The notes under the pieces were generated by a model that saw nothing but the letters and a program-made list of their open reading frames with translations, had not been told where the DNA came from and did not search any database. A stretch of DNA of 64,000 nt from a virus. The stretch spans positions 1 to 64,000 of the IMG/VR virus record IMGVR_UViG_3300008113_000029; one strand, written 5' to 3'. This document shows positions 1 to 64,000 of the stretch, one piece after another; the first letter of the stretch is position 1, and each line of letters begins with the position of its first letter. The translations under genes were made by a program, and so were the position numbers.

Positions 1-79
1 TAGTCTTGGTAGACTCTGGGAGAATACAATCTTCAATAGTCTTCGGGCGATATTTCTCAACCCAAATAAAATCACTCAT
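1..79 (-). CDS. 44: gp44 clamp-loader large subunit, N-terminal fragment
   Basis: Only the first 26 residues are inside the window; the gene continues past base 1. The translation starts MSDFIWVEKYRPKTIEDCIL, which matches the N-terminus of T4 gp44 and other AAA+ clamp loaders (the EKYRPxTIxxCIL signature). In T4, gp44 with gp62 loads the gp45 sliding clamp onto DNA. The ATG lies two bases after the stop of the 40-codon gene upstream. Walker motifs lie outside the window, so the call rests on the N-terminal signature and the nearby gp45. Confidence 0.85.
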   Translation of the reverse strand, partial: MSDFIWVEKYRPKTIEDCILPESTKT

Positions 80-81
80 AA

Positions 82-204
82 TCAAATCCAATCTGGTTTT
101 TTCAATTTAGAGGAGGGAACAATCTCCCACCATTCTTTCCCATCAAAAATATACAACTTATGCGTATCTTTGTCAAGGAAAACATCACCTTTCTGATAGT
201 TCAT
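82..204 (-). CDS. small conserved phage protein, 40 aa, unknown function
   Basis: A 40-residue reading frame starting MNYQKGDVFLDKDTHKLYIF and containing a KEWWEIVP segment. Its ATG overlaps the TGA of the upstream 169-residue gene (ATGA), and its own TGA is two bases before the gp44 start, so it fills the gap exactly and is probably co-translated. The composition (Asp-Lys turns, YIFDGKEWW) suggests a small beta-sheet protein. No function is recognised. It is credible because of the tight coupling on both sides. Confidence 0.6.
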   Translation of the reverse strand: MNYQKGDVFLDKDTHKLYIFDGKEWWEIVPSSKLKKPDWI

Positions 205-710
205 ACCCATTCAGGTTTACGTTGGGGCATACGCAGATAGTTATCAGCAACCCAAGGTTTAGATGCAATATACATCTTGTATGCGTCAAAAGTGGAAATA
301 CTAGTATCAAACTTATATTCCTCAGGCATTGCTCGTGCGAAGGGGGTCACACTAGTAATCTTTCCTTTTGGGAAAAGATAATAAGCATGAGTAAGAGTCC
401 CTTCACAGGAGTGTTGCCTATTATAGCGTAATGTATACTCAGAACACAAGTTCAGTCCCCATTTAATAAGCCAATACGCATTATCTATTGTTTCTGCTGC
501 CCACTTAGTACATGGATGATTGCGGAATGCTCCTTTTTCAGTTTTATATGCAGTGCCGTCTTCTTTAGGAAGAATACCATAATCATGATACCAGGGAGAA
601 GCGATGATGCTGAGCATCTGACAGCATTCTAGCGGCATCTTGACGATGTGTTTGTCTGGAAGACAAATAGCACTTTCGGCAGGGAATGGATTAGTTACAA
701 AGATATTCAT
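201..710 (-). CDS. conserved phage protein of unknown function, 169 aa
   Basis: Recognisable as a conserved phage family by its ordered motifs: MNIFVTNPFPAES at the start, DKHIVKMPLECCQMLS (about residues 19-34), HPCTKWAAET (about 65-74), LCSEYTLRYN (about 88-97), and FARAMPEEYK followed by AYKMYIASKPW near the C-terminus. The conserved His, Lys, Cys and Trp residues could form an active site, but I know no established activity and assign none. It overlaps the upstream 157-residue gene by 20 bases and the downstream 40-residue gene by 4, within the gp45-gp44 replication cluster. Confidence 0.8.
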   Translation of the reverse strand: MNIFVTNPFPAESAICLPDKHIVKMPLECCQMLSIIASPWYHDYGILPKEDGTAYKTEKGAFRNHPCTKWAAETIDNAYWLIKWGLNLCSEYTLRYNRQHSCEGTLTHAYYLFPKGKITSVTPFARAMPEEYKFDTSISTFDAYKMYIASKPWVADNYLRMPQRKPEWV

Positions 711-1164
711 CGGAAAGAAACCGCTTTAAGTATTCTACACCCCAGTCTAATGCCTCATGTGAGATGTCGGTGATGTTTTGTGCCAGAATGTCTTTTGCCT
801 TAACAATTCTATCTTGTCCAAGAGCACGGACACAAGCGGCAGAAACAACCATAAACTCTTCAAGATCATCATTGTTTCCTTTTTTGAATCCACTGATATA
901 CAGATCTCGAACTTCTCTCATAAGTTGTTCTGTTTGTGATTCAAATTTAATGGTTCCTTCCTTCAAAGGAATCTCCATATTCTTCATACAAGACATACTA
1001 AACTTCATCGCCTTTCTGGTTTCTTCAATAGACAGGGCATAGTCTTTACCATCTCTAAAGGCATATTGAATAATACCATTAGCACACTCCATTACGCGAA
1101 GAATAGCAACCTTATCCTTTTCATTATCGGATAGATTGTTAAAGATGGTGTCCCAGTCTTTCAT
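691..1164 (-). CDS. hypothetical protein, 157 aa, replication-cluster neighbour
   Basis: Unrecognised, largely alpha-helical protein starting MKDWDTIFNNLSDNEKDKVA and ending FLSDEYLCN. It overlaps speD by 4 bases (ATGA) at its start and the 169-residue gene by 20 bases at its end, so it belongs to the gp45-speD-gp44 operon. Its size and position tempt a gp62 assignment, but gp62 normally follows gp44 and no gp62 signature is visible, so I leave it unassigned. Codon use matches its neighbours. Confidence 0.75.
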   Translation of the reverse strand: MKDWDTIFNNLSDNEKDKVAILRVMECANGIIQYAFRDGKDYALSIEETRKAMKFSMSCMKNMEIPLKEGTIKFESQTEQLMREVRDLYISGFKKGNNDDLEEFMVVSAACVRALGQDRIVKAKDILAQNITDISHEALDWGVEYLKRFLSDEYLCN

Positions 1165-1499
1165 TCCAATGGTCTCACAAATTCATTAGAAACAATGTCT
1201 GTAGCATTCATTGACTCATACATGTATGTTACACCAGCACGGGGAACTGTATGGTCTCCACAAGTAAAAACATCACAAACTGCAATACCCATCTCTGGCC
1301 AAGTATGGATGCTGATATGTGATTCAGCAAGAAGAGCAATAGCAGTTACACCTTGAGGATCAAACTTATGAGATGAAACATCAAGCAATGTGCTTTTACA
1401 AAGTTGTGCTGCTTTTACAAGCACATTGCGAATATGTGACTCATCATCAAGTAGATTCTCAGAACAACCTTTAAGTGTAAAGAGAATGTGTTTCATCAA
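1161..1499 (-). CDS. speD: S-adenosylmethionine decarboxylase (SpeD-like), auxiliary metabolic gene
   Basis: Prokaryotic-type AdoMet decarboxylase of 112 residues, close to the bacterial class 1B length. The self-processing motif is at LLAESHISIHTWPE (residues 57-70): cleavage is expected between E59 and S60, with S60 becoming the pyruvoyl group. H65 and C80 in the DVFTCGDH segment match the family's processing and proton-donor residues. The enzyme makes decarboxylated AdoMet, the aminopropyl donor for spermidine. speD is a known cyanophage auxiliary gene. Here it overlaps gp45 by 4 bases (ATGA) upstream and the next gene by 4 bases, so it is co-expressed with replication genes. Confidence 0.93.
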   Translation of the reverse strand: MMKHILFTLKGCSENLLDDESHIRNVLVKAAQLCKSTLLDVSSHKFDPQGVTAIALLAESHISIHTWPEMGIAVCDVFTCGDHTVPRAGVTYMYESMNATDIVSNEFVRPLE

Positions 1500-2170
1500 C
1501 CAAAAGTAGAGTCGGGTTCCAAAGCAATAAAATACGTCAGGTTGTATTTTGTATTTGTAAACTGAGATAGCAGTTTAGAAGACACTACAACATCGTAGGC
1601 ACCAGGAATAATCTTGATGTTTTCTACCTTGAAGTTGAAAGTAAACTCTTGATCAGTCTCACCAACCACAATGGCGTATTCATTAGAAGTATCGTTCTTC
1701 TTATCACGAACAACGAGTTTCACAACACCTGCCTCGCCAATAGCAGAAAGATCAGGCAGTTGATAAACTGCTGCTGCTTTCACCAGTTTTTCCAAAGAAG
1801 CACTGTCCAGTTGGAAGCAAACATCTTGAGAGGGAAGTTGAATATCTTTCTCTGGGGGAGAAATGATAACGTTAGGATCTGCAAAGAAATACTTCACACG
1901 ACGCTTACCTTCTTTGATAGAAAGATAAGAATCCTCTTTGAAGTCAAGGTCAGGGTCCTGGTGAAGACTCAGACCATTCAGAAACTGGTTGAGATCGTAA
2001 ATAGCAAAGTCACGGGGAAACTCTTCTGTAATGTCTGCCTCTGCAAGAATATTCTTGGCAACAGAAATAGTACGAAGACGGTTACCCTCCTTCACAAGGA
2101 TAGAGTTGTTAATACCAGCAAAATTCTTGAGAATAGTGAGGGTGTTATCAGAAAGTTTCATGTTGTTCAT
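1496..2170 (-). CDS. 45: gp45 DNA polymerase sliding clamp
   Basis: T4-type processivity clamp of 224 residues (T4 gp45 is 228). Diagnostic segments are MKLSDNTLTILKNFAGIN at the N-terminus, FPRDFAIYDLNQFLNGLSL (about residues 52-70) and IALEPDSTFG at the C-terminus, which matches the ALEADSTHDF end of T4 gp45. It encircles DNA and tethers the polymerase. In T4 it also activates late transcription with gp33 and gp55, and gp55 is encoded in this window. Two starts are possible: base 2170 or the third codon after it (2161), the latter aligning better with T4. It overlaps speD by 4 bases. Confidence 0.95.
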   Translation of the reverse strand: MNNMKLSDNTLTILKNFAGINNSILVKEGNRLRTISVAKNILAEADITEEFPRDFAIYDLNQFLNGLSLHQDPDLDFKEDSYLSIKEGKRRVKYFFADPNVIISPPEKDIQLPSQDVCFQLDSASLEKLVKAAAVYQLPDLSAIGEAGVVKLVVRDKKNDTSNEYAIVVGETDQEFTFNFKVENIKIIPGAYDVVVSSKLLSQFTNTKYNLTYFIALEPDSTFG

Positions 2171-2172
2171 TA

Positions 2173-2604
2173 TCAGCGGAATTCAGTAAGACCATTATTT
2201 TGACGGGAGTAGTGTCCGTCGAAGTGAAGCAGAAGCATAGCATAGTGAATGACTTTGAGGAGGTCACGCTTATTGCGTCCATCTTTATCACCATAGCGGC
2301 TCCCATACTTTAGGATGTTTGCCTGACAGAAACCAGGAGCAAGATCTTTTGCAGCCATCAGGTCAATAGTTTGAATATCTTGGTATTCTTGGTTGTGACC
2401 ACAATAGTGGCTTCCATAAGTGCTGGTCACATAGTCCTGAATATCTTTCAGGATTTTATCTTCGTTATATTTCCAGAGATGATTAGTATTTTCAGGCATA
2501 GTAACAGGGATTTTTTCAAGGTTAAGTGTACCACCACTATTATCAGTCATGGTGAATTGATAATCTGAATAAGGATACTCGTCCATAATAAAGGGAAGGC
2601 GCAT
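2173..2604 (-). CDS. DUF3310/SaV-like protein, 143 aa
   Basis: The C-terminal half carries the signature of small phage SaV-like (DUF3310) proteins: QTIDLMAAKDLAPGFCQANI, then KYGSRYGDKDGRNKRDLLK and a hydrophobic helix HYAMLLLHFDG. In the family these correspond to ID-x(n)-NxxKYxxRxxxK-x-DLxKAxxYL. The biochemical role is not established. I chose the ATG at 2604 over an upstream TTG at 2619 because GGGGAAGG lies just ahead of it. The gene sits between the CobS-like ATPase and gp45 with short gaps, suggesting a shared transcript. Confidence 0.8.
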   Translation of the reverse strand: MRLPFIMDEYPYSDYQFTMTDNSGGTLNLEKIPVTMPENTNHLWKYNEDKILKDIQDYVTSTYGSHYCGHNQEYQDIQTIDLMAAKDLAPGFCQANILKYGSRYGDKDGRNKRDLLKVIHYAMLLLHFDGHYSRQNNGLTEFR

Positions 2605-2624
2605 TTTTACCTTCCCCAATTATA

Positions 2625-3713
2625 TCAGAAAGGTGCTTCTTGGTCAACGGGCATTTGGAAATCAGCATCCACCTTATCATACAGTTCAAGGAATGCTTGC
2701 TTGGTTTCATCATCAAAGCGGTTCACACACACTTGGATTGCCTTTGCCTTGTCTTGGAAGATGCTGTAAGCACGGATGATGTGAATCAAACGGCGGGTGC
2801 TGATGATTTCCTCAATACCGCCATCATAGAAGGTCTTGCGGATGATGTCTGCCCAGTCCACCAGACGCTTACAGAACTGACGGTCTTCCACACCAAGGTC
2901 CAGAGCGATGCCTTCCAGGATCTTCTGCTCAATAGCAGGAGCGGGATAGGACTGCTCAAAGGTCACAGGGAAGCGTTCCAGGAATGCTTCGTTCAGAACA
3001 TTAGTGCCGATGAAGCGACCATCATCAGAACCCTTACCCTTGGTGTTTGCGGTGGCGATCACATTGAAACCAGCGGCAGGTTTGACCCAGCGACCAATCT
3101 TCTTAAGGAACACACCCTTACCTTCAAGAATAGATTGGAGACACAGAATCTTGTTGGAAGCAAGGTCAATCTCATCCAGCAGGAGAATAGCACCACGCTC
3201 AAGTGCCTCAATCACAGGACCATTGTGCCAAGCAGTGTTACCATCCACAAGACGGAAACCACCAATCAAGTCATCCTCATCGGTCTCAATGGTAATGTTT
3301 ACACGAATCAACTCACGCTTCAGTTGGGCACAAGCTTGCTCAACAGAGAAAGTTTTACCGTTACCAGAGAGTCCCGTAATGAAAGTAGGATAGAAAAGAC
3401 GGGACTCAATAATCTTGCGAATATCACCAAAGTTACCAAACTTGACGAAGGTATCATCTTTTTCAGGGATAAGGTTTTGCTCAACAGCAGGAATAGCAGC
3501 AGGTGCTTTTACAACCTGCTCAAACTGCTCTCGTGCCTCTTGGATGGTCAGATTCCACTTACCACGACCAGTCTTATATTGATCAAGTTTTTTCGTAACA
3601 GTTTGATAGTTAGCACCATTCATAGCACACCATCCACGAACATCAGCAGCAGTAACGGACTCACCGTAAACTGCCTGAAGAGAAGTGATGATGTAGTCAG
3701 CGGAAATGGTCAT
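2625..3713 (-). CDS. cobS: CobS-like AAA+ ATPase (MoxR type)
   Basis: 362-residue AAA+ ATPase annotated as cobS in many cyanomyoviruses. Walker A is GLSGNGKT (about 114-121), Walker B is ILLLDEID (176-183), and sensor-type segments include NVIATANTKGKG and STRRLIHIIRAYSIF. The N-terminus (1-60) is a helical segment seen in the phage versions. Bacterial CobS is the ATPase of cobaltochelatase in cobalamin synthesis, but no CobN is present here. The adjacent VWA/metallopeptidase protein suggests a MoxR-VWA chaperone-like pair instead (inference). It is preceded by a hairpin terminator and a TATAAT box. Confidence 0.92.
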   Translation of the reverse strand: MTISADYIITSLQAVYGESVTAADVRGWCAMNGANYQTVTKKLDQYKTGRGKWNLTIQEAREQFEQVVKAPAAIPAVEQNLIPEKDDTFVKFGNFGDIRKIIESRLFYPTFITGLSGNGKTFSVEQACAQLKRELIRVNITIETDEDDLIGGFRLVDGNTAWHNGPVIEALERGAILLLDEIDLASNKILCLQSILEGKGVFLKKIGRWVKPAAGFNVIATANTKGKGSDDGRFIGTNVLNEAFLERFPVTFEQSYPAPAIEQKILEGIALDLGVEDRQFCKRLVDWADIIRKTFYDGGIEEIISTRRLIHIIRAYSIFQDKAKAIQVCVNRFDDETKQAFLELYDKVDADFQMPVDQEAPF

Positions 3714-3738
3714 TGAGTGGTTTTGTTTAACTGAAGTT

Positions 3739-3744
3739 ATTATA
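3739..3744 (-). promoter_or_regulatory. candidate -10 box upstream of cobS-like gene
   Basis: Minus strand reads TATAAT, 25 bases before the cobS-like ATG and immediately after a terminator hairpin. A weak TTGTGA lies only 14 bases upstream, so no good -35 is seen. A restart of transcription here makes sense after the terminator, but the element is not proven. Confidence 0.4.
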
Positions 3745-3750
3745 TACGGA

Positions 3751-3772
3751 AAAGGGGGTCACAAGGACCCCC
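3751..3772 (-). terminator. hairpin terminator after the 48-aa gene
   Basis: On the minus strand GGGGGTC-CTTGT-GACCCCC (3754-3772) forms a seven-pair GC stem followed by TTTTCC. The T run is short, so termination may be partial. It lies between the stop at 3798 and the cobS-like start at 3713. Confidence 0.75.
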
Positions 3773-3785
3773 AGTGGACAGTTTG
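3772..3785. repeat. 14-base motif flanking a terminator, copy 1
   Basis: The plus strand reads CAGTGGACAGTTTG directly abutting the terminator stem, and the same 14 bases abut the terminator at 6170-6183. In the transcript this is CAAACUGUCCACUG immediately before the hairpin. It may be part of an extended RNA 3' end or a recombination relic. Confidence 0.6.
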
Positions 3786-3797
3786 GAAATTGGACTA

Positions 3798-3944
3798 TCA
3801 CTTTCTTCGAAGAGTCTTTTTAGCAGACTTATATGGGACAGGTGGTTTTAATTCTACTGGTTCTGGAGTAGTTGACTCAATAACTGGTTTGATATCTTCT
3901 TTAGAAACATCTGAGTTTGAAAATAAATCGGAAAATCTACTCAT
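3798..3944 (-). CDS. small hypothetical protein, 48 aa
   Basis: A 48-residue reading frame, MSRFSDLFSNSDVSKEDIKP at the start and a basic KSAKKTLRRK end, in the 260-base gap between the VWA protein and the cobS-like gene. It is proline-rich in the middle. A GATAAATA late-type promoter lies 25 bases upstream and a hairpin terminator follows the stop, so it forms a complete one-gene transcription unit. Function is unknown. Confidence comes from this framing and from composition like the neighbouring genes. Confidence 0.6.
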   Translation of the reverse strand: MSRFSDLFSNSDVSKEDIKPVIESTTPEPVELKPPVPYKSAKKTLRRK

Positions 3945-3968
3945 TAGAGTTATTGGAATTCTTTGAAA

Positions 3969-3976
3969 TATTTATC
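3969..3976 (-). promoter_or_regulatory. late promoter octamer GATAAATA
   Basis: Minus-strand GATAAATA overlaps the stop codon of the VWA/metallopeptidase gene and lies 25 bases before the 48-residue gene. It matches the T4 late promoter TATAAATA except for the first base. Confidence 0.55.
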
Positions 3977-6116
3977 AAGCAACGAGTTCTACAAACTCTC
4001 CAAGAATCTTTTTGTTCATCTTCTTGGACTTAAGACTCTTCACAAATGCAGATTTGATTTGAGTCTTGGTAGCATCTTCGGCAACTTCAAATTCAGCATC
4101 TTGTGCGAGAGCATTTGCCGAAAGTCCAAAGTAAGCATTATACCCAGACTTCTTAATAGTAAATGCTTTTTCTTTCTTCCAAATGCTCATGGTCTTCTCA
4201 AAGTCTGGTCCATAATATCCACAATAACGACGGATAAAGGAACCAGCATCACGGGAAGCAAGCACACGAATACCAATGAAGTTCATGTCCTTAAACTTAT
4301 CCCGCAGATTTTGAAGAAGAACATCAGTAAACTCATACCACTCACAATCAAGCGAATAAGTCATACCAGTCTTACGATCACGCAAGAAGGCATTAGGTCC
4401 AATATATGCAGTGCCCATAAAAGGATCATCTTCCCAGCGGCGTTGAACTTCACGGTGATATTTGGGCATTGCTGCCTCACCATCGGTTAGAACAACACAC
4501 TGAATCTTTTGAAGTTTGTTCTCTTGTTGGAACTTAGGAAGAATCTGATGAAGAGCGATCAAGGTCTCATTAAGAGGAGTACCAGAGAGACTCAAACCAT
4601 AAGGAATAGTATAGCGAGCATGAGAGTTCCAACGAAACGCAGTAGCAAGACGAAAGATATTCTTCATCTGCTCTTCCAAAGTTTTAGCATTGGTCTTGCT
4701 GGTGAGCATATTCATCAGCGAGAACCATTCACCAACTTGAACCAGTCCATCTTTTTTGGTATAAGCAAGTTCACGGAGGTTTGCCTTGTTGTCCTCATCA
4801 TACTTCACCAGAGGATAATCACTGGTAAAGGCATAAACATCAAAGGGGATAGCAACTTTCTTACAGAACCACACAAGGTTGAAGAGTTGCTTGACGGTAT
4901 CCAGCATCACATCACTCATTGAACCAGACCAGTCAAGGATGAACACCAGACCATGATTCTTACCATCAGCAAGAGTGGTGACTTTCTTAAAGAGATCTTC
5001 GTTATATTTGTAGGTATGAAGTTTAGTGCAGTCCAGAACTCCAGTGCGGGCAGTAGAAGCACGAGCATATGAATCTGCTGCCTTGCGGCACTCAAACTCT
5101 TTGACCAGATAGTTTACTTCTTTCTGGGCAGAACGCTTGAACTCCACGAACTTTTTATCAACTTCACCAAAGATTTCGTCAGATGTGAACTCCTTATCTT
5201 CCAACCAGGAGTTCCAATATTCCCTACACTTATCATGAATTTCAGCATTAGGGACAATAACTTTATCCAAATCAAGTTTGGGCAACTCAAGGTAAACATT
5301 CTCCTGCCCGTTTTGTTCAACCAAATCTTTGAGTGCTTCTTCAAGTGAATCCATAGTTTTCACTTCTGGTTCATCAATCTCACCACCAGTAGAGGTAGGT
5401 CTCTGCTGCTCCTGTTCGGCAGTTCCACCATAAGAGTCAGTATCACCAGGTTGCTCCTGGTCACTTTCATTCTCACCCTCAGGTTGATCGGAGAAGTCAG
5501 ATGCAGGTTGGTTACCACCAGTTTGCTGAGACTCCAAAGAGTCCATCTGAGTTTTGGTTTCTTCCTGCTGCTTTGCCTTGCAAAACCTATAAAGTTTCCA
5601 AGCAGCAGCAAGAACATCAACAAAAGTTTCAGTCTCTCCAATCAGAGAAACAAGTTCTTTCTCATCATCCTCAAAAGGAATATCCACAAAGTTGCCGATT
5701 TTATAATATAGATTTACCTTATCAGCAAGATTATAAGTAGTAAGATCGTCATCAGCAATCTGAAAGAAGTCTTGCTCCGCAAGTTCTTCATAACCTTTAT
5801 AGAAGGTCTTAGAAAGACCAGCATAACGACGCTTCATCAGTTTCTCAATGCGAGCATCCTCAACCACGTTCACAAACTGGGGAGGAATCTTGTGAGTCTC
5901 CAACCAGTTTTCATCTGGAGTGTAGAGAGCATGACCAACCTCGTGACCCACCAGAAGGTCATAGACGGTGCTGCTTGCCTTTTCCCACATAGGCAGAGTC
6001 AGAACACGAGTATGGACGTTAAAACAAGCAGTCTCCACTTTCTTGTGCTCAACCACAAGATCTTCGGTAGCAAGCAGCTTAGCGAGTTGAGACTTGATTT
6101 CGTGGCTGACGGGCAT
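3975..6116 (-). CDS. metallopeptidase-like/VWA domain protein (CobT-like)
   Basis: 713-residue protein with three recognisable parts. The N-terminal region has a zincin motif, HEVGHALY (58-65), followed by NVVEDARIEKLMKRR (about 83-97), which supplies a plausible third zinc-ligand Glu. A low-complexity acidic Gln/Glu/Ser linker spans about 182-260. A VWA domain starts near 388 with the MIDAS motif DWSGSMS (395-401) and a later VVLTDGEA strand. This resembles CobT-type and MoxR-associated VWA proteins, and its likely partner is the CobS-like ATPase downstream. I chose the ATG at 6116 over 6197 because a terminator hairpin lies between them. The metallopeptidase activity is inferred from motif only. 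Confidence 0.85.
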   Translation of the reverse strand: MPVSHEIKSQLAKLLATEDLVVEHKKVETACFNVHTRVLTLPMWEKASSTVYDLLVGHEVGHALYTPDENWLETHKIPPQFVNVVEDARIEKLMKRRYAGLSKTFYKGYEELAEQDFFQIADDDLTTYNLADKVNLYYKIGNFVDIPFEDDEKELVSLIGETETFVDVLAAAWKLYRFCKAKQQEETKTQMDSLESQQTGGNQPASDFSDQPEGENESDQEQPGDTDSYGGTAEQEQQRPTSTGGEIDEPEVKTMDSLEEALKDLVEQNGQENVYLELPKLDLDKVIVPNAEIHDKCREYWNSWLEDKEFTSDEIFGEVDKKFVEFKRSAQKEVNYLVKEFECRKAADSYARASTARTGVLDCTKLHTYKYNEDLFKKVTTLADGKNHGLVFILDWSGSMSDVMLDTVKQLFNLVWFCKKVAIPFDVYAFTSDYPLVKYDEDNKANLRELAYTKKDGLVQVGEWFSLMNMLTSKTNAKTLEEQMKNIFRLATAFRWNSHARYTIPYGLSLSGTPLNETLIALHQILPKFQQENKLQKIQCVVLTDGEAAMPKYHREVQRRWEDDPFMGTAYIGPNAFLRDRKTGMTYSLDCEWYEFTDVLLQNLRDKFKDMNFIGIRVLASRDAGSFIRRYCGYYGPDFEKTMSIWKKEKAFTIKKSGYNAYFGLSANALAQDAEFEVAEDATKTQIKSAFVKSLKSKKMNKKILGEFVELVA

Positions 6117-6137
6117 CGGTCTGTTGCGTATGGACCT

Positions 6138-6143
6138 ATTATA
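6138..6143 (-). promoter_or_regulatory. candidate -10 box upstream of VWA gene
   Basis: Minus strand TATAAT lies just after the terminator T run and 21 bases before the ATG at 6116. No -35 at normal spacing. The terminator followed by TATAAT repeats the layout before the cobS-like gene. Confidence 0.4.
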
Positions 6144-6144
6144 C

Positions 6145-6169
6145 AAAAAAAGGAGGTCCGAAGACCTCC
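6145..6169 (-). terminator. strong hairpin terminator with UUCG loop
   Basis: Minus strand GGAGGTC-TTCG-GACCTCC (6152-6169) followed by seven T. The C(UUCG)G tetraloop is exceptionally stable in RNA. It ends the transcript of the 196-residue gene. Confidence 0.9.
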
Positions 6170-6183
6170 CAGTGGACAGTTTG
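6170..6183. repeat. 14-base motif flanking a terminator, copy 2
   Basis: CAGTGGACAGTTTG on the plus strand, identical to 3772-3785 and in the same position relative to a terminator stem. Confidence 0.6.
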
Positions 6184-6193
6184 AAAAGTGTCC

Positions 6194-6784
6194 TCAACGA
6201 CCGAAATCTGGTCCTCCTGGATTAACACCAAATGGTAATTCTTTATCAAACTCTCTGCTTCTTTTTTTTGCTGATGGAGGTGCTGGTTTTGCTGGTGCTG
6301 GTTTCTTTATCATTGATGAACTGGGGGCATTGTCTCTTGCACGATCCCTAGCGTAATCAAATGTACCCTTCACATTTTGTACTTTTTGTTTGAGAGTATC
6401 TACTCCCTTCTCAACAGTTCCAACTACTGTTCCAGCAGCTCTGGCCACATTATCTGCGGTTTGCCCAATCCAACCCTCAACAATACTCTGTCTCCACTCT
6501 TCACTCATATTTGCCATAATAGCAAGAGCTGACTTGTTGGTATCAGCATAACCTTCAGCAACCAGATATTCTAAGAGGTAGTCAAAAAGATCAACCTCTT
6601 CTTTCATCTCATTTTCTTTCTCTTCTTTCTCTTTCTTTTCTTTCTTTTTCCCCTTCATTTTAGGAGTTTCTTCCTTATCACCACACTCCTCATCATCTTC
6701 CATCTCATCTTCCATTTCTTTGCCGTATCCTTCATAGATACTAGCATATGCTTCTTTAATAAGGCGAAGTTCTTTTGAATCCAT
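6194..6784 (-). CDS. K/E-rich phage protein with shared helical domain, 196 aa
   Basis: Three regions are visible: an N-terminal helix containing LIKEAYASIYEG, a highly charged Lys/Glu stretch (about 23-65), then a helical domain, LFDYLLEYLVAEG through NMSEEWRQSIVEG (about 68-108). The C-terminal tail is Ala/Pro/Lys-rich. The helical domain recurs in the next gene upstream (residues 2-38 of the 262-residue protein). Similar segments occur in virion or prohead-core proteins of marine T4-like phages, so a virion-associated role is possible but not shown. It has its own late promoter (CATAAATA) and a strong terminator. Confidence 0.75.
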   Translation of the reverse strand: MDSKELRLIKEAYASIYEGYGKEMEDEMEDDEECGDKEETPKMKGKKKEKKEKEEKENEMKEEVDLFDYLLEYLVAEGYADTNKSALAIMANMSEEWRQSIVEGWIGQTADNVARAAGTVVGTVEKGVDTLKQKVQNVKGTFDYARDRARDNAPSSSMIKKPAPAKPAPPSAKKRSREFDKELPFGVNPGGPDFGR

Positions 6785-6802
6785 TTTCTTATAGTTTTTA
6801 GT

Positions 6803-6810
6803 TATTTATG
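6803..6810 (-). promoter_or_regulatory. late promoter octamer CATAAATA
   Basis: Minus strand CATAAATA 19 bases before the 196-residue gene, between it and the stop at 6812. Confidence 0.6.
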
Positions 6811-6811
6811 T

Positions 6812-7600
6812 TTAAGCAATTTTTTTGGTATCAACTCTAGGAATACCATATGTTTTAGCGTGTATTTCCTTACCAAGATTTTCAGCTTCTGCTGTTCTAC
6901 CCTGCTTAATTAACTCACGATATTTTTGAACTTCAGGATCCGCTGGTTTTGCCGCTGGTCTCGCTACAGGTGGAACAACTCTTTTCCTTTCGACTGGTTT
7001 TGCTGCTACAGGTTCCACTGTTCTTGATTTTTCTAGTGGTGTTTCAGGCATTGGATCAATAGGATCAAATGTTGCCTTTGCCTTTGGTTTGGGCATTGGA
7101 TCTATTGGATCAAATTTTACTCTTGTTTTTAAATAATTTTGGAATGGAGTTTCTTTAGATTGACGTGCTTTTAGTTCACCACTCACTCTTTCCCACTCTT
7201 TAGGATTTGCTGCCTTTGTTAATACATCTGCAGTTTTTGTAACAATTCCAGTTAAAAGTGCTCCACCAAGAACAGACTTAGGAGATACCTTTAAAGATGG
7301 TTTTGGACTGACCGTTGGTGAAACCTTTGGAGGAGTTCCAATTTGGAATGCTGCTGGTTTTGGAGCAGGTTGAGTAGATGCTCCTCTAAAAATATTAGTT
7401 AAATTTGTAGGTCCTGATGGTGGTTTGATAGGCATTTTATCAATACCAGTCATCATTCTATACATTTTAGAAGCTATTTGCATTCCCTTCATCCAATTCT
7501 CATTGATGGTTGACATCATGAAAAGAGATTCTTCATTTGTATTTCCTTCTTCTACAAGTCTATTAAACACAAAATCATATATGTCTTCTTTAATTTCCAT
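6812..7600 (-). CDS. proline-rich phage protein with shared helical domain, 262 aa
   Basis: Residues 2-38 (EIKEDIYDFVFNRLVEEG, then a MMSTINENWMKGM segment) align with the helical domain of the downstream 196-residue gene. The rest is Pro/Lys/Ala-rich and probably disordered, with the near-repeat KFDPIDPMPK and TFDPIDPMPE around residues 160-180. Function is unknown. The AATAAATA at 7621 gives it a late promoter, and with the 196-residue gene it forms a late unit downstream of gp46. Confidence 0.7.
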   Translation of the reverse strand: MEIKEDIYDFVFNRLVEEGNTNEESLFMMSTINENWMKGMQIASKMYRMMTGIDKMPIKPPSGPTNLTNIFRGASTQPAPKPAAFQIGTPPKVSPTVSPKPSLKVSPKSVLGGALLTGIVTKTADVLTKAANPKEWERVSGELKARQSKETPFQNYLKTRVKFDPIDPMPKPKAKATFDPIDPMPETPLEKSRTVEPVAAKPVERKRVVPPVARPAAKPADPEVQKYRELIKQGRTAEAENLGKEIHAKTYGIPRVDTKKIA

Positions 7601-7615
7601 CTTTCAAACTACTTT

Positions 7616-7759
7616 TTAGATATTTATTAAAAAAGAAGCGTCCCGTGAGAGACGCTTCTTGAGTGCTTGGCGACGTGCCTTTGCTTGTCGGAGTGCTTGC
7701 GGTTTCAGTTTTCGCTTCTGCTCCTTTTTAGAGTGATGCTTCCAGTTTGGGACTTGCAT
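7616..7759 (-). CDS. small basic protein, 47 aa, runs through terminator
   Basis: A 47-residue frame starting MQVPNWKHHSKKEQKRKLKP, very rich in Lys, Arg and Gln, consistent with nucleic-acid binding. Its ATG overlaps the gp46 stop (TAATG), implying translational coupling. Its C-terminal 14 codons overlap the gp46-operon terminator and the next late promoter, so a transcript ending at the terminator would lack the stop codon. Either the protein comes from read-through or this is a spurious frame. Function unknown. Confidence 0.5.
   Translation of the reverse strand: MQVPNWKHHSKKEQKRKLKPQALRQAKARRQALKKRLSRDASFLINI
7621..7628 (-). promoter_or_regulatory. late promoter octamer AATAAATA
   Basis: Minus strand AATAAATA directly after the T run of the terminator and 21 bases before the 262-residue gene. 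Confidence 0.6.
7629..7660 (-). terminator. terminator of the gp55-gp47-gp46 unit
   Basis: Minus strand AAGAAGCGTC-TCTCACGG-GACGCTTCTT (7633-7660), a ten-pair stem followed by a run of T. It lies inside the 3' end of the 47-residue frame. Confidence 0.85.
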
Positions 7760-9486
7760 TAGTCTTGTGTTGTTGAAGACATTTTACGGGAAAAACCTTT
7801 GACTTTCTCAAACCTTATGACACTTTCAAATTTGTCATGTAGGTCTGACTTATGGGAGATAACAAAAATATTAGCATCCTTAATCACATAGCGGATAATT
7901 TTAAGAAACTCATCAGTTCCAAAACCATCAAGAGAGGAATCAAATACCTCATCCATAATCAGCAGGTTTGTATTAGCGGAGTTTTTGACTCTCGCCACTT
8001 CTCTCCAAGTGAAAAGTAGGGATAGGTCGATTCTCATTTTCTCACCCTCGCTAAAAGAAGAATATGAAAAGTCTTCGTGAATGGGTGACTTTACTGTTTC
8101 GTTAAACTCTTCGTCAAGATGGAAGTTTATATAAAAATCCATCATCTGAAGGTAACGATTTACCTGCTGATTTATGAACGGAAGATACTTCTTAATGATC
8201 TTCGTTTTTACACCATCATCCTTAAGTAAGGAATAGGCAAAATCGTGATAGACGATTTCTTGTTTTCTATCTGAGAGGTCTTCGATTGTCTTTTGGAGAT
8301 TTGTTCTAAATTCTTCTAGCTTCTCATGTTCAGAATTTCGGTTTGCAAGGTTCTCGGTAATTGTTTGAATTTCATGCTCAAGATCTCTGATTTGTCTTTG
8401 GTTGAGACTAATCCGAGTATTGTTTTGAGAAATGCCATGCGTTAAATTTGTAATCTCCTGGGAAAGTGCGGTGAATTGACGCTCTCTCTCTTGTTCGAAC
8501 TTTATTGTTTGTTCAAGTTCTTCATAACCATCCTTAAGTTCCTTTGCCTTATTTTGAGCGTCTGTAATTCTATTTAACCGAAACTCTTCCTCAATACTTT
8601 GAGTACAGGTAGGGCAGACCGTATTTTCAGTAAAAAACTTATGCTCTTTGGTAATGGCAGATACCTTTTGAGAAATCTTTCCTTTGAGATTATTGAGCTT
8701 TACTAACTTATCTCCCGCTCCAATGACTTCCTCCTGTTCTTTTGCGAATGAATGAATCTTCTCTTCTATTACTCCATTCTCATCCATATAAATGCCAACT
8801 TCTTTATCAAGATTGGTAATCTTTTCTCTATTGGCGTTAATATTGGCATTTCCGCGATTTTCTAACTCTTCAATAAAGTCTCTTTGCATCTTCATCTTAT
8901 CTTTTAGAGTTTCTTTCTTCAACTCCAAAGATTTAACTTGCGTTTTCTTCTCTTTAATAGAATCTTTAAGGATATTATTCATCGCAGAGAAAATACGAAT
9001 ATCCAGAAGATCCTCAATAACCTCACGGCGATTAGAAGAAGTCAACTGCATAAAAGGTACAAAAGTACTACTACCCAAAATCACAATCTGAGTAAATGAC
9101 TTATAGTTTAGTTTGAGAATACTCTCTTCAAGGATACGCTGCATTGCGCGGTCATCTGCTTCACGATGAAGTGGAGTTCCATTAACCACAATATCAAACA
9201 CAGAAGGTTTGATACCACGACGTACAAGATACTGACGACTATTAATACTAAACTCAATCTCAACCACACACTCGCGTTCATTGGTAGTATTCACCAACTG
9301 TGGTTTATTGATTTTACGATATGGTTTATTAAACAGTGCAAAAGTAAGTGCGTCCAAAATTGTGGACTTACCTGCACCATTTGTTCCAACAACAAGGTTA
9401 GTCCTATGTTGATTTAGTTCTACTTCCGTAAACTGATTACCTGTAGAAAGGAAATTACGCCAACGGATCTTTTGAAAGGTTATCAT
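7759..9486 (-). CDS. 46: gp46 recombination nuclease ATPase subunit (Rad50-like)
   Basis: 575-residue SMC/Rad50 family ATPase (T4 gp46 is 560). Walker A is VVGTNGAGKST (32-42), a Q-loop region follows near FTQIVILGSS (131-140), long coiled coils span about 170-440, the zinc-hook is CPTC (291-294), the ABC signature is SFSEGEKMR (477-485) and Walker B is LLIMDEVFD (508-516). With gp47 it resects DNA ends for recombination-dependent replication and host DNA degradation. The start overlaps the DUF3110-like gene by 32 bases; the MITFQKIRWRNF start is the conserved one. Confidence 0.96.
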   Translation of the reverse strand: MITFQKIRWRNFLSTGNQFTEVELNQHRTNLVVGTNGAGKSTILDALTFALFNKPYRKINKPQLVNTTNERECVVEIEFSINSRQYLVRRGIKPSVFDIVVNGTPLHREADDRAMQRILEESILKLNYKSFTQIVILGSSTFVPFMQLTSSNRREVIEDLLDIRIFSAMNNILKDSIKEKKTQVKSLELKKETLKDKMKMQRDFIEELENRGNANINANREKITNLDKEVGIYMDENGVIEEKIHSFAKEQEEVIGAGDKLVKLNNLKGKISQKVSAITKEHKFFTENTVCPTCTQSIEEEFRLNRITDAQNKAKELKDGYEELEQTIKFEQERERQFTALSQEITNLTHGISQNNTRISLNQRQIRDLEHEIQTITENLANRNSEHEKLEEFRTNLQKTIEDLSDRKQEIVYHDFAYSLLKDDGVKTKIIKKYLPFINQQVNRYLQMMDFYINFHLDEEFNETVKSPIHEDFSYSSFSEGEKMRIDLSLLFTWREVARVKNSANTNLLIMDEVFDSSLDGFGTDEFLKIIRYVIKDANIFVISHKSDLHDKFESVIRFEKVKGFSRKMSSTTQD

Positions 9487-9745
9487 TCAATTTCGGGGGA
9501 ATAACGATGTCGTTTGGTGTTATCACAGCATATCGATAATTATACATCCTGCACGTCCTAATAGCAAGTGCTCCATCAACTTCTACTACATCCATCTCAA
9601 TATCTTCTTCATCTTCCTCAAGCATCATCGCATAGCGATTAGCATCATCTTCCTCTTCGAACAGAAACAAAACTTTATTTCCTTTTTTATCTTGAACGGC
9701 ATATGCACCGTCGTCTTTTCTGTCTCTAAGAGTGAGAAGAAACAT
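9455..9745 (-). CDS. DUF3110-like protein, 96 aa
   Basis: Small acidic protein with the segment VLFLFEEEDDANRYAMMLEE (about residues 26-45), which resembles the FEDEDDATRYALLLEA core of the cyanobacterial DUF3110 family. The family has no firmly known function. It sits between gp47 (one-base overlap at 9745) and gp46 (32-base overlap), so it is translated with both nuclease subunits. A cyanobacterial family inside the Mre11/Rad50 operon is notable. The DUF3110 link is from motif memory and needs a profile search. Confidence 0.8.
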   Translation of the reverse strand: MFLLTLRDRKDDGAYAVQDKKGNKVLFLFEEEDDANRYAMMLEEDEEDIEMDVVEVDGALAIRTCRMYNYRYAVITPNDIVIPPKLNDNLSKDPLA

Positions 9746-10785
9746 TACTCAACCTCGCACGCTTGTGAATATATCTTCTGCAGAATACCTTTGACGATAG
9801 ACTTATCACATTCCATTTCTGCTTCATCAATATATCTATTCAAGATAGAAATTGTGTTTTCACTTTCTTCTACTTCAAAGTCTTCACTTTCATGTATCTC
9901 AAAGTTTTCAACAATCTTGAGTTCTTGAATACCAGCGGAATAGAGTTTATCAATAAACTTTTCAAAGTCTTTTGGTTTACTCTTCTTCTTGACGATTACC
10001 TTAACGATCTTACCTTGATACTCACGGGCATCAAAGAGTTTATAGTTGGTATCATCGAAATAGATGTTATGAAAGATGCGATAGGGATTATTGACTGGGG
10101 TATGCTCTAAGGTCTCAGTATCAAAGATATGGAACCCACGAGTATCATTCACATCATTCCAATACATCTCATAAGGATTACCTAAGTAGAAGATTTTCCC
10201 GTTGTCCGATCGAGTGTGATAATGTCCCGAGAAGACAGTGGTGAACTTCTCAAATAGTTCGCACTCCATACCATCTTCCATGACGTGCCCACGATGAGCT
10301 CTGAATCCGTTGAGCTCAAGGTGCCCCATCGCACAGTTGCTACGTGAAGCTTTAACAGATTTGATAGTGTTTTCAAGATTTTCATTATTGATCCAAGGAA
10401 TAAAAAGTACGTTTAAGTTATCTAGTTTTACCTCTGTTACTTCTGGATAGACAATAACATTATTATATTGACTGAGAAGAAGACCAACCGAGTTAACTGA
10501 ATTGGTATTTTTATAGTAGGCAGTATGGTTACCAACGATAGTGTGGACAGTTATTCCCATCTTCTGAAGACGGTCATAATAGTTTTCCTTTGCCCACTCC
10601 AATGCCCACAAGTCAATAGACCTTCGGTTATCAAAGGTATCTCCCATATCTACAACAACTTTAATGTTGTGCTCCTCAAGATATGGGAAGAAGATATCGT
10701 CGTAAAATCTTTTAAAATGGTCGTGAAGGAATTTTGAAGATTTACGAGCACCGAAATGCTGGTCGCTTATAATTGCTATCTTCAT
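9745..10785 (-). CDS. 47: gp47 recombination nuclease subunit (Mre11-like)
   Basis: 346-residue calcineurin-like phosphoesterase (T4 gp47 is 339). The metal-binding motifs are in order: ISDQHFG (6-12), VDMGDTFDNR (45-54), IVGNHTAYY (83-91), a GHLELNG motif, and FSGHYHTR. It is the nuclease of the gp46/47 complex that processes DNA ends. Its start overlaps the end of gp55 by 4 bases and its end overlaps the DUF3110-like gene by one base, so gp55, gp47 and gp46 form one operon from the promoter at 11333-11360. Confidence 0.96.
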   Translation of the reverse strand: MKIAIISDQHFGARKSSKFLHDHFKRFYDDIFFPYLEEHNIKVVVDMGDTFDNRRSIDLWALEWAKENYYDRLQKMGITVHTIVGNHTAYYKNTNSVNSVGLLLSQYNNVIVYPEVTEVKLDNLNVLFIPWINNENLENTIKSVKASRSNCAMGHLELNGFRAHRGHVMEDGMECELFEKFTTVFSGHYHTRSDNGKIFYLGNPYEMYWNDVNDTRGFHIFDTETLEHTPVNNPYRIFHNIYFDDTNYKLFDAREYQGKIVKVIVKKKSKPKDFEKFIDKLYSAGIQELKIVENFEIHESEDFEVEESENTISILNRYIDEAEMECDKSIVKGILQKIYSQACEVE

Positions 10786-11297
10786 CGGTTCTTGTAAGTG
10801 ATAGCGTCTTTGATACTATTATAGTCGGAACTATGCCCAGAAAGCAAGCTATCGTCAACCATCATAACCTCATCAAAACCAGTGCGTTCAATAATCTTGG
10901 TCTTGATTTCCAGTTGCTTCTTCTCCTTCTGAATGCGTCTCAGGAATGCATAGTGAATGATTTGAGTGAAGTAAGCAAATGGGTTCTTAGACTTATCTGG
11001 GTCAAAGTTGTGAATATATTGAACACAATTCTCAATTCCGTCAGAAATCATATCGTCCCTGAACATATAGTTCACAAAGTTTGGCTTATAAGACAAATGA
11101 GTTGCAATCTTCAAGAAGCATTCACCAAGATAGTTTGGAATAGGTGGTTTGCCTTCCCATCTTTTTGCTCTATCTTCCCTGGTGGGTTCTCTACCGTTGA
11201 TCTCAGTAAAACTCTTTTCTACCTTCGAACGATAAACAATCAGTGCCTCAAGCAACTCCTTGTTGTTAACGTAGTGTTCTGATTTCTTTTTAGACAT
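10782..11297 (-). CDS. 55: gp55 late-transcription sigma factor
   Basis: 171-residue T4 gp55 homologue (T4 is 185). The conserved sigma region 2 is seen in FRDDMISDGIENCVQYIHNF and KNPFAYFTQIIHYAFLRRI, which include the core-binding and -10-recognition helices. gp55 directs RNA polymerase to the TATAAATA-type late promoters found throughout this window. The gene has the best sigma70 promoter in the window, as expected for a gene that must be made before late transcription. It overlaps gp47 by 4 bases. Confidence 0.95.
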   Translation of the reverse strand: MSKKKSEHYVNNKELLEALIVYRSKVEKSFTEINGREPTREDRAKRWEGKPPIPNYLGECFLKIATHLSYKPNFVNYMFRDDMISDGIENCVQYIHNFDPDKSKNPFAYFTQIIHYAFLRRIQKEKKQLEIKTKIIERTGFDEVMMVDDSLLSGHSSDYNSIKDAITYKNR

Positions 11298-11332
11298 AAC
11301 ATTGGTTTTGTAGATAACTTTTTGTTATGTTA

Positions 11333-11360
11333 ATTATACCACACTTTAAGGACTTGACAA
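11333..11360 (-). promoter_or_regulatory. sigma70 promoter for the gp55-gp47-gp46 operon
   Basis: Minus strand TTGTCA (11355-11360), 16-base spacer, then TATAAT (11333-11338), 35 bases ahead of the gp55 ATG. Five of six bases match the -35 consensus and six of six match the -10. The rest of the 112-base gap upstream of gp55 holds no gene. Confidence 0.75.
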
Positions 11361-11409
11361 AGTATCAAAATGTGTGTAGACTACCTTTGTCCCGGTTGAA
11401 GAGAGAGCT

Positions 11410-11838
11410 TTAGCTATCTTTAAGATCTTTATTACTATTATAGATTCTTTCCAAAGTTTTTCTAGCATCTTCTACTGAAGATACATATCCCATATTCTTT
11501 GTTACTTCAGCTTTACCTGCAGAAGAGTTTTGTGGTAGAGATTCATAGTCATCATCATCTTCTTCAAGATATCTATTGTAAAAATCGATAATATTCTCAT
11601 CATTAACCTCAGTCATAGTAATAATCTTATCAAGTTTTAAAACAAAGAAATCATCACCTGGTATTTGCATCCATGGTTTTATTTTTAAACCATAAGCACT
11701 ACCAGAAGATATTACTTTCATTATTACTGGATTTTGAAGAATAAGTACAGGATCTCCATCATTCTCATCAATACAGACAAGAGCAAAGATTTCTTCACCA
11801 GTAATTAATTTAATAGAACTATAGAATTCTTCTCCCAT
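11410..11838 (-). CDS. Sm-fold-like phage protein, 142 aa
   Basis: The N-terminal half reads YSSIKLITGEEIFALVCID and then a LQNPVIMKV strand, a pattern of a small beta-barrel (Sm/LSm-like) common in marine phage proteins, in which a short strand is followed by TGEE and then an NP turn. The C-terminal half is acidic (YLEEDDDDYES) and helical. The start overlaps the UvsW stop by one base (TAATG), so the two are coupled. No function is known; the Sm-like reading is inference. Confidence 0.75.
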   Translation of the reverse strand: MGEEFYSSIKLITGEEIFALVCIDENDGDPVLILQNPVIMKVISSGSAYGLKIKPWMQIPGDDFFVLKLDKIITMTEVNDENIIDFYNRYLEEDDDDYESLPQNSSAGKAEVTKNMGYVSSVEDARKTLERIYNSNKDLKDS

Positions 11839-13301
11839 TAGTTTTTAAGCGGAATGTTTACAATATCATAGTTAAAGTTTTCTTCGTTATAAACTTTAAT
11901 TCTTTCGATTAAATGATTAAGGGTATAATTTCTCCTAGACTTGTAGGAAATGTCGTCAGCAATATCATATAAAGTTGCCTTTGTTTTATTATTGCCTTTT
12001 CTGAGGACTCTTCCAATACTTTGGAGATTTCTGATTCTGGATTTTGAAGGAGAAGCAAAAATAACATTGTGGAGATTTTTAATGTTAATACCAGTAGAGA
12101 ATGTTCCGTATGAAGCAACAATGATTGCGTTGTTTTCTCTTTCTGTAATCTCTCTAACCTTCTCTCTATCTTCAGTAGCTACTCCACCATGCACAAAGAA
12201 GACATGACGATTATCTGCCTTTGAGTTATTTATCATTTCATATAATGGTTGACCATGACCTTCTACTCTTGAAAAAAGAATTAGAGTATTGCCTTTAAGA
12301 TCAAGAGCAAGGTTACGAATAAACTTATTACGTCTTTCGTGATTAATAATATATTGAACTTCTTCCTCAAAGTTTTCAAACTTATGTGGTGAGTGTTTCA
12401 ATAGAAGCACGTTGATGTCCAACTTAGCAACATGTCCCTTTTGCATCAGTTCTTCTGTTCTGATGATTTTATATGAAGGACCGAATAGACCCTCCAATAC
12501 CCACTTATGAGTTTGAGTTCCATCAAGAGTCCCTGTAAAACCAAATCTGTATTTTGCATCTGAAAGTTTAGACATTATAGATATTAGAGACTTAGATTTG
12601 AACTGGTGTGCCTCATCTCCAACAACCACATTAAATCTTGAAAAGTATTGACGGGGAAGTTTGTAGATAGACTGCCAGGTGGTGATTATCACCTGAGAAT
12701 CTGTCTCTCTTTCTTTCCCCGCATAGATCTTGTGGCAAAATGAACCGACATCCCATCCATAGTCTTCAAAATCTTTATACATCTGTTCTACTAGGGAAGT
12801 CGTCGGAACGACTATCAGAGTATTTTGTCCTTTCTCAACGTAATATCTCACAATCGAGTATATCATCAGGGACTTTCCAGAAGCAGTTGGAGATATCAGC
12901 AGCTTTCTATTATGTCTTAAAGCGTCGTATACTCCCTCTACTTGATATTCACGGGGAGCGTACTTGCAGATAGAATTCATGTAATCTTTTACACCTTCCT
13001 TTGAGATGAAGTCATTTACTTCAAAAGGTGTACCATAAAACTTATTATTTACAAATTCAAAACTGTAATCATGAGTCTCACAAAATCTTGTGATTTTATC
13101 CAACAGACCTACATAAATTTCTCCAGTCTGCGTATTAAATAGACGAATTTTTCCATCCCAGTATTTGTTACGATACTGAGGCATAAACTTTGCGCCTGGT
13201 ACATCAAAGGTAAACTGGTCTGCTAATTCATAGTAGACGTGTGGATCTGCTTTTACCTGAAGATATACTTCGTTCTTTTTTAAAATAACCAAATGAGACA
13301 T
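11838..13301 (-). CDS. uvsW: UvsW recombination helicase
   Basis: 487-residue superfamily 2 helicase. Motif I is SPTASGKS (137-144), motif II is GDEAH (228-232), motif III is FGFTGT, and motif VI is QSIGRVLRKG. The N-terminal about 100 residues are the UvsW accessory domain. UvsW drives branch migration and R-loop unwinding and helps switch T4 from origin- to recombination-dependent replication. It has a late-type promoter, consistent with late expression of uvsW in T4. UvsY lies just upstream. Confidence 0.95.
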   Translation of the reverse strand: MSHLVILKKNEVYLQVKADPHVYYELADQFTFDVPGAKFMPQYRNKYWDGKIRLFNTQTGEIYVGLLDKITRFCETHDYSFEFVNNKFYGTPFEVNDFISKEGVKDYMNSICKYAPREYQVEGVYDALRHNRKLLISPTASGKSLMIYSIVRYYVEKGQNTLIVVPTTSLVEQMYKDFEDYGWDVGSFCHKIYAGKERETDSQVIITTWQSIYKLPRQYFSRFNVVVGDEAHQFKSKSLISIMSKLSDAKYRFGFTGTLDGTQTHKWVLEGLFGPSYKIIRTEELMQKGHVAKLDINVLLLKHSPHKFENFEEEVQYIINHERRNKFIRNLALDLKGNTLILFSRVEGHGQPLYEMINNSKADNRHVFFVHGGVATEDREKVREITERENNAIIVASYGTFSTGINIKNLHNVIFASPSKSRIRNLQSIGRVLRKGNNKTKATLYDIADDISYKSRRNYTLNHLIERIKVYNEENFNYDIVNIPLKN

Positions 13302-13302
13302 A

Positions 13303-13325
13303 ACCCATAAGTTTCACCTATGGGT
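13303..13325 (-). other. leader hairpin between late promoter and uvsW
   Basis: Minus strand ACCCATA (13325-13319), a nine-base loop and TATGGGT (13309-13303) form a seven-pair stem ending one base before the uvsW ATG. No Shine-Dalgarno is visible. The AATAAATA promoter abuts the 5' arm, so a start about six bases downstream would remove most of that arm from the late transcript, while read-through RNA would keep it. Confidence 0.5.
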
Positions 13326-13332
13326 ATTTATT
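13325..13332 (-). promoter_or_regulatory. late promoter octamer AATAAATA
   Basis: Minus strand AATAAATA between uvsY and uvsW, 24 bases ahead of the uvsW ATG. Confidence 0.6.
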
Positions 13333-13335
13333 GTC

Positions 13336-13767
13336 TCAGTTAAAACCTGCTTGGAAGCGATGCCACTCTATGGCGTTTTTGATTTGAAAAGTTCTATTAG
13401 AAATCGTCTTGATAATGTCCTCAAGAAACTTCAACATTACATCATAGTATCGAATCTTGATATCAATCTTAGTTAACTTCTCATCTGCCTCTAGATGCCT
13501 CTGTAAGGCGTCTTTGTCTCTAACTTTATATGGGAAAGGTTCTTCCTCATAAACCTCCACTGGTGCCTTTCCAGTGTAATAATTATAGCGTTCTAATTTT
13601 ACTTTACTGTAAGTCTCTTTTGCTTTTTCACGTAGCAAAGTAATGGTATTATAAACCGTGTAATACTTTGCATGTAGTTGTGGAATTTTTATTGATTCAT
13701 CGTGTAGATTATCAGGATCGATTTGGGAATCTCTTTCCCACATCTCCTGAATTTGTTCAAGGTTCAT
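13336..13767 (-). CDS. uvsY: UvsY recombination mediator
   Basis: 143-residue homologue of T4 UvsY (137). Shared features include the central LERYNYYTGKAPVEVY segment (T4 has LDYYSGRGDG at the same place), LEADEKLTKIDIKIRYYDVM, and the C-terminal helix with IKNAIEWHRFQAG (T4 ends IKHIQDMRAFEAG). UvsY loads the UvsX recombinase onto gp32-coated single-stranded DNA. The start overlaps the end of gp3 by 4 bases. Confidence 0.92.
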   Translation of the reverse strand: MNLEQIQEMWERDSQIDPDNLHDESIKIPQLHAKYYTVYNTITLLREKAKETYSKVKLERYNYYTGKAPVEVYEEEPFPYKVRDKDALQRHLEADEKLTKIDIKIRYYDVMLKFLEDIIKTISNRTFQIKNAIEWHRFQAGFN

Positions 13768-14318
13768 AAGCGAGTTCTGCCGTCAGAATCAACGATAATG
13801 TATACAGTATACTTGAATGTTGCCTCTGCTGTAAAGTATTGGATATCTGTAGCGGAGGTATCAAATTCTAAAGAAGTTAAGGAAACAGGAAACAAGTCTC
13901 TAAACTTGACTATGCTGTTTACTCTGTAGTTGCTGTTTAGAATAGATAGACTTCCATCACTAAACTGTTCCTGCAATTGATCTTTTTGACCATCAATATC
14001 AGTGGTAAGATCGATAAAGTCTTGTGGAGTTTCTGGGAAACCAAGTCCAGTTAACCAGTTATGAACCGCCATATAATTGGTCATATCTTCATCAACCAAG
14101 AACTTGAGGGTTAGATCTCCATAAGTTAATTTTTCACCAGGAATATCAATATCTTTAAGATATGATGATTGTGATGCTAACTGTAGATTTATCTCTGGTA
14201 GTCTAGCACTGGTGCAGAAAAAATCAACCTTTGGATGCTTAGATAAACTAAACTGAAACCCAGTAGGAGAAAGAAAATTTCTGTTTTGTATTTGGTTTCT
14301 AAAAGGTGAAACGGACAT
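13764..14318 (-). CDS. 3: gp3-like tail completion protein (tail-tube fold)
   Basis: 184 residues (T4 gp3 is about 176). The pattern of the tail-tube fold shared by gp19, gp3 and gp54 is visible: FLSPTGFQFSLSKHPKVDFF, LPEINLQLASQSSYLKDIDI and GEKLTYGDLTLKFLVDED, followed by NYMAVHNWLTGLGFPE. In cyanomyoviruses gp3 lies between gp23 and uvsY, as here. It caps the tube end in T4. The choice of gp3 over another tube-fold paralogue rests on that position. It has its own late promoter after the gp23 terminator. Confidence 0.8.
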   Translation of the reverse strand: MSVSPFRNQIQNRNFLSPTGFQFSLSKHPKVDFFCTSARLPEINLQLASQSSYLKDIDIPGEKLTYGDLTLKFLVDEDMTNYMAVHNWLTGLGFPETPQDFIDLTTDIDGQKDQLQEQFSDGSLSILNSNYRVNSIVKFRDLFPVSLTSLEFDTSATDIQYFTAEATFKYTVYIIVDSDGRTRL

Positions 14319-14333
14319 TATCAGTTTTATTTG

Positions 14334-14341
14334 TATTTAGA
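14334..14341 (-). promoter_or_regulatory. late promoter octamer TCTAAATA
   Basis: Minus strand TCTAAATA directly after the gp23 terminator T run, 16 bases before the gp3-like ATG. Confidence 0.6.
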
Positions 14342-14342
14342 T

Positions 14343-14367
14343 AAAAAAAGGGGGTCCGAAGACCCCC
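14343..14367 (-). terminator. strong terminator after the major capsid gene
   Basis: Minus strand GGGGGTC-TTCG-GACCCCC (14350-14367) followed by seven T; a seven-pair GC stem with a UUCG tetraloop. It ends the gp23 transcript 22 bases after the stop codon. Confidence 0.93.
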
Positions 14368-14389
14368 CTGATAGATATGTGAATCGAGA

Positions 14390-15766
14390 TCACATGAGAT
14401 TCTGAACCTTGACTCTTCTGTAGTAACGGTTGACGTTCTGGGTAAGAGCGCCAGCGCCAACGGTGGTTCCTTCCGCGAATGGGTTTGCGACCATGCCGTA
14501 GCGGGTCTTAAAGCCAATCTTGGGCTGGAAGGTGTCCTGACCAACGGCACGAACCATTTGGAGAGGAACGTATGGGCAGTAGAAGAGACCAGCGTCATAA
14601 GGTGAAGAACCCTTATAACCAGCAACGTAGTACTGATCAGCACCAAGGTTTGCCGAATATGGGTCAATGTAGACGCGGAACTTACCAGCAAGAATACCTG
14701 CGAAGGTGTTGCCGGTGTCGTCAACGTTGAGGTTAGCGTTGAGTGCAGGGGTGTAATCAAGTACACCAGCCATGGTGAGGGCGGAAGCAACGTCTGCGGA
14801 GCAGAGGATCATGTTGCCCTTTCCTCTACGAGTTCTCTGGGCGATAGCGTTAGCGTCACGCTCGATCTGGAAGATCAGACCCTTGAACTTCTCAACTGAC
14901 CAACGACCGTTGGAGTCAACGTCGAGGTCGAAAGCGCCTTGGGTAGCTACGTTAGTAGCAGCACCTTGCTCAGCAACTCTGTAGATGGTTCTGATGACTT
15001 CGCGGTTGATCTCAGCAAGAATCTCAGTTGAGAGAATGTTTGCGAGTTCAGCCTCAGCATTCAGACCATGAATTGCCTTGAGGTCCTGAGCGAGTTCTAA
15101 CGAGTACTCAGCTTTCAGAGCTCTTGACTTGGCGGTAACGGTGACCTTCTCGATCGAGAATGCCATTTCGTTGAACGCACCGATGCCGTCACCTAGGTTC
15201 TCAGCATCGTCGGTACGCAGACCCTGACCTACGCTGTAGGTGTCGCCAACAATACCTGAAGTTGGGTTAAGAGCAGCAGGGTTTGAACCAGCCTGACCGG
15301 TTGTACCCATACCAACAGCACCAGCGGTGAAACCAGCGGTACGGTTGAAGTTGCTGTCCTGACCAGAGAATGCGGAATCTGCCTCATTGAACAGAGCTTC
15401 AGCACCACCTTGGGTCTTATACTTGGAGCGCATTGCGAAGATGAGTCCAGTAGGACCACTCATTGGTTGAACGCCAGCGAGGTCATAAGCGACCAGGTTA
15501 GGCATTGAACGACGGATCAGGGAGATCAGAACTGGATCGAAACCAGCAACGGTCTGACCACCTGCTGAGGTGTAACCACCGTTACCAACAGCGTTGGTTG
15601 GTGATTCGTGAAGGAATTCGCGCTCTTCACGAAGAGCGATTTCTTGGTTCTCCAGGAGTTGAGCAGTAACGGCTCTACGATGGGAATCCTTGATAGGATC
15701 CATACCATCATAGTCCAGAAGGGGTGCCCACTTCTCCTGCAGATGCTCGTTTAGGGGCATTTGCAT
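14390..15766 (-). CDS. 23: gp23 major capsid protein
   Basis: 458-residue T4-type major capsid protein. Recognisable stretches include PNLVAYDLAGVQPMSGPTGL (about 89-108), KVTVTAKSRALKAEYSLELA and the C-terminal KIGFKTRYGMVANPFAEG. An LHE/S site after residue 54 fits the (L/I)xE cleavage rule of the prohead protease, so the first 54 residues are probably removed on maturation. The start is the first ATG, with AGAGG nine bases upstream. It has a strong late promoter, a strong terminator and higher GC than most neighbours, as expected for a highly expressed gene. Confidence 0.97.
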   Translation of the reverse strand: MQMPLNEHLQEKWAPLLDYDGMDPIKDSHRRAVTAQLLENQEIALREEREFLHESPTNAVGNGGYTSAGGQTVAGFDPVLISLIRRSMPNLVAYDLAGVQPMSGPTGLIFAMRSKYKTQGGAEALFNEADSAFSGQDSNFNRTAGFTAGAVGMGTTGQAGSNPAALNPTSGIVGDTYSVGQGLRTDDAENLGDGIGAFNEMAFSIEKVTVTAKSRALKAEYSLELAQDLKAIHGLNAEAELANILSTEILAEINREVIRTIYRVAEQGAATNVATQGAFDLDVDSNGRWSVEKFKGLIFQIERDANAIAQRTRRGKGNMILCSADVASALTMAGVLDYTPALNANLNVDDTGNTFAGILAGKFRVYIDPYSANLGADQYYVAGYKGSSPYDAGLFYCPYVPLQMVRAVGQDTFQPKIGFKTRYGMVANPFAEGTTVGAGALTQNVNRYYRRVKVQNLM

Positions 15767-15807
15767 TTGATCTTTACCTCTTTTAAAAAGTTAGTTTGAA
15801 CTGTTAT

Positions 15808-15815
15808 TATTTAGA
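15808..15815 (-). promoter_or_regulatory. late promoter octamer TCTAAATA for gp23
   Basis: Minus strand TCTAAATA 42 bases before the gp23 ATG, just after the gp22 stop (15818). Confidence 0.7.
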
Positions 15816-15817
15816 AA

Positions 15818-16885
15818 TCACTTTTTAGCGACTCTTCTCAGAGTATCCATGTAGGATTCCATTAATGGTGATGCTGATACTTGACCAACAACACTGGTGC
15901 CTTCAGAGATAGTCTCTGAGTGGTCTCTTTGAGCGCCAGCGTGCTCTGGGAAGTAAGACTTCTTCAGAGTTACTAGCTTCTCACGATAGTCTGACTCACT
16001 TTCAAACTCAACATTTTCGGCAAGAGTAGCGAGCTTGTCTTTCTGAGAAAGGGCAAGTCCTTCAGCGACTTCTGCAAAGATTACATCAGCAACTGACTCG
16101 GCTAATCTCCTATTAAGAGCAACATTTCTTTCGATTTGCTCGTTGAGTTTAGACTCCATTTCATCTAGTTTATCTACCATGCTCTCGATTACATCATATC
16201 TATCTTCAGGGATGGTTACATAATGTTCTTCAAAAAGACCCTTCATTCCAGCGAGGAATGATTCGGTCATTTCAGTCTTAAGACCGTGCTCAACAGCGAG
16301 AGCGTTCTCTTGGATCCACTCATCGGCAACATACTCAAGGTATGCGTCGAGTCTTTCGGTCAGACCTTCTTTAATAGTTTCAATCTCTTCTACAAGAACA
16401 GTCTCGTATGCAGATTGAAGATTTTCCTTGATTTCGTTAACCTTTGATGTGATAGCAGCTTCGAAAATAGTGCGTGCCTTCTCTTGGAATTCCTCAGAAA
16501 GCTCTTCGCCTTCGAAGAGAGCTTGAACATCTTCTTCGATGTTGAACTCAGGTGCTTCCTCTTCGGTGACGACTTCCTCTGCAGAGATTTCTTCTTCAGA
16601 GATTTCCTCTTCAGTTACCTCTTCTTCTTCAGCAACAACTTCTTGCTCTTCATCAGCCTCAACTTCCTCGGCTCTAGCGGCTCTGGCGTTGACTACATTT
16701 TTGACTTGAGCAAGGGTCTTGCCTGGGGTCTCCAGTTTATTGGAGTCGTCGTCGGGTCTTGAGTTCTCGGGGGTAGGACCACCAAGATCCTCATAAGGAA
16801 CACCGCTAGCTTGCATTGGTTCAGCAGGTGCAGCGTTTTGTGTTACTACGTTTTCCATTTCCTGTAAGTTGCTATCAGCGGACAT
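15818..16885 (-). CDS. 22: gp22 prohead core scaffold protein
   Basis: 355-residue, highly acidic, helical protein in the gp22 position between gp21 and gp23. The Glu-rich segment (about 75-115) includes repeated TEEE/SEEE blocks; the middle (about 120-290) is predicted coiled coil, with FLAGMKGLFEEHYVTIPEDR typical of cyanophage and T4 gp22. In T4, gp22 forms the internal scaffold and is cut into small peptides by gp21. It is longer than T4 gp22 (269) because of the acidic N-terminal part. A perfect TATAAATA promoter precedes it. Confidence 0.92.
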   Translation of the reverse strand: MSADSNLQEMENVVTQNAAPAEPMQASGVPYEDLGGPTPENSRPDDDSNKLETPGKTLAQVKNVVNARAARAEEVEADEEQEVVAEEEEVTEEEISEEEISAEEVVTEEEAPEFNIEEDVQALFEGEELSEEFQEKARTIFEAAITSKVNEIKENLQSAYETVLVEEIETIKEGLTERLDAYLEYVADEWIQENALAVEHGLKTEMTESFLAGMKGLFEEHYVTIPEDRYDVIESMVDKLDEMESKLNEQIERNVALNRRLAESVADVIFAEVAEGLALSQKDKLATLAENVEFESESDYREKLVTLKKSYFPEHAGAQRDHSETISEGTSVVGQVSASPLMESYMDTLRRVAKK

Positions 16886-16918
16886 TTTCTTTTGATTAAC
16901 TTTGGTATAATCTATATT

Positions 16919-16926
16919 TATTTATA
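16919..16926 (-). promoter_or_regulatory. perfect T4 late promoter TATAAATA for gp22
   Basis: Minus strand TATAAATA 33 bases before the gp22 ATG, three bases after the gp21 stop. Confidence 0.75.
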
Positions 16927-16928
16927 AA

Positions 16929-17579
16929 TCAGAGATTTGATAAGAATTCGTTGAAAAGATTTAACTTATACTCTTCAAGCATTCTTTGATCGACAAGAGT
17001 ATTAATACGTCTTTTTGTATTCTCTGCGAGTTGTTCACGAAGGATACCACCTTCCCAAACCCACTCTTTACCTTCCATAATTCCATTGACGAAAGCATCA
17101 GGAGCGGAAGGATCGGCAACGATATCAGCAGCAGTTGCTAACTGGAAATCTTCACCAACAATCTTGTGACCTTCGTTGGTCATTCTAAGTGAACCAACAC
17201 CACGAGAAGAAACGCCAAGCATAACGCCAGACTCAAGAAGTGACTTAGCGATTTTGCCCATTGGGGTTTCAAGAATCTGTGCCTTACCTACAAAGTTATT
17301 ACCTTCTTGGTTGAGGCAAGTGATCTTGTGTGAAACACGATCAAGATTAACGGTAGGACCATCTGGGTGACCAAGTTCGCCAAGAGCACGACCCTTACAG
17401 ACGAAATTTTCGTTATAACGGGTTACTTCTTTAGAAAGAGTATCGATGGGGTACATTCTCCCATTGCGATTCTTGATCTCACCTTGAAGAAATACACCTT
17501 CGATGTATAACCTCTTGTTAGGACCTTTACCTTCGGTGATAACTTTTACGTTAGTTACTTCTTCTGTGATTAGTTTCAT
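16929..17579 (-). CDS. 21: gp21 prohead protease
   Basis: 216-residue homologue of T4 gp21 (212). The conserved opening is YIEGVFLQGEIKNRNGRMYP (25-44). The catalytic His is in GELGHPDGP (H71) and the catalytic Ser in GVMLGVSSRGVG (S124 or S125). It matures the head by cutting scaffold and capsid proteins at (L/I)xE sites; candidate sites are visible in gp23 (LHE/S) and in the 104-residue protein (LQE/S). It lies four bases after the 89-residue gene, in the usual core-protease-scaffold-capsid order. Confidence 0.95.
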   Translation of the reverse strand: MKLITEEVTNVKVITEGKGPNKRLYIEGVFLQGEIKNRNGRMYPIDTLSKEVTRYNENFVCKGRALGELGHPDGPTVNLDRVSHKITCLNQEGNNFVGKAQILETPMGKIAKSLLESGVMLGVSSRGVGSLRMTNEGHKIVGEDFQLATAADIVADPSAPDAFVNGIMEGKEWVWEGGILREQLAENTKRRINTLVDQRMLEEYKLNLFNEFLSNL

Positions 17580-17583
17580 TTGT

Positions 17584-17853
17584 TTACCCAGTAAAACCTA
17601 CTTTTGCACCTTTTACAGTATCAGCACTAGCAAATACGCAATATGATGGTTGCTTCTCAAGATACTCTACAGAGTTTGGAGGCATGGTCATTGAACCAAT
17701 ACCATTTCCACTTTGCGTCTCAACAACAGTAACTAATGCTGCACTTGCGGAGTTATTAACAAGACGGACAACAGTAGCATTACTAAAACTAGTTGCAGTT
17801 CCTGTTGTAATTGGCAGATTAATTTCATCCGCCAAAAGCAAAGTTCTTGCCAT
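17584..17853 (-). CDS. hypothetical head-cluster protein, 89 aa
   Basis: Small Ala/Thr/Val-rich beta protein, MARTLLLADEINLPITTGTA at the start. It resembles small virion proteins such as head-decoration or receptor-type beta sandwiches, but I do not recognise a family. It occupies the position of T4 gp68 between the gp67-like gene and gp21, yet is not acidic and helical as core proteins are. Its ATG overlaps the gp67-like stop by one base. Confidence 0.75.
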   Translation of the reverse strand: MARTLLLADEINLPITTGTATSFSNATVVRLVNNSASAALVTVVETQSGNGIGSMTMPPNSVEYLEKQPSYCVFASADTVKGAKVGFTG

Positions 17854-18035
17854 TATTCTTGATCCTCTTGTGATTCTTGTTCAGTTTCATATTCATCGCC
17901 AAACAAAGATGCCGCTACAATAGGTCTAGCAACATCAATTTTTTCAGCGGCTTTTGCGAATAATGCACTTTTAATAGCATCAGAAACATCCGATGCTTTT
18001 GCATCTGTCGCAATCAAATCGATAATATTATCCAT
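17853..18035 (-). CDS. 67: gp67-like prohead core protein, 60 aa
   Basis: 60-residue acidic protein, MDNIIDLIATDAKASDVSDA at the start and a Glu/Gln-rich end (DEYETEQESQEDQE). Position immediately after gp20, acidic tail and N-terminal helix fit T4 gp67 (PIP), an essential core protein. The gene has a perfect TATAAATA promoter overlapping the gp20 stop. Assignment rests on position and composition, as short core proteins diverge strongly. Confidence 0.7.
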   Translation of the reverse strand: MDNIIDLIATDAKASDVSDAIKSALFAKAAEKIDVARPIVAASLFGDEYETEQESQEDQE

Positions 18036-18060
18036 GAAATGTTATAGTGTATATATTGTA

Positions 18061-18068
18061 TATTTATA
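18061..18068 (-). promoter_or_regulatory. perfect late promoter TATAAATA for the prohead core genes
   Basis: Minus strand TATAAATA overlaps the gp20 stop and is 25 bases before the gp67-like ATG. Confidence 0.75.
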
Positions 18069-19740
18069 TCTCTGCTTTTTTAGCGTCCTTTTGCATTTGA
18101 GCATCTACATCTGATGCATCCTGTTCCATATCTGGTTCAGTTGGAACCTGACCCAAATCTCCACCTTGAGGTAGAGGCTCTCCTGTAATTGGATCAATCA
18201 TTGAAGGATCTGGAATGATACCTTTTTGAATCTCATCTTCAATCTGCGTATCAATTTCAATGATTTCAGCATCAGTTTGTCTGAGAATTTTCTTTCTTAC
18301 ATATTCAGTAGAGTAATACTTGCCAATGTAAGGTTCGATAGTTGCAAGGTTTCCGAGTCTACTTTGAAGTAGTTCTGCTTCTTTTAGTTCGGCAAATTGA
18401 TTATCATACAGGAAATCATACTGAATATGATCAGACATAATCTCCCAGTCTTCGGGAGTAACAATATTTTTGAGAATCAATTGCGTTCTCAGCATATCGT
18501 TGAACATCTGAGAGAATCTCTTTCTCAGACGACCAACAAACTTAGCAAACTTAAGTTCGTCTCTCAGAATTTCAGAAGAACGACCAAGATTGAATCCACC
18601 ATCAGCAGCGATTCTTGACTCAGGAACACCAAGTGCTCTATATAGTTTCTTTTGGAAATACTCAATATCGGCAAGTTCTCCTAAGTTTTGTCCACCAGGA
18701 AGTGTGGTAATTTCTGTACCACGACCACCCTCTCTTCTTGGAAGCCAGAAGTCTTCCATCATGGACATAAACTTACGGTCATCACGGATTTCTCCAGTTG
18801 AAGCGTCGTAGGCAAGTTTATTTCTGTAGCGAGACATAACCTCTTTCAGGTATTGCTCTGCCTTTACCTTAGGTAGGTTACCAACGTCAATATAGAAAAT
18901 ACGACGCTCTGGTGCTCTAGACAATCTATAGATAACCAAAGAATCTTCAATCATACGAAGTTGATTGAGTGCTTTGATTGCCTTATGCATATAAGACAAT
19001 ACTGTTCCTTTGTTCCTATCTACAAGACCAGAACTACAATATACAATGGAGTCCTTAGCAATTTTTACACCTTTTACTTTACCACCGGCACCACTGAAAG
19101 TTCCGCTTGGATAATTTGGTTTTGGTGTATAAACAAAATACTCTTCAATTTGTGGTTCTATTATCTGATCGGAATTATTTTTTCCTCCCATTGCAGCATT
19201 AGCAATAGCAAGACCGCGCTTGTCCTCTTTCTTTTCCTGACGGACAAACTTCATTTTCATTGGGTCAATGTATCTCAAGTCCTGAATACCTGCCTGAGGA
19301 TTCTTGAGGTCAATGACTTTCAAATAGTAAAGTCTTCCGTCAACATACCAATTTCTAAAAATTTCATGGCACTTCTTATCGAAGTCCATTATTTCTTTGA
19401 GATATCTAAACTCGTCTCTAATTACCTGTTTCAGTCTATCACTAGCATTCAAGTTTGAGAGCTCAATCTCAACTGGAGAATCATAAAGATCGCTAACGAT
19501 GGCTTCATTCACAACATCTTCAATGGCTCCATCACACTCTGGGTGAAGAGCCATTTCACGATATCTTTTAATTAAATCATGCTCAGTTCTATAGACACCT
19601 TCAATATCAAGATAATGCCCATAAAAACCACTACTAATATAGTTATCAACCCCGTCCTCATTAGTTTGAGGAACGGGGGAAATAACTGAAGGTGGTTTAC
19701 TTTGGTCGCCGTCAATAGAAAAACCAAAAAGTCGTGCCAT
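18064..19740 (-). CDS. 20: gp20 portal vertex protein
   Basis: 558-residue portal (T4 gp20 is 524). Family segments: IEGVYRTEHDLIKRYREMAL, HPECDGAIEDVVNEAIV (about residues 72-88), RAPERRIFYIDVGNLPK, and LGVPESRIAADGGFNLGRSS. The dodecameric portal is the DNA entry and exit channel, the nucleus of head assembly, and the docking site for terminase and neck. It is preceded by an ACTAAATA late element in the gp19-gp20 gap. Confidence 0.96.
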   Translation of the reverse strand: MARLFGFSIDGDQSKPPSVISPVPQTNEDGVDNYISSGFYGHYLDIEGVYRTEHDLIKRYREMALHPECDGAIEDVVNEAIVSDLYDSPVEIELSNLNASDRLKQVIRDEFRYLKEIMDFDKKCHEIFRNWYVDGRLYYLKVIDLKNPQAGIQDLRYIDPMKMKFVRQEKKEDKRGLAIANAAMGGKNNSDQIIEPQIEEYFVYTPKPNYPSGTFSGAGGKVKGVKIAKDSIVYCSSGLVDRNKGTVLSYMHKAIKALNQLRMIEDSLVIYRLSRAPERRIFYIDVGNLPKVKAEQYLKEVMSRYRNKLAYDASTGEIRDDRKFMSMMEDFWLPRREGGRGTEITTLPGGQNLGELADIEYFQKKLYRALGVPESRIAADGGFNLGRSSEILRDELKFAKFVGRLRKRFSQMFNDMLRTQLILKNIVTPEDWEIMSDHIQYDFLYDNQFAELKEAELLQSRLGNLATIEPYIGKYYSTEYVRKKILRQTDAEIIEIDTQIEDEIQKGIIPDPSMIDPITGEPLPQGGDLGQVPTEPDMEQDASDVDAQMQKDAKKAEI

Positions 19741-19766
19741 CGTATAACTGTTTGCTTATTATTGAC

Positions 19767-19774
19767 TATTTAGT
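19767..19774 (-). promoter_or_regulatory. late promoter octamer ACTAAATA
   Basis: Minus strand ACTAAATA overlapping the gp19 stop, 26 bases before the gp20 ATG. Confidence 0.55.
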
Positions 19775-20369
19775 TGATGTCTTCACCACCAGCATTTGCA
19801 GCATTACCTCTTACTGCTTCCCACCAGAGAACTTGGAGTTCAACAGTAAACTCTTGAATAACACCAGTACTATCATATGATAGATCAATAGGTGCAACTT
19901 GAGTTGGGAAAACATCATAGAAATGATACTTTCTCAGGGTGCCGCCGTTACGATCAAGTTGGTAGATGTAAGCATCTGCCTGATAATCTGCTGGATTGGT
20001 TAGACCAGTGTTATCAGATACTCTATTTACAGTATTCATCCACTTTTCGAAAGCGGAACGAATAGCAAAGTCAGTATCGTTGATAACAGTGATTGTCCAA
20101 GTATCGAATGTACGATCTCCTGCTACTTTGAGGATTCTTCCTCTGAAAGGAACCTCAATAGGAGCAACATTGGATGCTGGAAGGTTTGCTGCCTTAACAA
20201 GGAAACGTGCCTTGTTAAGGATATCATTCAAACCATCAACTTGAACTGTGCTTGGGAATGAAAGCTCAACCTCAAAGAGGTTAGAGCGAGCACCGCCACC
20301 AGTCAGCTTACTCTTGAAGTCAGTAATCTTTCTTAGTGGGGGTGGATTAAGTTGATTTCTAGTTGCCAT
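19770..20369 (-). CDS. 19: gp19 tail tube protein
   Basis: 199-residue tail tube subunit (T4 gp19 is 163). The tube fold is visible: RSNLFEVELSFPS (about 29-41), FLVKAANLPASNVAPIEVPF, RGRILKVAGDRTFDTWTITV and the C-terminal ELQVLWWEAV. Hexamers of gp19 stack to form the inner tail tube inside the gp18 sheath. It lies 37 bases after gp18. No clear late octamer is visible in that gap, so it is probably co-transcribed with gp18. Confidence 0.95.
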   Translation of the reverse strand: MATRNQLNPPPLRKITDFKSKLTGGGARSNLFEVELSFPSTVQVDGLNDILNKARFLVKAANLPASNVAPIEVPFRGRILKVAGDRTFDTWTITVINDTDFAIRSAFEKWMNTVNRVSDNTGLTNPADYQADAYIYQLDRNGGTLRKYHFYDVFPTQVAPIDLSYDSTGVIQEFTVELQVLWWEAVRGNAANAGGEDIN

Positions 20370-20406
20370 TTTTGTTTGCCTCTAAGGTTGATTAATCAAA
20401 TAATTA

Positions 20407-22593
20407 TCAGACGTTACCGATGACTTCCGAGAAGGAAACCCCAGTTCTGGTGGCGACAAAGGTTAGACCGATGAAGTTGATCGATCTGTTTGGTTTGATG
20501 TAGATATCAGCAACAAACTCGTTGTTGTCGATAACAGCAGCAGTATTATTTGTTTCATCACAAATAACGACATAATCAAAGATTCCTCTCTTAGCCTGGA
20601 CATCGCGGAGGAATGGTTCAACAATATTTACAAAGTTGGTTCTTGTGATCTCATCGTTGAACTCGAACAGTTGATCCCTAGCGGCAGCAGCAATTGCTTG
20701 CTCCAGATAGATGAAGAGGCGGCGAACGTTGATTCTATCGAACGCTGAAGACTTGGCGAAACCAGTCTTATCACCAAATAGAACGATACCATCACCAGGC
20801 GAGAAGATAACAGGGTTGATTCTGTTAGAATACAACTTATCTCTTTGGACCTTGCTTGGGTTGTAGGTCAACTTAACAGCGTTGAGGATAGCACCTCTAG
20901 CAGTACCAGCAGGTGAGAACCATGGGAAGTTGTTGAGGTCGTTTCTAGCACACAGACCAGCAATATCACCATTTAGTGGGATATAACGGAAGGCATCAGA
21001 GAATCTATCATAAGTGTACTTATAACCACTATCAAATACAGCGTAGGATGATGAAGTGATAGGAGCGTAGAAACTCAGAACATTATCGGTAATATCAGAG
21101 TCCGAGTTAACCGTTACTGAACCAACAGCACTATCGTTAAGGAACGCTAGTCTGTATGGTGAGATGAATGCGATAGCATCTTGTCTTGCTTCAGCAACTG
21201 CAATGAGTTTATTAGCAAGAGCTTGTGCAGTCTCCTTAGCATAATTTGCTGAACCCATCAACAGGAAGTCAATATCATAGTTATCGGTATTCTCAAAGAT
21301 ACCATAACCAGAAGATAATTTGGAGAGAGTTGAAGTTAGAGCACCAGACGAGGTGAGGTCTGTTCCATCATCATAGTTCTTACCACCACCTAGGGTGTAA
21401 GTGTTGCTTCCAGAAGCTGCAAAGTTAACTCCATCAGCATCTTGATCCCAACCGATGTCGCTAGCAAGAGTAAAGTTGCTGCTAAACGCTGTTGTTGTAA
21501 TACCAGCAGGAGCAGAACCACCAAAGACGTTTGTTGAAACGTTATAAAGATACTTTCTCCAGTAAGAAGAAGAACCTACAGAGTACTCGGCATCCTTTGC
21601 CTTGGAAAGTGCAACGTGCTTCTCAAGAATAGTACCAGCGTTTCCACTTACGGTTCCTTTGTCGTCAATAACAACAACATGGATTTCGTCGAATCTTGAG
21701 TTTCTAGCAGCAGCATAAGATGAAGTTGCAGGTCTATCAACGAGTGTATTCCAAGCAATGGTTGCTCCACTAGAAAGAGAAATGGTTTGTTGGTCAAACC
21801 AATCTTGTCTTGAGGTGTATGCCGTTTGACCTACTGCCGTTGTCTGACCAGTGGTGTGGATAGCAACAGAACCAGATGATGAGAAAGCATAAACACCAGC
21901 AGGTTGATAGTCAACCGAAGTCTCAGTTCCAGCAGCAGAAACGTGTGATAGAACTTTAACTTGAAGTGAGTATGGTGAGTCTGAAGTTCCAGAACCACTA
22001 ATACCTGTGACGATTCCCTTTAGATAACCATCAAGGGTGCTGGTTGAACCAGAACCTGGTAGGGTGGATGAAATTGCCTGTGTGATACCATATCCAACAG
22101 AAATAGTTGGAACTGTAGCACTTGTTTGAACGCCAGCAATAATTTGATCTGCTTTAGCGTCAATAGTGGCGACTCTAACGCCATTTGCCCAAGAACCAGG
22201 GTTTCTAGCAGTAAAGGTTACTCCACTGATAGTGTTCTCCTGATAACCTAACTGACCATAATGTTCAGTACTCTTAATCTTGATACTAGATGCTGTTCCA
22301 ACAAAAGCATTTGTAAGAGCATTATCGTCTGCTCTAACAACTTGAAGATTACCACCATACGCTAAGTATGAAGAGGCAACCATCCAATGCTCATAGTGCT
22401 TGTCGGTATTGTATGGCTCACCGAAATTCTTCAGTAGATCGGCTTCATCGCCAACAAGAACAGGTACATCGACTGGTCCCTTAGCAAAGGGAGCAACCAG
22501 AGCACCTACTGCACCATTAGTAGCATCAACTCTACCAACAGTGAGGTCAACCTCTCTTACTACAATTCCAGGAGATGCTAAATTTAGCGGCAT
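20407..22593 (-). CDS. 18: gp18 contractile tail sheath protein
   Basis: 728-residue sheath protein (T4 gp18 is 659). The N-terminus ASPGIVVREVDLT is the conserved sheath start. The C-terminal domain has NAVKLTYNPSKVQRDKLYSN, INPVIFSPGDGIVLFGDKT, NVRRLFIYLEQAIAAAARDQ and FNDEITR, the sheath core that forms the interlocking arms. The middle (about 150-480) holds the variable exposed domains. Its promoter is the AATAAATA at 22629. Confidence 0.97.
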   Translation of the reverse strand: MPLNLASPGIVVREVDLTVGRVDATNGAVGALVAPFAKGPVDVPVLVGDEADLLKNFGEPYNTDKHYEHWMVASSYLAYGGNLQVVRADDNALTNAFVGTASSIKIKSTEHYGQLGYQENTISGVTFTARNPGSWANGVRVATIDAKADQIIAGVQTSATVPTISVGYGITQAISSTLPGSGSTSTLDGYLKGIVTGISGSGTSDSPYSLQVKVLSHVSAAGTETSVDYQPAGVYAFSSSGSVAIHTTGQTTAVGQTAYTSRQDWFDQQTISLSSGATIAWNTLVDRPATSSYAAARNSRFDEIHVVVIDDKGTVSGNAGTILEKHVALSKAKDAEYSVGSSSYWRKYLYNVSTNVFGGSAPAGITTTAFSSNFTLASDIGWDQDADGVNFAASGSNTYTLGGGKNYDDGTDLTSSGALTSTLSKLSSGYGIFENTDNYDIDFLLMGSANYAKETAQALANKLIAVAEARQDAIAFISPYRLAFLNDSAVGSVTVNSDSDITDNVLSFYAPITSSSYAVFDSGYKYTYDRFSDAFRYIPLNGDIAGLCARNDLNNFPWFSPAGTARGAILNAVKLTYNPSKVQRDKLYSNRINPVIFSPGDGIVLFGDKTGFAKSSAFDRINVRRLFIYLEQAIAAAARDQLFEFNDEITRTNFVNIVEPFLRDVQAKRGIFDYVVICDETNNTAAVIDNNEFVADIYIKPNRSINFIGLTFVATRTGVSFSEVIGNV

Positions 22594-22628
22594 CTTCTAT
22601 TCTCCTTAGTCCAGAATTATTCTAGAAA

Positions 22629-22636
22629 TATTTATT
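22629..22636 (-). promoter_or_regulatory. late promoter octamer AATAAATA for gp18
   Basis: Minus strand AATAAATA 35 bases before the gp18 ATG; AAGGAG serves as a clear ribosome site closer to the start. Confidence 0.65.
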
Positions 22637-22675
22637 AAAAAGTGTCCTTTGAATGGGGAAACAGTGCGTGAACCG

Positions 22676-22906
22676 CTACCAGTCAGGATATTCCCACAGT
22701 TCTGTTGGTGTTGGTCTTTTCTTATTTGATAAAACTCTCTTCTTAGTACATTCCTTACATTCATAAGAATAGGCAGAAGGTAAAGCACCCCTGCCTTTTC
22801 TAGTTAGATAAAAGTCATCTATCAAATTTTTTATTTCTCCACAAATCCTACACTCCCTATCAAAAAGAAGTATGTGTTCTAGATTTATTTGATCTTCTAA
22901 GTCCAT
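22676..22906 (-). CDS. zinc-ribbon protein, 76 aa, next to terminase
   Basis: Four cysteines form a C-x2-C...C-x2-C zinc ribbon: CRIC (19-22) and CKEC (50-53), around IKNLIDDFYLTRKGRG. This is the layout of the zinc finger found at the start of many phage HNH endonucleases, but the HNH catalytic part is absent, so it may be a truncated endonuclease or a stand-alone DNA-binding protein. I chose the ATG at 22906, which overlaps the gp17 stop (TAATG), over a GTG at 22921. With the HNH gene it brackets gp17. Confidence 0.75.
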   Translation of the reverse strand: MDLEDQINLEHILLFDRECRICGEIKNLIDDFYLTRKGRGALPSAYSYECKECTKKRVLSNKKRPTPTELWEYPDW

Positions 22907-24558
22907 TAATAATATTCCCACATATAAGATCTATCACCATACTCATCGGTATGCCATCTATCTCCATCACTATCAACAAAAGTGCTTTCATCCAAACCAT
23001 CCAATATAAATCCAAATGGAGCCATATCTTGTTCTATTTGATTTTTTTGCTCTTCATAAATTCTTTTACGAATATCATTATCGGTCATCTCTTTGAAGTA
23101 TTCTTGTGCTACCAACCAAGAAAATATAACCAAGCACATCGCTAGGTCATCATTACATCCTTCCTCTGCCTCAAAGGAATTATGTCTTTGAGCAAATGTT
23201 GTAAGTTCCGATATAATATCGTAATCTACAGTCAATAACTTATCATCCTCCATAAGAGTTTTTAGGTTAGAGCAACCCAACTTCTTCACTGCTGCAGTCA
23301 TTCTTACACCCATCTGCGATTTCTTACCAGAGAAACCATGCCCGATAACTTGTCCGGCACGACCTCTCATTGCAGCCATAAGCATATTTTCATATTCTAA
23401 ATCATAGTGTAAAATATTAGCAACTTGTTCCCCAATATCATTAACCTCGATAAGTAACCAAGCATTATTATATCCCTTAGCAACATCGATAATAACACTT
23501 GGAAATAACATTGGTTTTATTTCATTATTTCTATACTTCGCCACTACCTTATATGGAAACTGTGTGATATCAAAAATAATAAATGCAGAGTAATCATTTC
23601 CAAGACCACGAGCAACGTCTACGGTGATTAAATAATTGTGCTCTTCCCGTGGTTTTTCATAAACGTCTAATCCGGCATTCCTTTTTATTGGATTTTCATA
23701 AACAAGATTTCTAAGTTTTGATGGGTTGATGAGAGTGTTGACTGATCCTAAGAATTCACACTCAAACTCAACCTTGAATTGTTGTTCTGAGGTGTTAGCA
23801 ATAGTTTGCTCTTTCCATGCATCATCTCTACCGGGAACTTCTGACCAGTGAACATCAGTGGGAACATATTCATTTTTATTTCTTTCCGCATCATGCCACA
23901 TGCGGTAGAAATGGTTCATACCCCTAGGGGTAGAAACAATAATTACCTTTGTGCTCTGTCCAGAAGAAATAGTAGGATAAACAGAGGCAAAGAAGTCATC
24001 AGCAATGTGATTTGGGATGAACGCGAACTCGTCGAGAAAGATGACATTATAGGATCCGCCTCGGACAGCAGATGACGAAGTAGAGTTAGACGAAATTTTG
24101 GAGCCATTTTCTAATTCTAAAGATCCTTTATTCCATGATATAATACCCTGCTGCATCCACTTCGGCAAGTTTTCATAAGCAAGTTGTAATCTTCCTAGAA
24201 GATCTCTAGCAGTAGATGCTTTGTTGGCTAGAATAGCTATATTAACATTGTCGTTGAAAACAGCATAATGTAACAAATATGAAACACAAGTCGTAGATTT
24301 ACCCGTCTGACGGGGCATTTTACAGATATTAAATCTATTTTTGTGGAAATTACTAATCAGTTTCTCTTGGAATGGGTACATCTCAAAAGGCACCAGACCA
24401 TGATCAAGCGACACGATCTTGATATAATTTCTAGCAAAATAAACTGGATCTTCTTTACACTTTAAGAACTCAATAATTCTATCTTCAGTCCATTCAATGG
24501 GAGTATTAGCTTTTTTGAGCAGAGGATTGCCCAAATAAACATCACTAGACATATTCAT
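22906..24558 (-). CDS. 17: gp17 terminase large subunit
   Basis: 550-residue packaging motor (T4 gp17 is 610). ATPase: Walker A MPRQTGKST (81-89), Walker B NVIFLDEFAF (171-180), coupling motif VSTPRG (208-213). RNase H-like nuclease: DVARGLGNDYS (314-324), LLIEVND (368-374) and EGCNDDLAMCL (466-476), giving the expected three acidic metal ligands. It translocates DNA into the prohead and cuts the concatemer. The start overlaps the HNH gene by 14 bases; a downstream start at the third codon (MSSDVYLGNP) is also possible. Confidence 0.97.
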   Translation of the reverse strand: MNMSSDVYLGNPLLKKANTPIEWTEDRIIEFLKCKEDPVYFARNYIKIVSLDHGLVPFEMYPFQEKLISNFHKNRFNICKMPRQTGKSTTCVSYLLHYAVFNDNVNIAILANKASTARDLLGRLQLAYENLPKWMQQGIISWNKGSLELENGSKISSNSTSSSAVRGGSYNVIFLDEFAFIPNHIADDFFASVYPTISSGQSTKVIIVSTPRGMNHFYRMWHDAERNKNEYVPTDVHWSEVPGRDDAWKEQTIANTSEQQFKVEFECEFLGSVNTLINPSKLRNLVYENPIKRNAGLDVYEKPREEHNYLITVDVARGLGNDYSAFIIFDITQFPYKVVAKYRNNEIKPMLFPSVIIDVAKGYNNAWLLIEVNDIGEQVANILHYDLEYENMLMAAMRGRAGQVIGHGFSGKKSQMGVRMTAAVKKLGCSNLKTLMEDDKLLTVDYDIISELTTFAQRHNSFEAEEGCNDDLAMCLVIFSWLVAQEYFKEMTDNDIRKRIYEEQKNQIEQDMAPFGFILDGLDESTFVDSDGDRWHTDEYGDRSYMWEYY

Positions 24559-25030
24559 ACCCCCTTTCTGGACCCCAATGTTTCATTCTGTAAGATAATC
24601 CCTGTATCGTTATACCTACATCATCTGCTGCCTCTTGTTGAGAAATATATATTTTTCCATTTATAGAAACTTTTTTGCTATTGGGGTGCTTCTCTCCACC
24701 CTCATACTTATGGCCAAAAGAGCGACCTTTCAGTGCCTCGCTTTTCTTTCTACAAGTTTCTTTACTATGCTTCCTACCAATATTTTTTTGAGTTGCCTTA
24801 TTTAAATTTTCCATAAACCAAGCATCATTGTGCCACCCACACTTATGTATCTCTCTACTACAAACATATAAATGCTCTGGTATATCTTTTCCACCTTCAC
24901 ATCTTGGTGGGAAATGATGAACATCCATACCTCTCATCTGTTCCCAAGTTAATCCCCAATTTTTTCGAGCAATATTTCTTACTGTTTTAGGACTTAACCT
25001 TTCCCTTGGAACTTTAATAATAGCAGACAC
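24545..25030 (-). CDS. HNH endonuclease with NUMOD-type DNA-binding repeats
   Basis: 161-residue homing-type endonuclease. The HNH core runs from MDVHHFPPRCEGGKD (35-49) through the Cys/His pairs of LYVCSREIHKCGWHNDA (54-70). A NUMOD3-like repeat GRKHSKETCRKKSEA (85-99) and an IENR1/NUMOD1-like helix-turn-helix ISQQEAADDVGITIQGLSYR (129-148) follow, as in free-standing phage homing nucleases. It starts at GTG and overlaps gp17 by 14 bases, so it uses the terminase gene's transcript. It probably targets a nearby site in related phages (inference). Confidence 0.88.
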   Translation of the reverse strand: MSAIIKVPRERLSPKTVRNIARKNWGLTWEQMRGMDVHHFPPRCEGGKDIPEHLYVCSREIHKCGWHNDAWFMENLNKATQKNIGRKHSKETCRKKSEALKGRSFGHKYEGGEKHPNSKKVSINGKIYISQQEAADDVGITIQGLSYRMKHWGPERGYEYV

Positions 25031-25051
25031 ATTTCAATCCCAATCTAAAAA

Positions 25052-25059
25052 TATTTATA
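25052..25059 (-). promoter_or_regulatory. perfect late promoter TATAAATA for the HNH-gp17 unit
   Basis: Minus strand TATAAATA 21 bases before the HNH GTG start, in a 62-base gap with no gene. Confidence 0.7.
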
Positions 25060-25092
25060 CAAGATAGACTTCACTCATAACGAAACTCCTTT

Positions 25093-26676
25093 TTAATCTT
25101 CTACATAAATGAACGAAGCACTAGCAGCAGTAATATTAGATGTTGATGAAATTACTGCGGTTATAAAACTATTTGGTGGAACATGAAGTCCAATTTCAGA
25201 TAAATCAACATCAATGGTTGAGTTATCTGATACATGAAAAGCAGCAATAGGAGGTATTGATTGTGCTGCTAATGTAAATAATCCAGTGCTATCTTGAGTT
25301 GCATAAAGTGATGCATTAAAATCACTTTGAGTAGTCCATCTCAAATAATTTGTAAGAACTGGGTTCCAATATATGCGAATAACTGCTGGGTCTCCTGTTG
25401 TATTTACTGATGCAGTAAGTCTTCTAGGAAGTAAATCTCTTGTATTAATCTTACCTTGATAAACAAGTTTATTTTTAAGAGAAATGAGATGATATAAAGA
25501 ACCAGGAGTGTTCATACTATCATTTCTGGTTGTAGTCACTGAATATGGAAGTTTTGTTCTTTCAACAATACCTTCAATCGCACCAAGGAAAGAAGAACCT
25601 CTACAAGTAACAACACCTACACCACCACCTAGATTTGCAGCAACATATCCAATCTTCATTGATGGATTGTCTAGGTGTGGTAGTTGGTTTCTATTTGAAT
25701 AATGTTCGTGATGGAAGAAAATCATATCCCCATTTAGAGGATTTTCAATCGCATATCTAATCTCACCAGAACCTAACCAACGGAAGTTGATTTGATATAC
25801 ATTTAACTTAGATGGGTCTAGAGTAATACCAGAATATCCAGTTCCATCAAGTTTATCTAAATTAAAATCTTCTTGGAAAGTCCAGTTTTCTGTTTGTACT
25901 ACCCCTGCCTGTCTTAATAATGCATTAAAAGATATTGTTGCGGTGCTTGTAATATCAAAAGTTCCAGTTTGAGGTCCAAGAGATGTTGCTAAAAATCTTA
26001 ATCTTGATTGGTCATATTCAACCAAATACAAAGCATTAAAGAGTGCTTGTGCTCTTAATCCTTGTGCGAGTTGAGAAAGATTTCCTGCAAGTGTTCCTGA
26101 ATTTACTGTTACCGCAGTAAAAGAAGTTCCATTCAGAGTGACTGTTACATTTCCATTATCAAGTGTGGTGAAGTCATAACCCTGAATTCTTGCTTTACCA
26201 CCATTTGCACGAAGAACACCAAACTTCCCATTGGTGTGTGCATATCCAATTTGAATTGCTTGTTCTTGATTGAATAGTCCTGCTCTTTGTGTAAATCCTA
26301 CTGGGTTATTTGAGAACGAACCAGTAAATCTGCAAACAACACCTTGTCCTGGACGGTATCTAATAAAGTTCGTACTTCTGATTACACCATAAGAATTTGC
26401 AGAAGAACCAGCACCAACTATAAATGTAGAGTTTGCATGAGTAGCAATTCCTGTTGCACTGAATGTATATGTCTCAAACTCTCTTGGGTCTAATCCATAG
26501 ACAGCATCTGCCTGAATTTTTGGTGTAATTGGGACTGCAATATTCTCACCAAAAGCAGATTTAGAACAAGCACCTTCATTTAGAATATTTCCATACTCAT
26601 CAGCACGGAGATAAACTTCGTGAAGTGTTCTTTCTTGATTTAAGTAGTCTTGTGTAGACTTATTCCACTGAGCCAT
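25093..26676 (-). CDS. putative virion structural protein, 527 aa
   Basis: Beta-rich protein starting MAQWNKSTQDYLNQERTLHE, without recognised domains. The composition (Asn, Thr, Ser, Gly and few charged residues) and a C-terminal NSFITAVISSTSNITAASAS segment resemble capsid-decorating or fibre proteins. It lies in the packaging/neck cluster under late control and overlaps the 104-residue gene by one base (TAATG). Related proteins seem confined to cyanomyoviruses and relatives, as far as I can recall. Function unknown. Confidence 0.75.
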   Translation of the reverse strand: MAQWNKSTQDYLNQERTLHEVYLRADEYGNILNEGACSKSAFGENIAVPITPKIQADAVYGLDPREFETYTFSATGIATHANSTFIVGAGSSANSYGVIRSTNFIRYRPGQGVVCRFTGSFSNNPVGFTQRAGLFNQEQAIQIGYAHTNGKFGVLRANGGKARIQGYDFTTLDNGNVTVTLNGTSFTAVTVNSGTLAGNLSQLAQGLRAQALFNALYLVEYDQSRLRFLATSLGPQTGTFDITSTATISFNALLRQAGVVQTENWTFQEDFNLDKLDGTGYSGITLDPSKLNVYQINFRWLGSGEIRYAIENPLNGDMIFFHHEHYSNRNQLPHLDNPSMKIGYVAANLGGGVGVVTCRGSSFLGAIEGIVERTKLPYSVTTTRNDSMNTPGSLYHLISLKNKLVYQGKINTRDLLPRRLTASVNTTGDPAVIRIYWNPVLTNYLRWTTQSDFNASLYATQDSTGLFTLAAQSIPPIAAFHVSDNSTIDVDLSEIGLHVPPNSFITAVISSTSNITAASASFIYVED

Positions 26677-26990
26677 TATTCACTCCACGATAATCTTTCT
26701 GGTTGATACCTCTGAGAACTCTTAATTTTTAAAGAACTTTGAGATTGTGATGGATAGATATTGTGAACAATCGCACCAGGATATTCTCCTTGAAGTTGTT
26801 CAGCGAGAGCGTTCTTATCCATCATAGAACCTTCAACCTCAAGACGATACATCTTTCCTTCCCAAACTACATCAGCAAAGAAAGACTCACTTGCGGTCTC
26901 TGGTTCTTGTGAACCACCTACATTTAAAGTTCCATTAAAATCACCATTGATGGTGATGCTTTCTTGTAAAAACTGTTGAAAACTTTTCAT
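26676..26990 (-). CDS. putative encapsidated protein with capsid-targeting-like N-terminus, 104 aa
   Basis: Begins MKSFQQFLQESITINGD. The first ten residues resemble the T4 capsid-targeting sequence MKTYQEFIAE, which directs internal proteins into the prohead and is removed by gp21 after an (L/I)xE site; here LQE/S after residue 10 fits. The rest is a small alpha/beta region with DVVWEGKMYRLEVEG. I chose the ATG at 26990, which overlaps the upstream stop (TAATG), over the one at 26996. Function unknown; an internal head protein is inferred. Confidence 0.7.
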   Translation of the reverse strand: MKSFQQFLQESITINGDFNGTLNVGGSQEPETASESFFADVVWEGKMYRLEVEGSMMDKNALAEQLQGEYPGAIVHNIYPSQSQSSLKIKSSQRYQPERLSWSE

Positions 26991-28693
26991 TAGCATTTCC
27001 AGCGACGACGGGCTTTACAAATTGCTTTATCTGGGTCTTTTGAGCAATCAATGTTATGCATGTCTTGCTGACCCTTAGAGCGAGCGCAGAAGGACTTTCT
27101 ACGCTTTGATCTTCCTGGTCCAGGATCTTTCTCAGTTACGGCAGTCTTTAGTTTAGAACCAGGATTCTCACGACGATAAGCATTAACTGCTTTCTGACTC
27201 ATACCATCAGTTTTGTCTGACTTATTTACTTTCTGCCAATCTTCTTCCAGTTCTTCTCTCCAGTTAGAGTATCCTTCTTTTACACAGTTGGGAACCATTT
27301 TCCCACCCTTCTTTTTCATACCAACTTGCTTGTAACCATCCCAGCAAGGATCTTCTTTTGCTTCGGCAAAAGCATCTGTAGAAACACCATCAGCATAAGA
27401 TGATTGACTTGGAGTTGCTCTCTTAAATCTAGGTTTTCTGCTTAGATTAGAGGGGAGTTGATTGTCTCCTACTTTTTTACCTAATGGATATTTTGGATCA
27501 TATGCACTTTGCTCACTAACAAGAGGTTCTGGTTTAATCAGATCAATTGTTTCAATTTCAAGTGCCTTGAAGTCATCTCTCCAGTTGGAAAACTCATATC
27601 CCTCTTTTTTAGTTCCCCAGTTATCAGCACCAACTTTACGGCACTTAACTAATGCACCAGATGCATATGCACTTGGCCAAACGTCATATCTTGCCTTTAC
27701 TTTCTTATAGCAAGCATCTTTTTTCTCATCAATCAATTGACCCTTAACTTCTGTCTCTTGTCTGAGTAACTTTAATGCTTCACGAGTAGCATCGTTGTGT
27801 CGTTGCATACCATATGAAGCATGACCAATACCAGTTCCAGGCTGAATTTTTTCACCTTTCTTAGCAGCTTCTACACCAGATTTCGAAGCCTGTTGTGCTC
27901 TACGAATTGCAGCAAGTCCAAGAGCACCAGCACCAAGAGCAAGACCACCAGCAACTAAAGGAGCAAGTTCATCAAGTTGCTCACCTTTTGGTTCAAAGTG
28001 TTGTGCTAGTTTTAGTTTACTATCACTAGGAAGTTCTAAAACATCTTCAGGTCTACCACCAACTCCACCAGCAAGTTTTTTATTATCTCTAAACATTCTC
28101 CTAAGTGCATCAGCTCCACTTTCTCCGGGAAGAAGTTTAACTTGTTCTCTCACTATCTTTGCTTTACCCTTTCTATTTGGGTTTGGATCTTCTTTACGCT
28201 TCTTCTTTGCTCTCTTCTCTCTTTCATCCTTACTCATTGCTGCACGATCATCAGCATCGCGGCAGAATGGTTTGGTTTTTTGTCCTGGTTGTTTGGCACA
28301 AGGTTTTCCATCATACTTACCACCTGCCTGAACCCATCCACCACCAGAAAACCAGTCACGGAGTGAGTAGTCTTTATCTTTAGCGGACTTGCCATCACGC
28401 TTACCTTCTTCCATATAAGAAGCAGCAGCATCTGTGTTGTGCTCCGTATCAGTCAACTTTGCTTGAACCCAAGCAGGAAGGTTATCTGCGTCAGTTTTCT
28501 TTGCAAGAACTCTTGCTACTTTTTGTAGATTATCAATAGACTTTTTGACCTGAGTCTTAGCCATTGAGACTTCATGGTCTTTTTCTTTTGCTTCATTCAT
28601 TTTCTTTTTACGTCCCTGACAATGAGCACGCTGAGAAAACCCTTTTGGGTTGTCGCAATCAATCGATTTTTTATATTTCTCAGACCAACCCAT
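26990..28693 (-). CDS. multi-module Cys-pair protein, 567 aa, between gp16 and gp17
   Basis: Basic protein made of short modules with paired cysteines: IDCDNPKGFSQRAHCQGRK (about 11-29), GKPCAKQPGQKTKPFCRD (about 131-148), ACYKKVKARYDVWPSAYASG with a following VKCRKV (about 329-355), DPCWDGYKQVGMKKKG with PNCVKEG (about 445-470), and RKSFCARSKGQQ with IDCSKDPDKAICKARRRWKC at the end. An EGYxxSNWRxxx motif occurs twice. The ACYKKV and C-terminal RRWKC types occur in other marine viruses; their function is not established. The pairs suggest metal sites or disulphides. It has a late promoter, so it is probably a virion or assembly protein. Confidence 0.75.
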   Translation of the reverse strand: MGWSEKYKKSIDCDNPKGFSQRAHCQGRKKKMNEAKEKDHEVSMAKTQVKKSIDNLQKVARVLAKKTDADNLPAWVQAKLTDTEHNTDAAASYMEEGKRDGKSAKDKDYSLRDWFSGGGWVQAGGKYDGKPCAKQPGQKTKPFCRDADDRAAMSKDEREKRAKKKRKEDPNPNRKGKAKIVREQVKLLPGESGADALRRMFRDNKKLAGGVGGRPEDVLELPSDSKLKLAQHFEPKGEQLDELAPLVAGGLALGAGALGLAAIRRAQQASKSGVEAAKKGEKIQPGTGIGHASYGMQRHNDATREALKLLRQETEVKGQLIDEKKDACYKKVKARYDVWPSAYASGALVKCRKVGADNWGTKKEGYEFSNWRDDFKALEIETIDLIKPEPLVSEQSAYDPKYPLGKKVGDNQLPSNLSRKPRFKRATPSQSSYADGVSTDAFAEAKEDPCWDGYKQVGMKKKGGKMVPNCVKEGYSNWREELEEDWQKVNKSDKTDGMSQKAVNAYRRENPGSKLKTAVTEKDPGPGRSKRRKSFCARSKGQQDMHNIDCSKDPDKAICKARRRWKC

Positions 28694-28707
28694 TTTCAGG
28701 TTATAAA

Positions 28708-29130
28708 CTATTCCTTATTATTTAGAAAACCTTGCTTGAGTAGTTTTTGAAGTTCTGATGTTGATCCAACAAAAACTGCATTGTTAGTTACTGTATTTGG
28801 ACCCTTATTGTTACCAACATCTTCTTCAACATCTTTAAGTTTTTTCTGAAGATCTATTAGTTTATCAGTTGTATCCGCAACACTTTTAATTAACTGACCC
28901 GCAACTTCATATGCTCTTGGACTCCCCCCTTCACCGGCAAGTTCCATGATTCCATTGATTGCTTCTTGTCCCTTTTCTATAAGTGAATATAGATTTGCTC
29001 TCGTATATTCATAATCTTTTTTAATATCAGTTTTCTGTTCGGGTTTTTGAATACTTTTGGGAGTATCATCAACCTCAACAATACTACTCTCAACATTTAG
29101 AGCATCGTCAATAGAATCAAATTCAGACAT
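28708..29130 (-). CDS. 16: gp16 small terminase subunit
   Basis: 140-residue helical protein (T4 gp16 is 164) in the canonical position after gp15. The core is YEYTRANLYSLIEKGQEAIN (about 40-59), GGSPRAYEVAGQLIKSVADT, and LIDLQKKLKDVE, matching the central oligomerisation coiled coils of gp16. It regulates the gp17 motor and recognises DNA for packaging. In T4, gp17 follows directly, whereas here three genes and an HNH nuclease intervene. The end contains the TCTAAATA promoter of the next gene. Confidence 0.9.
   Translation of the reverse strand: MSEFDSIDDALNVESSIVEVDDTPKSIQKPEQKTDIKKDYEYTRANLYSLIEKGQEAINGIMELAGEGGSPRAYEVAGQLIKSVADTTDKLIDLQKKLKDVEEDVGNNKGPNTVTNNAVFVGSTSELQKLLKQGFLNNKE
28719..28726 (-). 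promoter_or_regulatory. late promoter octamer TCTAAATA inside the end of gp16
   Basis: Minus strand TCTAAATA in the last codons of gp16, 25 bases before the 567-residue gene. Confidence 0.55.
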
Positions 29131-29136
29131 AAGTTA

Positions 29137-29937
29137 TTAAATATCAGTTTGTTGTGTTGGACTGTAAGACTTAGAATCTCCAAAATATTCCCAAGTTTCT
29201 GTGAATCCAAAGTCGTCGCCAGGATCTGCGTTTATTGGATCTGGAACTGCTGTATATCTAACTTCTCTCTTCGCAGTTTGTGTATTTGTATCTGAGTACA
29301 TATCAACAATAACCTTACGAATGAGACCTTCTGGATTATCAGCAACAGGACCGAATAGATAAGTTTTAGCGGTAAACTGTAAAGTATATATTAATGCTCT
29401 TCTTGTGGAGAAGTCTCCTTCATAGTCATCTTGCATTCCAACGCTGTTTAGAACTACTGGAATATCTCTTTTTTCTCCAATTGAGTCTACTAAGTCTATG
29501 GTTAAATTAAACGATGGTTGGAAGTAAGGTAAAATTTGCTCAACAATTTGTAAAGCATCATCATTCAACTTACAAAAAATACTCAGTTCAAATCCAATGT
29601 TATATGGAACAGGCATAAAAACCTTTTTCATTCGATCATTATCATCGACCGCTCTAAAAGTCTGAGTTATACCAGTTTTTCTTGAGGCATCATATTCAAT
29701 AGAAGTCATTTCAAACGACATTCTTGGTAAAGTAATTTGAACTGGTTTGTCCAGGTTTGCTTGCTGCTCAAGTCTTGCTAGAAACTTTTGAGAAGGACCA
29801 TAAGCTAGAGGAACACTTACAACACTATTGATATTTCCACTGCCATCTTTGTGTTTAATATCAATTTGGTTAAATAGAGTTCCAAATGCTATAATAGTTT
29901 TACGAATTATTTCGTGATAGTAATAAGTTCCTAACAT
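29137..29937 (-). CDS. 15: gp15 tail terminator/sheath stabiliser
   Basis: 266 residues (T4 gp15 is 272). The start MLGTYYYHEIIRKTIIAFGT and the segments DIKHKDGSGN, VPLAYGPSQKFLAR and LPRMSFEMTSIEYD match the conserved gp15 core. It forms the hexameric ring that ends the tail and joins it to the head through gp13/gp14. The ATG overlaps the gp14 stop by one base (TAATG), and gp16 starts six bases after its end. Confidence 0.95.
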   Translation of the reverse strand: MLGTYYYHEIIRKTIIAFGTLFNQIDIKHKDGSGNINSVVSVPLAYGPSQKFLARLEQQANLDKPVQITLPRMSFEMTSIEYDASRKTGITQTFRAVDDNDRMKKVFMPVPYNIGFELSIFCKLNDDALQIVEQILPYFQPSFNLTIDLVDSIGEKRDIPVVLNSVGMQDDYEGDFSTRRALIYTLQFTAKTYLFGPVADNPEGLIRKVIVDMYSDTNTQTAKREVRYTAVPDPINADPGDDFGFTETWEYFGDSKSYSPTQQTDI

Positions 29938-31316
29938 TAGTAAGTACCGAATGGATTAGACTGTGAAAAGTCCAAAATGAGATCTGCTGCTGCTTCAATT
30001 TCTTCATTTTGTCTATATTTATCTGTCTCTGTATTCGCCACAGAAACTCTAGTTTCATAAACAGCACCAGATTTTGATCCAGTAATTGTTTCACCCGGAT
30101 AGAACGAACCAGTTACAATACCAACTCTTAGAATATTGGTATCTGTATCCCAGTTTTTAACTCTTGCTGTAGATCCAGATCTCGATCCAGTTACAAGTTC
30201 GTTGAACCAGAATGTTCCAATACCAGTCGTCGCGGCAGCTGCAACTGTTACTGTTGGTGCAGAGAAGAATCCTGCTCCAGCATCTGTAATATAAATTGCA
30301 CTGACAGTTCCAGCAGCACTTACAATAGAAGTTGCAGCTGCTGGTAGATTTGGCGACAGTGATGGTAGTGAGAAAGAAACCGATGGCGCAGTAGAGTAAC
30401 CAGCTCCACCATCGTTAACAACAACATTAACAACACCTTTTCTATCGGTAATGATTCCACAAGTAGCAGCTGCACCAGTTCCACCACCACCAGTAATAGT
30501 GATAGTTGGTGCTACAGTGTACCCAGTACCAGCATGAGTAATAAGAATTTCTTTAATAGAAGTTATACTATTTCTAGTTGTTGTAATAGCAACTGCTTGA
30601 GCGTTGGTTCCTCCGGAAGGTGCCGTTGTAATTGCAACTGTTGGTGTTCCTGTAAATCCAGATCCATCGTTGTTGAGGAAAATTTGTCTTATATAACCAG
30701 TCCCAATACTGGCAGTTGCTGTTGCTCTTGTTCCACTGGAATACATTGATAGATCAATAATGTTTCCAATATCCTCAAGAACTTCATCTATTTCGTCGAT
30801 AGAAGTATCTAGAACTTCATCCTCATATTCGAAGAGTTCACATTGAAGTTCATAAACATAATTTTTTCCCAGTTGATAGAAAGGTTTTTCATGCTCAACA
30901 AACTTTACTTCAAACAATCTCTTTCCAAGTGGGAAGTATACTAAATCACCTTCTCTTGGTCTATCAAAAACAGTAATTTCTGTATCATCTTCACCGTCCA
31001 AAAATGGCGAGATGAAATCCTCAAATCTTTCTTTTGAGATTACTAATGATACTTCATCCCTAACACTAACACCAAACTTGGTCATAATATCTCCAGCACC
31101 ACTATAACCATCATAGTTATTGAGATATGCTTCTAATAAAAAATTATCGTCAAAAACGGATGATTGTATCTCTTCAATGATAGTTTGTTTTCTTACAAAC
31201 TTTCTTGGAATATAAGTTACTTCGATACCATATATTTTGAGTTGTTCATTGATCAACTCTTGTATTAATCTTTGTTCTCCAGAAGAACCTTGTAAGAAAA
31301 AGGGATTAAGTGCCAT
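29937..31316 (-). CDS. 14: gp14 neck protein with an inserted beta-repeat domain
   Basis: 459 residues, far longer than T4 gp14 (about 256). Residues 1-190 are the gp14 core: TYIPRKFVRKQTIIEEIQSS, AYLNNYDGYSG and a REGDLVYFPLGKRLFEVKFV segment. Residues about 195-425 are an insert with four GxG(Y/F)xxxPxVxI repeats: GSGFTGTPTVAIT, GTGYTVAPTITITG, GAGYSTAPSVSFS and GAGFFSAPTVTVA. The gp14 C-terminus resumes with ADLILDFSQSNPFGTY. gp14 with gp13 forms the neck. The insert probably projects from the collar. The same repeat occurs in three baseplate proteins of this phage. Confidence 0.92.
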   Translation of the reverse strand: MALNPFFLQGSSGEQRLIQELINEQLKIYGIEVTYIPRKFVRKQTIIEEIQSSVFDDNFLLEAYLNNYDGYSGAGDIMTKFGVSVRDEVSLVISKERFEDFISPFLDGEDDTEITVFDRPREGDLVYFPLGKRLFEVKFVEHEKPFYQLGKNYVYELQCELFEYEDEVLDTSIDEIDEVLEDIGNIIDLSMYSSGTRATATASIGTGYIRQIFLNNDGSGFTGTPTVAITTAPSGGTNAQAVAITTTRNSITSIKEILITHAGTGYTVAPTITITGGGGTGAAATCGIITDRKGVVNVVVNDGGAGYSTAPSVSFSLPSLSPNLPAAATSIVSAAGTVSAIYITDAGAGFFSAPTVTVAAAATTGIGTFWFNELVTGSRSGSTARVKNWDTDTNILRVGIVTGSFYPGETITGSKSGAVYETRVSVANTETDKYRQNEEIEAAADLILDFSQSNPFGTY

Positions 31317-32173
31317 TATCCAATAAAATCGAGAGGTGGTAGTTCATAATCCATAGACATACGAGATTGAATCTCTGCAAGTTCTCTTTCAGCATCATCA
31401 TATAATTGTCTACCATTAAGTTCAATTCCACCAGGAAGTTTTACACCATTGAACTTGATTAAGTTTTGACCCCACTGGCGTTTAATAAGAGCAGTTAGGT
31501 ATCTCTTTAAGAAACTATCATTATAAACACCAGTATATGAATCTGGATCTAATATTCTATGGCAGTCAATAATAATATAGTCATTTTCACTCATACTCTT
31601 CCAATCAATATCCAGATACAATCTATCTTGTCTCTTATTGTATCTAATTTGTTTATCTGGAGTTAAAAGGAAGTCAATATCCTCCAAATAAGTTTTCGTC
31701 ATTGCATATTGCAATAGTTCAACCGAATTGAAGTAGTAGAGATCATTCAAAAACAGTTGATATTTGATACTAAACATTCCACCAGAAATAGAACTAGTAT
31801 CAAACTTAAAGATTTTTTCAATTCCAATAACAGAATCTGGAACCTGAATGAAATTGGAAGTTTCGTAGTAATTTGAAGTGGTTGTCCCATAACCACTGAT
31901 AGTCGTTGAAGTAGCACTTGTAGTTACGATACCTGCGGTATTTGTGCTTCCAGATTCGTTTGATGCCCTTCCTCTATCTAAGTCTGCTTGAGTGAATCTA
32001 TACTTCAGATACATTCTCTCAACACCATCAAAATGACGCTCTTGAAAATACTGAAGAGCATCATCTACCAGGTCGTCAATTTGATCATCATCAACGTTGA
32101 TCTCCAAAACTGGAGCGCCCAAACGTCTCAAACAATAATCGATAAGTCCTTGGCGTGTTGATGGTTTTGCCAT
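31316..32173 (-). CDS. 13: gp13 neck protein
   Basis: 285 residues (T4 gp13 is 309). The start RQGLIDYCLRRLGAPVLEIN, followed by VDDDQIDDLVDDALQYFQER, is the diagnostic gp13 N-terminus; the C-terminal half has IDCHRILDPDSYTGVYNDSF and GVKLPGGIELNGRQ. gp13 binds the portal after packaging and with gp14 closes the head and joins the tail. It overlaps the preceding stop and the gp14 start by one base each (TAATG), so gp13-gp14-gp15 are translationally coupled. Confidence 0.95.
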   Translation of the reverse strand: MAKPSTRQGLIDYCLRRLGAPVLEINVDDDQIDDLVDDALQYFQERHFDGVERMYLKYRFTQADLDRGRASNESGSTNTAGIVTTSATSTTISGYGTTTSNYYETSNFIQVPDSVIGIEKIFKFDTSSISGGMFSIKYQLFLNDLYYFNSVELLQYAMTKTYLEDIDFLLTPDKQIRYNKRQDRLYLDIDWKSMSENDYIIIDCHRILDPDSYTGVYNDSFLKRYLTALIKRQWGQNLIKFNGVKLPGGIELNGRQLYDDAERELAEIQSRMSMDYELPPLDFIG

Positions 32174-32394
32174 TAGAATTCCTCAGCAGATAAATTATCC
32201 GTCTTTTGTGTGGATTTTTTCTTCGTTTGCAATTTACTCAATTCTTCCTCTTGCTCATTCACTTTCTTTTTGAGAGCATCAATGGTTTGATTAGCAACCA
32301 TAATCTTTGCTTCTAAAGCAACAGTTTGTGAAAATAAATCTGATGCTTTTTGCTGATATACTAAAATCATGCTTCTGTAATCAGTTTCATTCAT
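32173..32394 (-). CDS. coiled-coil protein, 73 aa
   Basis: Short helical protein; residues 25-62 (LEAKIMVANQTIDALKKKVN and on) form a clear heptad coiled coil, followed by a Lys/Thr/Ser tail. Function unknown; it may be a chaperone or whisker-like accessory of the neck or fibre. It starts after a terminator-like hairpin and its stop overlaps the gp13 start by one base. Confidence 0.75.
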   Translation of the reverse strand: MNETDYRSMILVYQQKASDLFSQTVALEAKIMVANQTIDALKKKVNEQEEELSKLQTKKKSTQKTDNLSAEEF

Positions 32395-32402
32395 AATTGA
32401 TA

Positions 32403-32428
32403 CAAAAAAAGGTGGGACTTGCCCACCT
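32403..32428 (-). terminator. terminator after the fibre gene, interlocked with a late promoter
   Basis: Minus strand AGGTGGG-CAAGT-CCCACCT (32410-32428) followed by six T. The TATAAATA at 32430-32437 lies just upstream, so late transcripts starting about six bases below it would lack most of the 5' arm and could escape termination. Confidence 0.85.
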
Positions 32429-32429
32429 A

Positions 32430-32437
32430 TATTTATA
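32430..32437 (-). promoter_or_regulatory. perfect late promoter TATAAATA for the neck operon
   Basis: Minus strand TATAAATA 36 bases before the 73-residue gene, between the fibre-gene stop and the terminator stem. Confidence 0.7.
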
Positions 32438-32451
32438 ATCGCTAGTTAATT

Positions 32452-34908
32452 TTAGAATGATCCACCATCTATGGTGATATTTTCCAGACTTCTTGTAGAT
32501 CCACTACAGGAGATAACCTGCGACTGACCAGCACAATCATTAACCCACAGAGAGCCAATTTCAAAATCTGCATATGTGATACTACCCATAACACTGGTAG
32601 TTTCAGTAACTTGTGAAGCAACTACGATTCTTCCAGCACTGTCGTCCCAGAACATAGCAGCGGTCTTAGCGGAACCGCTGTAGTAATGTAGAACAATACC
32701 AACGTCAATGTTTGCGTCGGAAGAAGGAGCAACAAGTGAACCACCGCTGTTGACTAGACCAACCTCAATCAGAGAATCTTCAACTTTCAGAGTCTCTGTA
32801 TTGATGATGGACTGAGTTCCAAGAACGGTGAAGTTTCCGTTAACAGTCAGATCATCAGCAACCGTAACTGTTCCACCAGTTGAATCGAGTGTTAGACCAC
32901 CAGATGAGGTAGAAACTGTGTTACCATCAATGGTTACGTTATCAACAGCAGCGGCACCCGTTACGGTAAGTGTAGTACCATTGAAGGTTAAGTTTCCACT
33001 ATCCTCAATAGCGCCTGAAGTACCAGCAAGAACAACACGACCTGAAGTTAGATCTGATACTGTTGCAGACGAAAGAACTGTTTCAGCACCAGAAACATTT
33101 AGACCGCCATTAAAGTCAACAGCACCAGTTACTGTAAGACCAGCACCAACAACAGCATCTTTTGTAACAGCGATGGAATCTGTGACTGATAAATCGCCAG
33201 TTACTGTGAGAGTTGAACCATCAAAGGTTAGGTTTCCACTATCCTGGAGAGCACCTGAAGTACCAGCAAGGACAACACGACCAGAAGTGAGGTCTGATAC
33301 TGTTGCTGAGGATAATACAGTTTCTCCACCTGAAATATTAGCACCACCATTACCATCAATAGCGCCAGTTACTGTAAGACCAGCACCGATAACAACATCA
33401 GTTGCGGAAAGATTTGCGATAGTTGAAACGCCTGTGGAATTTATATTTCCACTTACGTTACCTGTTAAGTCTCCCTGTACTCCACCGCTTGCATAGAAAT
33501 TAGTAGCAGATACCGAGTTATTACTTGCAGTTACACCACTACCAACAGCAAGGACAACTCCATTTGCCATTGATGTGGTTCCAATAGCAAGAGCATAGTT
33601 AAATGCAAATGCATCAGTTTCAAATCCAAGAGTCCCACTCTTGAACCACATTAACTGTTTATAAGTATCTGGAAGTGTGTTAATACCAGATGCAGCAAAT
33701 GATACTAATGGAGATCCCTCAGTAGATGCAATTGCCACTCCAGCATGATTAGCGGTATCCTCATTAGGAGTAATGGAAGTTGTATATCCAAGAATAATAT
33801 CTTTGTTTTCAATAAAAACATCTTGCCCTCTAAGAGCAACAAAGGTTCCTCCAATTGTTACATTTCCACTAACATTAATATCGCCACCAACGTTTAGATT
33901 CCTCTGTATTCCTACACCACCATCAATAATTACAGCACCATTATCATAAGATGTCGATTCGGTAGTTCCCGTGAATGAAACAATTCCAGAAAGTACTGAG
34001 TTTCCATGTGATGCAAAACTTTCATCAACTTCAAATATTCCATTTACGAAAAGATCATCTAAAATATGTAAATTATAAATTGTAGAGAATCCAGCAACAT
34101 TAATTCCATTATTACCAACTACTATTCCATTAAAAGTGGAAAAACCAGTTACATTTAAGTTTTCGCTAAGATTTAAACTTCTTGCGTAAATATCTGCCCA
34201 TCTATTAGATAATGATCCCAGATCATAATATACATCTGTGGTTGGGATAAGATCGGATGCAAATTCTCCGCCAACAATAACATCATCAGATCCAGAATCA
34301 CCAAGATTAATTGTTCCGCCACGGAATGTTACTACACCGACAAACTCCGAATATCCACCAACATGTAGGTTTTGCTTAACCGTTAGGTTTTTAGCAATAC
34401 CCATACCTCCGTCAAGTTGAACGGAACCAGTATTTTCGTCACCTAAAGTATTATCCGTAGTGTTGGTTACAGTTGTAATACCAGAGATATCAGTGGATGC
34501 TTCAATATTCAGATGACCCTGAATCGTGGTAATACCAGTCAGAGCTGAGTTAGCAGAACCAGCACCCCAAGTTAGATTTCCATTTCCATCATTAGTGAGA
34601 ACGGAACTTACAGCACCTTGAGTTCCTGGGAAAGTATATGTTACAATACCAGCAAGAGATGCTGGTGCCGCAAGACTAATATAGTCCGAACCATTTGAAC
34701 TACCTTCAACAAGGTTAACTGCAGAACCAGTACTTTCAGTTTCTACTCTCCAAAATCTGGATGAACCTACAAATTTATTAGTTGCTGTTTCTGAAGTTAA
34801 ACCAACATATAGATCGTATCTATCTGTTGTAAACCCGGGTTCACCTGCCCTCAATCCTGGGAGATTATTAAATAGACCCCTCTTAAACTGTAATACAGGA
34901 GCAGCCAT
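32452..34908 (-). CDS. tail fibre-like protein with internal duplication, 818 aa
   Basis: The N-terminus (VLQFKRGLFNNLPGLRAGEP, then RYDLYVGLTS) matches the attachment domain common in phage fibres, in which a short FKRG strand precedes a GE and a Y-V-G strand. The remainder is beta-solenoid-like, with many (L/T)TVTG and NVSG repeats, among them two copies of an 80-residue unit (about 506-650) containing ETVLSSATVSDLTSGRVVLA. The C-terminus has a compact ASQVTETTSVMGSITYADFE region. It is probably a distal fibre or baseplate spike protein. It is followed by a terminator and has an AATAAATA promoter. Confidence 0.85.
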   Translation of the reverse strand: MAAPVLQFKRGLFNNLPGLRAGEPGFTTDRYDLYVGLTSETATNKFVGSSRFWRVETESTGSAVNLVEGSSNGSDYISLAAPASLAGIVTYTFPGTQGAVSSVLTNDGNGNLTWGAGSANSALTGITTIQGHLNIEASTDISGITTVTNTTDNTLGDENTGSVQLDGGMGIAKNLTVKQNLHVGGYSEFVGVVTFRGGTINLGDSGSDDVIVGGEFASDLIPTTDVYYDLGSLSNRWADIYARSLNLSENLNVTGFSTFNGIVVGNNGINVAGFSTIYNLHILDDLFVNGIFEVDESFASHGNSVLSGIVSFTGTTESTSYDNGAVIIDGGVGIQRNLNVGGDINVSGNVTIGGTFVALRGQDVFIENKDIILGYTTSITPNEDTANHAGVAIASTEGSPLVSFAASGINTLPDTYKQLMWFKSGTLGFETDAFAFNYALAIGTTSMANGVVLAVGSGVTASNNSVSATNFYASGGVQGDLTGNVSGNINSTGVSTIANLSATDVVIGAGLTVTGAIDGNGGANISGGETVLSSATVSDLTSGRVVLAGTSGALQDSGNLTFDGSTLTVTGDLSVTDSIAVTKDAVVGAGLTVTGAVDFNGGLNVSGAETVLSSATVSDLTSGRVVLAGTSGAIEDSGNLTFNGTTLTVTGAAAVDNVTIDGNTVSTSSGGLTLDSTGGTVTVADDLTVNGNFTVLGTQSIINTETLKVEDSLIEVGLVNSGGSLVAPSSDANIDVGIVLHYYSGSAKTAAMFWDDSAGRIVVASQVTETTSVMGSITYADFEIGSLWVNDCAGQSQVISCSGSTRSLENITIDGGSF
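32962..33390. repeat. tandem duplication with 240-base offset in the fibre gene
   Basis: Bases near 32962-33150 repeat near 33202-33390 with an offset of exactly 240 (80 codons). The reading frame is kept, and differences are mainly at third positions. It looks like an in-frame duplication that lengthened the fibre shaft. Confidence 0.75.
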
Positions 34909-34931
34909 TTTTTAACTTTACCTTTTTTATC

Positions 34932-34939
34932 TATTTATT
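34932..34939 (-). promoter_or_regulatory. late promoter octamer AATAAATA for the fibre gene
   Basis: Minus strand AATAAATA 23 bases before the fibre ATG; AAAAAAGG serves as ribosome site. Confidence 0.6.
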
Positions 34940-34951
34940 CCAAAAAATTAT

Positions 34952-35188
34952 TCAAAAATTTCCATAATCAATTACATCATTAGGTACTGCATCAGCAAGA
35001 TCCATTACATATGCTGGAGTAACATGTATATACTTATTAGTTGTTGAATCATACATCAAAATAGAATAATTTGCTTTAGCAGTTATATCAACGTCAGTTA
35101 AATCTGCAACAGATGATGTTGCAGATTTGTTGGAAGCAATAACTCTGATTCCTTGTTTTTGACCGACCCTAACATTGATGTTTGCCAT
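34952..35188 (-). CDS. small virion-cluster protein, 78 aa
   Basis: Starts MANINVRVGQKQGIRVIASN; beta-rich, with a SILMYDSTTNKYIHVTP segment like the small linker domain seen at the ends of phage fibre proteins. It overlaps the upstream 112-residue gene by one base and precedes the fibre gene. Unknown function; fibre attachment is a guess from position. Confidence 0.75.
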   Translation of the reverse strand: MANINVRVGQKQGIRVIASNKSATSSVADLTDVDITAKANYSILMYDSTTNKYIHVTPAYVMDLADAVPNDVIDYGNF

Positions 35189-35526
35189 TAGCGAGTAACT
35201 CCTTTACTTACCAATACCATTCCCTCAACGACTCTTGTTATATATGAAAAAGAATCTGTAACAACTACATCATAAACATACCTGCCTTCTTTTAGGTTTG
35301 CTGTTTGTGTTGTAGATAAACCAATTCTAATTTGTCCACCAGCACTACTATAAACACTAGTAGTAAATGTAGTTACACCAGTAGCACCGGGATGTTTTCT
35401 CATTTCAGCTTTAACAGTATATCCACTTAAATTGAGTGCAGAATTAGTTCCAGCATCTTCTAACGTGAAAACTTGACTGAAATCAGTTCCACCATTGATA
35501 ACAATATTACTAACGTAAACAGACAT
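35188..35526 (-). CDS. small Ig-like virion protein, 112 aa
   Basis: MSVYVSNIVINGGTDFSQVF, then GYTVKAEMRKHPGATG and EGRYVYDVVVTDS: an all-beta, immunoglobulin-like pattern similar to N-terminal domains of baseplate upper proteins in other tailed phages. The product may form part of the fibre or baseplate. It has a CATAAATA promoter and its stop overlaps the next start. No family can be named from sequence alone. Confidence 0.75.
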   Translation of the reverse strand: MSVYVSNIVINGGTDFSQVFTLEDAGTNSALNLSGYTVKAEMRKHPGATGVTTFTTSVYSSAGGQIRIGLSTTQTANLKEGRYVYDVVVTDSFSYITRVVEGMVLVSKGVTR

Positions 35527-35548
35527 CTTATCAAATGGTCTTTACAAG

Positions 35549-35556
35549 TATTTATG
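35549..35556 (-). promoter_or_regulatory. late promoter octamer CATAAATA
   Basis: Minus strand CATAAATA overlaps the stop of the 59-residue gene and lies 22 bases before the 112-residue gene. Confidence 0.6.
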
Positions 35557-35731
35557 CTAAACCAGAGATAGCAAAGTTCTTGATAACTTCTTGTTGTTTG
35601 AGATAAAGTTTAAAATAAGATTTAGCGAAACTTTTTAACTCATCAACATCCAATTCGTCAATAAGTCTAGAGAACTTTTCATACTCGAACATTTTATTGA
35701 TCGACTCTAGTTCAATTTTGTCTGGATCCAT
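35552..35731 (-). CDS. small helical protein, 59 aa
   Basis: MDPDKIELESINKMFEYEKF at the start, then a helical DVDELKSFAKSYFKLYLKQQ segment. I chose the ATG at 35731 because GGAG lies seven bases upstream, whereas a longer frame from 35764 would overlap the previous gene more. It overlaps the 67-residue gene by 20 bases. Function unknown. Confidence 0.65.
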   Translation of the reverse strand: MDPDKIELESINKMFEYEKFSRLIDELDVDELKSFAKSYFKLYLKQQEVIKNFAISGLA

Positions 35732-35915
35732 TGATAATCTCCATAAGTAGGGATTTGATTTCACTAATATCTGTTTTTATTTGATCAATTTCTTCTCTTT
35801 GTTTTCTTCTTTCCGATCTCAATTTAACATACTGCAAATATTCAGTTGTATCAGTATTAACAATAGCACCCGAATCTTCACGAAACAGGTGCTTATGACC
35901 TTCAACTCTTTTCAT
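35712..35915 (-). CDS. small helical protein, 67 aa
   Basis: Starts MKRVEGHKHLFREDSGAIVN; the second half (LRSERRKQREEIDQIKTDIS) is a charged coiled coil. The HKHLFREDSGAIVNTD start is typical of small marine T4-like phage proteins near the baseplate genes. It starts one base after the DUF4815-like gene's stop codon. Function unknown. Confidence 0.7.
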   Translation of the reverse strand: MKRVEGHKHLFREDSGAIVNTDTTEYLQYVKLRSERRKQREEIDQIKTDISEIKSLLMEIINGSRQN

Positions 35916-35916
35916 C

Positions 35917-38900
35917 TTATGCTAGGGCAATAGTTCTAAGATCCTTGAATCTCGGTGCTTTTGCTTCATTTGTTCCGTTCATAACAATCTTAATTCTAAA
36001 TGCATTGAATTGCTCAAGTTCATCAGCACTAAACTGATACTCAAGAAACTCTCCATCATTACTTGCGCGTACAAATGCGTCCGCTCTACCACTATTTAAT
36101 GTAGAATCTATGACAGCATCACCATATCCATCGCCATCAGTATCTTTAAGGTTATCGTAACCTGGGAACAATTCATATGCTTGTTCAACTCCATTAGAGT
36201 CTGCTCTAAAGAGTTGGTAAAGAACTCTAAAGTCAGCTGAAGAATGGCGATAAGCAGAAACAAGAACTTTGAGTGATGTTGCTGGTTGCTTAAGTCTAAC
36301 TATGCTTGTGGCGTAAATAGCACTATGTGGATCTTCTTGAACTAAATTAACTCTACCATCAAAAGCATAGTCGCTGATTGGATTATTCAGTCTATTTCTA
36401 CCAAATACAATAGATGCTGTAGAAACATTAACAGCAGGAGACAGGTTTGGATCTGCCGTATTCATTGTTAGACCAAGTGTAAATGACTTGTTCTTTGGTA
36501 ATGATGAGAGTCTTGTAGTCTCATTAATTTGGGATGCTACAAGTCTTGTAGTCGTTAATTCATTTACATTGTTTAGTTCAATAGTCTCATAACCCTGATC
36601 AATGAATGATGCTTCAGAACCTCCAGCACTTGTACCAGAAACTGTTCTAATTTGGGCAGACAATGAAGTAGTCTCTCCAGGTGTCAGAACACTGAATTGT
36701 GGATCAATTCTATTAAATTGAACATTCTTAGTTGCTGAGGCACCCTTACCACCGATAATATTTTCATCGGTGAAACTCAACTGACTGTCTCCAGAAGTTC
36801 TTGATCCGCGATCAATTTGTAAGTGATAAGTATCAAAGTCTCTTTCAGACTTGAGAGCGGTATCGGTTGGTAGATTATGTTGGGTATTGATTCTAGTTAG
36901 AGAAATACCATTCAACTCATAAGCATAGACCTTATCACCAATGGAGTGCTTTCTCGTGAGTGAACCGTCAACACCTCTAGTTCCAATACCAAGTGTACCA
37001 GCACCTCCACTACCTGCGGTAATAGCATTATAGAAGATGATCTCATTATTTACTTTCAAGTAACCTTGAGAAGTTGAGATACCTTCGAATGTTGCAAATA
37101 GTGAGGTATTAGCAACTGAAATAGTAGTATCACTAATTGCAAGTTCAGCGTTAAGAGTTGTTGGAATAGTGTCTGGTGCTAGATCAGCAAGAACAACTAT
37201 GTTGTTATCGGCGTGCATTCCATGATTTGGTTGAGTAACTTCAATAACTCTTCCATCATAAAGATTACTGATAACAGCAGAGTCACGAATATCTGTGTTA
37301 GCATAAGCAACGGCAGTACTTGGATTACTATAGACAACCAAGTCTTGTCCAGCAGTAAACTCTTCACCCTGAACATTTGTTAGATATAGTGTATCTTTTC
37401 CACTCAGGGTAGCTACAGAAATCTGGGCATTTTTGCCTTTCACAACACTTGAAGTAGTAATGCCTAGGATATCTCCAACAACATATCCATTTCCAGCAAG
37501 AGTGATTGTTGGCGTTCCAGATACAGATCCAGCAGAGAAAGTAATAGATGCAGTAGCACCACTACCATTTCCAGTTATGGAGTAAAGTGGTACATTTGTA
37601 AATGTACCATTGCTGTATCCAGCACCAACTCTATTTACAGAAACTGTATTGAGGTTTCCACCAACTTGCTCAATATACCCACTGATAGCAGAGGCAGTTG
37701 TACTATCACTTACCTTCTTACCGATAGTAAGAATACTATTCATAGAAGTGGTAGTTGTAATACCAACCTTCAGTTTTCTTGGTAAAGTCTTAATAGAATT
37801 CTCATTAAGTTGTCCAACGTTTGTGTCTCTGGTTCCCAGTGATGGATTATAGAAATAAGCTACGCCAGGAGTTGTGGTGAAGTTTGCTTTATAAAGTTTG
37901 AACTTAAGATCTTCAAACTGGTTAGCAGTCCAGATAGTACCGTTTTGAGACTTGAAGAGGCTTCCTCCAACATATTGCTTGGTAGCAATGACGCTCTCGG
38001 CATCTGGTAGAGTTGAAGTATTAACAGTCTTCTCACCCATTCTAGCAATCCATACTTCATACAAATCTGAGTATGGTGAAAGAAGAACAAGAGCATACTC
38101 TGTGTCTGCTTCAAGATAAACTGGAGATGGGAACTTAATGTTAGTTGCTACTGAAGCATCTCTTGATGTCTGAATCTGAGATGGATCAATAGTAACTCTT
38201 GAGTATTCTGTTACAAGATTTTTAGTAGGAATACCAAGTTCAACAGTTCTTAGTTCAACAAACAGTTTTTCACTATCATCTTTATTGGCGAAGAATACAT
38301 CCACACCAGTCATAAATGCACCAGTTTCATCAACGGTGAATGACTGCGCTAGTGGATCATATCTTTCAACTTCTGTAATTCTTTCAAAGATATCGATTCT
38401 TCCTGTAGTTGTATAATTTGTTTCAGCACTACTAATAAGTGTGCTTCCTGGTAGTTGTGCTTCATTAGTAGCACTTGAAGTTAGTCTAAAGGTCTTAGTT
38501 CCAGTTGTGAATCTTAGTGGAGGTGGTGGTGATGCTAGTGGATTTCTAAAGAACATAGAACCATAGATATCACCAAATGTATCTGCTACTAGTCTGATAT
38601 TAGCAACAGATGCTTGAGCACCGCTAGTTTCTCCGAGAAGAACCATCCCAGTGGTGATATAACCATTATACTTACCAAGAACCTCTTCTTGTAACGCTTC
38701 AACATCGATGTTTAGAACTGTTGATGATGCTGAGTATGATACTGGGAGTGTAATTGATTTGTTATATGGATTCAGACTAAAGGTTGATGATGGATTTCCA
38801 CCAGGACCGGTCTTATGATTTGGTTGAACAACACGGCAAGTAAATAGATTTGTTCCTCCATCATAACCTCTTACGGTTTCACCAACTTGGAATACACCAG

Positions 38901-41900
38901 AGGTCATACTAATTTCGATAAGTTTTGGAACAATATCGAGACCACTAGTGCTATCAAAGAAGTGATAATGTCTTGCTAATGGTCTTAATCCAATAGCTCT
39001 GAATAGAACATTCCTGGAGCGAATATGTGGATCTGGTGTAGAAGAAGCAAGAACAGTTCTTGAACCAACAACTCTTGTAGCACCTCCAGAACCACCAACT
39101 GTTCTAGTTCCACCATCCCTAACAATTGTTCTAGTCCAACTATCTGTTTTTGGACTTAGTTCGATGGAACCATTAAATTCAATAACGTTAAATGGGTTTA
39201 CGTTCTCAACTCTAGTTGCTAAAGGTTGCTCAATCCAAGACTTTTCGGTATATTTAAGAGTAATCAGATCACCCGTCTTTTGAACATTTGAATCAAGAAG
39301 ACTTAGATTTTCGCTGAAGTTAGCCGTCTCTAAGTTAATGGATGGATCAAGAGATGGTTGTGGTGATAGTGAGTGGAAGTCAATAGGAGTGATCAACTCA
39401 TTATCGGATGTATCAATATCGGCAGTTGTTTGTGCTTTATCTAATCTCTGATTATCTTTGAAGTCATCTACAAAGAATCCAGACTTGAATCTGTCTAAAC
39501 CATCAACGTCTCTGATTTGTAAGGTCTTGGTGCTGAGTTCTAGTAGTGAAAGTGAAGTTACAGTTTCGAGATTCTCCACTCTATCTTCAATCTTTCCAAT
39601 GTCTCTCATTGTATATCTTCTATTATCAACAACAGTAACTACTGCATCACTGGTGTTGTAGAGATATGCTGGTAGAGAAATTGTTCCGATCTCCATAGCA
39701 TCATCACTGTTTGATGGTGCCTTTGGATTTTCTGCCGATGCACCTTTAATTACAGTGAAAGCACCTTCTTTGTTTAGAACTACCTTATCAATTCTTGGTA
39801 GATAGAAGTCGTATCCAACGAGTGAACTTTCATTTGGAGCAACAACTAACGTTGGATTGATTCCAGCAGTTGCGAATGTTCTGCTAGCAAAATCAAATGG
39901 AGATGCAGTAGATGAAGTAAACTGAGCAACTCTTGGTCTAAAGTCAAGAGTATCTGTTGCTCTTCTTCCATCACTCATCAACGGAATGTCTGTCTTATAT
40001 CTTTCAGCAGTATATGAGTTTACTGTGTAAAGATTTCCAGCATCGTTGGTTGGAATGGAGTAATGATTGAAGATAATCAACAATCTGTGTGAAGGGATAT
40101 AGTTGTCCCTACCTCTTACAATCCTAGCATAGTCGTAGAACTGATCCCTTACACCCTTATCAAGGGTATACTTGCTAGTAATATCTTGGTAGTTACCTTC
40201 ATTTACTGCCTGAACGGTTGATATAATGTTTGATTCACCAAAAGTAGCAACTTCGCCAACTACAAACTTATTCGAATTCAGATAGACAATCTCAACCTTA
40301 GTTGCAGAAGATCTTGTTACAACTTGAGCAATGGCTCCGCTAGTTGATCCAACAACTCTTTCCCCAAGAATAGAGTTTGCATCCAAAGATAATCCTGAAG
40401 GGAATTCAATGGAATCTAGAGTTGGAGCAGACGTATCATATGATTCATATATTGCTAAAACTTCTACAACATCTGGGAAGTTTAGAGATATTTCCTTATC
40501 TTGAACTCTTGTTCCATAATAAGCACTTTCTGTAAGACCACTAATAGCAGTGGATACACCAGAAACACTATTAATAACACTGACCTTTTCGCTTCTAGTG
40601 AAGTTTTTTGTCTTGCTTGTGATAGAGTTCTTCTTAACAGTTGTATTAACTGTGACGTTTCCAGACTGAGAAGGAGTTAATCCTGTAAATGTAATAGTCT
40701 GACCATTTGAACCAAGAGTAACTTGGTCGGATGATAGGTCTTCAATAGTTCCATTAGAATAGAATACTCCGTATCTTTCCGCATCAAATGTCTCAAAGAA
40801 AGCACTGCTAATACCAGTAGATGAAACGTTTATAGTTAAAGATCCAGTAGAACTGGTGGTTTGTTGTTTGAGTTGACTCGAAACTAAAAGGTTAGATCCG
40901 GCAAGACTTACTGAAGCAATGTTCTCTTGTTCGAGTGGAGCAAAAAGACCACCATTATCTTCTACTAGTGGAGCTCCAAGAGAAAATGTAACATCAGTAT
41001 TGCTACCTGGTAGAGAACCATTACATACACCACTAACGCTTTCTACGGCAGCAACGGTCATACTATTATCATTATTTACACTGACGACTCTATTGAAAGT
41101 TTCATCAGCAACACCAGGTATCTGATACCTGATGATAGTATCACTCTTAATTCCAACAAAGTTCTTTCCTGGACAAGTTACGTTACCACCACTAGTAATT
41201 CTGATGGTGTCGGCAATACCAAAGTTCTTAGCAAGTTTTCTTTGAAGAACTGAGTCGGCAATAAAGTCCAGACTCATATCAGAATCAATAGAATCTGAGT
41301 TTTGGTAGATTGATTTAACATCTTCAATACCAAAAGTCTGAATAGTCTTAATCGATCTTGAAACTTCTTTAGTTTCATTAATCAGAATTTGTTCACCTTC
41401 AATAAAGGTTCCAGATGTTTGGATGAGATTAAGAGTGGCGCTACCACCAGGTGCCGTCTCAACATAACCAGAAGCGCCACTACTTACACCTCTAATATAG
41501 GAACTAGCAGGGACCTCTGCAGTGGTTACAGACTGGTTTAGAGTGATCTTTGTGTATGTTTGAATATCAAACAGATACAGATCCCAGTCAGAAGTATCAT
41601 CTGAATATGCTGCGTCCGTTAAACTAAACGAATATACTCTTGCCTTACCAATTTCAGTTCCAGTTGCTGCTGTGCTAGAAGAACCTCTTCTTTGGTTTTG
41701 TAACCTAACAATGTTATCATTGTTATTAATACCGAGAATAGGTGTTCCCTGAACATTATTAACTCTTATTAGTGTTCCAAATTCAAATGGAACAAGTGCC
41801 GATGAAATACTCTTCTTATCTCTTGGCTTTTCTACATCAATATTAGTTGTTGAAATAGTCTCAATATCATATCCCTTAACGTAGGCTCTTCCTGGAGATA

Positions 41901-42960
41901 CCTTTACGGTCATCAAATCTTCTGACGGAGTATTTCCCTGATCGGTACTTTGACCTTCAGTATAGACGCCACCATTAGATAATCCATTATTTAATGATTC
42001 ATTTACTTCTACACTAAATTCGTCTACAGCATAATCACCAGACTCTTCAAAAGTTCTCTTAGCAAAGTAATCTCTAATCAGATTATAACTTGACTTGTTT
42101 TGTAATTTTTTGATCTGACCATTTTCAATTCTGATCAACTCTACAAAAGTTTTATCGTCAAAGTCTGTTAGGAGCTTCTTGGATAATGTTAGAGAAATTT
42201 TCAGTCTATCGGCACCTGGTGCTGCATAGTTTGAATATCCTTTAGCATTATCATAAAGAGAAGAATCATCTTTAGCTGTTACAATCTCTTCTAAGATAGT
42301 TAGACCAACTCTATAAGATGAATCTGCTCTATATGCATCAAGAACAATTTTATCCTGTGATACATCTACAAAAGTTCCTCTAATAAAATAAACACCGTTA
42401 GCAATACCAACAGCAGTTCCAACTGATGTAGCATCTTCATCAATCAGAGACGCAACAGTTTCGCCTGCATTTACTGTGGTGTTACCGTAAGTAAATCCTG
42501 TTTCTGTAATCAGGACTTCACCATCAGTGAAAGGAACTACTTCACCAGCATTATCTGCATTGAGATATCTTACAAATAATGTGAGATTAGTGATTCCTTC
42601 TGATTCGGAAATATCGAGCCACTTATCAACTGTAGCAACAACACCAGAGGTTTGTCCTCTAAGTTTCTTTCCTACTAAGTTAGTAGCATAGATGTTAACA
42701 TCAATACCCAAATGATCGGCATTGAGTTTTACCGAGTTGTAATTAGCATCAAAGGTTACCCCACCAGGGATAACCATTGAACCTTCCTTGAAGACGTGAC
42801 TTCCAAACGACTCTATCTGATTTTGTAAGATAGACTGGAGAGTTGTTAGCTCTCTCGCCTGGATTGGATATCCTGGTTTGAATAAAACCCTATAGAAGTT
42901 ATCTTCCTTATCAAAATCATCGTAATAAGGGTTTATATTGAGATTCGTTTTCTGTGGCAT
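35917..42960 (-). CDS. DUF4815-like giant baseplate/fibre protein (gp10-like position), 2347 aa
   Basis: N-terminus NINPYYDDFDKEDNFYRVLF, GYPIQARELTTLQSILQNQI and ESFGSHVFKEGSMVIPGG is the signature of the DUF4815 family. LLIIFNHYSIPTNDAG and then DTLDFRPRVAQF (about residues 950-1020) are further family segments. The rest is a long beta-rich region with one GxGY module (GAGYSNGTFTNVPLYSITG) and one inclined EIIFYN...GTRGVDGSLTRKHS module. Cyanophage annotations often place it as gp10. It is probably a peripheral baseplate or fibre-base protein. It lies three bases after gp8. Confidence 0.8.
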   Translation of the reverse strand: MPQKTNLNINPYYDDFDKEDNFYRVLFKPGYPIQARELTTLQSILQNQIESFGSHVFKEGSMVIPGGVTFDANYNSVKLNADHLGIDVNIYATNLVGKKLRGQTSGVVATVDKWLDISESEGITNLTLFVRYLNADNAGEVVPFTDGEVLITETGFTYGNTTVNAGETVASLIDEDATSVGTAVGIANGVYFIRGTFVDVSQDKIVLDAYRADSSYRVGLTILEEIVTAKDDSSLYDNAKGYSNYAAPGADRLKISLTLSKKLLTDFDDKTFVELIRIENGQIKKLQNKSSYNLIRDYFAKRTFEESGDYAVDEFSVEVNESLNNGLSNGGVYTEGQSTDQGNTPSEDLMTVKVSPGRAYVKGYDIETISTTNIDVEKPRDKKSISSALVPFEFGTLIRVNNVQGTPILGINNNDNIVRLQNQRRGSSSTAATGTEIGKARVYSFSLTDAAYSDDTSDWDLYLFDIQTYTKITLNQSVTTAEVPASSYIRGVSSGASGYVETAPGGSATLNLIQTSGTFIEGEQILINETKEVSRSIKTIQTFGIEDVKSIYQNSDSIDSDMSLDFIADSVLQRKLAKNFGIADTIRITSGGNVTCPGKNFVGIKSDTIIRYQIPGVADETFNRVVSVNNDNSMTVAAVESVSGVCNGSLPGSNTDVTFSLGAPLVEDNGGLFAPLEQENIASVSLAGSNLLVSSQLKQQTTSSTGSLTINVSSTGISSAFFETFDAERYGVFYSNGTIEDLSSDQVTLGSNGQTITFTGLTPSQSGNVTVNTTVKKNSITSKTKNFTRSEKVSVINSVSGVSTAISGLTESAYYGTRVQDKEISLNFPDVVEVLAIYESYDTSAPTLDSIEFPSGLSLDANSILGERVVGSTSGAIAQVVTRSSATKVEIVYLNSNKFVVGEVATFGESNIISTVQAVNEGNYQDITSKYTLDKGVRDQFYDYARIVRGRDNYIPSHRLLIIFNHYSIPTNDAGNLYTVNSYTAERYKTDIPLMSDGRRATDTLDFRPRVAQFTSSTASPFDFASRTFATAGINPTLVVAPNESSLVGYDFYLPRIDKVVLNKEGAFTVIKGASAENPKAPSNSDDAMEIGTISLPAYLYNTSDAVVTVVDNRRYTMRDIGKIEDRVENLETVTSLSLLELSTKTLQIRDVDGLDRFKSGFFVDDFKDNQRLDKAQTTADIDTSDNELITPIDFHSLSPQPSLDPSINLETANFSENLSLLDSNVQKTGDLITLKYTEKSWIEQPLATRVENVNPFNVIEFNGSIELSPKTDSWTRTIVRDGGTRTVGGSGGATRVVGSRTVLASSTPDPHIRSRNVLFRAIGLRPLARHYHFFDSTSGLDIVPKLIEISMTSGVFQVGETVRGYDGGTNLFTCRVVQPNHKTGPGGNPSSTFSLNPYNKSITLPVSYSASSTVLNIDVEALQEEVLGKYNGYITTGMVLLGETSGAQASVANIRLVADTFGDIYGSMFFRNPLASPPPPLRFTTGTKTFRLTSSATNEAQLPGSTLISSAETNYTTTGRIDIFERITEVERYDPLAQSFTVDETGAFMTGVDVFFANKDDSEKLFVELRTVELGIPTKNLVTEYSRVTIDPSQIQTSRDASVATNIKFPSPVYLEADTEYALVLLSPYSDLYEVWIARMGEKTVNTSTLPDAESVIATKQYVGGSLFKSQNGTIWTANQFEDLKFKLYKANFTTTPGVAYFYNPSLGTRDTNVGQLNENSIKTLPRKLKVGITTTTSMNSILTIGKKVSDSTTASAISGYIEQVGGNLNTVSVNRVGAGYSNGTFTNVPLYSITGNGSGATASITFSAGSVSGTPTITLAGNGYVVGDILGITTSSVVKGKNAQISVATLSGKDTLYLTNVQGEEFTAGQDLVVYSNPSTAVAYANTDIRDSAVISNLYDGRVIEVTQPNHGMHADNNIVVLADLAPDTIPTTLNAELAISDTTISVANTSLFATFEGISTSQGYLKVNNEIIFYNAITAGSGGAGTLGIGTRGVDGSLTRKHSIGDKVYAYELNGISLTRINTQHNLPTDTALKSERDFDTYHLQIDRGSRTSGDSQLSFTDENIIGGKGASATKNVQFNRIDPQFSVLTPGETTSLSAQIRTVSGTSAGGSEASFIDQGYETIELNNVNELTTTRLVASQINETTRLSSLPKNKSFTLGLTMNTADPNLSPAVNVSTASIVFGRNRLNNPISDYAFDGRVNLVQEDPHSAIYATSIVRLKQPATSLKVLVSAYRHSSADFRVLYQLFRADSNGVEQAYELFPGYDNLKDTDGDGYGDAVIDSTLNSGRADAFVRASNDGEFLEYQFSADELEQFNAFRIKIVMNGTNEAKAPRFKDLRTIALA

Positions 42961-42963
42961 TTT

Positions 42964-44511
42964 TTAGAATTCCAGGATAATTTTAACGTCTTCTTTTTGT
43001 CTAGAATTTCTGGAGATAGCGGGACGATTATCAAGATATACAATATCTCCCGACCCTTTATTTATCTCAGGACTGGCAACTCCGTTCGTAAACTGAGTCC
43101 CAAGAGAGATAAGTTTTGTTCCAGATGGGTTTGTGCTAATACCAGTAAAACCAGTATCAATTGAACCAGAAAAACCAGAAGTTGATGTTACAGCGTTTGC
43201 ATTTGAAGCAAAATCATATAGTTTAGCATTTGTAGAAACACCGACATAATCTGTAGTATCAAAGTATGTCTGATTCAAGAAAGAATTTCTATCTTGGAAA
43301 TACTTAAGAACCTTTGTCTCCAAATCATACGATGCAACATACCCTTTAGCAGTACCACCAGTTACCGATTGACTAATCTTGTCTCCAACTGATACAGATC
43401 CAGTAGTGGATGTAAACTTAAGTGCTCCTAAGGATGAGAATTGATTTTCAGTGAATAAGTTAGTAGATCCAATGGAGGTTGGATTCTTTACAATTCCAAT
43501 CTGAGCAAATGTTACGTCAGTTGGGAAATCTTTTGTTGAATCATCAAATCTAGCATAAACAAGAACTTTATCAGCACCAAGTTCTCTGTAGATATCATAT
43601 CCATGACCCTTTGAAGGTGGAATGATTGGAATCAGTTTAGCCTTGGTTGAAGAGTTTGAGTTAATAGATCCAAGATCAACCATACCATAGGTGTAATCTT
43701 TACCGCCAGAAGAAACAACAGTATTTGTTACTTTTCCGTTAGCATCAACATCTACAATAACTTTCGCTCCACTACCATCACCCAAAATATTCAATTCGTG
43801 GGATCCTTGTGAATATCCAAGACCCTGAGTGTCGATATAAACTTTCTTTATCTGATTTTCATTTGTATCAGAATCTCCATTATTTCTTACTGCTGCAATT
43901 TGAGCGTTAGTTGAAGATGCCCAATCACTAGGTAAAGAAATATATTCTGTAGAGTCAAATTTAATAATATCACTAGGGGAAACACTATACAGATATTTCC
44001 AAAGATATCCATCACCACTTACACCAGCTTTGGATGGTTCTAAATCTGTAAAGGTTGGTTCATCTAAAGAAGCATTCCCTGCAGTATTAATTCCTGAAGA
44101 TCCATTATCAATACAAATATAAACCTTATACTCACTATTCATTACATAATAATTTGTATCATAAAGTCTTGAAGACTTTGTAGTTGGTGAAAGGTTGGTC
44201 AAGCTATAATCATGACGATACATTTCATATTTTGTCCCCCTCGTCCAGTCAACTCTTCTAACAAGTCTTCTCACGTTGGAAGAAGTTACCTTCTTACCAA
44301 AAGACATGTTATCACCAACAAAATTCTGATAATCAAAATTATCAGTTGGATTGGGAGTGTTAGTATCCCAATCCGTTGTTCTACCGTATCCAACTACTGC
44401 TGGATTAGAAAGACCTACAAAAACATAATATGAGTTAGAAGAACTGGTGACGGAATCTACAAAATTTCCCGCATTTAATATTCTAAACTGATCTGTTACA
44501 ATTGCCGCCAT
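42964..44511 (-). CDS. 8: gp8 baseplate wedge protein
   Basis: 515 residues, longer than T4 gp8 (334). The N-terminus IVTDQFRILNAGNFVDSVTS, YYVFVGLSNP and VRRVDWTRGTKYEMYRHDYS is the cyanophage/T4 gp8 signature. A GLGYSQGSHELNILGDGSGA module (about 233-252) and a later glycine/serine-rich C-terminal part are additions relative to T4. It sits after the gp7-like gene as in T4, with a perfect TATAAATA promoter in the 27-base gap. Confidence 0.9.
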   Translation of the reverse strand: MAAIVTDQFRILNAGNFVDSVTSSSNSYYVFVGLSNPAVVGYGRTTDWDTNTPNPTDNFDYQNFVGDNMSFGKKVTSSNVRRLVRRVDWTRGTKYEMYRHDYSLTNLSPTTKSSRLYDTNYYVMNSEYKVYICIDNGSSGINTAGNASLDEPTFTDLEPSKAGVSGDGYLWKYLYSVSPSDIIKFDSTEYISLPSDWASSTNAQIAAVRNNGDSDTNENQIKKVYIDTQGLGYSQGSHELNILGDGSGAKVIVDVDANGKVTNTVVSSGGKDYTYGMVDLGSINSNSSTKAKLIPIIPPSKGHGYDIYRELGADKVLVYARFDDSTKDFPTDVTFAQIGIVKNPTSIGSTNLFTENQFSSLGALKFTSTTGSVSVGDKISQSVTGGTAKGYVASYDLETKVLKYFQDRNSFLNQTYFDTTDYVGVSTNAKLYDFASNANAVTSTSGFSGSIDTGFTGISTNPSGTKLISLGTQFTNGVASPEINKGSGDIVYLDNRPAISRNSRQKEDVKIILEF

Positions 44512-44529
44512 CGTAATAGCTTTTTTCTA

Positions 44530-44537
44530 TATTTATA
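44530..44537 (-). promoter_or_regulatory. perfect late promoter TATAAATA for gp8
   Basis: Minus strand TATAAATA 18 bases before the gp8 ATG and just after the gp7-like stop. Confidence 0.75.
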
Positions 44538-44538
44538 A

Positions 44539-47500
44539 CTATCCTAGATCCTTCCTCAGTGCTCCACCATCTCTTAAACCATATCCACGTCTTTGAATTG
44601 ATGGGAATGTTGATAATCCAGAGTCAACTGTTAGACCTGTTACACCAATAGAAACTGGTGAAGATGCTCTAGTGAACCCAGAAAGTCTACCCCAAGAGAA
44701 GTGTCCGCGTGGGTCTGTAGCACTACCAGTTGTTGATAGACCAGTTATCGGTGTCGTAGATAGAATATTGCAAGTAGCAACTCCAGTTGTAGCAGAAGAG
44801 TGGAAAGAGTTAATAATATAAATGTTATCTAAGAATGTTGTTCCAACACCTACTACAGAAGAATCTGATCCGTTGATAGAAGTAACACCATTTCCAATGC
44901 TAGTATTGAAAACATAGATTGGATATCCTTCCTGAAGACCAGTGAATGAAGAAGCATTCAATGTAAATTTGAGTGCTAATGGATTACCACCAGTTCCAAC
45001 TGTAGTTCCAATTCCAGTAACTGTTCCTGCGAAACCAGCAACGGCATTGATACCAGTTATGGTTTCGAATGAAATTGTTGGTGTTGAAGTTAGAACTTGT
45101 GGAGCAGCAGTGTGTGTATAACCAAAACCAGGATTTACAACTGTTATCGCAGTGATAGAACCATTAGAAACGGTTGCTGTTGCGGTTGCAGTTGTTCCAA
45201 CACCAACACCAACTGCCTTAGGAGCAGAAATTTTAACATCTGTGGAAGAACCAACGTATCCAGAACCACCACTGGTAATCGTAAAGGAACTAATAGTTCC
45301 AGCAGCAGAAACAACCGCTGTTATTGCTGCAGCAACAGGATCTGTTGTTGTGTTAACAATAATACCATTTACGCTAGCAATAGTGATAGCAGACTCATTT
45401 TCTTCATAGTTGAAGAATTGTGCGTCATCAACAAAAATCTCTGTACCAGAAGTTGAAAGATCACCAATAATTTTTGCTGTTGGATAAACTTGTCCTTCAA
45501 TAGAATCTCTGGACTTGTAGATAAGTTCCCCACCAAGGTTCTTATCAACCTTTTGCTTGGTCCAACTAAATGGTTTGTAGTTGGTATCATCAATTCCAAG
45601 ACCACCGTAAATATTGGTCTCTACCTTATCTGAAGCATTTATGTTGTAAATTGTTCTTGGATCTTGAACTTCACTGGTTTTTGTCTTTTGTAGTTGAATA
45701 GAATCTCCAACTTTTATCGTTTCATTTACATTAACACTAATCGAATCAGTGTCCCTTGTTCCCATATAGAAGAATATATCAACCTTATCGTCTTCTTTTG
45801 GAGCAGTTGTAAATACGATTGAAGTACCACCTTCAAAGTTATAGTTAACATTTGGTTCTTGTAAGACTCCATCAATGTAGATTAGTAGTAGTGCTTCAAG
45901 ATCAATCGCAGCAGAGTCAATATTGTTTGAATCAACTTCGAAACTTAGAAGCTCACCATTATACTGAAGTGGGAATCTAGTTCTTATTCCATTTTGTAGA
46001 CTTGCGATAGAGTCAATGTAATCTAACTCACCAAATTGCCATGCGGCAAAATTATCACTGAATACATCTAGAACTTCTAGTTCAAAATCATTGATTGGTG
46101 CTGCAAGATCTTTGGCGGTTACCAAACCAACTGGTTTGAACTTGTCGCCCTTTCTGAATCCCCAACCAGGTCTTGTAATCTTAAAGTTCTTGATTTCAAA
46201 CAAGGTAGAACCAATACCAACGTTGGTAACCGCAGCACCAACCTCAACATTAAGGAGTAGACCACTTCCAGTGTCTGTAGTAGCGCCAATACCAAGGCGA
46301 GAAACACCAACGATTGGTAGATTTTCATAATTTGGTTCTGGTATTTGAATAGTTGGATTGGAACTGTATCCACTACCACCATCAACTACAGTAAATGATA
46401 GAGTTCCACCAGCACCGACTGTTGCTGTAATACTAGCAGCAGTTCCAGTGTGACTTGAATCTGTTACACCAATAGAAACCGTTCCTCTATATCCAGAACC
46501 TACAATATCAGTGGAACCAATACCAACAGACTGAATAACACCACCAGATACAACTGCAGTAACCGCTGCACCAACCAGAGGAGCAAAACCGAGACCTTGA
46601 GTTGATCCAAGAGAAACAATCAAACCACCTCTAGGAAGTAAGTTCTGGTTTACATCATAGTCGGAGATGAAACTTGCATTATTAACACCAGTAAACACAA
46701 TACTAGAAATACCAGCGTTTTCAATGAAACTGTAGTTTCCTCCAGCATTATTGTTTGTTGTTGGCGTCTGGAACATATTATTAATAAACACCAAGCCACT
46801 ACCAGTTTCAATACCAGTGGTGTTTGCTCCTCCAACAGTTAGTCTATAAGTAGCACCAATTCCAGTGAACTGTCTTGTGATATTATCGTAGATTTGATTA
46901 GTAGAATAATCCTGACGGAGATAAACTCTTCCAGTAAATGATGACTTAGTATAAGGAATATTACTTTCATCTACCAGTTCTTGAGTGTTTCCTCTAGGAG
47001 CCTCAGTAAAGTGGATCTTACTTCTGGTCATATTATAAGAACCTTGATAGACCCTAACGGTTGTTCCATCAGTATGTGTTGTTGCTAAGGTTCCAACAAA
47101 ACCTCTTTCACTCTTAATAACACTGAATGAACCAGTTCCGGTGATAGGACCAATAGTTGTAGTTCCGATACCAACGGCATCTACCTTGACAAATTCATCA
47201 TCAATTTTCAGAACATCACCCGGAAGTATCGAAGAAATACCAGAAACTCCAAAATATGTTGCTCCAACAGAAATAGAACCACCATTATCAGAGAGAGTAT
47301 GATTGATTGGAGTAAATGCGAGAGGAGATCTAGCAACACCATCAATAGTAATCAGTGATTTCTCCAGTTTCTTACTCATCTCAAGAGTATGAGCATTTCC
47401 AGTTCCAGCGGAATTAAAGGTTACTGCTACTCCAGCGTTTGCATTGGATTTGCTTGTAGCGAGTTTGAATTGATTATTATTAATCTTGATAGCATAAACA

Positions 47501-50500
47501 TCTACTGGAAGAATATTGGTATCGGACATAACCATAGCGGTATATGCTCCACCAACAAATGATGATCTTGGTGTGTAGATTAGTCTTTCACCCGTGCTAA
47601 AGAAATGATCATTTAGTGTAAATACTCCAGTTCCAAGATTAACAACGGTTGATATTCCAGGATTGAACTGCTTTTCAAAAATTGGAACCCCATTGTGAGT
47701 AACATCAAAATCAAATCTATTTGTTCTATCTCCATTGATAGAATCAAACTGATTTGTAACCAGTCTTTGGTTGATAGTACCATAAGAAAGTACAGCAGGA
47801 ACATTATTCAAATCCTTCTCTGTTTGAATAATTTCACTGTAAGTTTGTACAGTGATATCATCTGAGATATTAGAATCTGGATAGAACACCAGATTGAAGT
47901 CGTCACCAGAAATTTCTGATCCAAATGTACCAATTCCTGTTGTACTTTCAACTGAAAGATATGGATATTGGACGGTAAATGTATCAATATTGTTATGTTC
48001 AAATACAATCTGGTGTAGTGCTGAAGTGCTTCCGTAAGAAACCTTAGCAGTTGTTTTTACAGTAGTAACATCTAATCTAGAGTACGTTGAGACGGTTGAG
48101 ATTCCAGTTCCAGAGAATACTGAGTAGTTGCTTTCTAATCTACCCTCTTTTACCAAATTATCTGGTTGTCCAGATGCCTTGAAGATATAAGTTCCAATAC
48201 CAGACGCAGTAGTACCAAAACCAACAACAGAAGATCTAACAAGAACCTCATTAGATTCTGTATTCTCAAACTTGAGCGAAAGAACACCAGAGTCTATACT
48301 AGAGATAAAAGTACCAATGAAGTTGTTTGATGCTCCAGATCCAGAAGAGTTGTCGAAGAAAAAGTCGGACTTATATGTATTGGTTCCATCATGATCGATA
48401 AACATATCAACAACCGCCTTGTTCTTCGTTACAGTATCTGTAAGTTCGACGATGGCGAAGAGAGATTCTGCAGTTCCAGTAGTTTTTTCATAAACAGTTG
48501 AGGTAGAACCTACACCAACTGTTACGTTTGAACCAATAAGATCTACAAAACCAATTGACTGTGTGTTAATACCAGCAAGAGTTGTATTAAAATTAGTTTT
48601 AATAAACTTGATATCAAAATCAGATTCGTAAGGATCTACTGGAGTAAATCTTAGTTTTACATTACCAAATGAATCCTTGATTGCTTGAAGATCTGCTAAC
48701 TGACTTTCTGTATTATATACAGATGATTTTTCAACAGTAATTAGATCATCATCGGCAGTATTCAATATAACAATTTCTGTAGATTGTCTATCTGCAGTAT
48801 TAGGATTGATTATTTGAACAAAATATCTACTATATCCATCATTAGCAATGAAACTATCAATGTCCTTGTAAAGAGTTGTGTTTGCATCTTCGGCATTGGA
48901 GAACTGACTATTGAAGTTATCGATTGTAAGAACTCTATTAGTTCTACATTCAATGTAGTCACTCAGTTTCTTATTCTGAAGTTTAACAAACTTTGACTTG
49001 TTCGATGATACATCAGTATCAATACCAAAATCAAAGAAGTTGATAGCATCAACTCTCATTGTTGACCCGTCAGCATTAAGATTGATAATATCAACCAATG
49101 CTGTACTTGTTGATCCATTACTTGTTGCTGCAGAAACTCTTCCCGTACTTGTAATTCCAGTATCGGCAAAGTTCTTAAGACCTGAAGAGTGTAAGAGTCT
49201 ATTTACTGGATCTATCCAGTCTTCATACTCAATTGGACTCTTAATGGTGTAAGATAGATTCTGATAATAATCATTGTCTGGCAGAACTTGATAATCTTCG
49301 TTAAGTTTTCCAATATCATCTGACCAACCATAATCAGTATTCAGACCATAATTGACTTTAAATATTCCCTTATTTTCCTCAACAGAATCAATCGTTGCTA
49401 CGGTTCCAGAATCTTTTCCAACAATTACCTCACCAACACTTAAAGTGTAAGTTCCGTAAACCTTGATGGAATCATTTAGGTTATCGGTAATAATCAAGTC
49501 TCTTTCGGTATAGGTATTACCAGATTTTGTAAATACGGTTTCACCAATAATAAATGCTAATGGTTCTTGTGTAACATCAAACGTTGGATAGTTATTCCTG
49601 TTCACCAGGAAAGCGAATGAATTTTGATCTGTATTCGCTACACCAGCATTTGTAGCATATGGTGAAATATCATACTCAACCTCTGCTGGGTTGGTATTTC
49701 TATAAGCAGTTACCTCAAAGAAGTTGTAACTATAGTCTTCTGAGTTGAAACCAGTTCCAGTTGTAGATGCTAAAGATACGCCCTCAACAAAAACATAATC
49801 TCCTACACTAAATGGTGCTGTTGCTGTAGTGAATCCAGCAACTGGTGTAGATATAATACAAGTAATAATTCCTGCTTGTGATGTGAATATGCTGTTAATA
49901 CCAACACCATTACTATTATTAACAGAATAAATTTGGGATTTTAGCTCAGAAATTCCTCTTGGGGATTCAATAATCTCAACAGATGAAATTGCAGCACCTT
50001 GTACTTTTGCTATTACGAGACCAGTATCATATGCTCTTCCAGTCGCTGGGTTAACAATGACTAGATCTGGTGCTGATGTATATCCAGAACCACCAGATGT
50101 AACATTAATATTGCTAATTTCATTTCTATTTACAACAGTGATATTTGGTGAAATGTAGACCTCAGGATTGAGAGTCTTGTCTGCAGAAAAATCAAATCCA
50201 GGATCTTGAATTGTAATCTGATTGATTCTACCCAACTTTGTTGATGTTGGAATAATATCCGCATTATCTCCAATTGAAGAAGCAATACTTACAAATCTTG
50301 GAAGTTTCTTGTAATTTGCTCCACCAAAAGTAATCTTCATCGAATCAACACCACCAAGAGCTCTTGGTGAAGATGTGGAGTACTTAAGAACGCTTGTAGA
50401 AGATTGATTATAATCAAGATCTTCAGGAACACCTCTTAGTGAAATATCGAACGTGGTTGTACCTACACCAGAAACTGCATATGTTCCATTATATCTACTA

Positions 50501-53500
50501 TCAACCAATAAGATTTCATTATAATTTTTAACGTCTGTATCAGCAGTGCTAATAAAACCAGACTTTTCTAACTGATAATAAATCTTTGATGGAAGATCTT
50601 TATGATAGTTAAGTGTGAAAGTTGCTGTGGTTGTAACACCAACAGTTCCAACACCAGAAGTACTGAATGTTGTAGATGAACCAATAGAAACTAACTCGTT
50701 CTTGAAATCACTATCATAGAATAGTTTAAGTTTGTAACCACTCAGAGATGTATCAGATACATTGAATACTAGGTTGTTATCTCTAACAACTTCTAGTTGT
50801 GGATTTATTCTAGATAATTCTTGACTTGAACCACCAGTAGAAGCAAAACTTACAATAGAAGGTGGTGTAGAAACAGCATCATAAATTGTAGTAGTGAGGT
50901 TAATTGTGTCGTCATCAATTCTGTAGACGAAGTATGTTCCAGTCGATAATCCAGATACAACCAGGTCAGAGGCATTATAGAAAACCTTATCACCAGTTTT
51001 TAGACCGTGTTTTGTTATGGTCAACTCTCCAGTTGACGTATTGACTGATGTTGAATTAAATCCAATTGGATTAACTAGCAGTCTATCGTGTGTGGAATTG
51101 TACTTGACGTAAACTGATGCGGATGTCCCAACTCCAACAGACTGTTGAGAATTCAAACTCAACTTGATAGTATCACCATTGGTTAAGTTATGATCTGTAG
51201 AAACAGAAACTCTAGCCTTAATTTTTTCCGCTCTAGCGGTTACTTGAGTCTTATTGGATGTGAAAGAATATCTATAGTCGTTGCTATCTCCATTTTCAAT
51301 AAATGATCTGAAATATAAACCTTCAGTATTTGTTGTTAGACCAACTTGTGTGCACAGACCGACAATATCATCAGATTTCTTGATTACATATAGAGTTTCC
51401 GAGTCTCCAGTTAATGGAATTCCAAATGCGGGACTAGTTTCCGTATTTGAAACATTGATTCCATGTGTCCCATTAACTCTTTCAAATGTTACTTGTTGAC
51501 CAGTTTTAAATGGGTGATCTGGTAGGTAGATACTTTGGACAGGAACAGAAACTGTTTTTGCCCTTCCGCCAACCAAATATGTGTTTGATGATGCTGAACC
51601 AGTAGTTGTACCAATACCTACAGATTGAATAGGGTTGAAGTATATCTTATCATTTACACTAGAATCAAAGTATGAAGTCTTAACTGGTAAAGTAAATCTA
51701 TTTGTTGATACAAATACGTCTGTGTGTGCTGTGTGAGCAGACCCTGTAACTCCTCTGATTACCCTTATAACCTTATTTTCTGGATAAGTATTGAGAACAG
51801 ACATTCTCTCTGTTCCAATAGCAACAGTTGTTCCAGCAGAGACTGTAGAAGGAATACTGATAACAAAAATATCAGTAACAAAACCAACTGTTGAATTTGC
51901 TGCTACTTCGGCAACTAGTCTAGTTGTTTCTGAAGTAACTCCAATTTTATGGGTTTTTGTTAGTCCAGGAACGAAGGTAGATAGTCCAGAAATAACAATC
52001 TGGTCATTCTCTAAGAAAGTATGATATGGATCAACGTGAACGGATACTTGATTCGAATTATCCCAAGTAAGAACGTTAGATTGATAAGTTTGAATTGTAG
52101 TATTTACATCAACAATTGATTTACCAGTTACGGATCCAACATATGCAGAGAGTCCTCCACCATTAGTATCTGTACTATCAAATGATGCAATATCACCTAC
52201 TCTGTAATTTGCTCCAGACTCATTGATTACAAATCCATCAACAGATCCCTTAGTAATAGAATCAATAACGGCACTTTGCATTAGAGTCTCATAAGACTCA
52301 GAGATAAAATCGTTATTGGCGTATTTGTCTCCGATCTTATATGGGAAAGTGTTTCTTGTTAGTTCTGAATTATTGAAATTATATCCTTGATCAATATTTT
52401 GTGTGATTGGGGTTGAACGATATGTATGACCTATAAAGTATGGAAACTTGCTATTCTTCCCATCACTAGTAATGCCAACGTGATATGCATAAACTCCATT
52501 GGGGAATTCTGGTGTCTTAGCATATCTTCCATTATGTTCATCAAGGTCTCCAGAAGAGGTGAACTTATAATCTTCGACAAAAAATCCTGCAGTGAATCCA
52601 ATCGGTCTATCAACAATATCGGATGTAGATTCTTCGTATCCATTGCTCAGAATTTTGATTCCAGAGTTAATATCTGAAGGATCGGCATAAGCATATGCAC
52701 CATAAATTGGATTTCCATCATAAGCCCAACCAATAATTGGTGAATGTGATGTTCCATCATCACCAAATTGGGAAGAACCAATGCTGGTTGTGTATCCAAC
52801 TAATCCGTATCCAAGTTCTCCATTAGTTTCTAAAAGAATCTCATCACCAAAACGATAGTGATTATTCAAAGTTAATGCTCTTACAGAAGCTTCCACATTA
52901 CCATTTCTACCTGCTGGAGTCACAGTAATTGAGGTGGTATTCTGAGAGTACCCTACTCCAGGATTAATAACAACAACGTTGGTGATCTTACCACCAGATA
53001 CCATTGCTCTTAGTTTAGCACCGACACCATCACCAGATACTGTTAAATCTGGTGCCGAGGTATATTCACTACCACCACTAGTTACCTGAACAGAAACAAT
53101 AGAACCACTAGAAATGAGTGGTTTCAGTTCAGCATCTTTACCATTCTTTATTTTAATATCTGGTCTCTTGTGGAAGTTTAAAATAGTTGTACCATATCCA
53201 GTACCAGTCTCATACAGATATAAATCAACGATTTCACCCCTAATAATTGGAGTTGCAGTAATAACACCAGTTATACCATCATACTCGGTATTTACTGAGA
53301 TTGTTATATCAGGATAAGCGAAGTTTTGGAAACCAGTTCCAACTCCTGTAATGGAAACTGGAAGTCTCTTAGTATAATCTGCGGTAATAGTTCCACCAAC
53401 ACCAGCATTTGCTAGTTTGAACGTGCTATCAGAAATCTTAAGAACTTTATATCTTAAAGAAGTTGATAAACCAGTTACTGCTGTCCCATCGGTTGTGTAA

Positions 53501-56418
53501 ACAACAACATCACCATCAGCAAAACCGTGGTTTTCAAATATGATTGAATTCTCAACCGTTGAAATATTTTCAGATTTAACTTTAAGTTTTCTATTTTGGT
53601 ATCCACTTCCCGAATTGATAACCTTAATGGAATTGAGAGTTTTCTTATCCTCATACATTCTAAACTTATGAATACCCTGAGAAGTTGTAGTAAATCCTAC
53701 TGTATTAATCCCACTTGAGTAATTCGCAAAAGATTCATATAGTTTGATTGAGGTATTATTTACCAATTCTGCAAAATAAACGGAACCACTATTCAATGAC
53801 AGATCTTGGTGAGTATTACTTCCACCAAATGTTCCAACGCCAATAGAATTATTTCCATTTCTGCTATAGACAATAGCATCACCATTTCTCAGGTTATGAG
53901 GCTTTGTAAATGTGATTGTCTCATCTGAGATGTTAATCCCACCACCATCAGATGTTAAACGTGCATCAAACTCAATCTCACGATATCTTGTTCCAACAAC
54001 AGGTTCCAGAATAGCACCAGATCCATTACCACCATCAATAGTAACAGATATTACATCCTTAATATCAAAATCTTGGGGATCTACTTTAACCTCTTTTACG
54101 TTACCTTTTACAACTGGTCTAACCAACGCAGTTGTACATCCAACTCCTGGAGAAGAAATAACAATCTCTGGTGGAGAAATAACATCATAATTCGTTCCAC
54201 CATTATAGAGTCGAATTTTTTCTATTGGACCATAGTAAATCTTATCGGTCGATTTGTAGTTGATAATTTCAACTCCGTTGACCAGCATACCAGTTGATTC
54301 TGGTGGAGTTGAAGAACCTTTACCATTTTGAATATTTCTACTCAATGGAAACTTCTTAAGAAGTTTTTGTGGGTAAATATATCTACTCTTTTGAGATGAT
54401 AATGTAAATGTATGGGATCCAGTAGCACTACTAGAAGTAAACTCAATAGGATTATCACTAACAATTAGTGATCTTGATGCATATAATTTGATTTGGTTTG
54501 TTAAAGGAAGGACTTTAACGTAGTAGTATCCTTCACTGAGACCATTCAGTGCTGCTGATGAATAGGTGTAATAAACTTCATCCCCAGTAATGAATGGAAC
54601 GTTGCTAGCAAAAGAAAGAATCGAATACTTTTCGGTCTCTGTATTGTATCCTTGTAGAGCACTTCCACTTGCTGATGTTATTGTTGCTTTAGAAATATCT
54701 TCACTAATATCATATGATGGTAGTGAGTTTGAAGCAACATATCCATATCCACTACGATCTGTGTAAACGTTCTGAACATCACTAGTGATGGTGTTATCGC
54801 CATAGAAGATCTCAGTTCCACTACTAGATGCAGTGTTTAACTTTCTCCTAATTGTGTAGATAACTGTAGGACTAGCAGTGAATCCGCTGAGATTATTGAG
54901 TGTTATCTGCCTGTTTACTGCATCAATAGTAGCGACAGTAGCATTGCTATGAAGAACGGTTTCTGTTACTCCATTAAGAATATCTACAGTATCTCCTACT
55001 TTAAGACTTGACTTATCTATTTCAGTCTTTAATTGGAAATTTGAACCACTAATACTATCAACATCAAATCTTGAGCTGGTATTGTAAATCCAACTGTTAG
55101 CAAATATTTCTTTATTAGTCTTGTTTGCACTTGGATTTAAGATTTTTTCACCAACATTCTTGGTATAAATCTTTTGACCTTCAGTAGAAAGTAAAATATC
55201 ACCTATTGGTTCAAATTCAGACAATACACCTGTAATACGAAGTTCTACTTTCTTGGTAGTATCACCATTCTCATATCCATAAAATACTTCATCAGTTCTA
55301 AGATTTGCCTTTGTTGGAATTGCAACAGTAACACCTGTGCATCCTAAGAACTGGTTTACAGTCTTAGACGTATATTCAATAGCATTGGTTCCAAAAACAA
55401 CCCTGCCAGTATCAGCAAATCCTACTGTAGAATCTACAGTGATTACAGAAGATCCAACAGATACTGCGCTAATAACTTTTGTCTGTGGTTGAATTTCAAA
55501 TGTACCTTCAATAAGGTCTCTATCATCAAATCCAACAAACAGACCAAGTTTAAAATATGTGCTAATACCAGATCTGGTGAAGATTTCTACTTCCGATACA
55601 GACGCTTTAGTTTCTGAATCTGATGATTTTATTATCGTTTGTCCAACCAGATTGTTTGGATCACCAGAAATTCTTTCTGCAACAACAACTTCTCTTCTGA
55701 TAAACTGTGCAGAAGATGGTTTTACAAGATATTCTTCTAGGTCAACTACCTGAGGAACAACGCCATATAGAACTTTAAATAGTATCTTATATGATTCTTC
55801 CGTTCCTTTTGCTTCATAGAGACTTCTTGCTTCTTTTATGAAGTTATTAACATCAAGATTGGGTACAAAATCAACATTCTCAAGACCTGGTGTGAAGGAA
55901 TACTTGAGTTTATTATAAAATTCTTTAAGAAAACGGGTACTTAGGTTCTCTACAGAACTTCCAGAATCGTGAGATGCTGATGATGACGTACTAAACAGCA
56001 GTTCTTCTGGGTCTAAATCTGTTTTATATGTGGTAATACCACTAAATCCTCTAATACATCCAGTAAAAGAGTTTGTAGTGATACCAGTATAGGTAAAAAT
56101 CTCATTGTCGATCTTAAACAGACCATACTCATGAGGAAATCCTTTTGTAGATGCAACTCGAACAGTCTCATCGGTTGATGAAATACCAACAGAAAGAGTA
56201 GTCTCACCAATAATTACTTCTGGAGTTAGATTGTCTAACTTCAAATACTGATCAAGATTATCTGAAAGGTCTGATGGACCAGACTGATATTCTTGAGAGA
56301 TGTAATATTGTTTTAGAAAATCTACTGTTTTTGGACTTTCTGAAAGTATGAATTCTGGTAGTTGACTTTCAATTATTTGCTGAACTTTTACCCTCTTCTC
56401 AAAGCCCGTTTGTATCAT
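44539..56418 (-). CDS. 7: giant gp7-like baseplate wedge protein with YHYH domain, 3959 aa
   Basis: The largest gene, about 19 percent of the window, located between gp6 and gp8 as T4 gp7 is. The N-terminus (VQQIIESQLPEFILSESPKT and LKQYYISQEYQSG) is the conserved cyanophage wedge start, ending near residue 215 with ARSLYEAKGTEESYKILFKV. Many beta modules follow: at least eight GxGYxxxPxVxI repeats and four EIFTYTG...CIRG repeats. A YHYH-type domain lies at about 1215-1335 (IIGWAYDGNPIYGAYAY, DEHNGRYAKTPEFPNGVYAY, FPYFIGHTYRS). A GTRDTDSISVNVNET region follows near 3560. The gp7 name is positional. Confidence 0.8.
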   Translation of the reverse strand: MIQTGFEKRVKVQQIIESQLPEFILSESPKTVDFLKQYYISQEYQSGPSDLSDNLDQYLKLDNLTPEVIIGETTLSVGISSTDETVRVASTKGFPHEYGLFKIDNEIFTYTGITTNSFTGCIRGFSGITTYKTDLDPEELLFSTSSSASHDSGSSVENLSTRFLKEFYNKLKYSFTPGLENVDFVPNLDVNNFIKEARSLYEAKGTEESYKILFKVLYGVVPQVVDLEEYLVKPSSAQFIRREVVVAERISGDPNNLVGQTIIKSSDSETKASVSEVEIFTRSGISTYFKLGLFVGFDDRDLIEGTFEIQPQTKVISAVSVGSSVITVDSTVGFADTGRVVFGTNAIEYTSKTVNQFLGCTGVTVAIPTKANLRTDEVFYGYENGDTTKKVELRITGVLSEFEPIGDILLSTEGQKIYTKNVGEKILNPSANKTNKEIFANSWIYNTSSRFDVDSISGSNFQLKTEIDKSSLKVGDTVDILNGVTETVLHSNATVATIDAVNRQITLNNLSGFTASPTVIYTIRRKLNTASSSGTEIFYGDNTITSDVQNVYTDRSGYGYVASNSLPSYDISEDISKATITSASGSALQGYNTETEKYSILSFASNVPFITGDEVYYTYSSAALNGLSEGYYYVKVLPLTNQIKLYASRSLIVSDNPIEFTSSSATGSHTFTLSSQKSRYIYPQKLLKKFPLSRNIQNGKGSSTPPESTGMLVNGVEIINYKSTDKIYYGPIEKIRLYNGGTNYDVISPPEIVISSPGVGCTTALVRPVVKGNVKEVKVDPQDFDIKDVISVTIDGGNGSGAILEPVVGTRYREIEFDARLTSDGGGINISDETITFTKPHNLRNGDAIVYSRNGNNSIGVGTFGGSNTHQDLSLNSGSVYFAELVNNTSIKLYESFANYSSGINTVGFTTTSQGIHKFRMYEDKKTLNSIKVINSGSGYQNRKLKVKSENISTVENSIIFENHGFADGDVVVYTTDGTAVTGLSTSLRYKVLKISDSTFKLANAGVGGTITADYTKRLPVSITGVGTGFQNFAYPDITISVNTEYDGITGVITATPIIRGEIVDLYLYETGTGYGTTILNFHKRPDIKIKNGKDAELKPLISSGSIVSVQVTSGGSEYTSAPDLTVSGDGVGAKLRAMVSGGKITNVVVINPGVGYSQNTTSITVTPAGRNGNVEASVRALTLNNHYRFGDEILLETNGELGYGLVGYTTSIGSSQFGDDGTSHSPIIGWAYDGNPIYGAYAYADPSDINSGIKILSNGYEESTSDIVDRPIGFTAGFFVEDYKFTSSGDLDEHNGRYAKTPEFPNGVYAYHVGITSDGKNSKFPYFIGHTYRSTPITQNIDQGYNFNNSELTRNTFPYKIGDKYANNDFISESYETLMQSAVIDSITKGSVDGFVINESGANYRVGDIASFDSTDTNGGGLSAYVGSVTGKSIVDVNTTIQTYQSNVLTWDNSNQVSVHVDPYHTFLENDQIVISGLSTFVPGLTKTHKIGVTSETTRLVAEVAANSTVGFVTDIFVISIPSTVSAGTTVAIGTERMSVLNTYPENKVIRVIRGVTGSAHTAHTDVFVSTNRFTLPVKTSYFDSSVNDKIYFNPIQSVGIGTTTGSASSNTYLVGGRAKTVSVPVQSIYLPDHPFKTGQQVTFERVNGTHGINVSNTETSPAFGIPLTGDSETLYVIKKSDDIVGLCTQVGLTTNTEGLYFRSFIENGDSNDYRYSFTSNKTQVTARAEKIKARVSVSTDHNLTNGDTIKLSLNSQQSVGVGTSASVYVKYNSTHDRLLVNPIGFNSTSVNTSTGELTITKHGLKTGDKVFYNASDLVVSGLSTGTYFVYRIDDDTINLTTTIYDAVSTPPSIVSFASTGGSSQELSRINPQLEVVRDNNLVFNVSDTSLSGYKLKLFYDSDFKNELVSIGSSTTFSTSGVGTVGVTTTATFTLNYHKDLPSKIYYQLEKSGFISTADTDVKNYNEILLVDSRYNGTYAVSGVGTTTFDISLRGVPEDLDYNQSSTSVLKYSTSSPRALGGVDSMKITFGGANYKKLPRFVSIASSIGDNADIIPTSTKLGRINQITIQDPGFDFSADKTLNPEVYISPNITVVNRNEISNINVTSGGSGYTSAPDLVIVNPATGRAYDTGLVIAKVQGAAISSVEIIESPRGISELKSQIYSVNNSNGVGINSIFTSQAGIITCIISTPVAGFTTATAPFSVGDYVFVEGVSLASTTGTGFNSEDYSYNFFEVTAYRNTNPAEVEYDISPYATNAGVANTDQNSFAFLVNRNNYPTFDVTQEPLAFIIGETVFTKSGNTYTERDLIITDNLNDSIKVYGTYTLSVGEVIVGKDSGTVATIDSVEENKGIFKVNYGLNTDYGWSDDIGKLNEDYQVLPDNDYYQNLSYTIKSPIEYEDWIDPVNRLLHSSGLKNFADTGITSTGRVSAATSNGSTSTALVDIINLNADGSTMRVDAINFFDFGIDTDVSSNKSKFVKLQNKKLSDYIECRTNRVLTIDNFNSQFSNAEDANTTLYKDIDSFIANDGYSRYFVQIINPNTADRQSTEIVILNTADDDLITVEKSSVYNTESQLADLQAIKDSFGNVKLRFTPVDPYESDFDIKFIKTNFNTTLAGINTQSIGFVDLIGSNVTVGVGSTSTVYEKTTGTAESLFAIVELTDTVTKNKAVVDMFIDHDGTNTYKSDFFFDNSSGSGASNNFIGTFISSIDSGVLSLKFENTESNEVLVRSSVVGFGTTASGIGTYIFKASGQPDNLVKEGRLESNYSVFSGTGISTVSTYSRLDVTTVKTTAKVSYGSTSALHQIVFEHNNIDTFTVQYPYLSVESTTGIGTFGSEISGDDFNLVFYPDSNISDDITVQTYSEIIQTEKDLNNVPAVLSYGTINQRLVTNQFDSINGDRTNRFDFDVTHNGVPIFEKQFNPGISTVVNLGTGVFTLNDHFFSTGERLIYTPRSSFVGGAYTAMVMSDTNILPVDVYAIKINNNQFKLATSKSNANAGVAVTFNSAGTGNAHTLEMSKKLEKSLITIDGVARSPLAFTPINHTLSDNGGSISVGATYFGVSGISSILPGDVLKIDDEFVKVDAVGIGTTTIGPITGTGSFSVIKSERGFVGTLATTHTDGTTVRVYQGSYNMTRSKIHFTEAPRGNTQELVDESNIPYTKSSFTGRVYLRQDYSTNQIYDNITRQFTGIGATYRLTVGGANTTGIETGSGLVFINNMFQTPTTNNNAGGNYSFIENAGISSIVFTGVNNASFISDYDVNQNLLPRGGLIVSLGSTQGLGFAPLVGAAVTAVVSGGVIQSVGIGSTDIVGSGYRGTVSIGVTDSSHTGTAASITATVGAGGTLSFTVVDGGSGYSSNPTIQIPEPNYENLPIVGVSRLGIGATTDTGSGLLLNVEVGAAVTNVGIGSTLFEIKNFKITRPGWGFRKGDKFKPVGLVTAKDLAAPINDFELEVLDVFSDNFAAWQFGELDYIDSIASLQNGIRTRFPLQYNGELLSFEVDSNNIDSAAIDLEALLLIYIDGVLQEPNVNYNFEGGTSIVFTTAPKEDDKVDIFFYMGTRDTDSISVNVNETIKVGDSIQLQKTKTSEVQDPRTIYNINASDKVETNIYGGLGIDDTNYKPFSWTKQKVDKNLGGELIYKSRDSIEGQVYPTAKIIGDLSTSGTEIFVDDAQFFNYEENESAITIASVNGIIVNTTTDPVAAAITAVVSAAGTISSFTITSGGSGYVGSSTDVKISAPKAVGVGVGTTATATATVSNGSITAITVVNPGFGYTHTAAPQVLTSTPTISFETITGINAVAGFAGTVTGIGTTVGTGGNPLALKFTLNASSFTGLQEGYPIYVFNTSIGNGVTSINGSDSSVVGVGTTFLDNIYIINSFHSSATTGVATCNILSTTPITGLSTTGSATDPRGHFSWGRLSGFTRASSPVSIGVTGLTVDSGLSTFPSIQRRGYGLRDGGALRKDLG

Positions 56419-56419
56419 T

Positions 56420-58300
56420 TTATCCCCTCTTTAGTTCTCCGTTTGAATAACTTGAAGTAACTTTATAACCGACGCCAGAAATCTGTTCGCCAGATGTTAT
56501 AGTATCTTTAACCATATTTATGGTGCTATCAGCAACAGAAAAGGATAGATATAGATCCTTTAGACCGATAATATCATTAGACTCTGGGAACGCCTGAATT
56601 TCGATAATATTGTTAGCAACCACCGTAGAAGTGATGTTTAAAGTGTTGAGAGTTATCTCACCCTTAGTGTAATCTACGGTGCCTGCAGACTTCACTACGA
56701 TCTCATACTTACCAGTCTCGTTAATATCCTTAACGATGGAAATAACGCCCTTCCCGTTGCTTCCGGGCACATCTGTGAAGTAGAATGTTCCTATTCTACC
56801 AGCAAGAGTAAATCCAGTACTCTTAATATTGAATCCATCCTTATTGATATGGAACTTGTTACCATAACACAGTTCATACTGTGCTGATTGATTAATCAGT
56901 GCCTTTAGATTTCTACGGATAATGACTCTTGTGATGTTTGAAGTGATCGCATTATCGGAATTATCAATAGTCTGACACAATCTACTATACTTAAATCTAC
57001 CACCAAACTGGTTGATATTTGCTTTTGCAAAAGTATTCAGAATCGAAATTACTTTAGTCTTCAAGGCATTGACGTTTGTAACCTGAGAGCTGTTATAATA
57101 GACTCCAGAGTTAATTTCAACATAAAGAACCTTAAGATCAGTGATTCTTTGGTTGATACCAGAAAGTGAATAATCTTTCAGTTTTGAAAGAATATTTTGC
57201 TTATCAAAATCCGAAACAAAGTCGCCATTCTTTGGTTTAATGCTAATAATGACGTTTCCAAACTGTGGTGGGTCCAACTCTTCGCCACCAACAACAGAAA
57301 CAGACTCTGTATTTGGATAAATCTGTTGAATAATCGCTTCATAGTCACGAGTCGTCACTGCTCTATGCTGAGAAGCGTAAATTCTTGGTGCAAAGTACTT
57401 AATTGAGTCAACACTTTCAATTGCACTACCGTTTGCTGCTGCATTTACGGTTGTAACGCTAATTGCATTGGTTGGGATGATCGGATTTCCCAAAGAATCT
57501 AAAAATCTACCGGAGAATGAGAAATTAGCAGCACCATTTCCATCTTCACCATCAGTAATGATGTAAGAAACGGTAATAATAGTGCCACTTTCTAATTTTT
57601 TACCAAAATATCCGTCTCCAAACAAAAGTTCATACTTTTCATCCTGAACTTCCTGAATCAAATAGATTTCTGAGGTCTTGTTAATATTTAAAATGTTATC
57701 AACACGGGAATATTCTCTTCCTTCACCACTATCAGAGAGTCCTTTGACTTTTACGACGATAGTTGAAGTGTCAATAAAGGAATTATCAAGGACAAAACGC
57801 TGATCAAGTGATCCATCAACCACAAATTGCTTCTTGAGGTATGTCCCTTGGTAGATCGTAATACTATTGAAAGAACCAGTACCAGAATTGATGGTTGTAG
57901 TAATGCTTTCTGGTATTGAGAAGATATAATTGCTGTTTTCTGCTGTTCCTACACACACTAGACCCGCCTCTAAGGTCATTGTATCCGATGATGAGGTAGT
58001 TTGTGCGTTCAAACTAATTGTTGCCTTAGCGGCGTTCCTAGAGCGAGGTACATAACCAATATTTCTTGCGAGAGAAACGACATTTTCTCTCAAAGTTGCC
58101 GAATCCAAGAAGGATTCGTTGACTACCATATTCGCATTGAACGCATTAATATAACTATTATACGCTAGAGTGTCGATTAAGACAGAAAAATTAGACCCCT
58201 CAAAGTCAAAATCCGTGAAATTTGAGTTAGCACGGAGATAATCTTTGATCGAGGTCCTTATTTGGTCAAAATCGAGGTTCGTAAACTTTGTAAAAGGCAT
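56420..58300 (-). CDS. 6: gp6 baseplate wedge protein
   Basis: 626 residues (T4 gp6 is 660). Conserved gp6/baseplate J features: FTKFTNLDFDQIRTSIKDYL at the start, LIDTLAYNSYINAFNANMVV and NESFLDSATLRENVVSLARN (about 47-86), then IGYVPRSRNAAKATI. FAPRIYASQHRAVTTRDYEA (about 301-320) is the characteristic baseplate-J core, followed by YPNTESVSVVGGEE. gp6 dimers form the inner baseplate ring and trigger sheath contraction. The start is four bases after gp25. Confidence 0.95.
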   Translation of the reverse strand: MPFTKFTNLDFDQIRTSIKDYLRANSNFTDFDFEGSNFSVLIDTLAYNSYINAFNANMVVNESFLDSATLRENVVSLARNIGYVPRSRNAAKATISLNAQTTSSSDTMTLEAGLVCVGTAENSNYIFSIPESITTTINSGTGSFNSITIYQGTYLKKQFVVDGSLDQRFVLDNSFIDTSTIVVKVKGLSDSGEGREYSRVDNILNINKTSEIYLIQEVQDEKYELLFGDGYFGKKLESGTIITVSYIITDGEDGNGAANFSFSGRFLDSLGNPIIPTNAISVTTVNAAANGSAIESVDSIKYFAPRIYASQHRAVTTRDYEAIIQQIYPNTESVSVVGGEELDPPQFGNVIISIKPKNGDFVSDFDKQNILSKLKDYSLSGINQRITDLKVLYVEINSGVYYNSSQVTNVNALKTKVISILNTFAKANINQFGGRFKYSRLCQTIDNSDNAITSNITRVIIRRNLKALINQSAQYELCYGNKFHINKDGFNIKSTGFTLAGRIGTFYFTDVPGSNGKGVISIVKDINETGKYEIVVKSAGTVDYTKGEITLNTLNITSTVVANNIIEIQAFPESNDIIGLKDLYLSFSVADSTINMVKDTITSGEQISGVGYKVTSSYSNGELKRG

Positions 58301-58304
58301 CTTT

Positions 58305-58706
58305 TTATCTGGTAGCCTCTAATAAGAATGTAAATTGCTGAGCAGGAACGTCTTGACCGATGATATTATACAAAACTGTGACTTCAAACGTGTTATTATC
58401 GGGTTGAGGATCGACTTCTACCCTAACATTGTTGACTCTTGGTTCAAAATTTTCGATTGTAGTCAGAATTTGCTCTTGAATTACGGTAGCAGTACCAAAA
58501 TCAACGAAATCGAACAGACTTGAACGCACATCTGACCCTAAAAGTGGTTGAAAAAAACGTTCATTTGGTATTGTCTGTACTAAATTACGAATCGAACGAG
58601 TAATTGCTGCCTCATTTTTGAGAATAGGCAGATCCTTGGTCACAGGATGTGGATCAAAAGACAAACTAATGTCCTTAAATGCTCTAGAAACCCGTGAGAT
58701 CGCCAT
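58305..58706 (-). CDS. 25: gp25 baseplate wedge protein
   Basis: 133 residues (T4 gp25 is 132). It has the gp25/lysozyme-like baseplate signature: FDPHPVTKDLPILKNEAAIT and IRNLVQTIPNERFFQPLLGS, followed by VRSSLFDF and an EPRVNNVRVEVDPQPDNNTF strand pair. gp25 starts sheath polymerisation at the baseplate. It has a perfect TATAAATA promoter, and gp6 follows after four bases. Confidence 0.96.
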   Translation of the reverse strand: MAISRVSRAFKDISLSFDPHPVTKDLPILKNEAAITRSIRNLVQTIPNERFFQPLLGSDVRSSLFDFVDFGTATVIQEQILTTIENFEPRVNNVRVEVDPQPDNNTFEVTVLYNIIGQDVPAQQFTFLLEATR

Positions 58707-58728
58707 TTGTCAAGAAGTTTTCTTGCTT

Positions 58729-58736
58729 TATTTATA
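58729..58736 (-). promoter_or_regulatory. perfect late promoter TATAAATA for gp25
   Basis: Minus strand TATAAATA 22 bases before the gp25 ATG, just after the stop of the 83-residue gene. Confidence 0.75.
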
Positions 58737-58737
58737 T

Positions 58738-58989
58738 TTACATCCAAGGATTGCCATATGTTGGCTCCGTTCCATAGTCCCAATCATCATAATCTTCATC
58801 ATTACGAATCTTTTCGTGAAGTTCAGACTGTTTTTTTAGGTCGTGACGAGGCGCAAGGTCGTGCATGACCTCTGTTAGTACTCTTTTTTGATTTAAATTC
58901 TGCATTGAACCATAATCTGAGGCGAGTTTCGTGGTTCCCCACATCTCTCTCATGTAGTCTTTGTTCCTATCGACAGGTGATTGTCCCAT
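58738..58989 (-). CDS. hypothetical protein, 83 aa
   Basis: MGQSPVDRNKDYMREMWGTT at the start, a charged helical middle and an acidic, aromatic end (DYDDWDYGTEPTYGNPWM). No family recognised. It lies directly upstream of gp25 under its own AATAAATA promoter, and AGGAG next to a small hairpin supplies the ribosome site. Baseplate assembly involvement is only a positional guess. Confidence 0.7.
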   Translation of the reverse strand: MGQSPVDRNKDYMREMWGTTKLASDYGSMQNLNQKRVLTEVMHDLAPRHDLKKQSELHEKIRNDEDYDDWDYGTEPTYGNPWM

Positions 58990-58997
58990 TTTAGCTC

Positions 58998-59015
58998 CTG
59001 ATTTATAAAAATCAG
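58998..59015 (-). other. leader hairpin overlapping the ribosome site of the 83-aa gene
   Basis: CTGATTT-TTAT-AAATCAG on the minus strand forms a seven-pair AU-rich stem, and the final CAG runs into the CAGGAG ribosome site before the ATG. It might modulate initiation weakly. Confidence 0.4.
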
Positions 59016-59046
59016 AACTTTTAGAGGGGTTGCTATCCCTTACTAC

Positions 59047-59054
59047 TATTTATT
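59047..59054 (-). promoter_or_regulatory. late promoter octamer AATAAATA
   Basis: Minus strand AATAAATA overlaps the stop of the 198-residue gene; the leader to the 83-residue gene is about 55 bases. Confidence 0.55.
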
Positions 59055-59646
59055 TTACCCAAAAACCTTTTCTAAGGTAATCGGAATCATAAATGAACTC
59101 ATGATCATCATATTTTTTTTTATCCGAGTCATTCCAAACTGGTATTGCTACACTATTTCCATACCTAAAGTCTGGGTTTTGGCGAAAGTGAACTTCAATG
59201 AGACGATTTCCTATAAATTCGCAGTTGATCCACTCATAGTTACCCCTCAATTTTTTTAAAATACTAGGAAAAGGAATGGTAACGTCAACTTTTTTCCACA
59301 TATCCCATCTATAAAGTGGATTCATCTCATCCCTTGTACCCAAAACTGCTAATTTTTGTTCTTCATTTTGGTAATCTACACTGATATGATTTCCTTCAAA
59401 AATTTCGCACCAAAATTCCGATGGATGATAAGGGTCTGTATACTTATGGATATACTCTTTACGAGCATAACGACCCATACCAAGTAAGTTCATACTAGGT
59501 CTTAAAATATAAAAATCGGGTCTAGGTACACTTGTGCCTATAGGACCACAAGTATAACCCAAAACCCGACTTAATATCAACTTATTGTATACCCAAAGGT
59601 CTTCAGAATGTATTTGGTTCCATTCATCATCACCTTCTAAGTACAT
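59050..59646 (-). CDS. conserved cyanophage protein, 198 aa, ATP-grasp-like N-terminus possible
   Basis: Starts MYLEGDDEWNQIHSEDLWVY and contains RPDFYILRPSMNLLGMGRYA (about 42-61), FWCEIFEGNHISVDYQ and VTIPFPSILKKLRGNYEWIN. The RPxxNLxGMG pattern recalls ATP-grasp N-terminal strands, but no ATP-binding loop is evident. It is aromatic-rich (many Trp and Tyr). The start overlaps the stop of the 49-residue gene by one base. Function unknown. Confidence 0.75.
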   Translation of the reverse strand: MYLEGDDEWNQIHSEDLWVYNKLILSRVLGYTCGPIGTSVPRPDFYILRPSMNLLGMGRYARKEYIHKYTDPYHPSEFWCEIFEGNHISVDYQNEEQKLAVLGTRDEMNPLYRWDMWKKVDVTIPFPSILKKLRGNYEWINCEFIGNRLIEVHFRQNPDFRYGNSVAIPVWNDSDKKKYDDHEFIYDSDYLRKGFWVK

Positions 59647-59795
59647 TATCCCTTACCTTGTCCGCGATACTTTTTACGCGCCTTATTACGAGAAGAGGAA
59701 GCGTATTTAGTACCCATTCCATCTCCTTGACGAGACTTTTTAGGCGGACCAGGAATATAAGAACTTTTATTCAGTCCTACTTTTGCCTTAGCCAT
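59646..59795 (-). CDS. small basic protein, 49 aa
   Basis: MAKAKVGLNKSSYIPGPPKK at the start and a Lys/Arg/Ser/Gly-rich remainder (SRQGDGMGTKYASSSRNKAR). Strongly basic and probably disordered, with an SRQGDGMGTKYA core. The ATG falls inside the end of the 57-residue gene (eight-base overlap), and its stop overlaps the next start. A nucleic-acid or virion-binding peptide is plausible but unproven. Confidence 0.7.
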   Translation of the reverse strand: MAKAKVGLNKSSYIPGPPKKSRQGDGMGTKYASSSRNKARKKYRGQGKG

Positions 59796-59961
59796 GATAA
59801 TTCTCCTTAATAATTTCAGTGTCTAATTCATCAGGTCTTGGAGATCCTGTCTGATAGAACTCTATCGACAGGTCCTCCATTATATTGAAATACTCTTCCT
59901 CAGTCAAGCGGGAGTATAATTTCTTCCCCCTACAATAGATATTGTAAAGTTCGTTAGACAT
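59788..59961 (-). CDS. small conserved phage protein, 57 aa
   Basis: MSNELYNIYCRGKKLYSRLT with EEEYFNIMEDLSIEFYQTGS following. The LYxxYCxGKxLYSxLTExEYF pattern recurs in other cyanophage genomes as far as I recall, without a known role. The ATG shares its last base with the glycosyltransferase TGA. A longer frame to 60009 is rejected because of this overlap. Confidence 0.7.
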   Translation of the reverse strand: MSNELYNIYCRGKKLYSRLTEEEYFNIMEDLSIEFYQTGSPRPDELDTEIIKENYHG

Positions 59962-60716
59962 CAAATGATCCTTGTCTTTTCGTGACCAACTCTGATACGA
60001 GGATCGCACCAGATTTCAAAGCCTGCTTCCTTTGCATCCAAACAGAACGATACATCTTCTCCACACATATCCTGTACGTCACCAGATTCAAAGACTTGCA
60101 TCTTCGGAGCAAACCAGGGATACTTCATCTCTTCGTGCTCAAAGACTCCATGCTTAATCATCAACCAACCAAATCCTGCATAATCAACAGTAAATGGTTT
60201 CTTACGCTTCGACATCGTTTCTAGCGTTTCATGATTCATGACTCCACCATTGTTCTTGAAGTCATCTTCTTCCATCCAGTGAGCAACAGAGGTCGTGTGC
60301 CCGTCTTCCGTACAATACCAACCACTGGCGATATCTTCATCCATCAATACTAATTGTAAAAACTTTTCAGTATTGAAAACAATATCAGAATCAATCCACA
60401 ATTGATAATCATACTTTAGCTTGCCGTCCCAGGGAATCTGGTCAGGTCCACGAAGTACATTCGCTCCTAGGCACTTGCATCTTGCGAAGTTGACCATCGA
60501 GGAGTAGTCTTGAGAAATTTGAATACTAGCACCACTCTGTACGATATCAAAACAGAGTTGTACAAAATTCTTTAAGAAGGTGTAAGAAACTCCACGCCCA
60601 GGCAGACAGAAGACGATTGATTTACCACGGATCATCTCCCGTGCCTTCTCATAATCGAATTCGACTTCCTTGGTGACTGTCGGAGTCTTTGCTTTTACAG
60701 TAAATCCTTTAGCCAT
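59961..60716 (-). CDS. GT-A type glycosyltransferase, 251 aa
   Basis: GT-A-like fold: an IVFCLPGRGVSYTFLKNFVQ start (34-53), a DQIPWDGKLKYDYQLWIDSD segment with the D-x-D metal/nucleotide motif at IDSD (109-111), and the C-terminal CGEDVSFCLDAKEAGFEIWC with DPRIRVGHEK, in which ED is the catalytic base region and the final His contacts metal in the family. Acceptor and sugar cannot be predicted. It may modify DNA, virion proteins or host surface. It has its own strong sigma70 promoter. Confidence 0.88.
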   Translation of the reverse strand: MAKGFTVKAKTPTVTKEVEFDYEKAREMIRGKSIVFCLPGRGVSYTFLKNFVQLCFDIVQSGASIQISQDYSSMVNFARCKCLGANVLRGPDQIPWDGKLKYDYQLWIDSDIVFNTEKFLQLVLMDEDIASGWYCTEDGHTTSVAHWMEEDDFKNNGGVMNHETLETMSKRKKPFTVDYAGFGWLMIKHGVFEHEEMKYPWFAPKMQVFESGDVQDMCGEDVSFCLDAKEAGFEIWCDPRIRVGHEKTRII

Positions 60717-60739
60717 AAAACAGTGTAATTACATCGGTT

Positions 60740-60768
60740 ATCATACAGCATTATCTATATGAGGTCAA
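60740..60768 (-). promoter_or_regulatory. sigma70 promoter for the glycosyltransferase
   Basis: Minus strand TTGACC (60763-60768), 17-base spacer, TATGAT (60740-60745), 24 bases before the ATG. One of the best matches to host consensus in the window. Confidence 0.75.
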
Positions 60769-60786
60769 GCGCCGCGCCCTTGAGTA

Positions 60787-60984
60787 TCAAGTTCCCTTAA
60801 CCTCAGTGATAATGATCGTTTCTCCATCAATCTCCATGTTCACTACAGTTCCCTCATACCAACCAAATTCACTCAGCACCCATTCGGGGATATTAAAATA
60901 ATACTCCCCAGTTATTGGATCGACCTCCACAGTCGTATAATTTTCTCCGGGATTTTTTTGCATTTGAGGTATTTGAATTTCCAT
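60787..60984 (-). CDS. AbrB/SpoVT-like small protein, 65 aa
   Basis: VEVDPITGEYYFNIPEWVLS, then FGWYEGTVVNMEIDGETIII: the swapped-hairpin AbrB/MazE layout of strand, IPxxxLxxxGWxxGxxVxxxxxG, strand. Such proteins bind DNA as dimers. It sits downstream of tandem 12-base repeats, which might be its own binding sites (inference), and ahead of the glycosyltransferase. The AbrB-like pattern is fairly clear, but DNA binding is not shown. Confidence 0.75.
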   Translation of the reverse strand: MEIQIPQMQKNPGENYTTVEVDPITGEYYFNIPEWVLSEFGWYEGTVVNMEIDGETIIITEVKGT

Positions 60985-61017
60985 TTTTGTTTTATATAGA
61001 AAATCTTGAAATTGGAC

Positions 61018-61060
61018 TTTGAGTAAACCTTTGAGTAAACCTTTGAGTAAACCTTTGAGT
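61018..61060. repeat. tandem direct repeat, 12-base unit, 3.6 copies
   Basis: TTTGAGTAAACC occurs three times in perfect tandem (61018-61053), followed by a partial TTTGAGT. It lies 34 bases upstream of the AbrB-like gene and could be an operator or a recombination hot spot. Confidence 0.85.
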
Positions 61061-61151
61061 CTTATAAAGAGCTAGCGATCGTAACACTTTGTAGGTTACA
61101 GGGACCCATGGGTTTTATATACACGCGCCGCGACCGCACGGGGGCGGCGGC

Positions 61152-61166
61152 GGGGGCACTGCCCCC
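61152..61166 (-). other. GC-rich hairpin at the island edge
   Basis: GGGGGC-ACT-GCCCCC forms a six-pair GC stem. There is no T run, so it is not a classical terminator, though it could stall transcription from the 60-residue gene. Confidence 0.5.
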
Positions 61167-61182
61167 TCACGAACCCAGGGGG

Positions 61183-61365
61183 TCACCAGGCAGGCAGTGC
61201 CTCCTGTGCCTCATCAGCCCACACCTCAGCGAACTGACCCGCGATGGCGTAGGCACTGATGCCCAACTGGGGCTGCAGGCCCGAACCGATGGCGGAGTCG
61301 TCGTTGCAGCGGGCGGTCCACACGATCTGACGGGTACGGAGGTCGGAGGATTGGGAGAGGATCAT
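61183..61365 (-). CDS. small hypothetical protein in GC-rich island, 60 aa
   Basis: MILSQSSDLRTRQIVWTARC at the start, then LQPQLGISAYAIAGQFAEVW and a short acidic end. No family recognised. A GATACT box and the shared ACTCTCAGTTCA leader motif precede it, as for the other small genes of this island, which is the main support for the frame. GC-rich codons match that block rather than the rest of the phage. Confidence 0.6.
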   Translation of the reverse strand: MILSQSSDLRTRQIVWTARCNDDSAIGSGLQPQLGISAYAIAGQFAEVWADEAQEALPAW

Positions 61366-61386
61366 GGGTCTGTCGGTTGAACTGAG

Positions 61387-61392
61387 AGTATC
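61387..61392 (-). promoter_or_regulatory. -10 box (GATACT) with ACTCTCA leader
   Basis: Minus strand GATACT 21 bases before the 60-residue gene, running into ACTCTCAGTTCA. An imperfect GC hairpin (61404-61423) sits just upstream. Confidence 0.45.
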
Positions 61393-61430
61393 CTACAGCA
61401 TCAGGGGGCACGAAGGTCCCCCCGTTACAA

Positions 61431-62180
61431 TCAGTAGGAAATGACCTGAGGCGCGGCATCGGCAACCAGAGCGGCGACCTTATCCTGCTGCAGTTTCAGC
61501 ACGACCTGAGAGTTGCGGTTCGCTTTGCTCAAACCCAGAAACGCCTTGATACCGTTGTTGCTGGTCACACGGAGACGGAGACCAAGGTCCAGGGTTTCAC
61601 CGTTACCCTTGAGAACGATGCGGCGGGAGGTCGTGCCCTTACCAGCGACCAGGTGGGCAGTGTAACCAGCAGAGAGGCAACGGGCGGCACGGATGGTATC
61701 GTGACCCATCACATAGCAGCGTTGGGCGGCGGTGTCGTTGATGACCATCGACATCCCATGGTTGGCGTCGATCAGTTCAGAGATCAACCAAGCGGTGAGG
61801 GTCTCAGAGGTGATGGCGTTCAGGGCATCGCTGCAAACCTCATTGAACAGGTCACGGGTCTCTTCCACAATAGCGGTACGCTCAGCGGCACCCCAGTTAC
61901 GGGCGGTGCTGATAAAGGAGCGGAAGTCCTCAAAGCGGGAGGAGTCCAGAAGGGCATCGGTTTGGGAGGTGTTCACCCAGTCAAAGGAACCGTTACGAAG
62001 ACCTGCCTTGTGCTTGATGCTGATAGGAGTAGCACCCGCCATAGCGTCTGCCTTGTTACGGGTGCCGCCCAGGTGGGTGACGGTCTCAGCGAACACCTGA
62101 TGGGCGTTCAGCAGAGCGATGGTGTCGTGCTCATTAGCGACGCCAGAGTGGTGAACGGAACCGTTGGTTTGGAAGGTCAT
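61431..62180 (-). CDS. GC-rich island protein, 249 aa, possible nuclease-like fold
   Basis: The N-terminal third has HHSGVANEHDTIALLNAHQV, VTHLGGTRNKADAMAG and PISIKHKAGLRNGSFDW. A D followed by a SIKHK strand and a preceding helix with a conserved E (ANEHD) resembles the PD-(D/E)xK nuclease core, with K in the ExK position, but the match is loose. The rest is mixed with a RRIVLKGNGETLDLGLRLRV sheet. Function unknown. It has the best promoter of the island and GC-rich codons. Confidence 0.75.
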   Translation of the reverse strand: MTFQTNGSVHHSGVANEHDTIALLNAHQVFAETVTHLGGTRNKADAMAGATPISIKHKAGLRNGSFDWVNTSQTDALLDSSRFEDFRSFISTARNWGAAERTAIVEETRDLFNEVCSDALNAITSETLTAWLISELIDANHGMSMVINDTAAQRCYVMGHDTIRAARCLSAGYTAHLVAGKGTTSRRIVLKGNGETLDLGLRLRVTSNNGIKAFLGLSKANRNSQVVLKLQQDKVAALVADAAPQVISY

Positions 62181-62219
62181 TTGGGAATCGGGTGAGCGCC
62201 ACCCGTCTGAACTGAGAGT

Positions 62220-62248
62220 AATGTAAGCGATTTTGGGGGTCAGGTCAA
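62220..62248 (-). promoter_or_regulatory. sigma70-like promoter for the 249-aa gene
   Basis: Minus strand TTGACC (62243-62248), 17-base spacer, TACATT (62220-62225), followed by ACTCTCAGTTCA. The -35 lies in the loop of a GGGGGTC/GACCCCC hairpin (62235-62255). Confidence 0.65.
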
Positions 62249-62272
62249 GACCCCCGGACAGTTGTCAGACCG

Positions 62273-62524
62273 TCACAGGTCAGCCAGCATCTCATCCAAC
62301 TCATCGGTGTCGATGGTAGGGTCCATCCAGCGAGCACCGTCAGGAGTCATCTGCCCGAACTGAGATTCCAGGCGGGGGATCAGGCGATCATAGGAATCGT
62401 AGCGGCAGGCGACCTTGTAAAGGTTCTCATCGTTCTGGAGCCAGAGGGCGACGTTCCAGGTTGCCCAATTTGCCCATCCGTTGTAGGTTTCGGTTTCGGG
62501 GATCATGGAGGTGAGTGCTTGCAT
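62273..62524 (-). CDS. conserved phage protein with NGWxNWxTWNV motif, 83 aa
   Basis: NGWANWATWNVALWLQNDE (about 15-33) followed by LYKVACRYDS is a conserved motif of small phage and plasmid proteins with no known function. The C-terminus is acidic (DPTIDTDELDEMLADL). It belongs to the GC-rich island, with its own TACAAT box and an SD-less ACGCAACCAACCA leader. Confidence 0.8.
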   Translation of the reverse strand: MQALTSMIPETETYNGWANWATWNVALWLQNDENLYKVACRYDSYDRLIPRLESQFGQMTPDGARWMDPTIDTDELDEMLADL

Positions 62525-62545
62525 TGGTTGGTTGCGTGTGAGTGT

Positions 62546-62551
62546 ATTGTA
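62546..62551 (-). promoter_or_regulatory. -10 box TACAAT with ACACTCACACGCAACC leader
   Basis: Minus strand TACAAT directly after the TGACCCCT that ends the preceding gene, 21 bases before the 83-residue gene. No -35 seen. Confidence 0.5.
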
Positions 62552-62556
62552 AGGGG

Positions 62557-62727
62557 TCAGGCGACCAGCGCCGACTCCATGTGGACGGTTTGCAGATTGA
62601 CCTCAGCCCAATCGTATTCTTCCTTCAGTTGGGCGCAGCGGGCATCAGCAGCAGACTTGCAATCCCACAGGGAGCAATGATCATCAGATTCATAGAAGAA
62701 TCCAGCGGTGACGACGTAGACTTGCAT
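62557..62727 (-). CDS. small hypothetical protein, 56 aa, GC-rich island
   Basis: MQVYVVTAGFFYESDDHCSL at the start, then a helix with CKSAADARCAQLKEEYDW. Three cysteines are present. No family recognised. AAAGGAAA six bases before the ATG is a good ribosome site, and a TATACT box lies upstream. The gene ends with TGACCCC, which runs into the next promoter. Confidence 0.65.
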   Translation of the reverse strand: MQVYVVTAGFFYESDDHCSLWDCKSAADARCAQLKEEYDWAEVNLQTVHMESALVA

Positions 62728-62750
62728 CGGGTTTCCTTTGAACTGAGATC

Positions 62751-62756
62751 AGTATA
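62751..62756 (-). promoter_or_regulatory. -10 box TATACT with CTCAGTTCA leader
   Basis: Minus strand TATACT, five bases after the TGA of the preceding gene, followed by GATCTCAGTTCAAAGGAAA. Confidence 0.5.
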
Positions 62757-62761
62757 AGGGG

Positions 62762-62929
62762 TCAGCGGGCGATCAGGTCACCAGTGGTGTGCAGTAGGTC
62801 TGCTGTCACAGTGCGGATGGGTCGGATCGGTTCCCATAGCAACCACAGCACAACAGCGGTAACGGTCAAGCGGAGCATGGTCTGTCGGTGAAACTCAGGG
62901 GAGCGGGAGCGGGTCAGAGCGTTGATCAT
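62762..62929 (-). CDS. small single-span membrane protein, 55 aa
   Basis: MINALTRSRSPEFHRQTMLR followed by a hydrophobic segment LTVTAVVLWLLW (21-32), then a soluble tail. The basic N-terminus suggests N-in topology. The ATG overlaps the upstream TGA (ATGA), so it is translationally coupled to the 53-residue gene. It could act on the host membrane, but function is unknown. Confidence 0.6.
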   Translation of the reverse strand: MINALTRSRSPEFHRQTMLRLTVTAVVLWLLWEPIRPIRTVTADLLHTTGDLIAR

Positions 62930-63087
62930 CGTTCCAGTTGTGCCAGGGAGGAGGGGGCGATGTGAGAGGGTGACCCACAGGACCTGTAGAAGTCTACCAT
63001 ACGGTCTGCCTCTTCCTTAGTCGTGAACCATTGCGACCGCCACTCGCAGGCATTGTAGGGGGTCTGGTAACGGACTTCAAAGCGCAT
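62926..63087 (-). CDS. small hypothetical protein, 53 aa, GC-rich island
   Basis: MRFEVRYQTPYNACEWRSQW, then FTTKEEADRMVDFYRSCGSP: an alpha/beta pattern of one strand pair and a helix, typical of tiny phage early proteins. It has a TACAAT box and an SD-less ACGCAACCAAACC leader like that of the 83-residue gene. It is coupled to the 55-residue membrane protein by a 4-base overlap. Confidence 0.65.
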   Translation of the reverse strand: MRFEVRYQTPYNACEWRSQWFTTKEEADRMVDFYRSCGSPSHIAPSSLAQLER

Positions 63088-63111
63088 GGGGTTTGGTTGC
63101 GTTGTGAGAGT

Positions 63112-63117
63112 ATTGTA
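63112..63117 (-). promoter_or_regulatory. -10 box TACAAT with ACTCTCACAACGCAACC leader
   Basis: Minus strand TACAAT 24 bases before the 53-residue gene; the leader shares ACGCAACCAA with that of the 83-residue gene. Confidence 0.5.
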
Positions 63118-63128
63118 GCAGATCAGGG

Positions 63129-63302
63129 TCAGTCCCTGTCGGAGACGGTCCAGGTGCCGTAGGTAGCATGGTCGGGTGCCTGGTAGGTTCCCTCAGCGTG
63201 TGCTTTGAGAATCTCCTCCCGACGCTTTGCCTCAGCGTTCACCTTTGCGGTGTAGTCAGCCATGATGGAGGACATGTCCAGTTTGGTGGATTGTTTCTTC
63301 AT
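63129..63302 (-). CDS. small hypothetical protein, 57 aa, GC-rich island
   Basis: MKKQSTKLDMSSIMADYTAK, then a charged helix (VNAEAKRREEILKAHAEGTY) and a C-terminal TYGTWTVSDRD. No family recognised. Its start is unusual: TATACT lies only six bases upstream of the ATG in a 24-base sequence repeated at the 58-residue gene, so the mRNA could begin at the ATG itself. Confidence 0.6.
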   Translation of the reverse strand: MKKQSTKLDMSSIMADYTAKVNAEAKRREEILKAHAEGTYQAPDHATYGTWTVSDRD

Positions 63303-63321
63303 GCTCTTAGTATAGGGGGTC
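63298..63321. repeat. 24-base direct repeat containing -10 box and start codon, copy 1
   Basis: The plus strand TTCATGCTCTTAGTATAGGG, followed by GGTC, is identical to 63495-63518. Each copy holds the complement of a start codon and of a TATACT box. Confidence 0.85.
63309..63314 (-). promoter_or_regulatory. -10 box TATACT six bases before a start codon
   Basis: Minus strand TATACT-AAGAGC-ATG. Normal spacing to a transcript start would place it at or within the ATG, predicting leaderless mRNA. AAGAG is too close to be a usual ribosome site. Confidence 0.45.
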
Positions 63322-63322
63322 C

Positions 63323-63499
63323 TCAGTTGAACCAGTAGGCAAGTTGTGCCAGTTCCTCTGCCGTCTCCTGTACGTTGTCGGGGGTCAGACGTGCCAGGAT
63401 ACGCTCTGCATCCTCCTCAGGCACATAGGAGAGGTCACCGTTGATCTCAGCAGCAAGGGCAGAGGCGATGGAGATGCAGCGGGATTGGAGTTCTTTCAT
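63323..63499 (-). CDS. small hypothetical protein, 58 aa, GC-rich island
   Basis: MKELQSRCISIASALAAEIN, then a strongly helical acidic half (EEDAERILARLT and NVQETAEELAQLAYWF). The ATG at 63499 is chosen because it sits in the repeated TATACT-ATG element; the longer frame to 63562 has a Pro/Thr-rich extension without support. Function unknown. Confidence 0.6.
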   Translation of the reverse strand: MKELQSRCISIASALAAEINGDLSYVPEEDAERILARLTPDNVQETAEELAQLAYWFN

Positions 63500-63518
63500 G
63501 CTCTTAGTATAGGGGGTC
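63495..63518. repeat. 24-base direct repeat containing -10 box and start codon, copy 2
   Basis: Identical to 63298-63321, located at the start of the 58-residue gene. Confidence 0.85.
63506..63511 (-). promoter_or_regulatory. -10 box TATACT six bases before a start codon, second copy
   Basis: Minus strand TATACT-AAGAGC-ATG ahead of the 58-residue gene, the same as at 63309. Confidence 0.45.
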
Positions 63519-63570
63519 TGGGGGTGCTGTGGCGGTTTGGTGGACAGTCCGGGAAGTGGCACAAGGTGGG

Positions 63571-63598
63571 TTGTGGGGGGTTGCCGCTGCCCTATAAT
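63571..63598 (+). promoter_or_regulatory. plus-strand promoter-like sequence
   Basis: TTGTGG (63571-63576), 16-base spacer, TATAAT (63593-63598) on the plus strand, in a minus-strand genome. The -35 is weak. It would direct a short RNA toward the hairpin at 63694-63711. Confidence 0.35.
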
Positions 63599-63686
63599 AA
63601 GGTCACAAGCGAAGGAGGGGCAGGGTCGCCCTGATGACGAAAACGGTCGCCACCGAACCTGCCTTCCGGTAATTATAAAAAAGTAT

Positions 63687-63711
63687 AAAAAAAGGGAGGC
63701 AATTGCCTCCC
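63687..63711 (-). terminator. terminator of the gene entering the window
   Basis: GGGAGGCAATTGCCTCCC (63694-63711) is a perfect palindrome followed, on the minus strand, by seven T. It is six bases after the TAA. Confidence 0.9.
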
Positions 63712-63717
63712 TATTGT

Positions 63718-64000
63718 TTATGCGAACATGAAACCATTGGTAAACTCATACTCATTGTAGACAGGAGAAGTTCCTGCCTGTCCAACGAACTTGTGAATGT
63801 ACCAATTCCAGTTCCGTTGAAATACACCTTCGCTAGCGACTCCGTGCTCTTTGAGAATAGCATTCAGACGGGATTTGGTGGTGACAGACTGATAACCACC
63901 GTCGAAGATCTGAACGAAGTTATCACCAATGATGGCGATTTTGTTACCGTGAAGGTATACGGTGGACTCGTTAGTTTCGGGATCGTAGGAGACTTCGGTG
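63718..64000 (-). CDS. conserved phage protein, C-terminal 93 aa
   Basis: The reading frame enters from beyond the window and ends in a TAA. Readable segments are TVYLHGNKIAIIGDNFVQIF, DGGYQSVTTKSRLNAILKEH and QRNWNWYIHKF, ending VYNEYEFTNGFMFA. This strand-helix pattern with a KSRLNAIL helix is common in small phage proteins of unknown function. The start is not in the window. It is followed by a strong terminator and has normal phage base composition. Confidence 0.8.
   Translation of the reverse strand, partial: TEVSYDPETNESTVYLHGNKIAIIGDNFVQIFDGGYQSVTTKSRLNAILKEHGVASEGVFQRNWNWYIHKFVGQAGTSPVYNEYEFTNGFMFA

Follow-up and report, generated by a model that had tools for sequence, protein, structure and literature searches.

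A predicted promoter-leader module precedes many unrelated small genes in a GC-rich island beside gp25 of T4-like cyanophages

The T4-like cyanophage genome in the 76-kb record IMGVR_UViG_3300008113_000029, whose first 64,000 nucleotides are the window analysed here, carries near the end of that window a GC-rich block of tiny genes with similar upstream sequences. What is this block, where does it come from, and how would its genes be expressed? A first-pass annotation took it for a transferred early-gene cluster for host takeover, built by duplicating one regulatory module. Its hand-counted composition was reproduced (51.7, 58.3, 65.0 and 30.0% GC in the four 60-base lines it had chosen). The block at 61100-63660 has 58.0% GC against 38.3% in the preceding window, and a scan of the remaining 2,560-nt segments, moved in steps of 100 over start positions below 58 kb, gave no value above 48.0%. 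Beyond the block GC is 49-50% up to about 64.4 kb, and a further module copy together with the 115-aa gene that follows it indicates that the island extends past the limits first drawn (Table 1).

The gene content was also as annotated, with seven genes below 85 residues and one of 249 (60, 249, 83, 56, 55, 53, 57 and 58 aa), all eight on the minus strand. A -10-like hexamer lies at promoter distance upstream of 7 of the 8, in keeping with the private -10 boxes reported for most genes, and the four leader strings quoted in the annotation are all present. Its remark that stop codons read TGACCCC and run into the next promoter holds for the genes at 62557 and 62762 and nearly for that at 63129, but not for the remaining genes. 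Exact copies of TCTCAGTTCA occur three times in the window, all within the block, where AAGAGC variants precede 2 of the 8 genes and AGTTCA is lost from another 2 of the 8 leaders. Searched in the window alone with up to one mismatch, this 10-mer is not enriched (13 sites versus 9.9 expected, a number that 21 of 100 shuffles equal or exceed), so the case for a motif above chance is carried by the loci of relatives. Rfam returned no family in the window or in eight loci, and terminator-like hairpin sites across the region are not in excess (2 seen, 2.5 expected).

Table 1. Features of the island and its flanks, numbered as in the record
Feature	Position	Strand	Remarks
gp25 baseplate wedge gene	58305..58706	-	conserved neighbour anchoring the island
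60-aa gene	61183..61365	-	-10 TAGGAT at 61390-61395, AGTTCA leader; cluster has 25 module-bearing members in loci
module core TAGGAT-ACTCTC-AGTTCA	61378..61395	-	28.3 bits
249-aa protein, predicted PD-(D/E)XK nuclease fold	61431..62180	-	76 IMG/VR loci; pLDDT 91
hairpin CGGGTG-GCGCT-CACCCG, leader of 249-aa gene	62189..62205	-	ATG 8 nt further on
module core TACATT-ACTCTC-AGTTCA	62208..62225	-	TTGACC -35-like hexamer 17 nt upstream
83-aa gene, DUF7249 / phrog_871	62273..62524	-	-10 TACAAT at 62546-62551; without AGTTCA (ACACTCACACGC)
56-aa gene, no assigned function	62557..62727	-	cluster has 24 module-bearing members
module core TATACT-GATCTC-AGTTCA	62739..62756	-	52.7 bits, top score of the record
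55-aa protein with hydrophobic stretch	62762..62929	-	sole block gene without its own -10-like hexamer; start overlaps stop of upstream gene
dyad, 30 nt upstream of the -10 of core 62739..62756	62787..62810	-	inside coding end of upstream gene; 21.3 bits with a matrix whose training left this genome out
53-aa gene	62926..63087	-	-10 TACAAT at 63112-63117; leader CTCTCACAACG, AGTTCA lost
57-aa gene	63129..63302	-	-10 TATACT at 63309-63314, then AAGAGC, ATG
58-aa gene	63323..63499	-	-10 TATACT at 63506-63511, then AAGAGC, ATG
dyad TGTGCCACTTCCCGGACTGTCCAC	63540..63563	-	34.0 bits; 28 nt before -10 of the block's first gene
conserved non-coding element, single-copy	63589..63666	-	upstream edge of the array
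terminator-like hairpin and T run	63693..63712	-	after gene upstream of block
115-aa gene	63718..64000	-	continues to 64065 of the record, past window end
weaker module copy CATACT..AGATCA, before 115-aa gene	64097		19.4 bits

Across relatives, the repeated sequence is by its layout a promoter-leader unit, in the order dyad (often present), 28-31 nt, -10 box, 6 nt, AGTTCA, a short leader and ATG, transcription being predicted to start at the A of AGTTCA. At least 120 IMG/VR stretches contain the 18-mer core. Among 76 loci that were collected through their protein rather than by motif, it was found (up to 3 mismatches) 44 times on the gene strand, twice on the opposite strand and once in one shuffle. 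The -10 is of sigma-70 type (TATACT, TACAAT or TATAAT in 385/454 copies), the ATG lies 27-36 nt after its start in 443/460 copies, and closed frames of at least 30 aa follow 430 of 431 modules compared with 685 of 2,300 random nearby positions. AGTTCA occupies +1 to +6 in 402/454 copies, and the hexamer before it varies (GATCTC 190, TCTCTC 56, ACTCTC 53, GACTTC 35). The leader after the predicted start is about 17 nt long and poor in T (2.8%), and Shine-Dalgarno-like words are not in excess there (42/431 versus 37 in shuffles). A sigma-70 type -35 at 16-18 nt is not a general feature, matches of 5/6 being found in just 37/451 copies (3.6 in shuffles). The AAGAGC class, with 11 sites versus 3 in a shuffle, was too rare to be called a separate module.

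The upstream dyad has the consensus TGTGNCAGTT-N4-AACTG(T/G)CCAC and a symmetry axis of 0.373 (mean 0.260). By the pattern used here a recognisable right half-site is missing from 361 of 451 copies, and the full pair of half-sites is seen in only 45 of the 451; among the 90 copies that do have the right half-site, the distance from its end to the -10 is 29-30 nt in 81. This conserved piece had also been considered as a 3' stem-loop, a reading dropped because its fixed distance to the -10 makes a promoter element likelier. A dyad matrix trained without this genome and S-PM2 found 10 sites in this record (none in five shuffles) and 15 in cyanophage S-PM2 (0-2 in three shuffles). Dyad promoters lacking AGTTCA also exist, and the stretch of Syn9 that was examined holds four dyad sites, three of which have a -10-like hexamer 28-31 nt away. 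Two readings of the conserved element that borders the array upstream were rejected. A hammerhead-like CTGATGA..GAAA near 63632 (+) has no Rfam match and a covariation term of -0.07 in RNAalifold over 27 copies. A 16-codon frame was judged by eye to vary in an uncodon-like manner, and one copy has an extra base.

The claim of a repeated module was supported, and its reuse goes well beyond this window. About 75 unrelated protein clusters bear it in varied gene order (76 were counted, one of them traced to a bacterial genome that matched by chance). In S-PM2, 11 copies lie within 3 kb (21,542-24,583 of NC_006820.1), all 8 pattern matches of the genome fall inside this one island, and 8 of the module genes are missing from the reference annotation; in 5 of 12 isolates the stretch examined lacks any copy scoring above 11 bits. 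One representative per cluster, searched against Pfam and PADLOC, gave mainly families of unknown function and weak matches. Duplication as the origin of the array found no support, since copies of module plus gene were not seen and a cluster is doubled in just 1 of 133 locus-strands. The many gene contexts raise the possibility that, as proposed for promoter-early stem-loops (PeSLs), the module serves mainly as shared homology for gene swapping between phages and only secondarily as a promoter. Directly adjacent pairs of module genes number 153, of 114 kinds; near-identical pairs (88% identity) show about three times more homology breaks in the module-gene region (82 ends in 101 pairs versus 273 in 980); and GC-rich stems upstream of the -10 are enriched (score of at least 10 in 147/430 versus 26 in shuffles). 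However, breaks fall at gene starts in equal shares with a module (30/82) and without (101/273), the fixed spacing from -10 to ATG serves expression and not recombination, and no T run follows the stems in the copies listed. An early breakpoint count that seemed to favour the module had left out identical contexts and was biased by this; a fairer set shows no excess. We regard this recombination reading as quite unlikely.

Concerning origin, the first-pass view of a transferred cluster would mean a GC-rich segment recently acquired from a host or another phage, and the sharp difference in GC and codon usage between the block and the rest of the genome speaks for it. However, in 40 of the 41 relatives with room, the gene of the 249-aa protein is found at a distance of 1.5-6.7 kb from gp25, and S-PM2 also has a GC-rich island by gp25. 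GGCC is avoided in the island (1 versus 11.3 expected) as in the rest of the genome (5 versus 32.9). In a cellular genome collection the exact module has 3 matches, no more than chance, one of them module-like. The annotation had named the same place with equal GC in relatives as evidence against transfer; the place is the same, but GC at the 249-aa gene is unequal (0.37-0.60 among the 30 loci listed). The conserved location and the shared GGCC avoidance speak against a recent import of the island, and we consider transfer very improbable.

The 249-aa protein itself is predicted to have a PD-(D/E)XK nuclease fold. Its model aligned by VIA-align with HinP1I (Z 9.4, rmsd 4.7, 187 residues aligned) and Hjc (Z 8.2, rmsd 3.0, 103 aligned), to be read with the tool's warning that best Z values of 7-8 are common; unrelated rows gave Z below 4. 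The top eight realigned structures all belong to what we take to be the PD-(D/E)XK superfamily, and E17, D45, K56 and K58, which may include the acidic residue and the lysine of a catalytic site, are invariant in 37 aligned sequences. Despite this likeness of predicted fold to known PD-(D/E)XK nucleases, sequence search found no member of such a family: the window protein has no Pfam family and no PDB sequence match, Pfam matches of its relatives are weak and inconsistent, and Foldseek gave no match at E of 0.001 or below, its top rows being tRNA-synthetase-like (E 0.035 or worse, TM at most 0.2). The phage avoids GCGC (0.60 of expected) less strongly than GGCC, AGCT and CCGG, and on that ground the predicted nuclease is not assigned a cleavage specificity. 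Of 46 distinct leaders of its gene, 11 were set aside by eye and 35 kept; a stricter count gives 32 of the 46.

The codon use of module genes is host-like and steers clear of codons that phage tRNAs read. This suggests early translation, a reading of codons that is confounded with GC (high GC3). The 76-kb record itself yielded no tRNA gene, so the tRNA argument rests on S-PM2. Alternatively, the high GC would follow from strong expression, whatever the stage of infection, in a host that is itself GC-rich. The only other ORF of at least 80 aa above 47% GC outside the block, ORF 14390-15766 (52%), presumably encodes the major capsid protein, which is a late, abundant product, and its codon use correlates with that of the block at 0.74, compared with 0.09 for block and rest. 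However, this ORF keeps AGA (0.33), CCA (0.41) and TCA (0.38), which are at 0.00, 0.00 and 0.02 in the block. Such a time-independent explanation seems to us somewhat unlikely. Early expression and a role in host takeover are plausible in view of the host-like codons, an antirestriction family and the predicted nuclease fold.

The module, its orientation and ATG spacing, its confinement to a single island in S-PM2, its reuse and the codons of its genes are features of the sequences, from which the following mechanism is proposed. Host RNA polymerase would start at AGTTCA early in infection, and because most module copies lack a -35, we infer that a candidate protein on the dyad assists it. The mRNAs would be translated by means of host tRNAs without Shine-Dalgarno pairing, before phage tRNAs accumulate, and the products, among them an antirestriction protein, a nuclease and many of no assigned role, would act on the host. 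AGTTCA might instead act chiefly in the RNA, as a start signal to which a factor from the phage or the host binds, downstream of an ordinary -10, similar to a proposal for the start-associated sequences (SAS) of mycobacteriophages. Its near fixation while the preceding six bases vary, and the T-poor leader without Shine-Dalgarno excess, are in line with this. However, AGTTCA lies exactly at the predicted initiation site, so start-site choice explains it too, and there are dyad promoters without it; we find this alternative rather doubtful. The reading we prefer, that the block forms an end of a conserved gp25-side island of Kyanoviridae made of small, separately promoted genes expressed by the early host-polymerase mechanism, is probably correct. 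A bolder version is put forward only tentatively: dyad-activated early promoters may form a family-wide class in Kyanoviridae, fused in the GC-rich island to a near-invariant 5' tag (AGUUCA plus a U-poor leader). With this tag, dozens of unrelated mRNAs for host takeover would be singled out for preferential translation by host ribosomes without Shine-Dalgarno pairing, host-like codons would allow synthesis before phage tRNAs appear, and the format would be portable, spread by gene exchange.

A 2010 review (PMC2984593), in its passages on the subject, describes as unclear how early and middle transcription works in T4-like cyanophages in the absence of the T4 modifying proteins and MotA. An exact module with predicted start sites and a candidate activator site makes an early step of infection testable. 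Related viruses have it in the corresponding genome region, where the small genes that it precedes differ and number in the dozens. The motif thereby picks out candidate host-takeover or counter-defence genes, most of the clusters having no known function, and brings to light the eight S-PM2 genes absent from the annotation.

Doron in 2016 reportedly proposed a Syn9 early regulatory element that drives early genes and is conserved in T4-like cyanophages. By that description it may resemble the module, although the AGTTCA module and its array may be distinct from it. PeSLs are said (Arbiol, 2010; Comeau, 2014) to be promoter-early stem-loop cassettes of T4-type phages. As far as accounts of them go, both are repeated promoter-bearing elements that sit, in T4-like phages, among small genes that are shuffled and for the most part uncharacterised; the module, too, places a predicted promoter before genes, its -10 spacing being fixed in the same 443/460 copies. 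A dyad and a -10 mostly without a -35, together with the fixed AGTTCA leader, set it apart from PeSLs; in the copies listed the stems lack a following T run, and homology breaks are no commoner at the module than at other gene borders. Passages of PMC4503421 judge PeSLs too sparse to account for the ORFanage of S-PM2, and the module array at 21.5-24.6 kb lies outside the ORFanage region as given there.

The SAS and extended SAS of cluster K mycobacteriophages, as outlined in parts of PMC3203893 and PMC12699233, are likewise short directional repeats just 5' of many unrelated small-gene starts, often with an upstream inverted repeat, and their hosts also have no or nearly no copies. They differ from the module in sequence and host. 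SAS overlap the ribosome-binding site and contain AGGAG, whereas the module repeat includes the -10, its leader has no Shine-Dalgarno excess, and its sequence does not present GGGATAGGAGCCC at a ribosome-binding site. The halovirus HF2 repeats (58 and 29 bp, with AT-rich motifs), as described in sections of PMC8707807, belong to an archaeal virus and their promoter activity was measured, whereas that of the module is predicted. Like the module, they are promoter-carrying, intergenic and conserved in place within a virus genus.

The GC-rich block at 61100-63660 (minus strand) forms one end of the small-gene island near gp25 and carries a recurring start module, which consists of a -10 box, 6 nt, AGTTCA at the predicted +1, a T-poor leader and ATG. 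IMG/VR was scanned for TATACTGATCTCAGTTCA, which occurred in at least 120 stretches, often in several copies each; at least 141 copies were left once those at least 70% alike outside the motif were dropped. A 37-column matrix run over the loci, many of which had been selected for the motif, gave 646 sites above 14 bits versus 1 in a shuffle. With up to 3 mismatches allowed, the motif was counted 44 times on the gene strand and twice on the other in the 76 loci picked solely by the 249-aa protein of the block. After removal of identical contexts, with close relatives retained, 460 module matches were analysed. An ATG followed the -10 start at 27-57 nt in 448 of them (27-36 nt in 443), and 430 of 431 closed frames reached at least 30 aa; among 2,300 random nearby positions, 685 led to a frame of this kind. 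Among 454 -10 hexamers, TATACT (238), TACAAT (109) and TATAAT (38) prevailed, and AGTTCA occupied the predicted +1 to +6 in 402/454. The leader had a median length of 17 nt with 2.8% T past AGTTCA, and Shine-Dalgarno-like words were not in excess in it (42/431 vs 37 shuffled). At 63309-63314 and 63506-63511 (minus strand), TATACT is followed by AAGAGC and then ATG, which places the predicted +1 at the A of ATG; these are possibly leaderless starts, and this arrangement was found at only 11 sites in the loci and 3 in one shuffle.

Upstream of the -10 box, a TTGACA-like -35 was present in a minority of copies (5 of 6 bases matched in 37/451 vs 3.6 in shuffles). The half-site TG(G/T)NCA(C/T) occurred in 90/451 copies versus 26.5 shuffled; in 81 of these 90 it ended 29-30 nt upstream of the -10. 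Over the 451 copies, complementarity was highest about an axis 42.5 nt upstream of the -10 start (0.373, against a mean of 0.260 and 0.293 for the runner-up axis), and the full pair of half-sites was found in 45 copies and in none of the shuffled ones. The pair occurred at 101 more sites away from any module, 65 of them with TANNNT at 28-31 nt. A matrix trained on 72 dyads, with this genome and Synechococcus phage S-PM2 left out, found 10 sites in this record, with none in five shuffles; for S-PM2 it gave 15, against 1, 2 and 0 in three shuffles. Across 13 whole isolate genomes, the dyad pattern (up to 3 mismatches) gave 95 matches versus 11 with the reversed pattern, and in the fetched parts of 12 isolates TANNNT lay 27-32 nt past 22 of 35 dyads versus 623 of 4,800 random positions. 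These sequence patterns suggest that the dyad is a promoter element common to the whole family and that AGTTCA is an addition specific to the island. Doron et al. 2016 reportedly described in Syn9 a previously unrecognised early element, conserved among T4-like cyanophages, and the dyad may already be known as this element.

The closest DNA relatives of the window in the phage collection were Synechococcus phages S-SRM01, S-SCSM2R and S-CAM9 (7 records). The virus record is 76,178 bases long, most of which is the window; gp25 and gp6 lie at 56420-58706 on the minus strand, and the block is upstream of both in the direction of transcription. A run of small hypothetical ORFs occupies the corresponding region of the 12 isolates fetched (S-CAM3, S-PM2, S-SRM01, Syn1, S-RSM4, P-RSM4, P-SSM2, Syn19, S-SKS1, S-H9-1, S-WAM2 and S-RIM8; the S-H9-1 stretch is without gp25 itself). 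S-PM2 holds 11 modules above 11 bits at 21,542-24,583; a genome-wide pattern search placed 8/8 matches inside this interval (control, 1 match), and the same pattern gave 16 matches over the 12 isolates versus 3 for the control. Three of the 11 module genes are exact CDSs of NC_006820.1 (22340-22774, annotated antirestriction; 24347-24547; 24617-24802), and eight module-led small ORFs (21570-24299) are missing from this reference annotation; of these, the ORF at 22097-22264 is included in the annotation of the later record LN828717.1. At the same cut-off of 11 bits, the fetched stretch contained 1-2 copies in six other isolates and none in Syn1, P-RSM4, P-SSM2, Syn19 and S-RIM8. The exact 18-mer gave 3 matches in the cellular genome collection (about 7 by chance calculation), only one of them module-like, on a 3.9-kb MAG contig.

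The GC counts of the first-pass annotation proved correct on recomputation. GC is 58% across the 2.56-kb block and about 50% from there to 64.4 kb, and third codon positions show the largest shift (0.69 vs 0.28). Over the 76 protein-fetched loci, which are not independent, block GC correlated with module count (Spearman 0.74), and the module was present in 34/35 loci whose GC was 0.5 or more and in 8/41 below. Module and GC are separable, as 22 of the 431 module genes have a GC content under 0.45, and some of these lie in loci that are AT-rich (L111, L172). The same annotation took the block to be transferred. A recent import is unlikely, since the same locus is kept in 40 of the 41 relatives with room and GGCC avoidance is shared (1 vs 11.3 expected in 61101-64400; 5 vs 32.9 outside the island). 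AGCT and CCGG are likewise avoided in the whole record, and no CCGG is found in S-PM2 beyond its island (85 expected), which points to restriction pressure or to a nuclease of the phage. Adjoining the block, three perfect tandem copies of CTTTGAGTAAAC lie at 61017-61052.

Codon use in the block was correlated at r 0.95 with the full set of 431 module genes and at r 0.09 with the rest of the window, with AGA, TTA, ATA, CCA and TCA nearly absent. In S-PM2, ARAGORN found tRNAs with anticodons for these five codons, and nine codons (AGA, TTA, ATA, TCA, CCA, ACA, GGA, GTA, CTA) made up 22/792 in module genes, 7,914/44,746 in 130 other ORFs and 47/467 in one gp23-like gene. Such codon use is consistent with translation taking place ahead of phage tRNA accumulation; high GC3 alone could also give it. 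Scans including ARAGORN found no tRNA gene in the 76,178-base record. The S-PM2 tRNAs lie near 118 kb and 163 kb, with one at 102.9 kb; NC_006820.1 has annotated tRNA features at 17.4-19.3 kb, yet ARAGORN finds none at that place, and its CDS coordinates were correct where checked. The only other window gene above 47% GC (14390-15766, minus strand, 52%), whose product we take to be the major capsid protein, has partly island-like codon use but retains AGA, CCA and TCA.

The block had also been read as built by duplicating one regulatory module. Clustering of the module genes gave 76 clusters, including one that stems from a chance match; the 153 directly adjacent pairs are of 114 kinds, and a cluster is present twice in only 1/133 locus-strands. 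Therefore, tandem duplication of module plus gene is not borne out. The proportion of homology ends that fell at gene starts was the same with a module (30/82) as without one (101/273), and homology ends per near-identical pair were about three times more frequent in module regions. Most module genes are without assigned function; one of the 76 cluster representatives matched an antirestriction PHROG.

The array is bounded upstream by a non-coding element whose core in relatives is GGGCTACCCCGCCCCTCCTTCGCTTGTG. Its exact 28-mer was found in 53 IMG/VR stretches, one each; modules lay downstream of 44 of 47 copies and none on the opposite strand. No covariation support was found for an RNA fold in it.

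Non-coding features of the array and of the 249-aa gene leader
Feature	Position or loci	Strand	Remark
Non-coding element, ~75 bp	window 63589-63666	-	upstream edge of array
Leader hairpin of 249-aa gene	window 62189-62205	-	8 nt before ATG
GGGAACGGCAGCGCCCTAAAGACTCC/GGAACGTTCCGCGCCCTATAAAGACGGA leader piece	L019, L026, L029, L068, L070, L064, L069, L074, L075 (IMG/VR loci of relatives)		

The 249-aa protein family spans 76 IMG/VR loci, with no credible match among 50,697 phage records in a search that possibly hid near records. An AlphaFold2 model from 37 sequences had a mean pLDDT of 91. Foldseek alone returned nothing at E ≤0.001 (top rows tRNA-synthetase-like, TM ~0.2). When its top 1,000 chains were realigned, HinP1I came first (Z 9.4, rmsd 4.7, 187 aligned), followed by Hjc (8.2), I-Ssp6803I (6.6) and DpnI (5.8), in a procedure that commonly gives best Z values of 7-8; all four are PD-(D/E)XK enzymes. 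E17, D45, K56 and K58 are invariant in the 37 aligned sequences. A GTG/CAC-topped hairpin occurred in 32 of 46 distinct leaders from relatives, with outer pairs varying on both sides (GGG/CCC, GC/GC, CC/GG), and may be a translational operator. A second conserved leader piece lies just upstream of the gene in relatives, and Rfam gave nothing in L019, L064, L068, L070 and L075.

Taken together, the module is real, conserved and reusable for expression in a known phage family; how it would act we infer from its anatomy. The parts seen of a review (PMC2984593) term the mechanism of early and middle transcription in T4-like cyanophages unclear, and a small literature search with little subscription material met no description of the AGTTCA module. 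The module resembles the repeated start cassettes PeSL and SAS, and its dyad element is possibly the one reported for Syn9.
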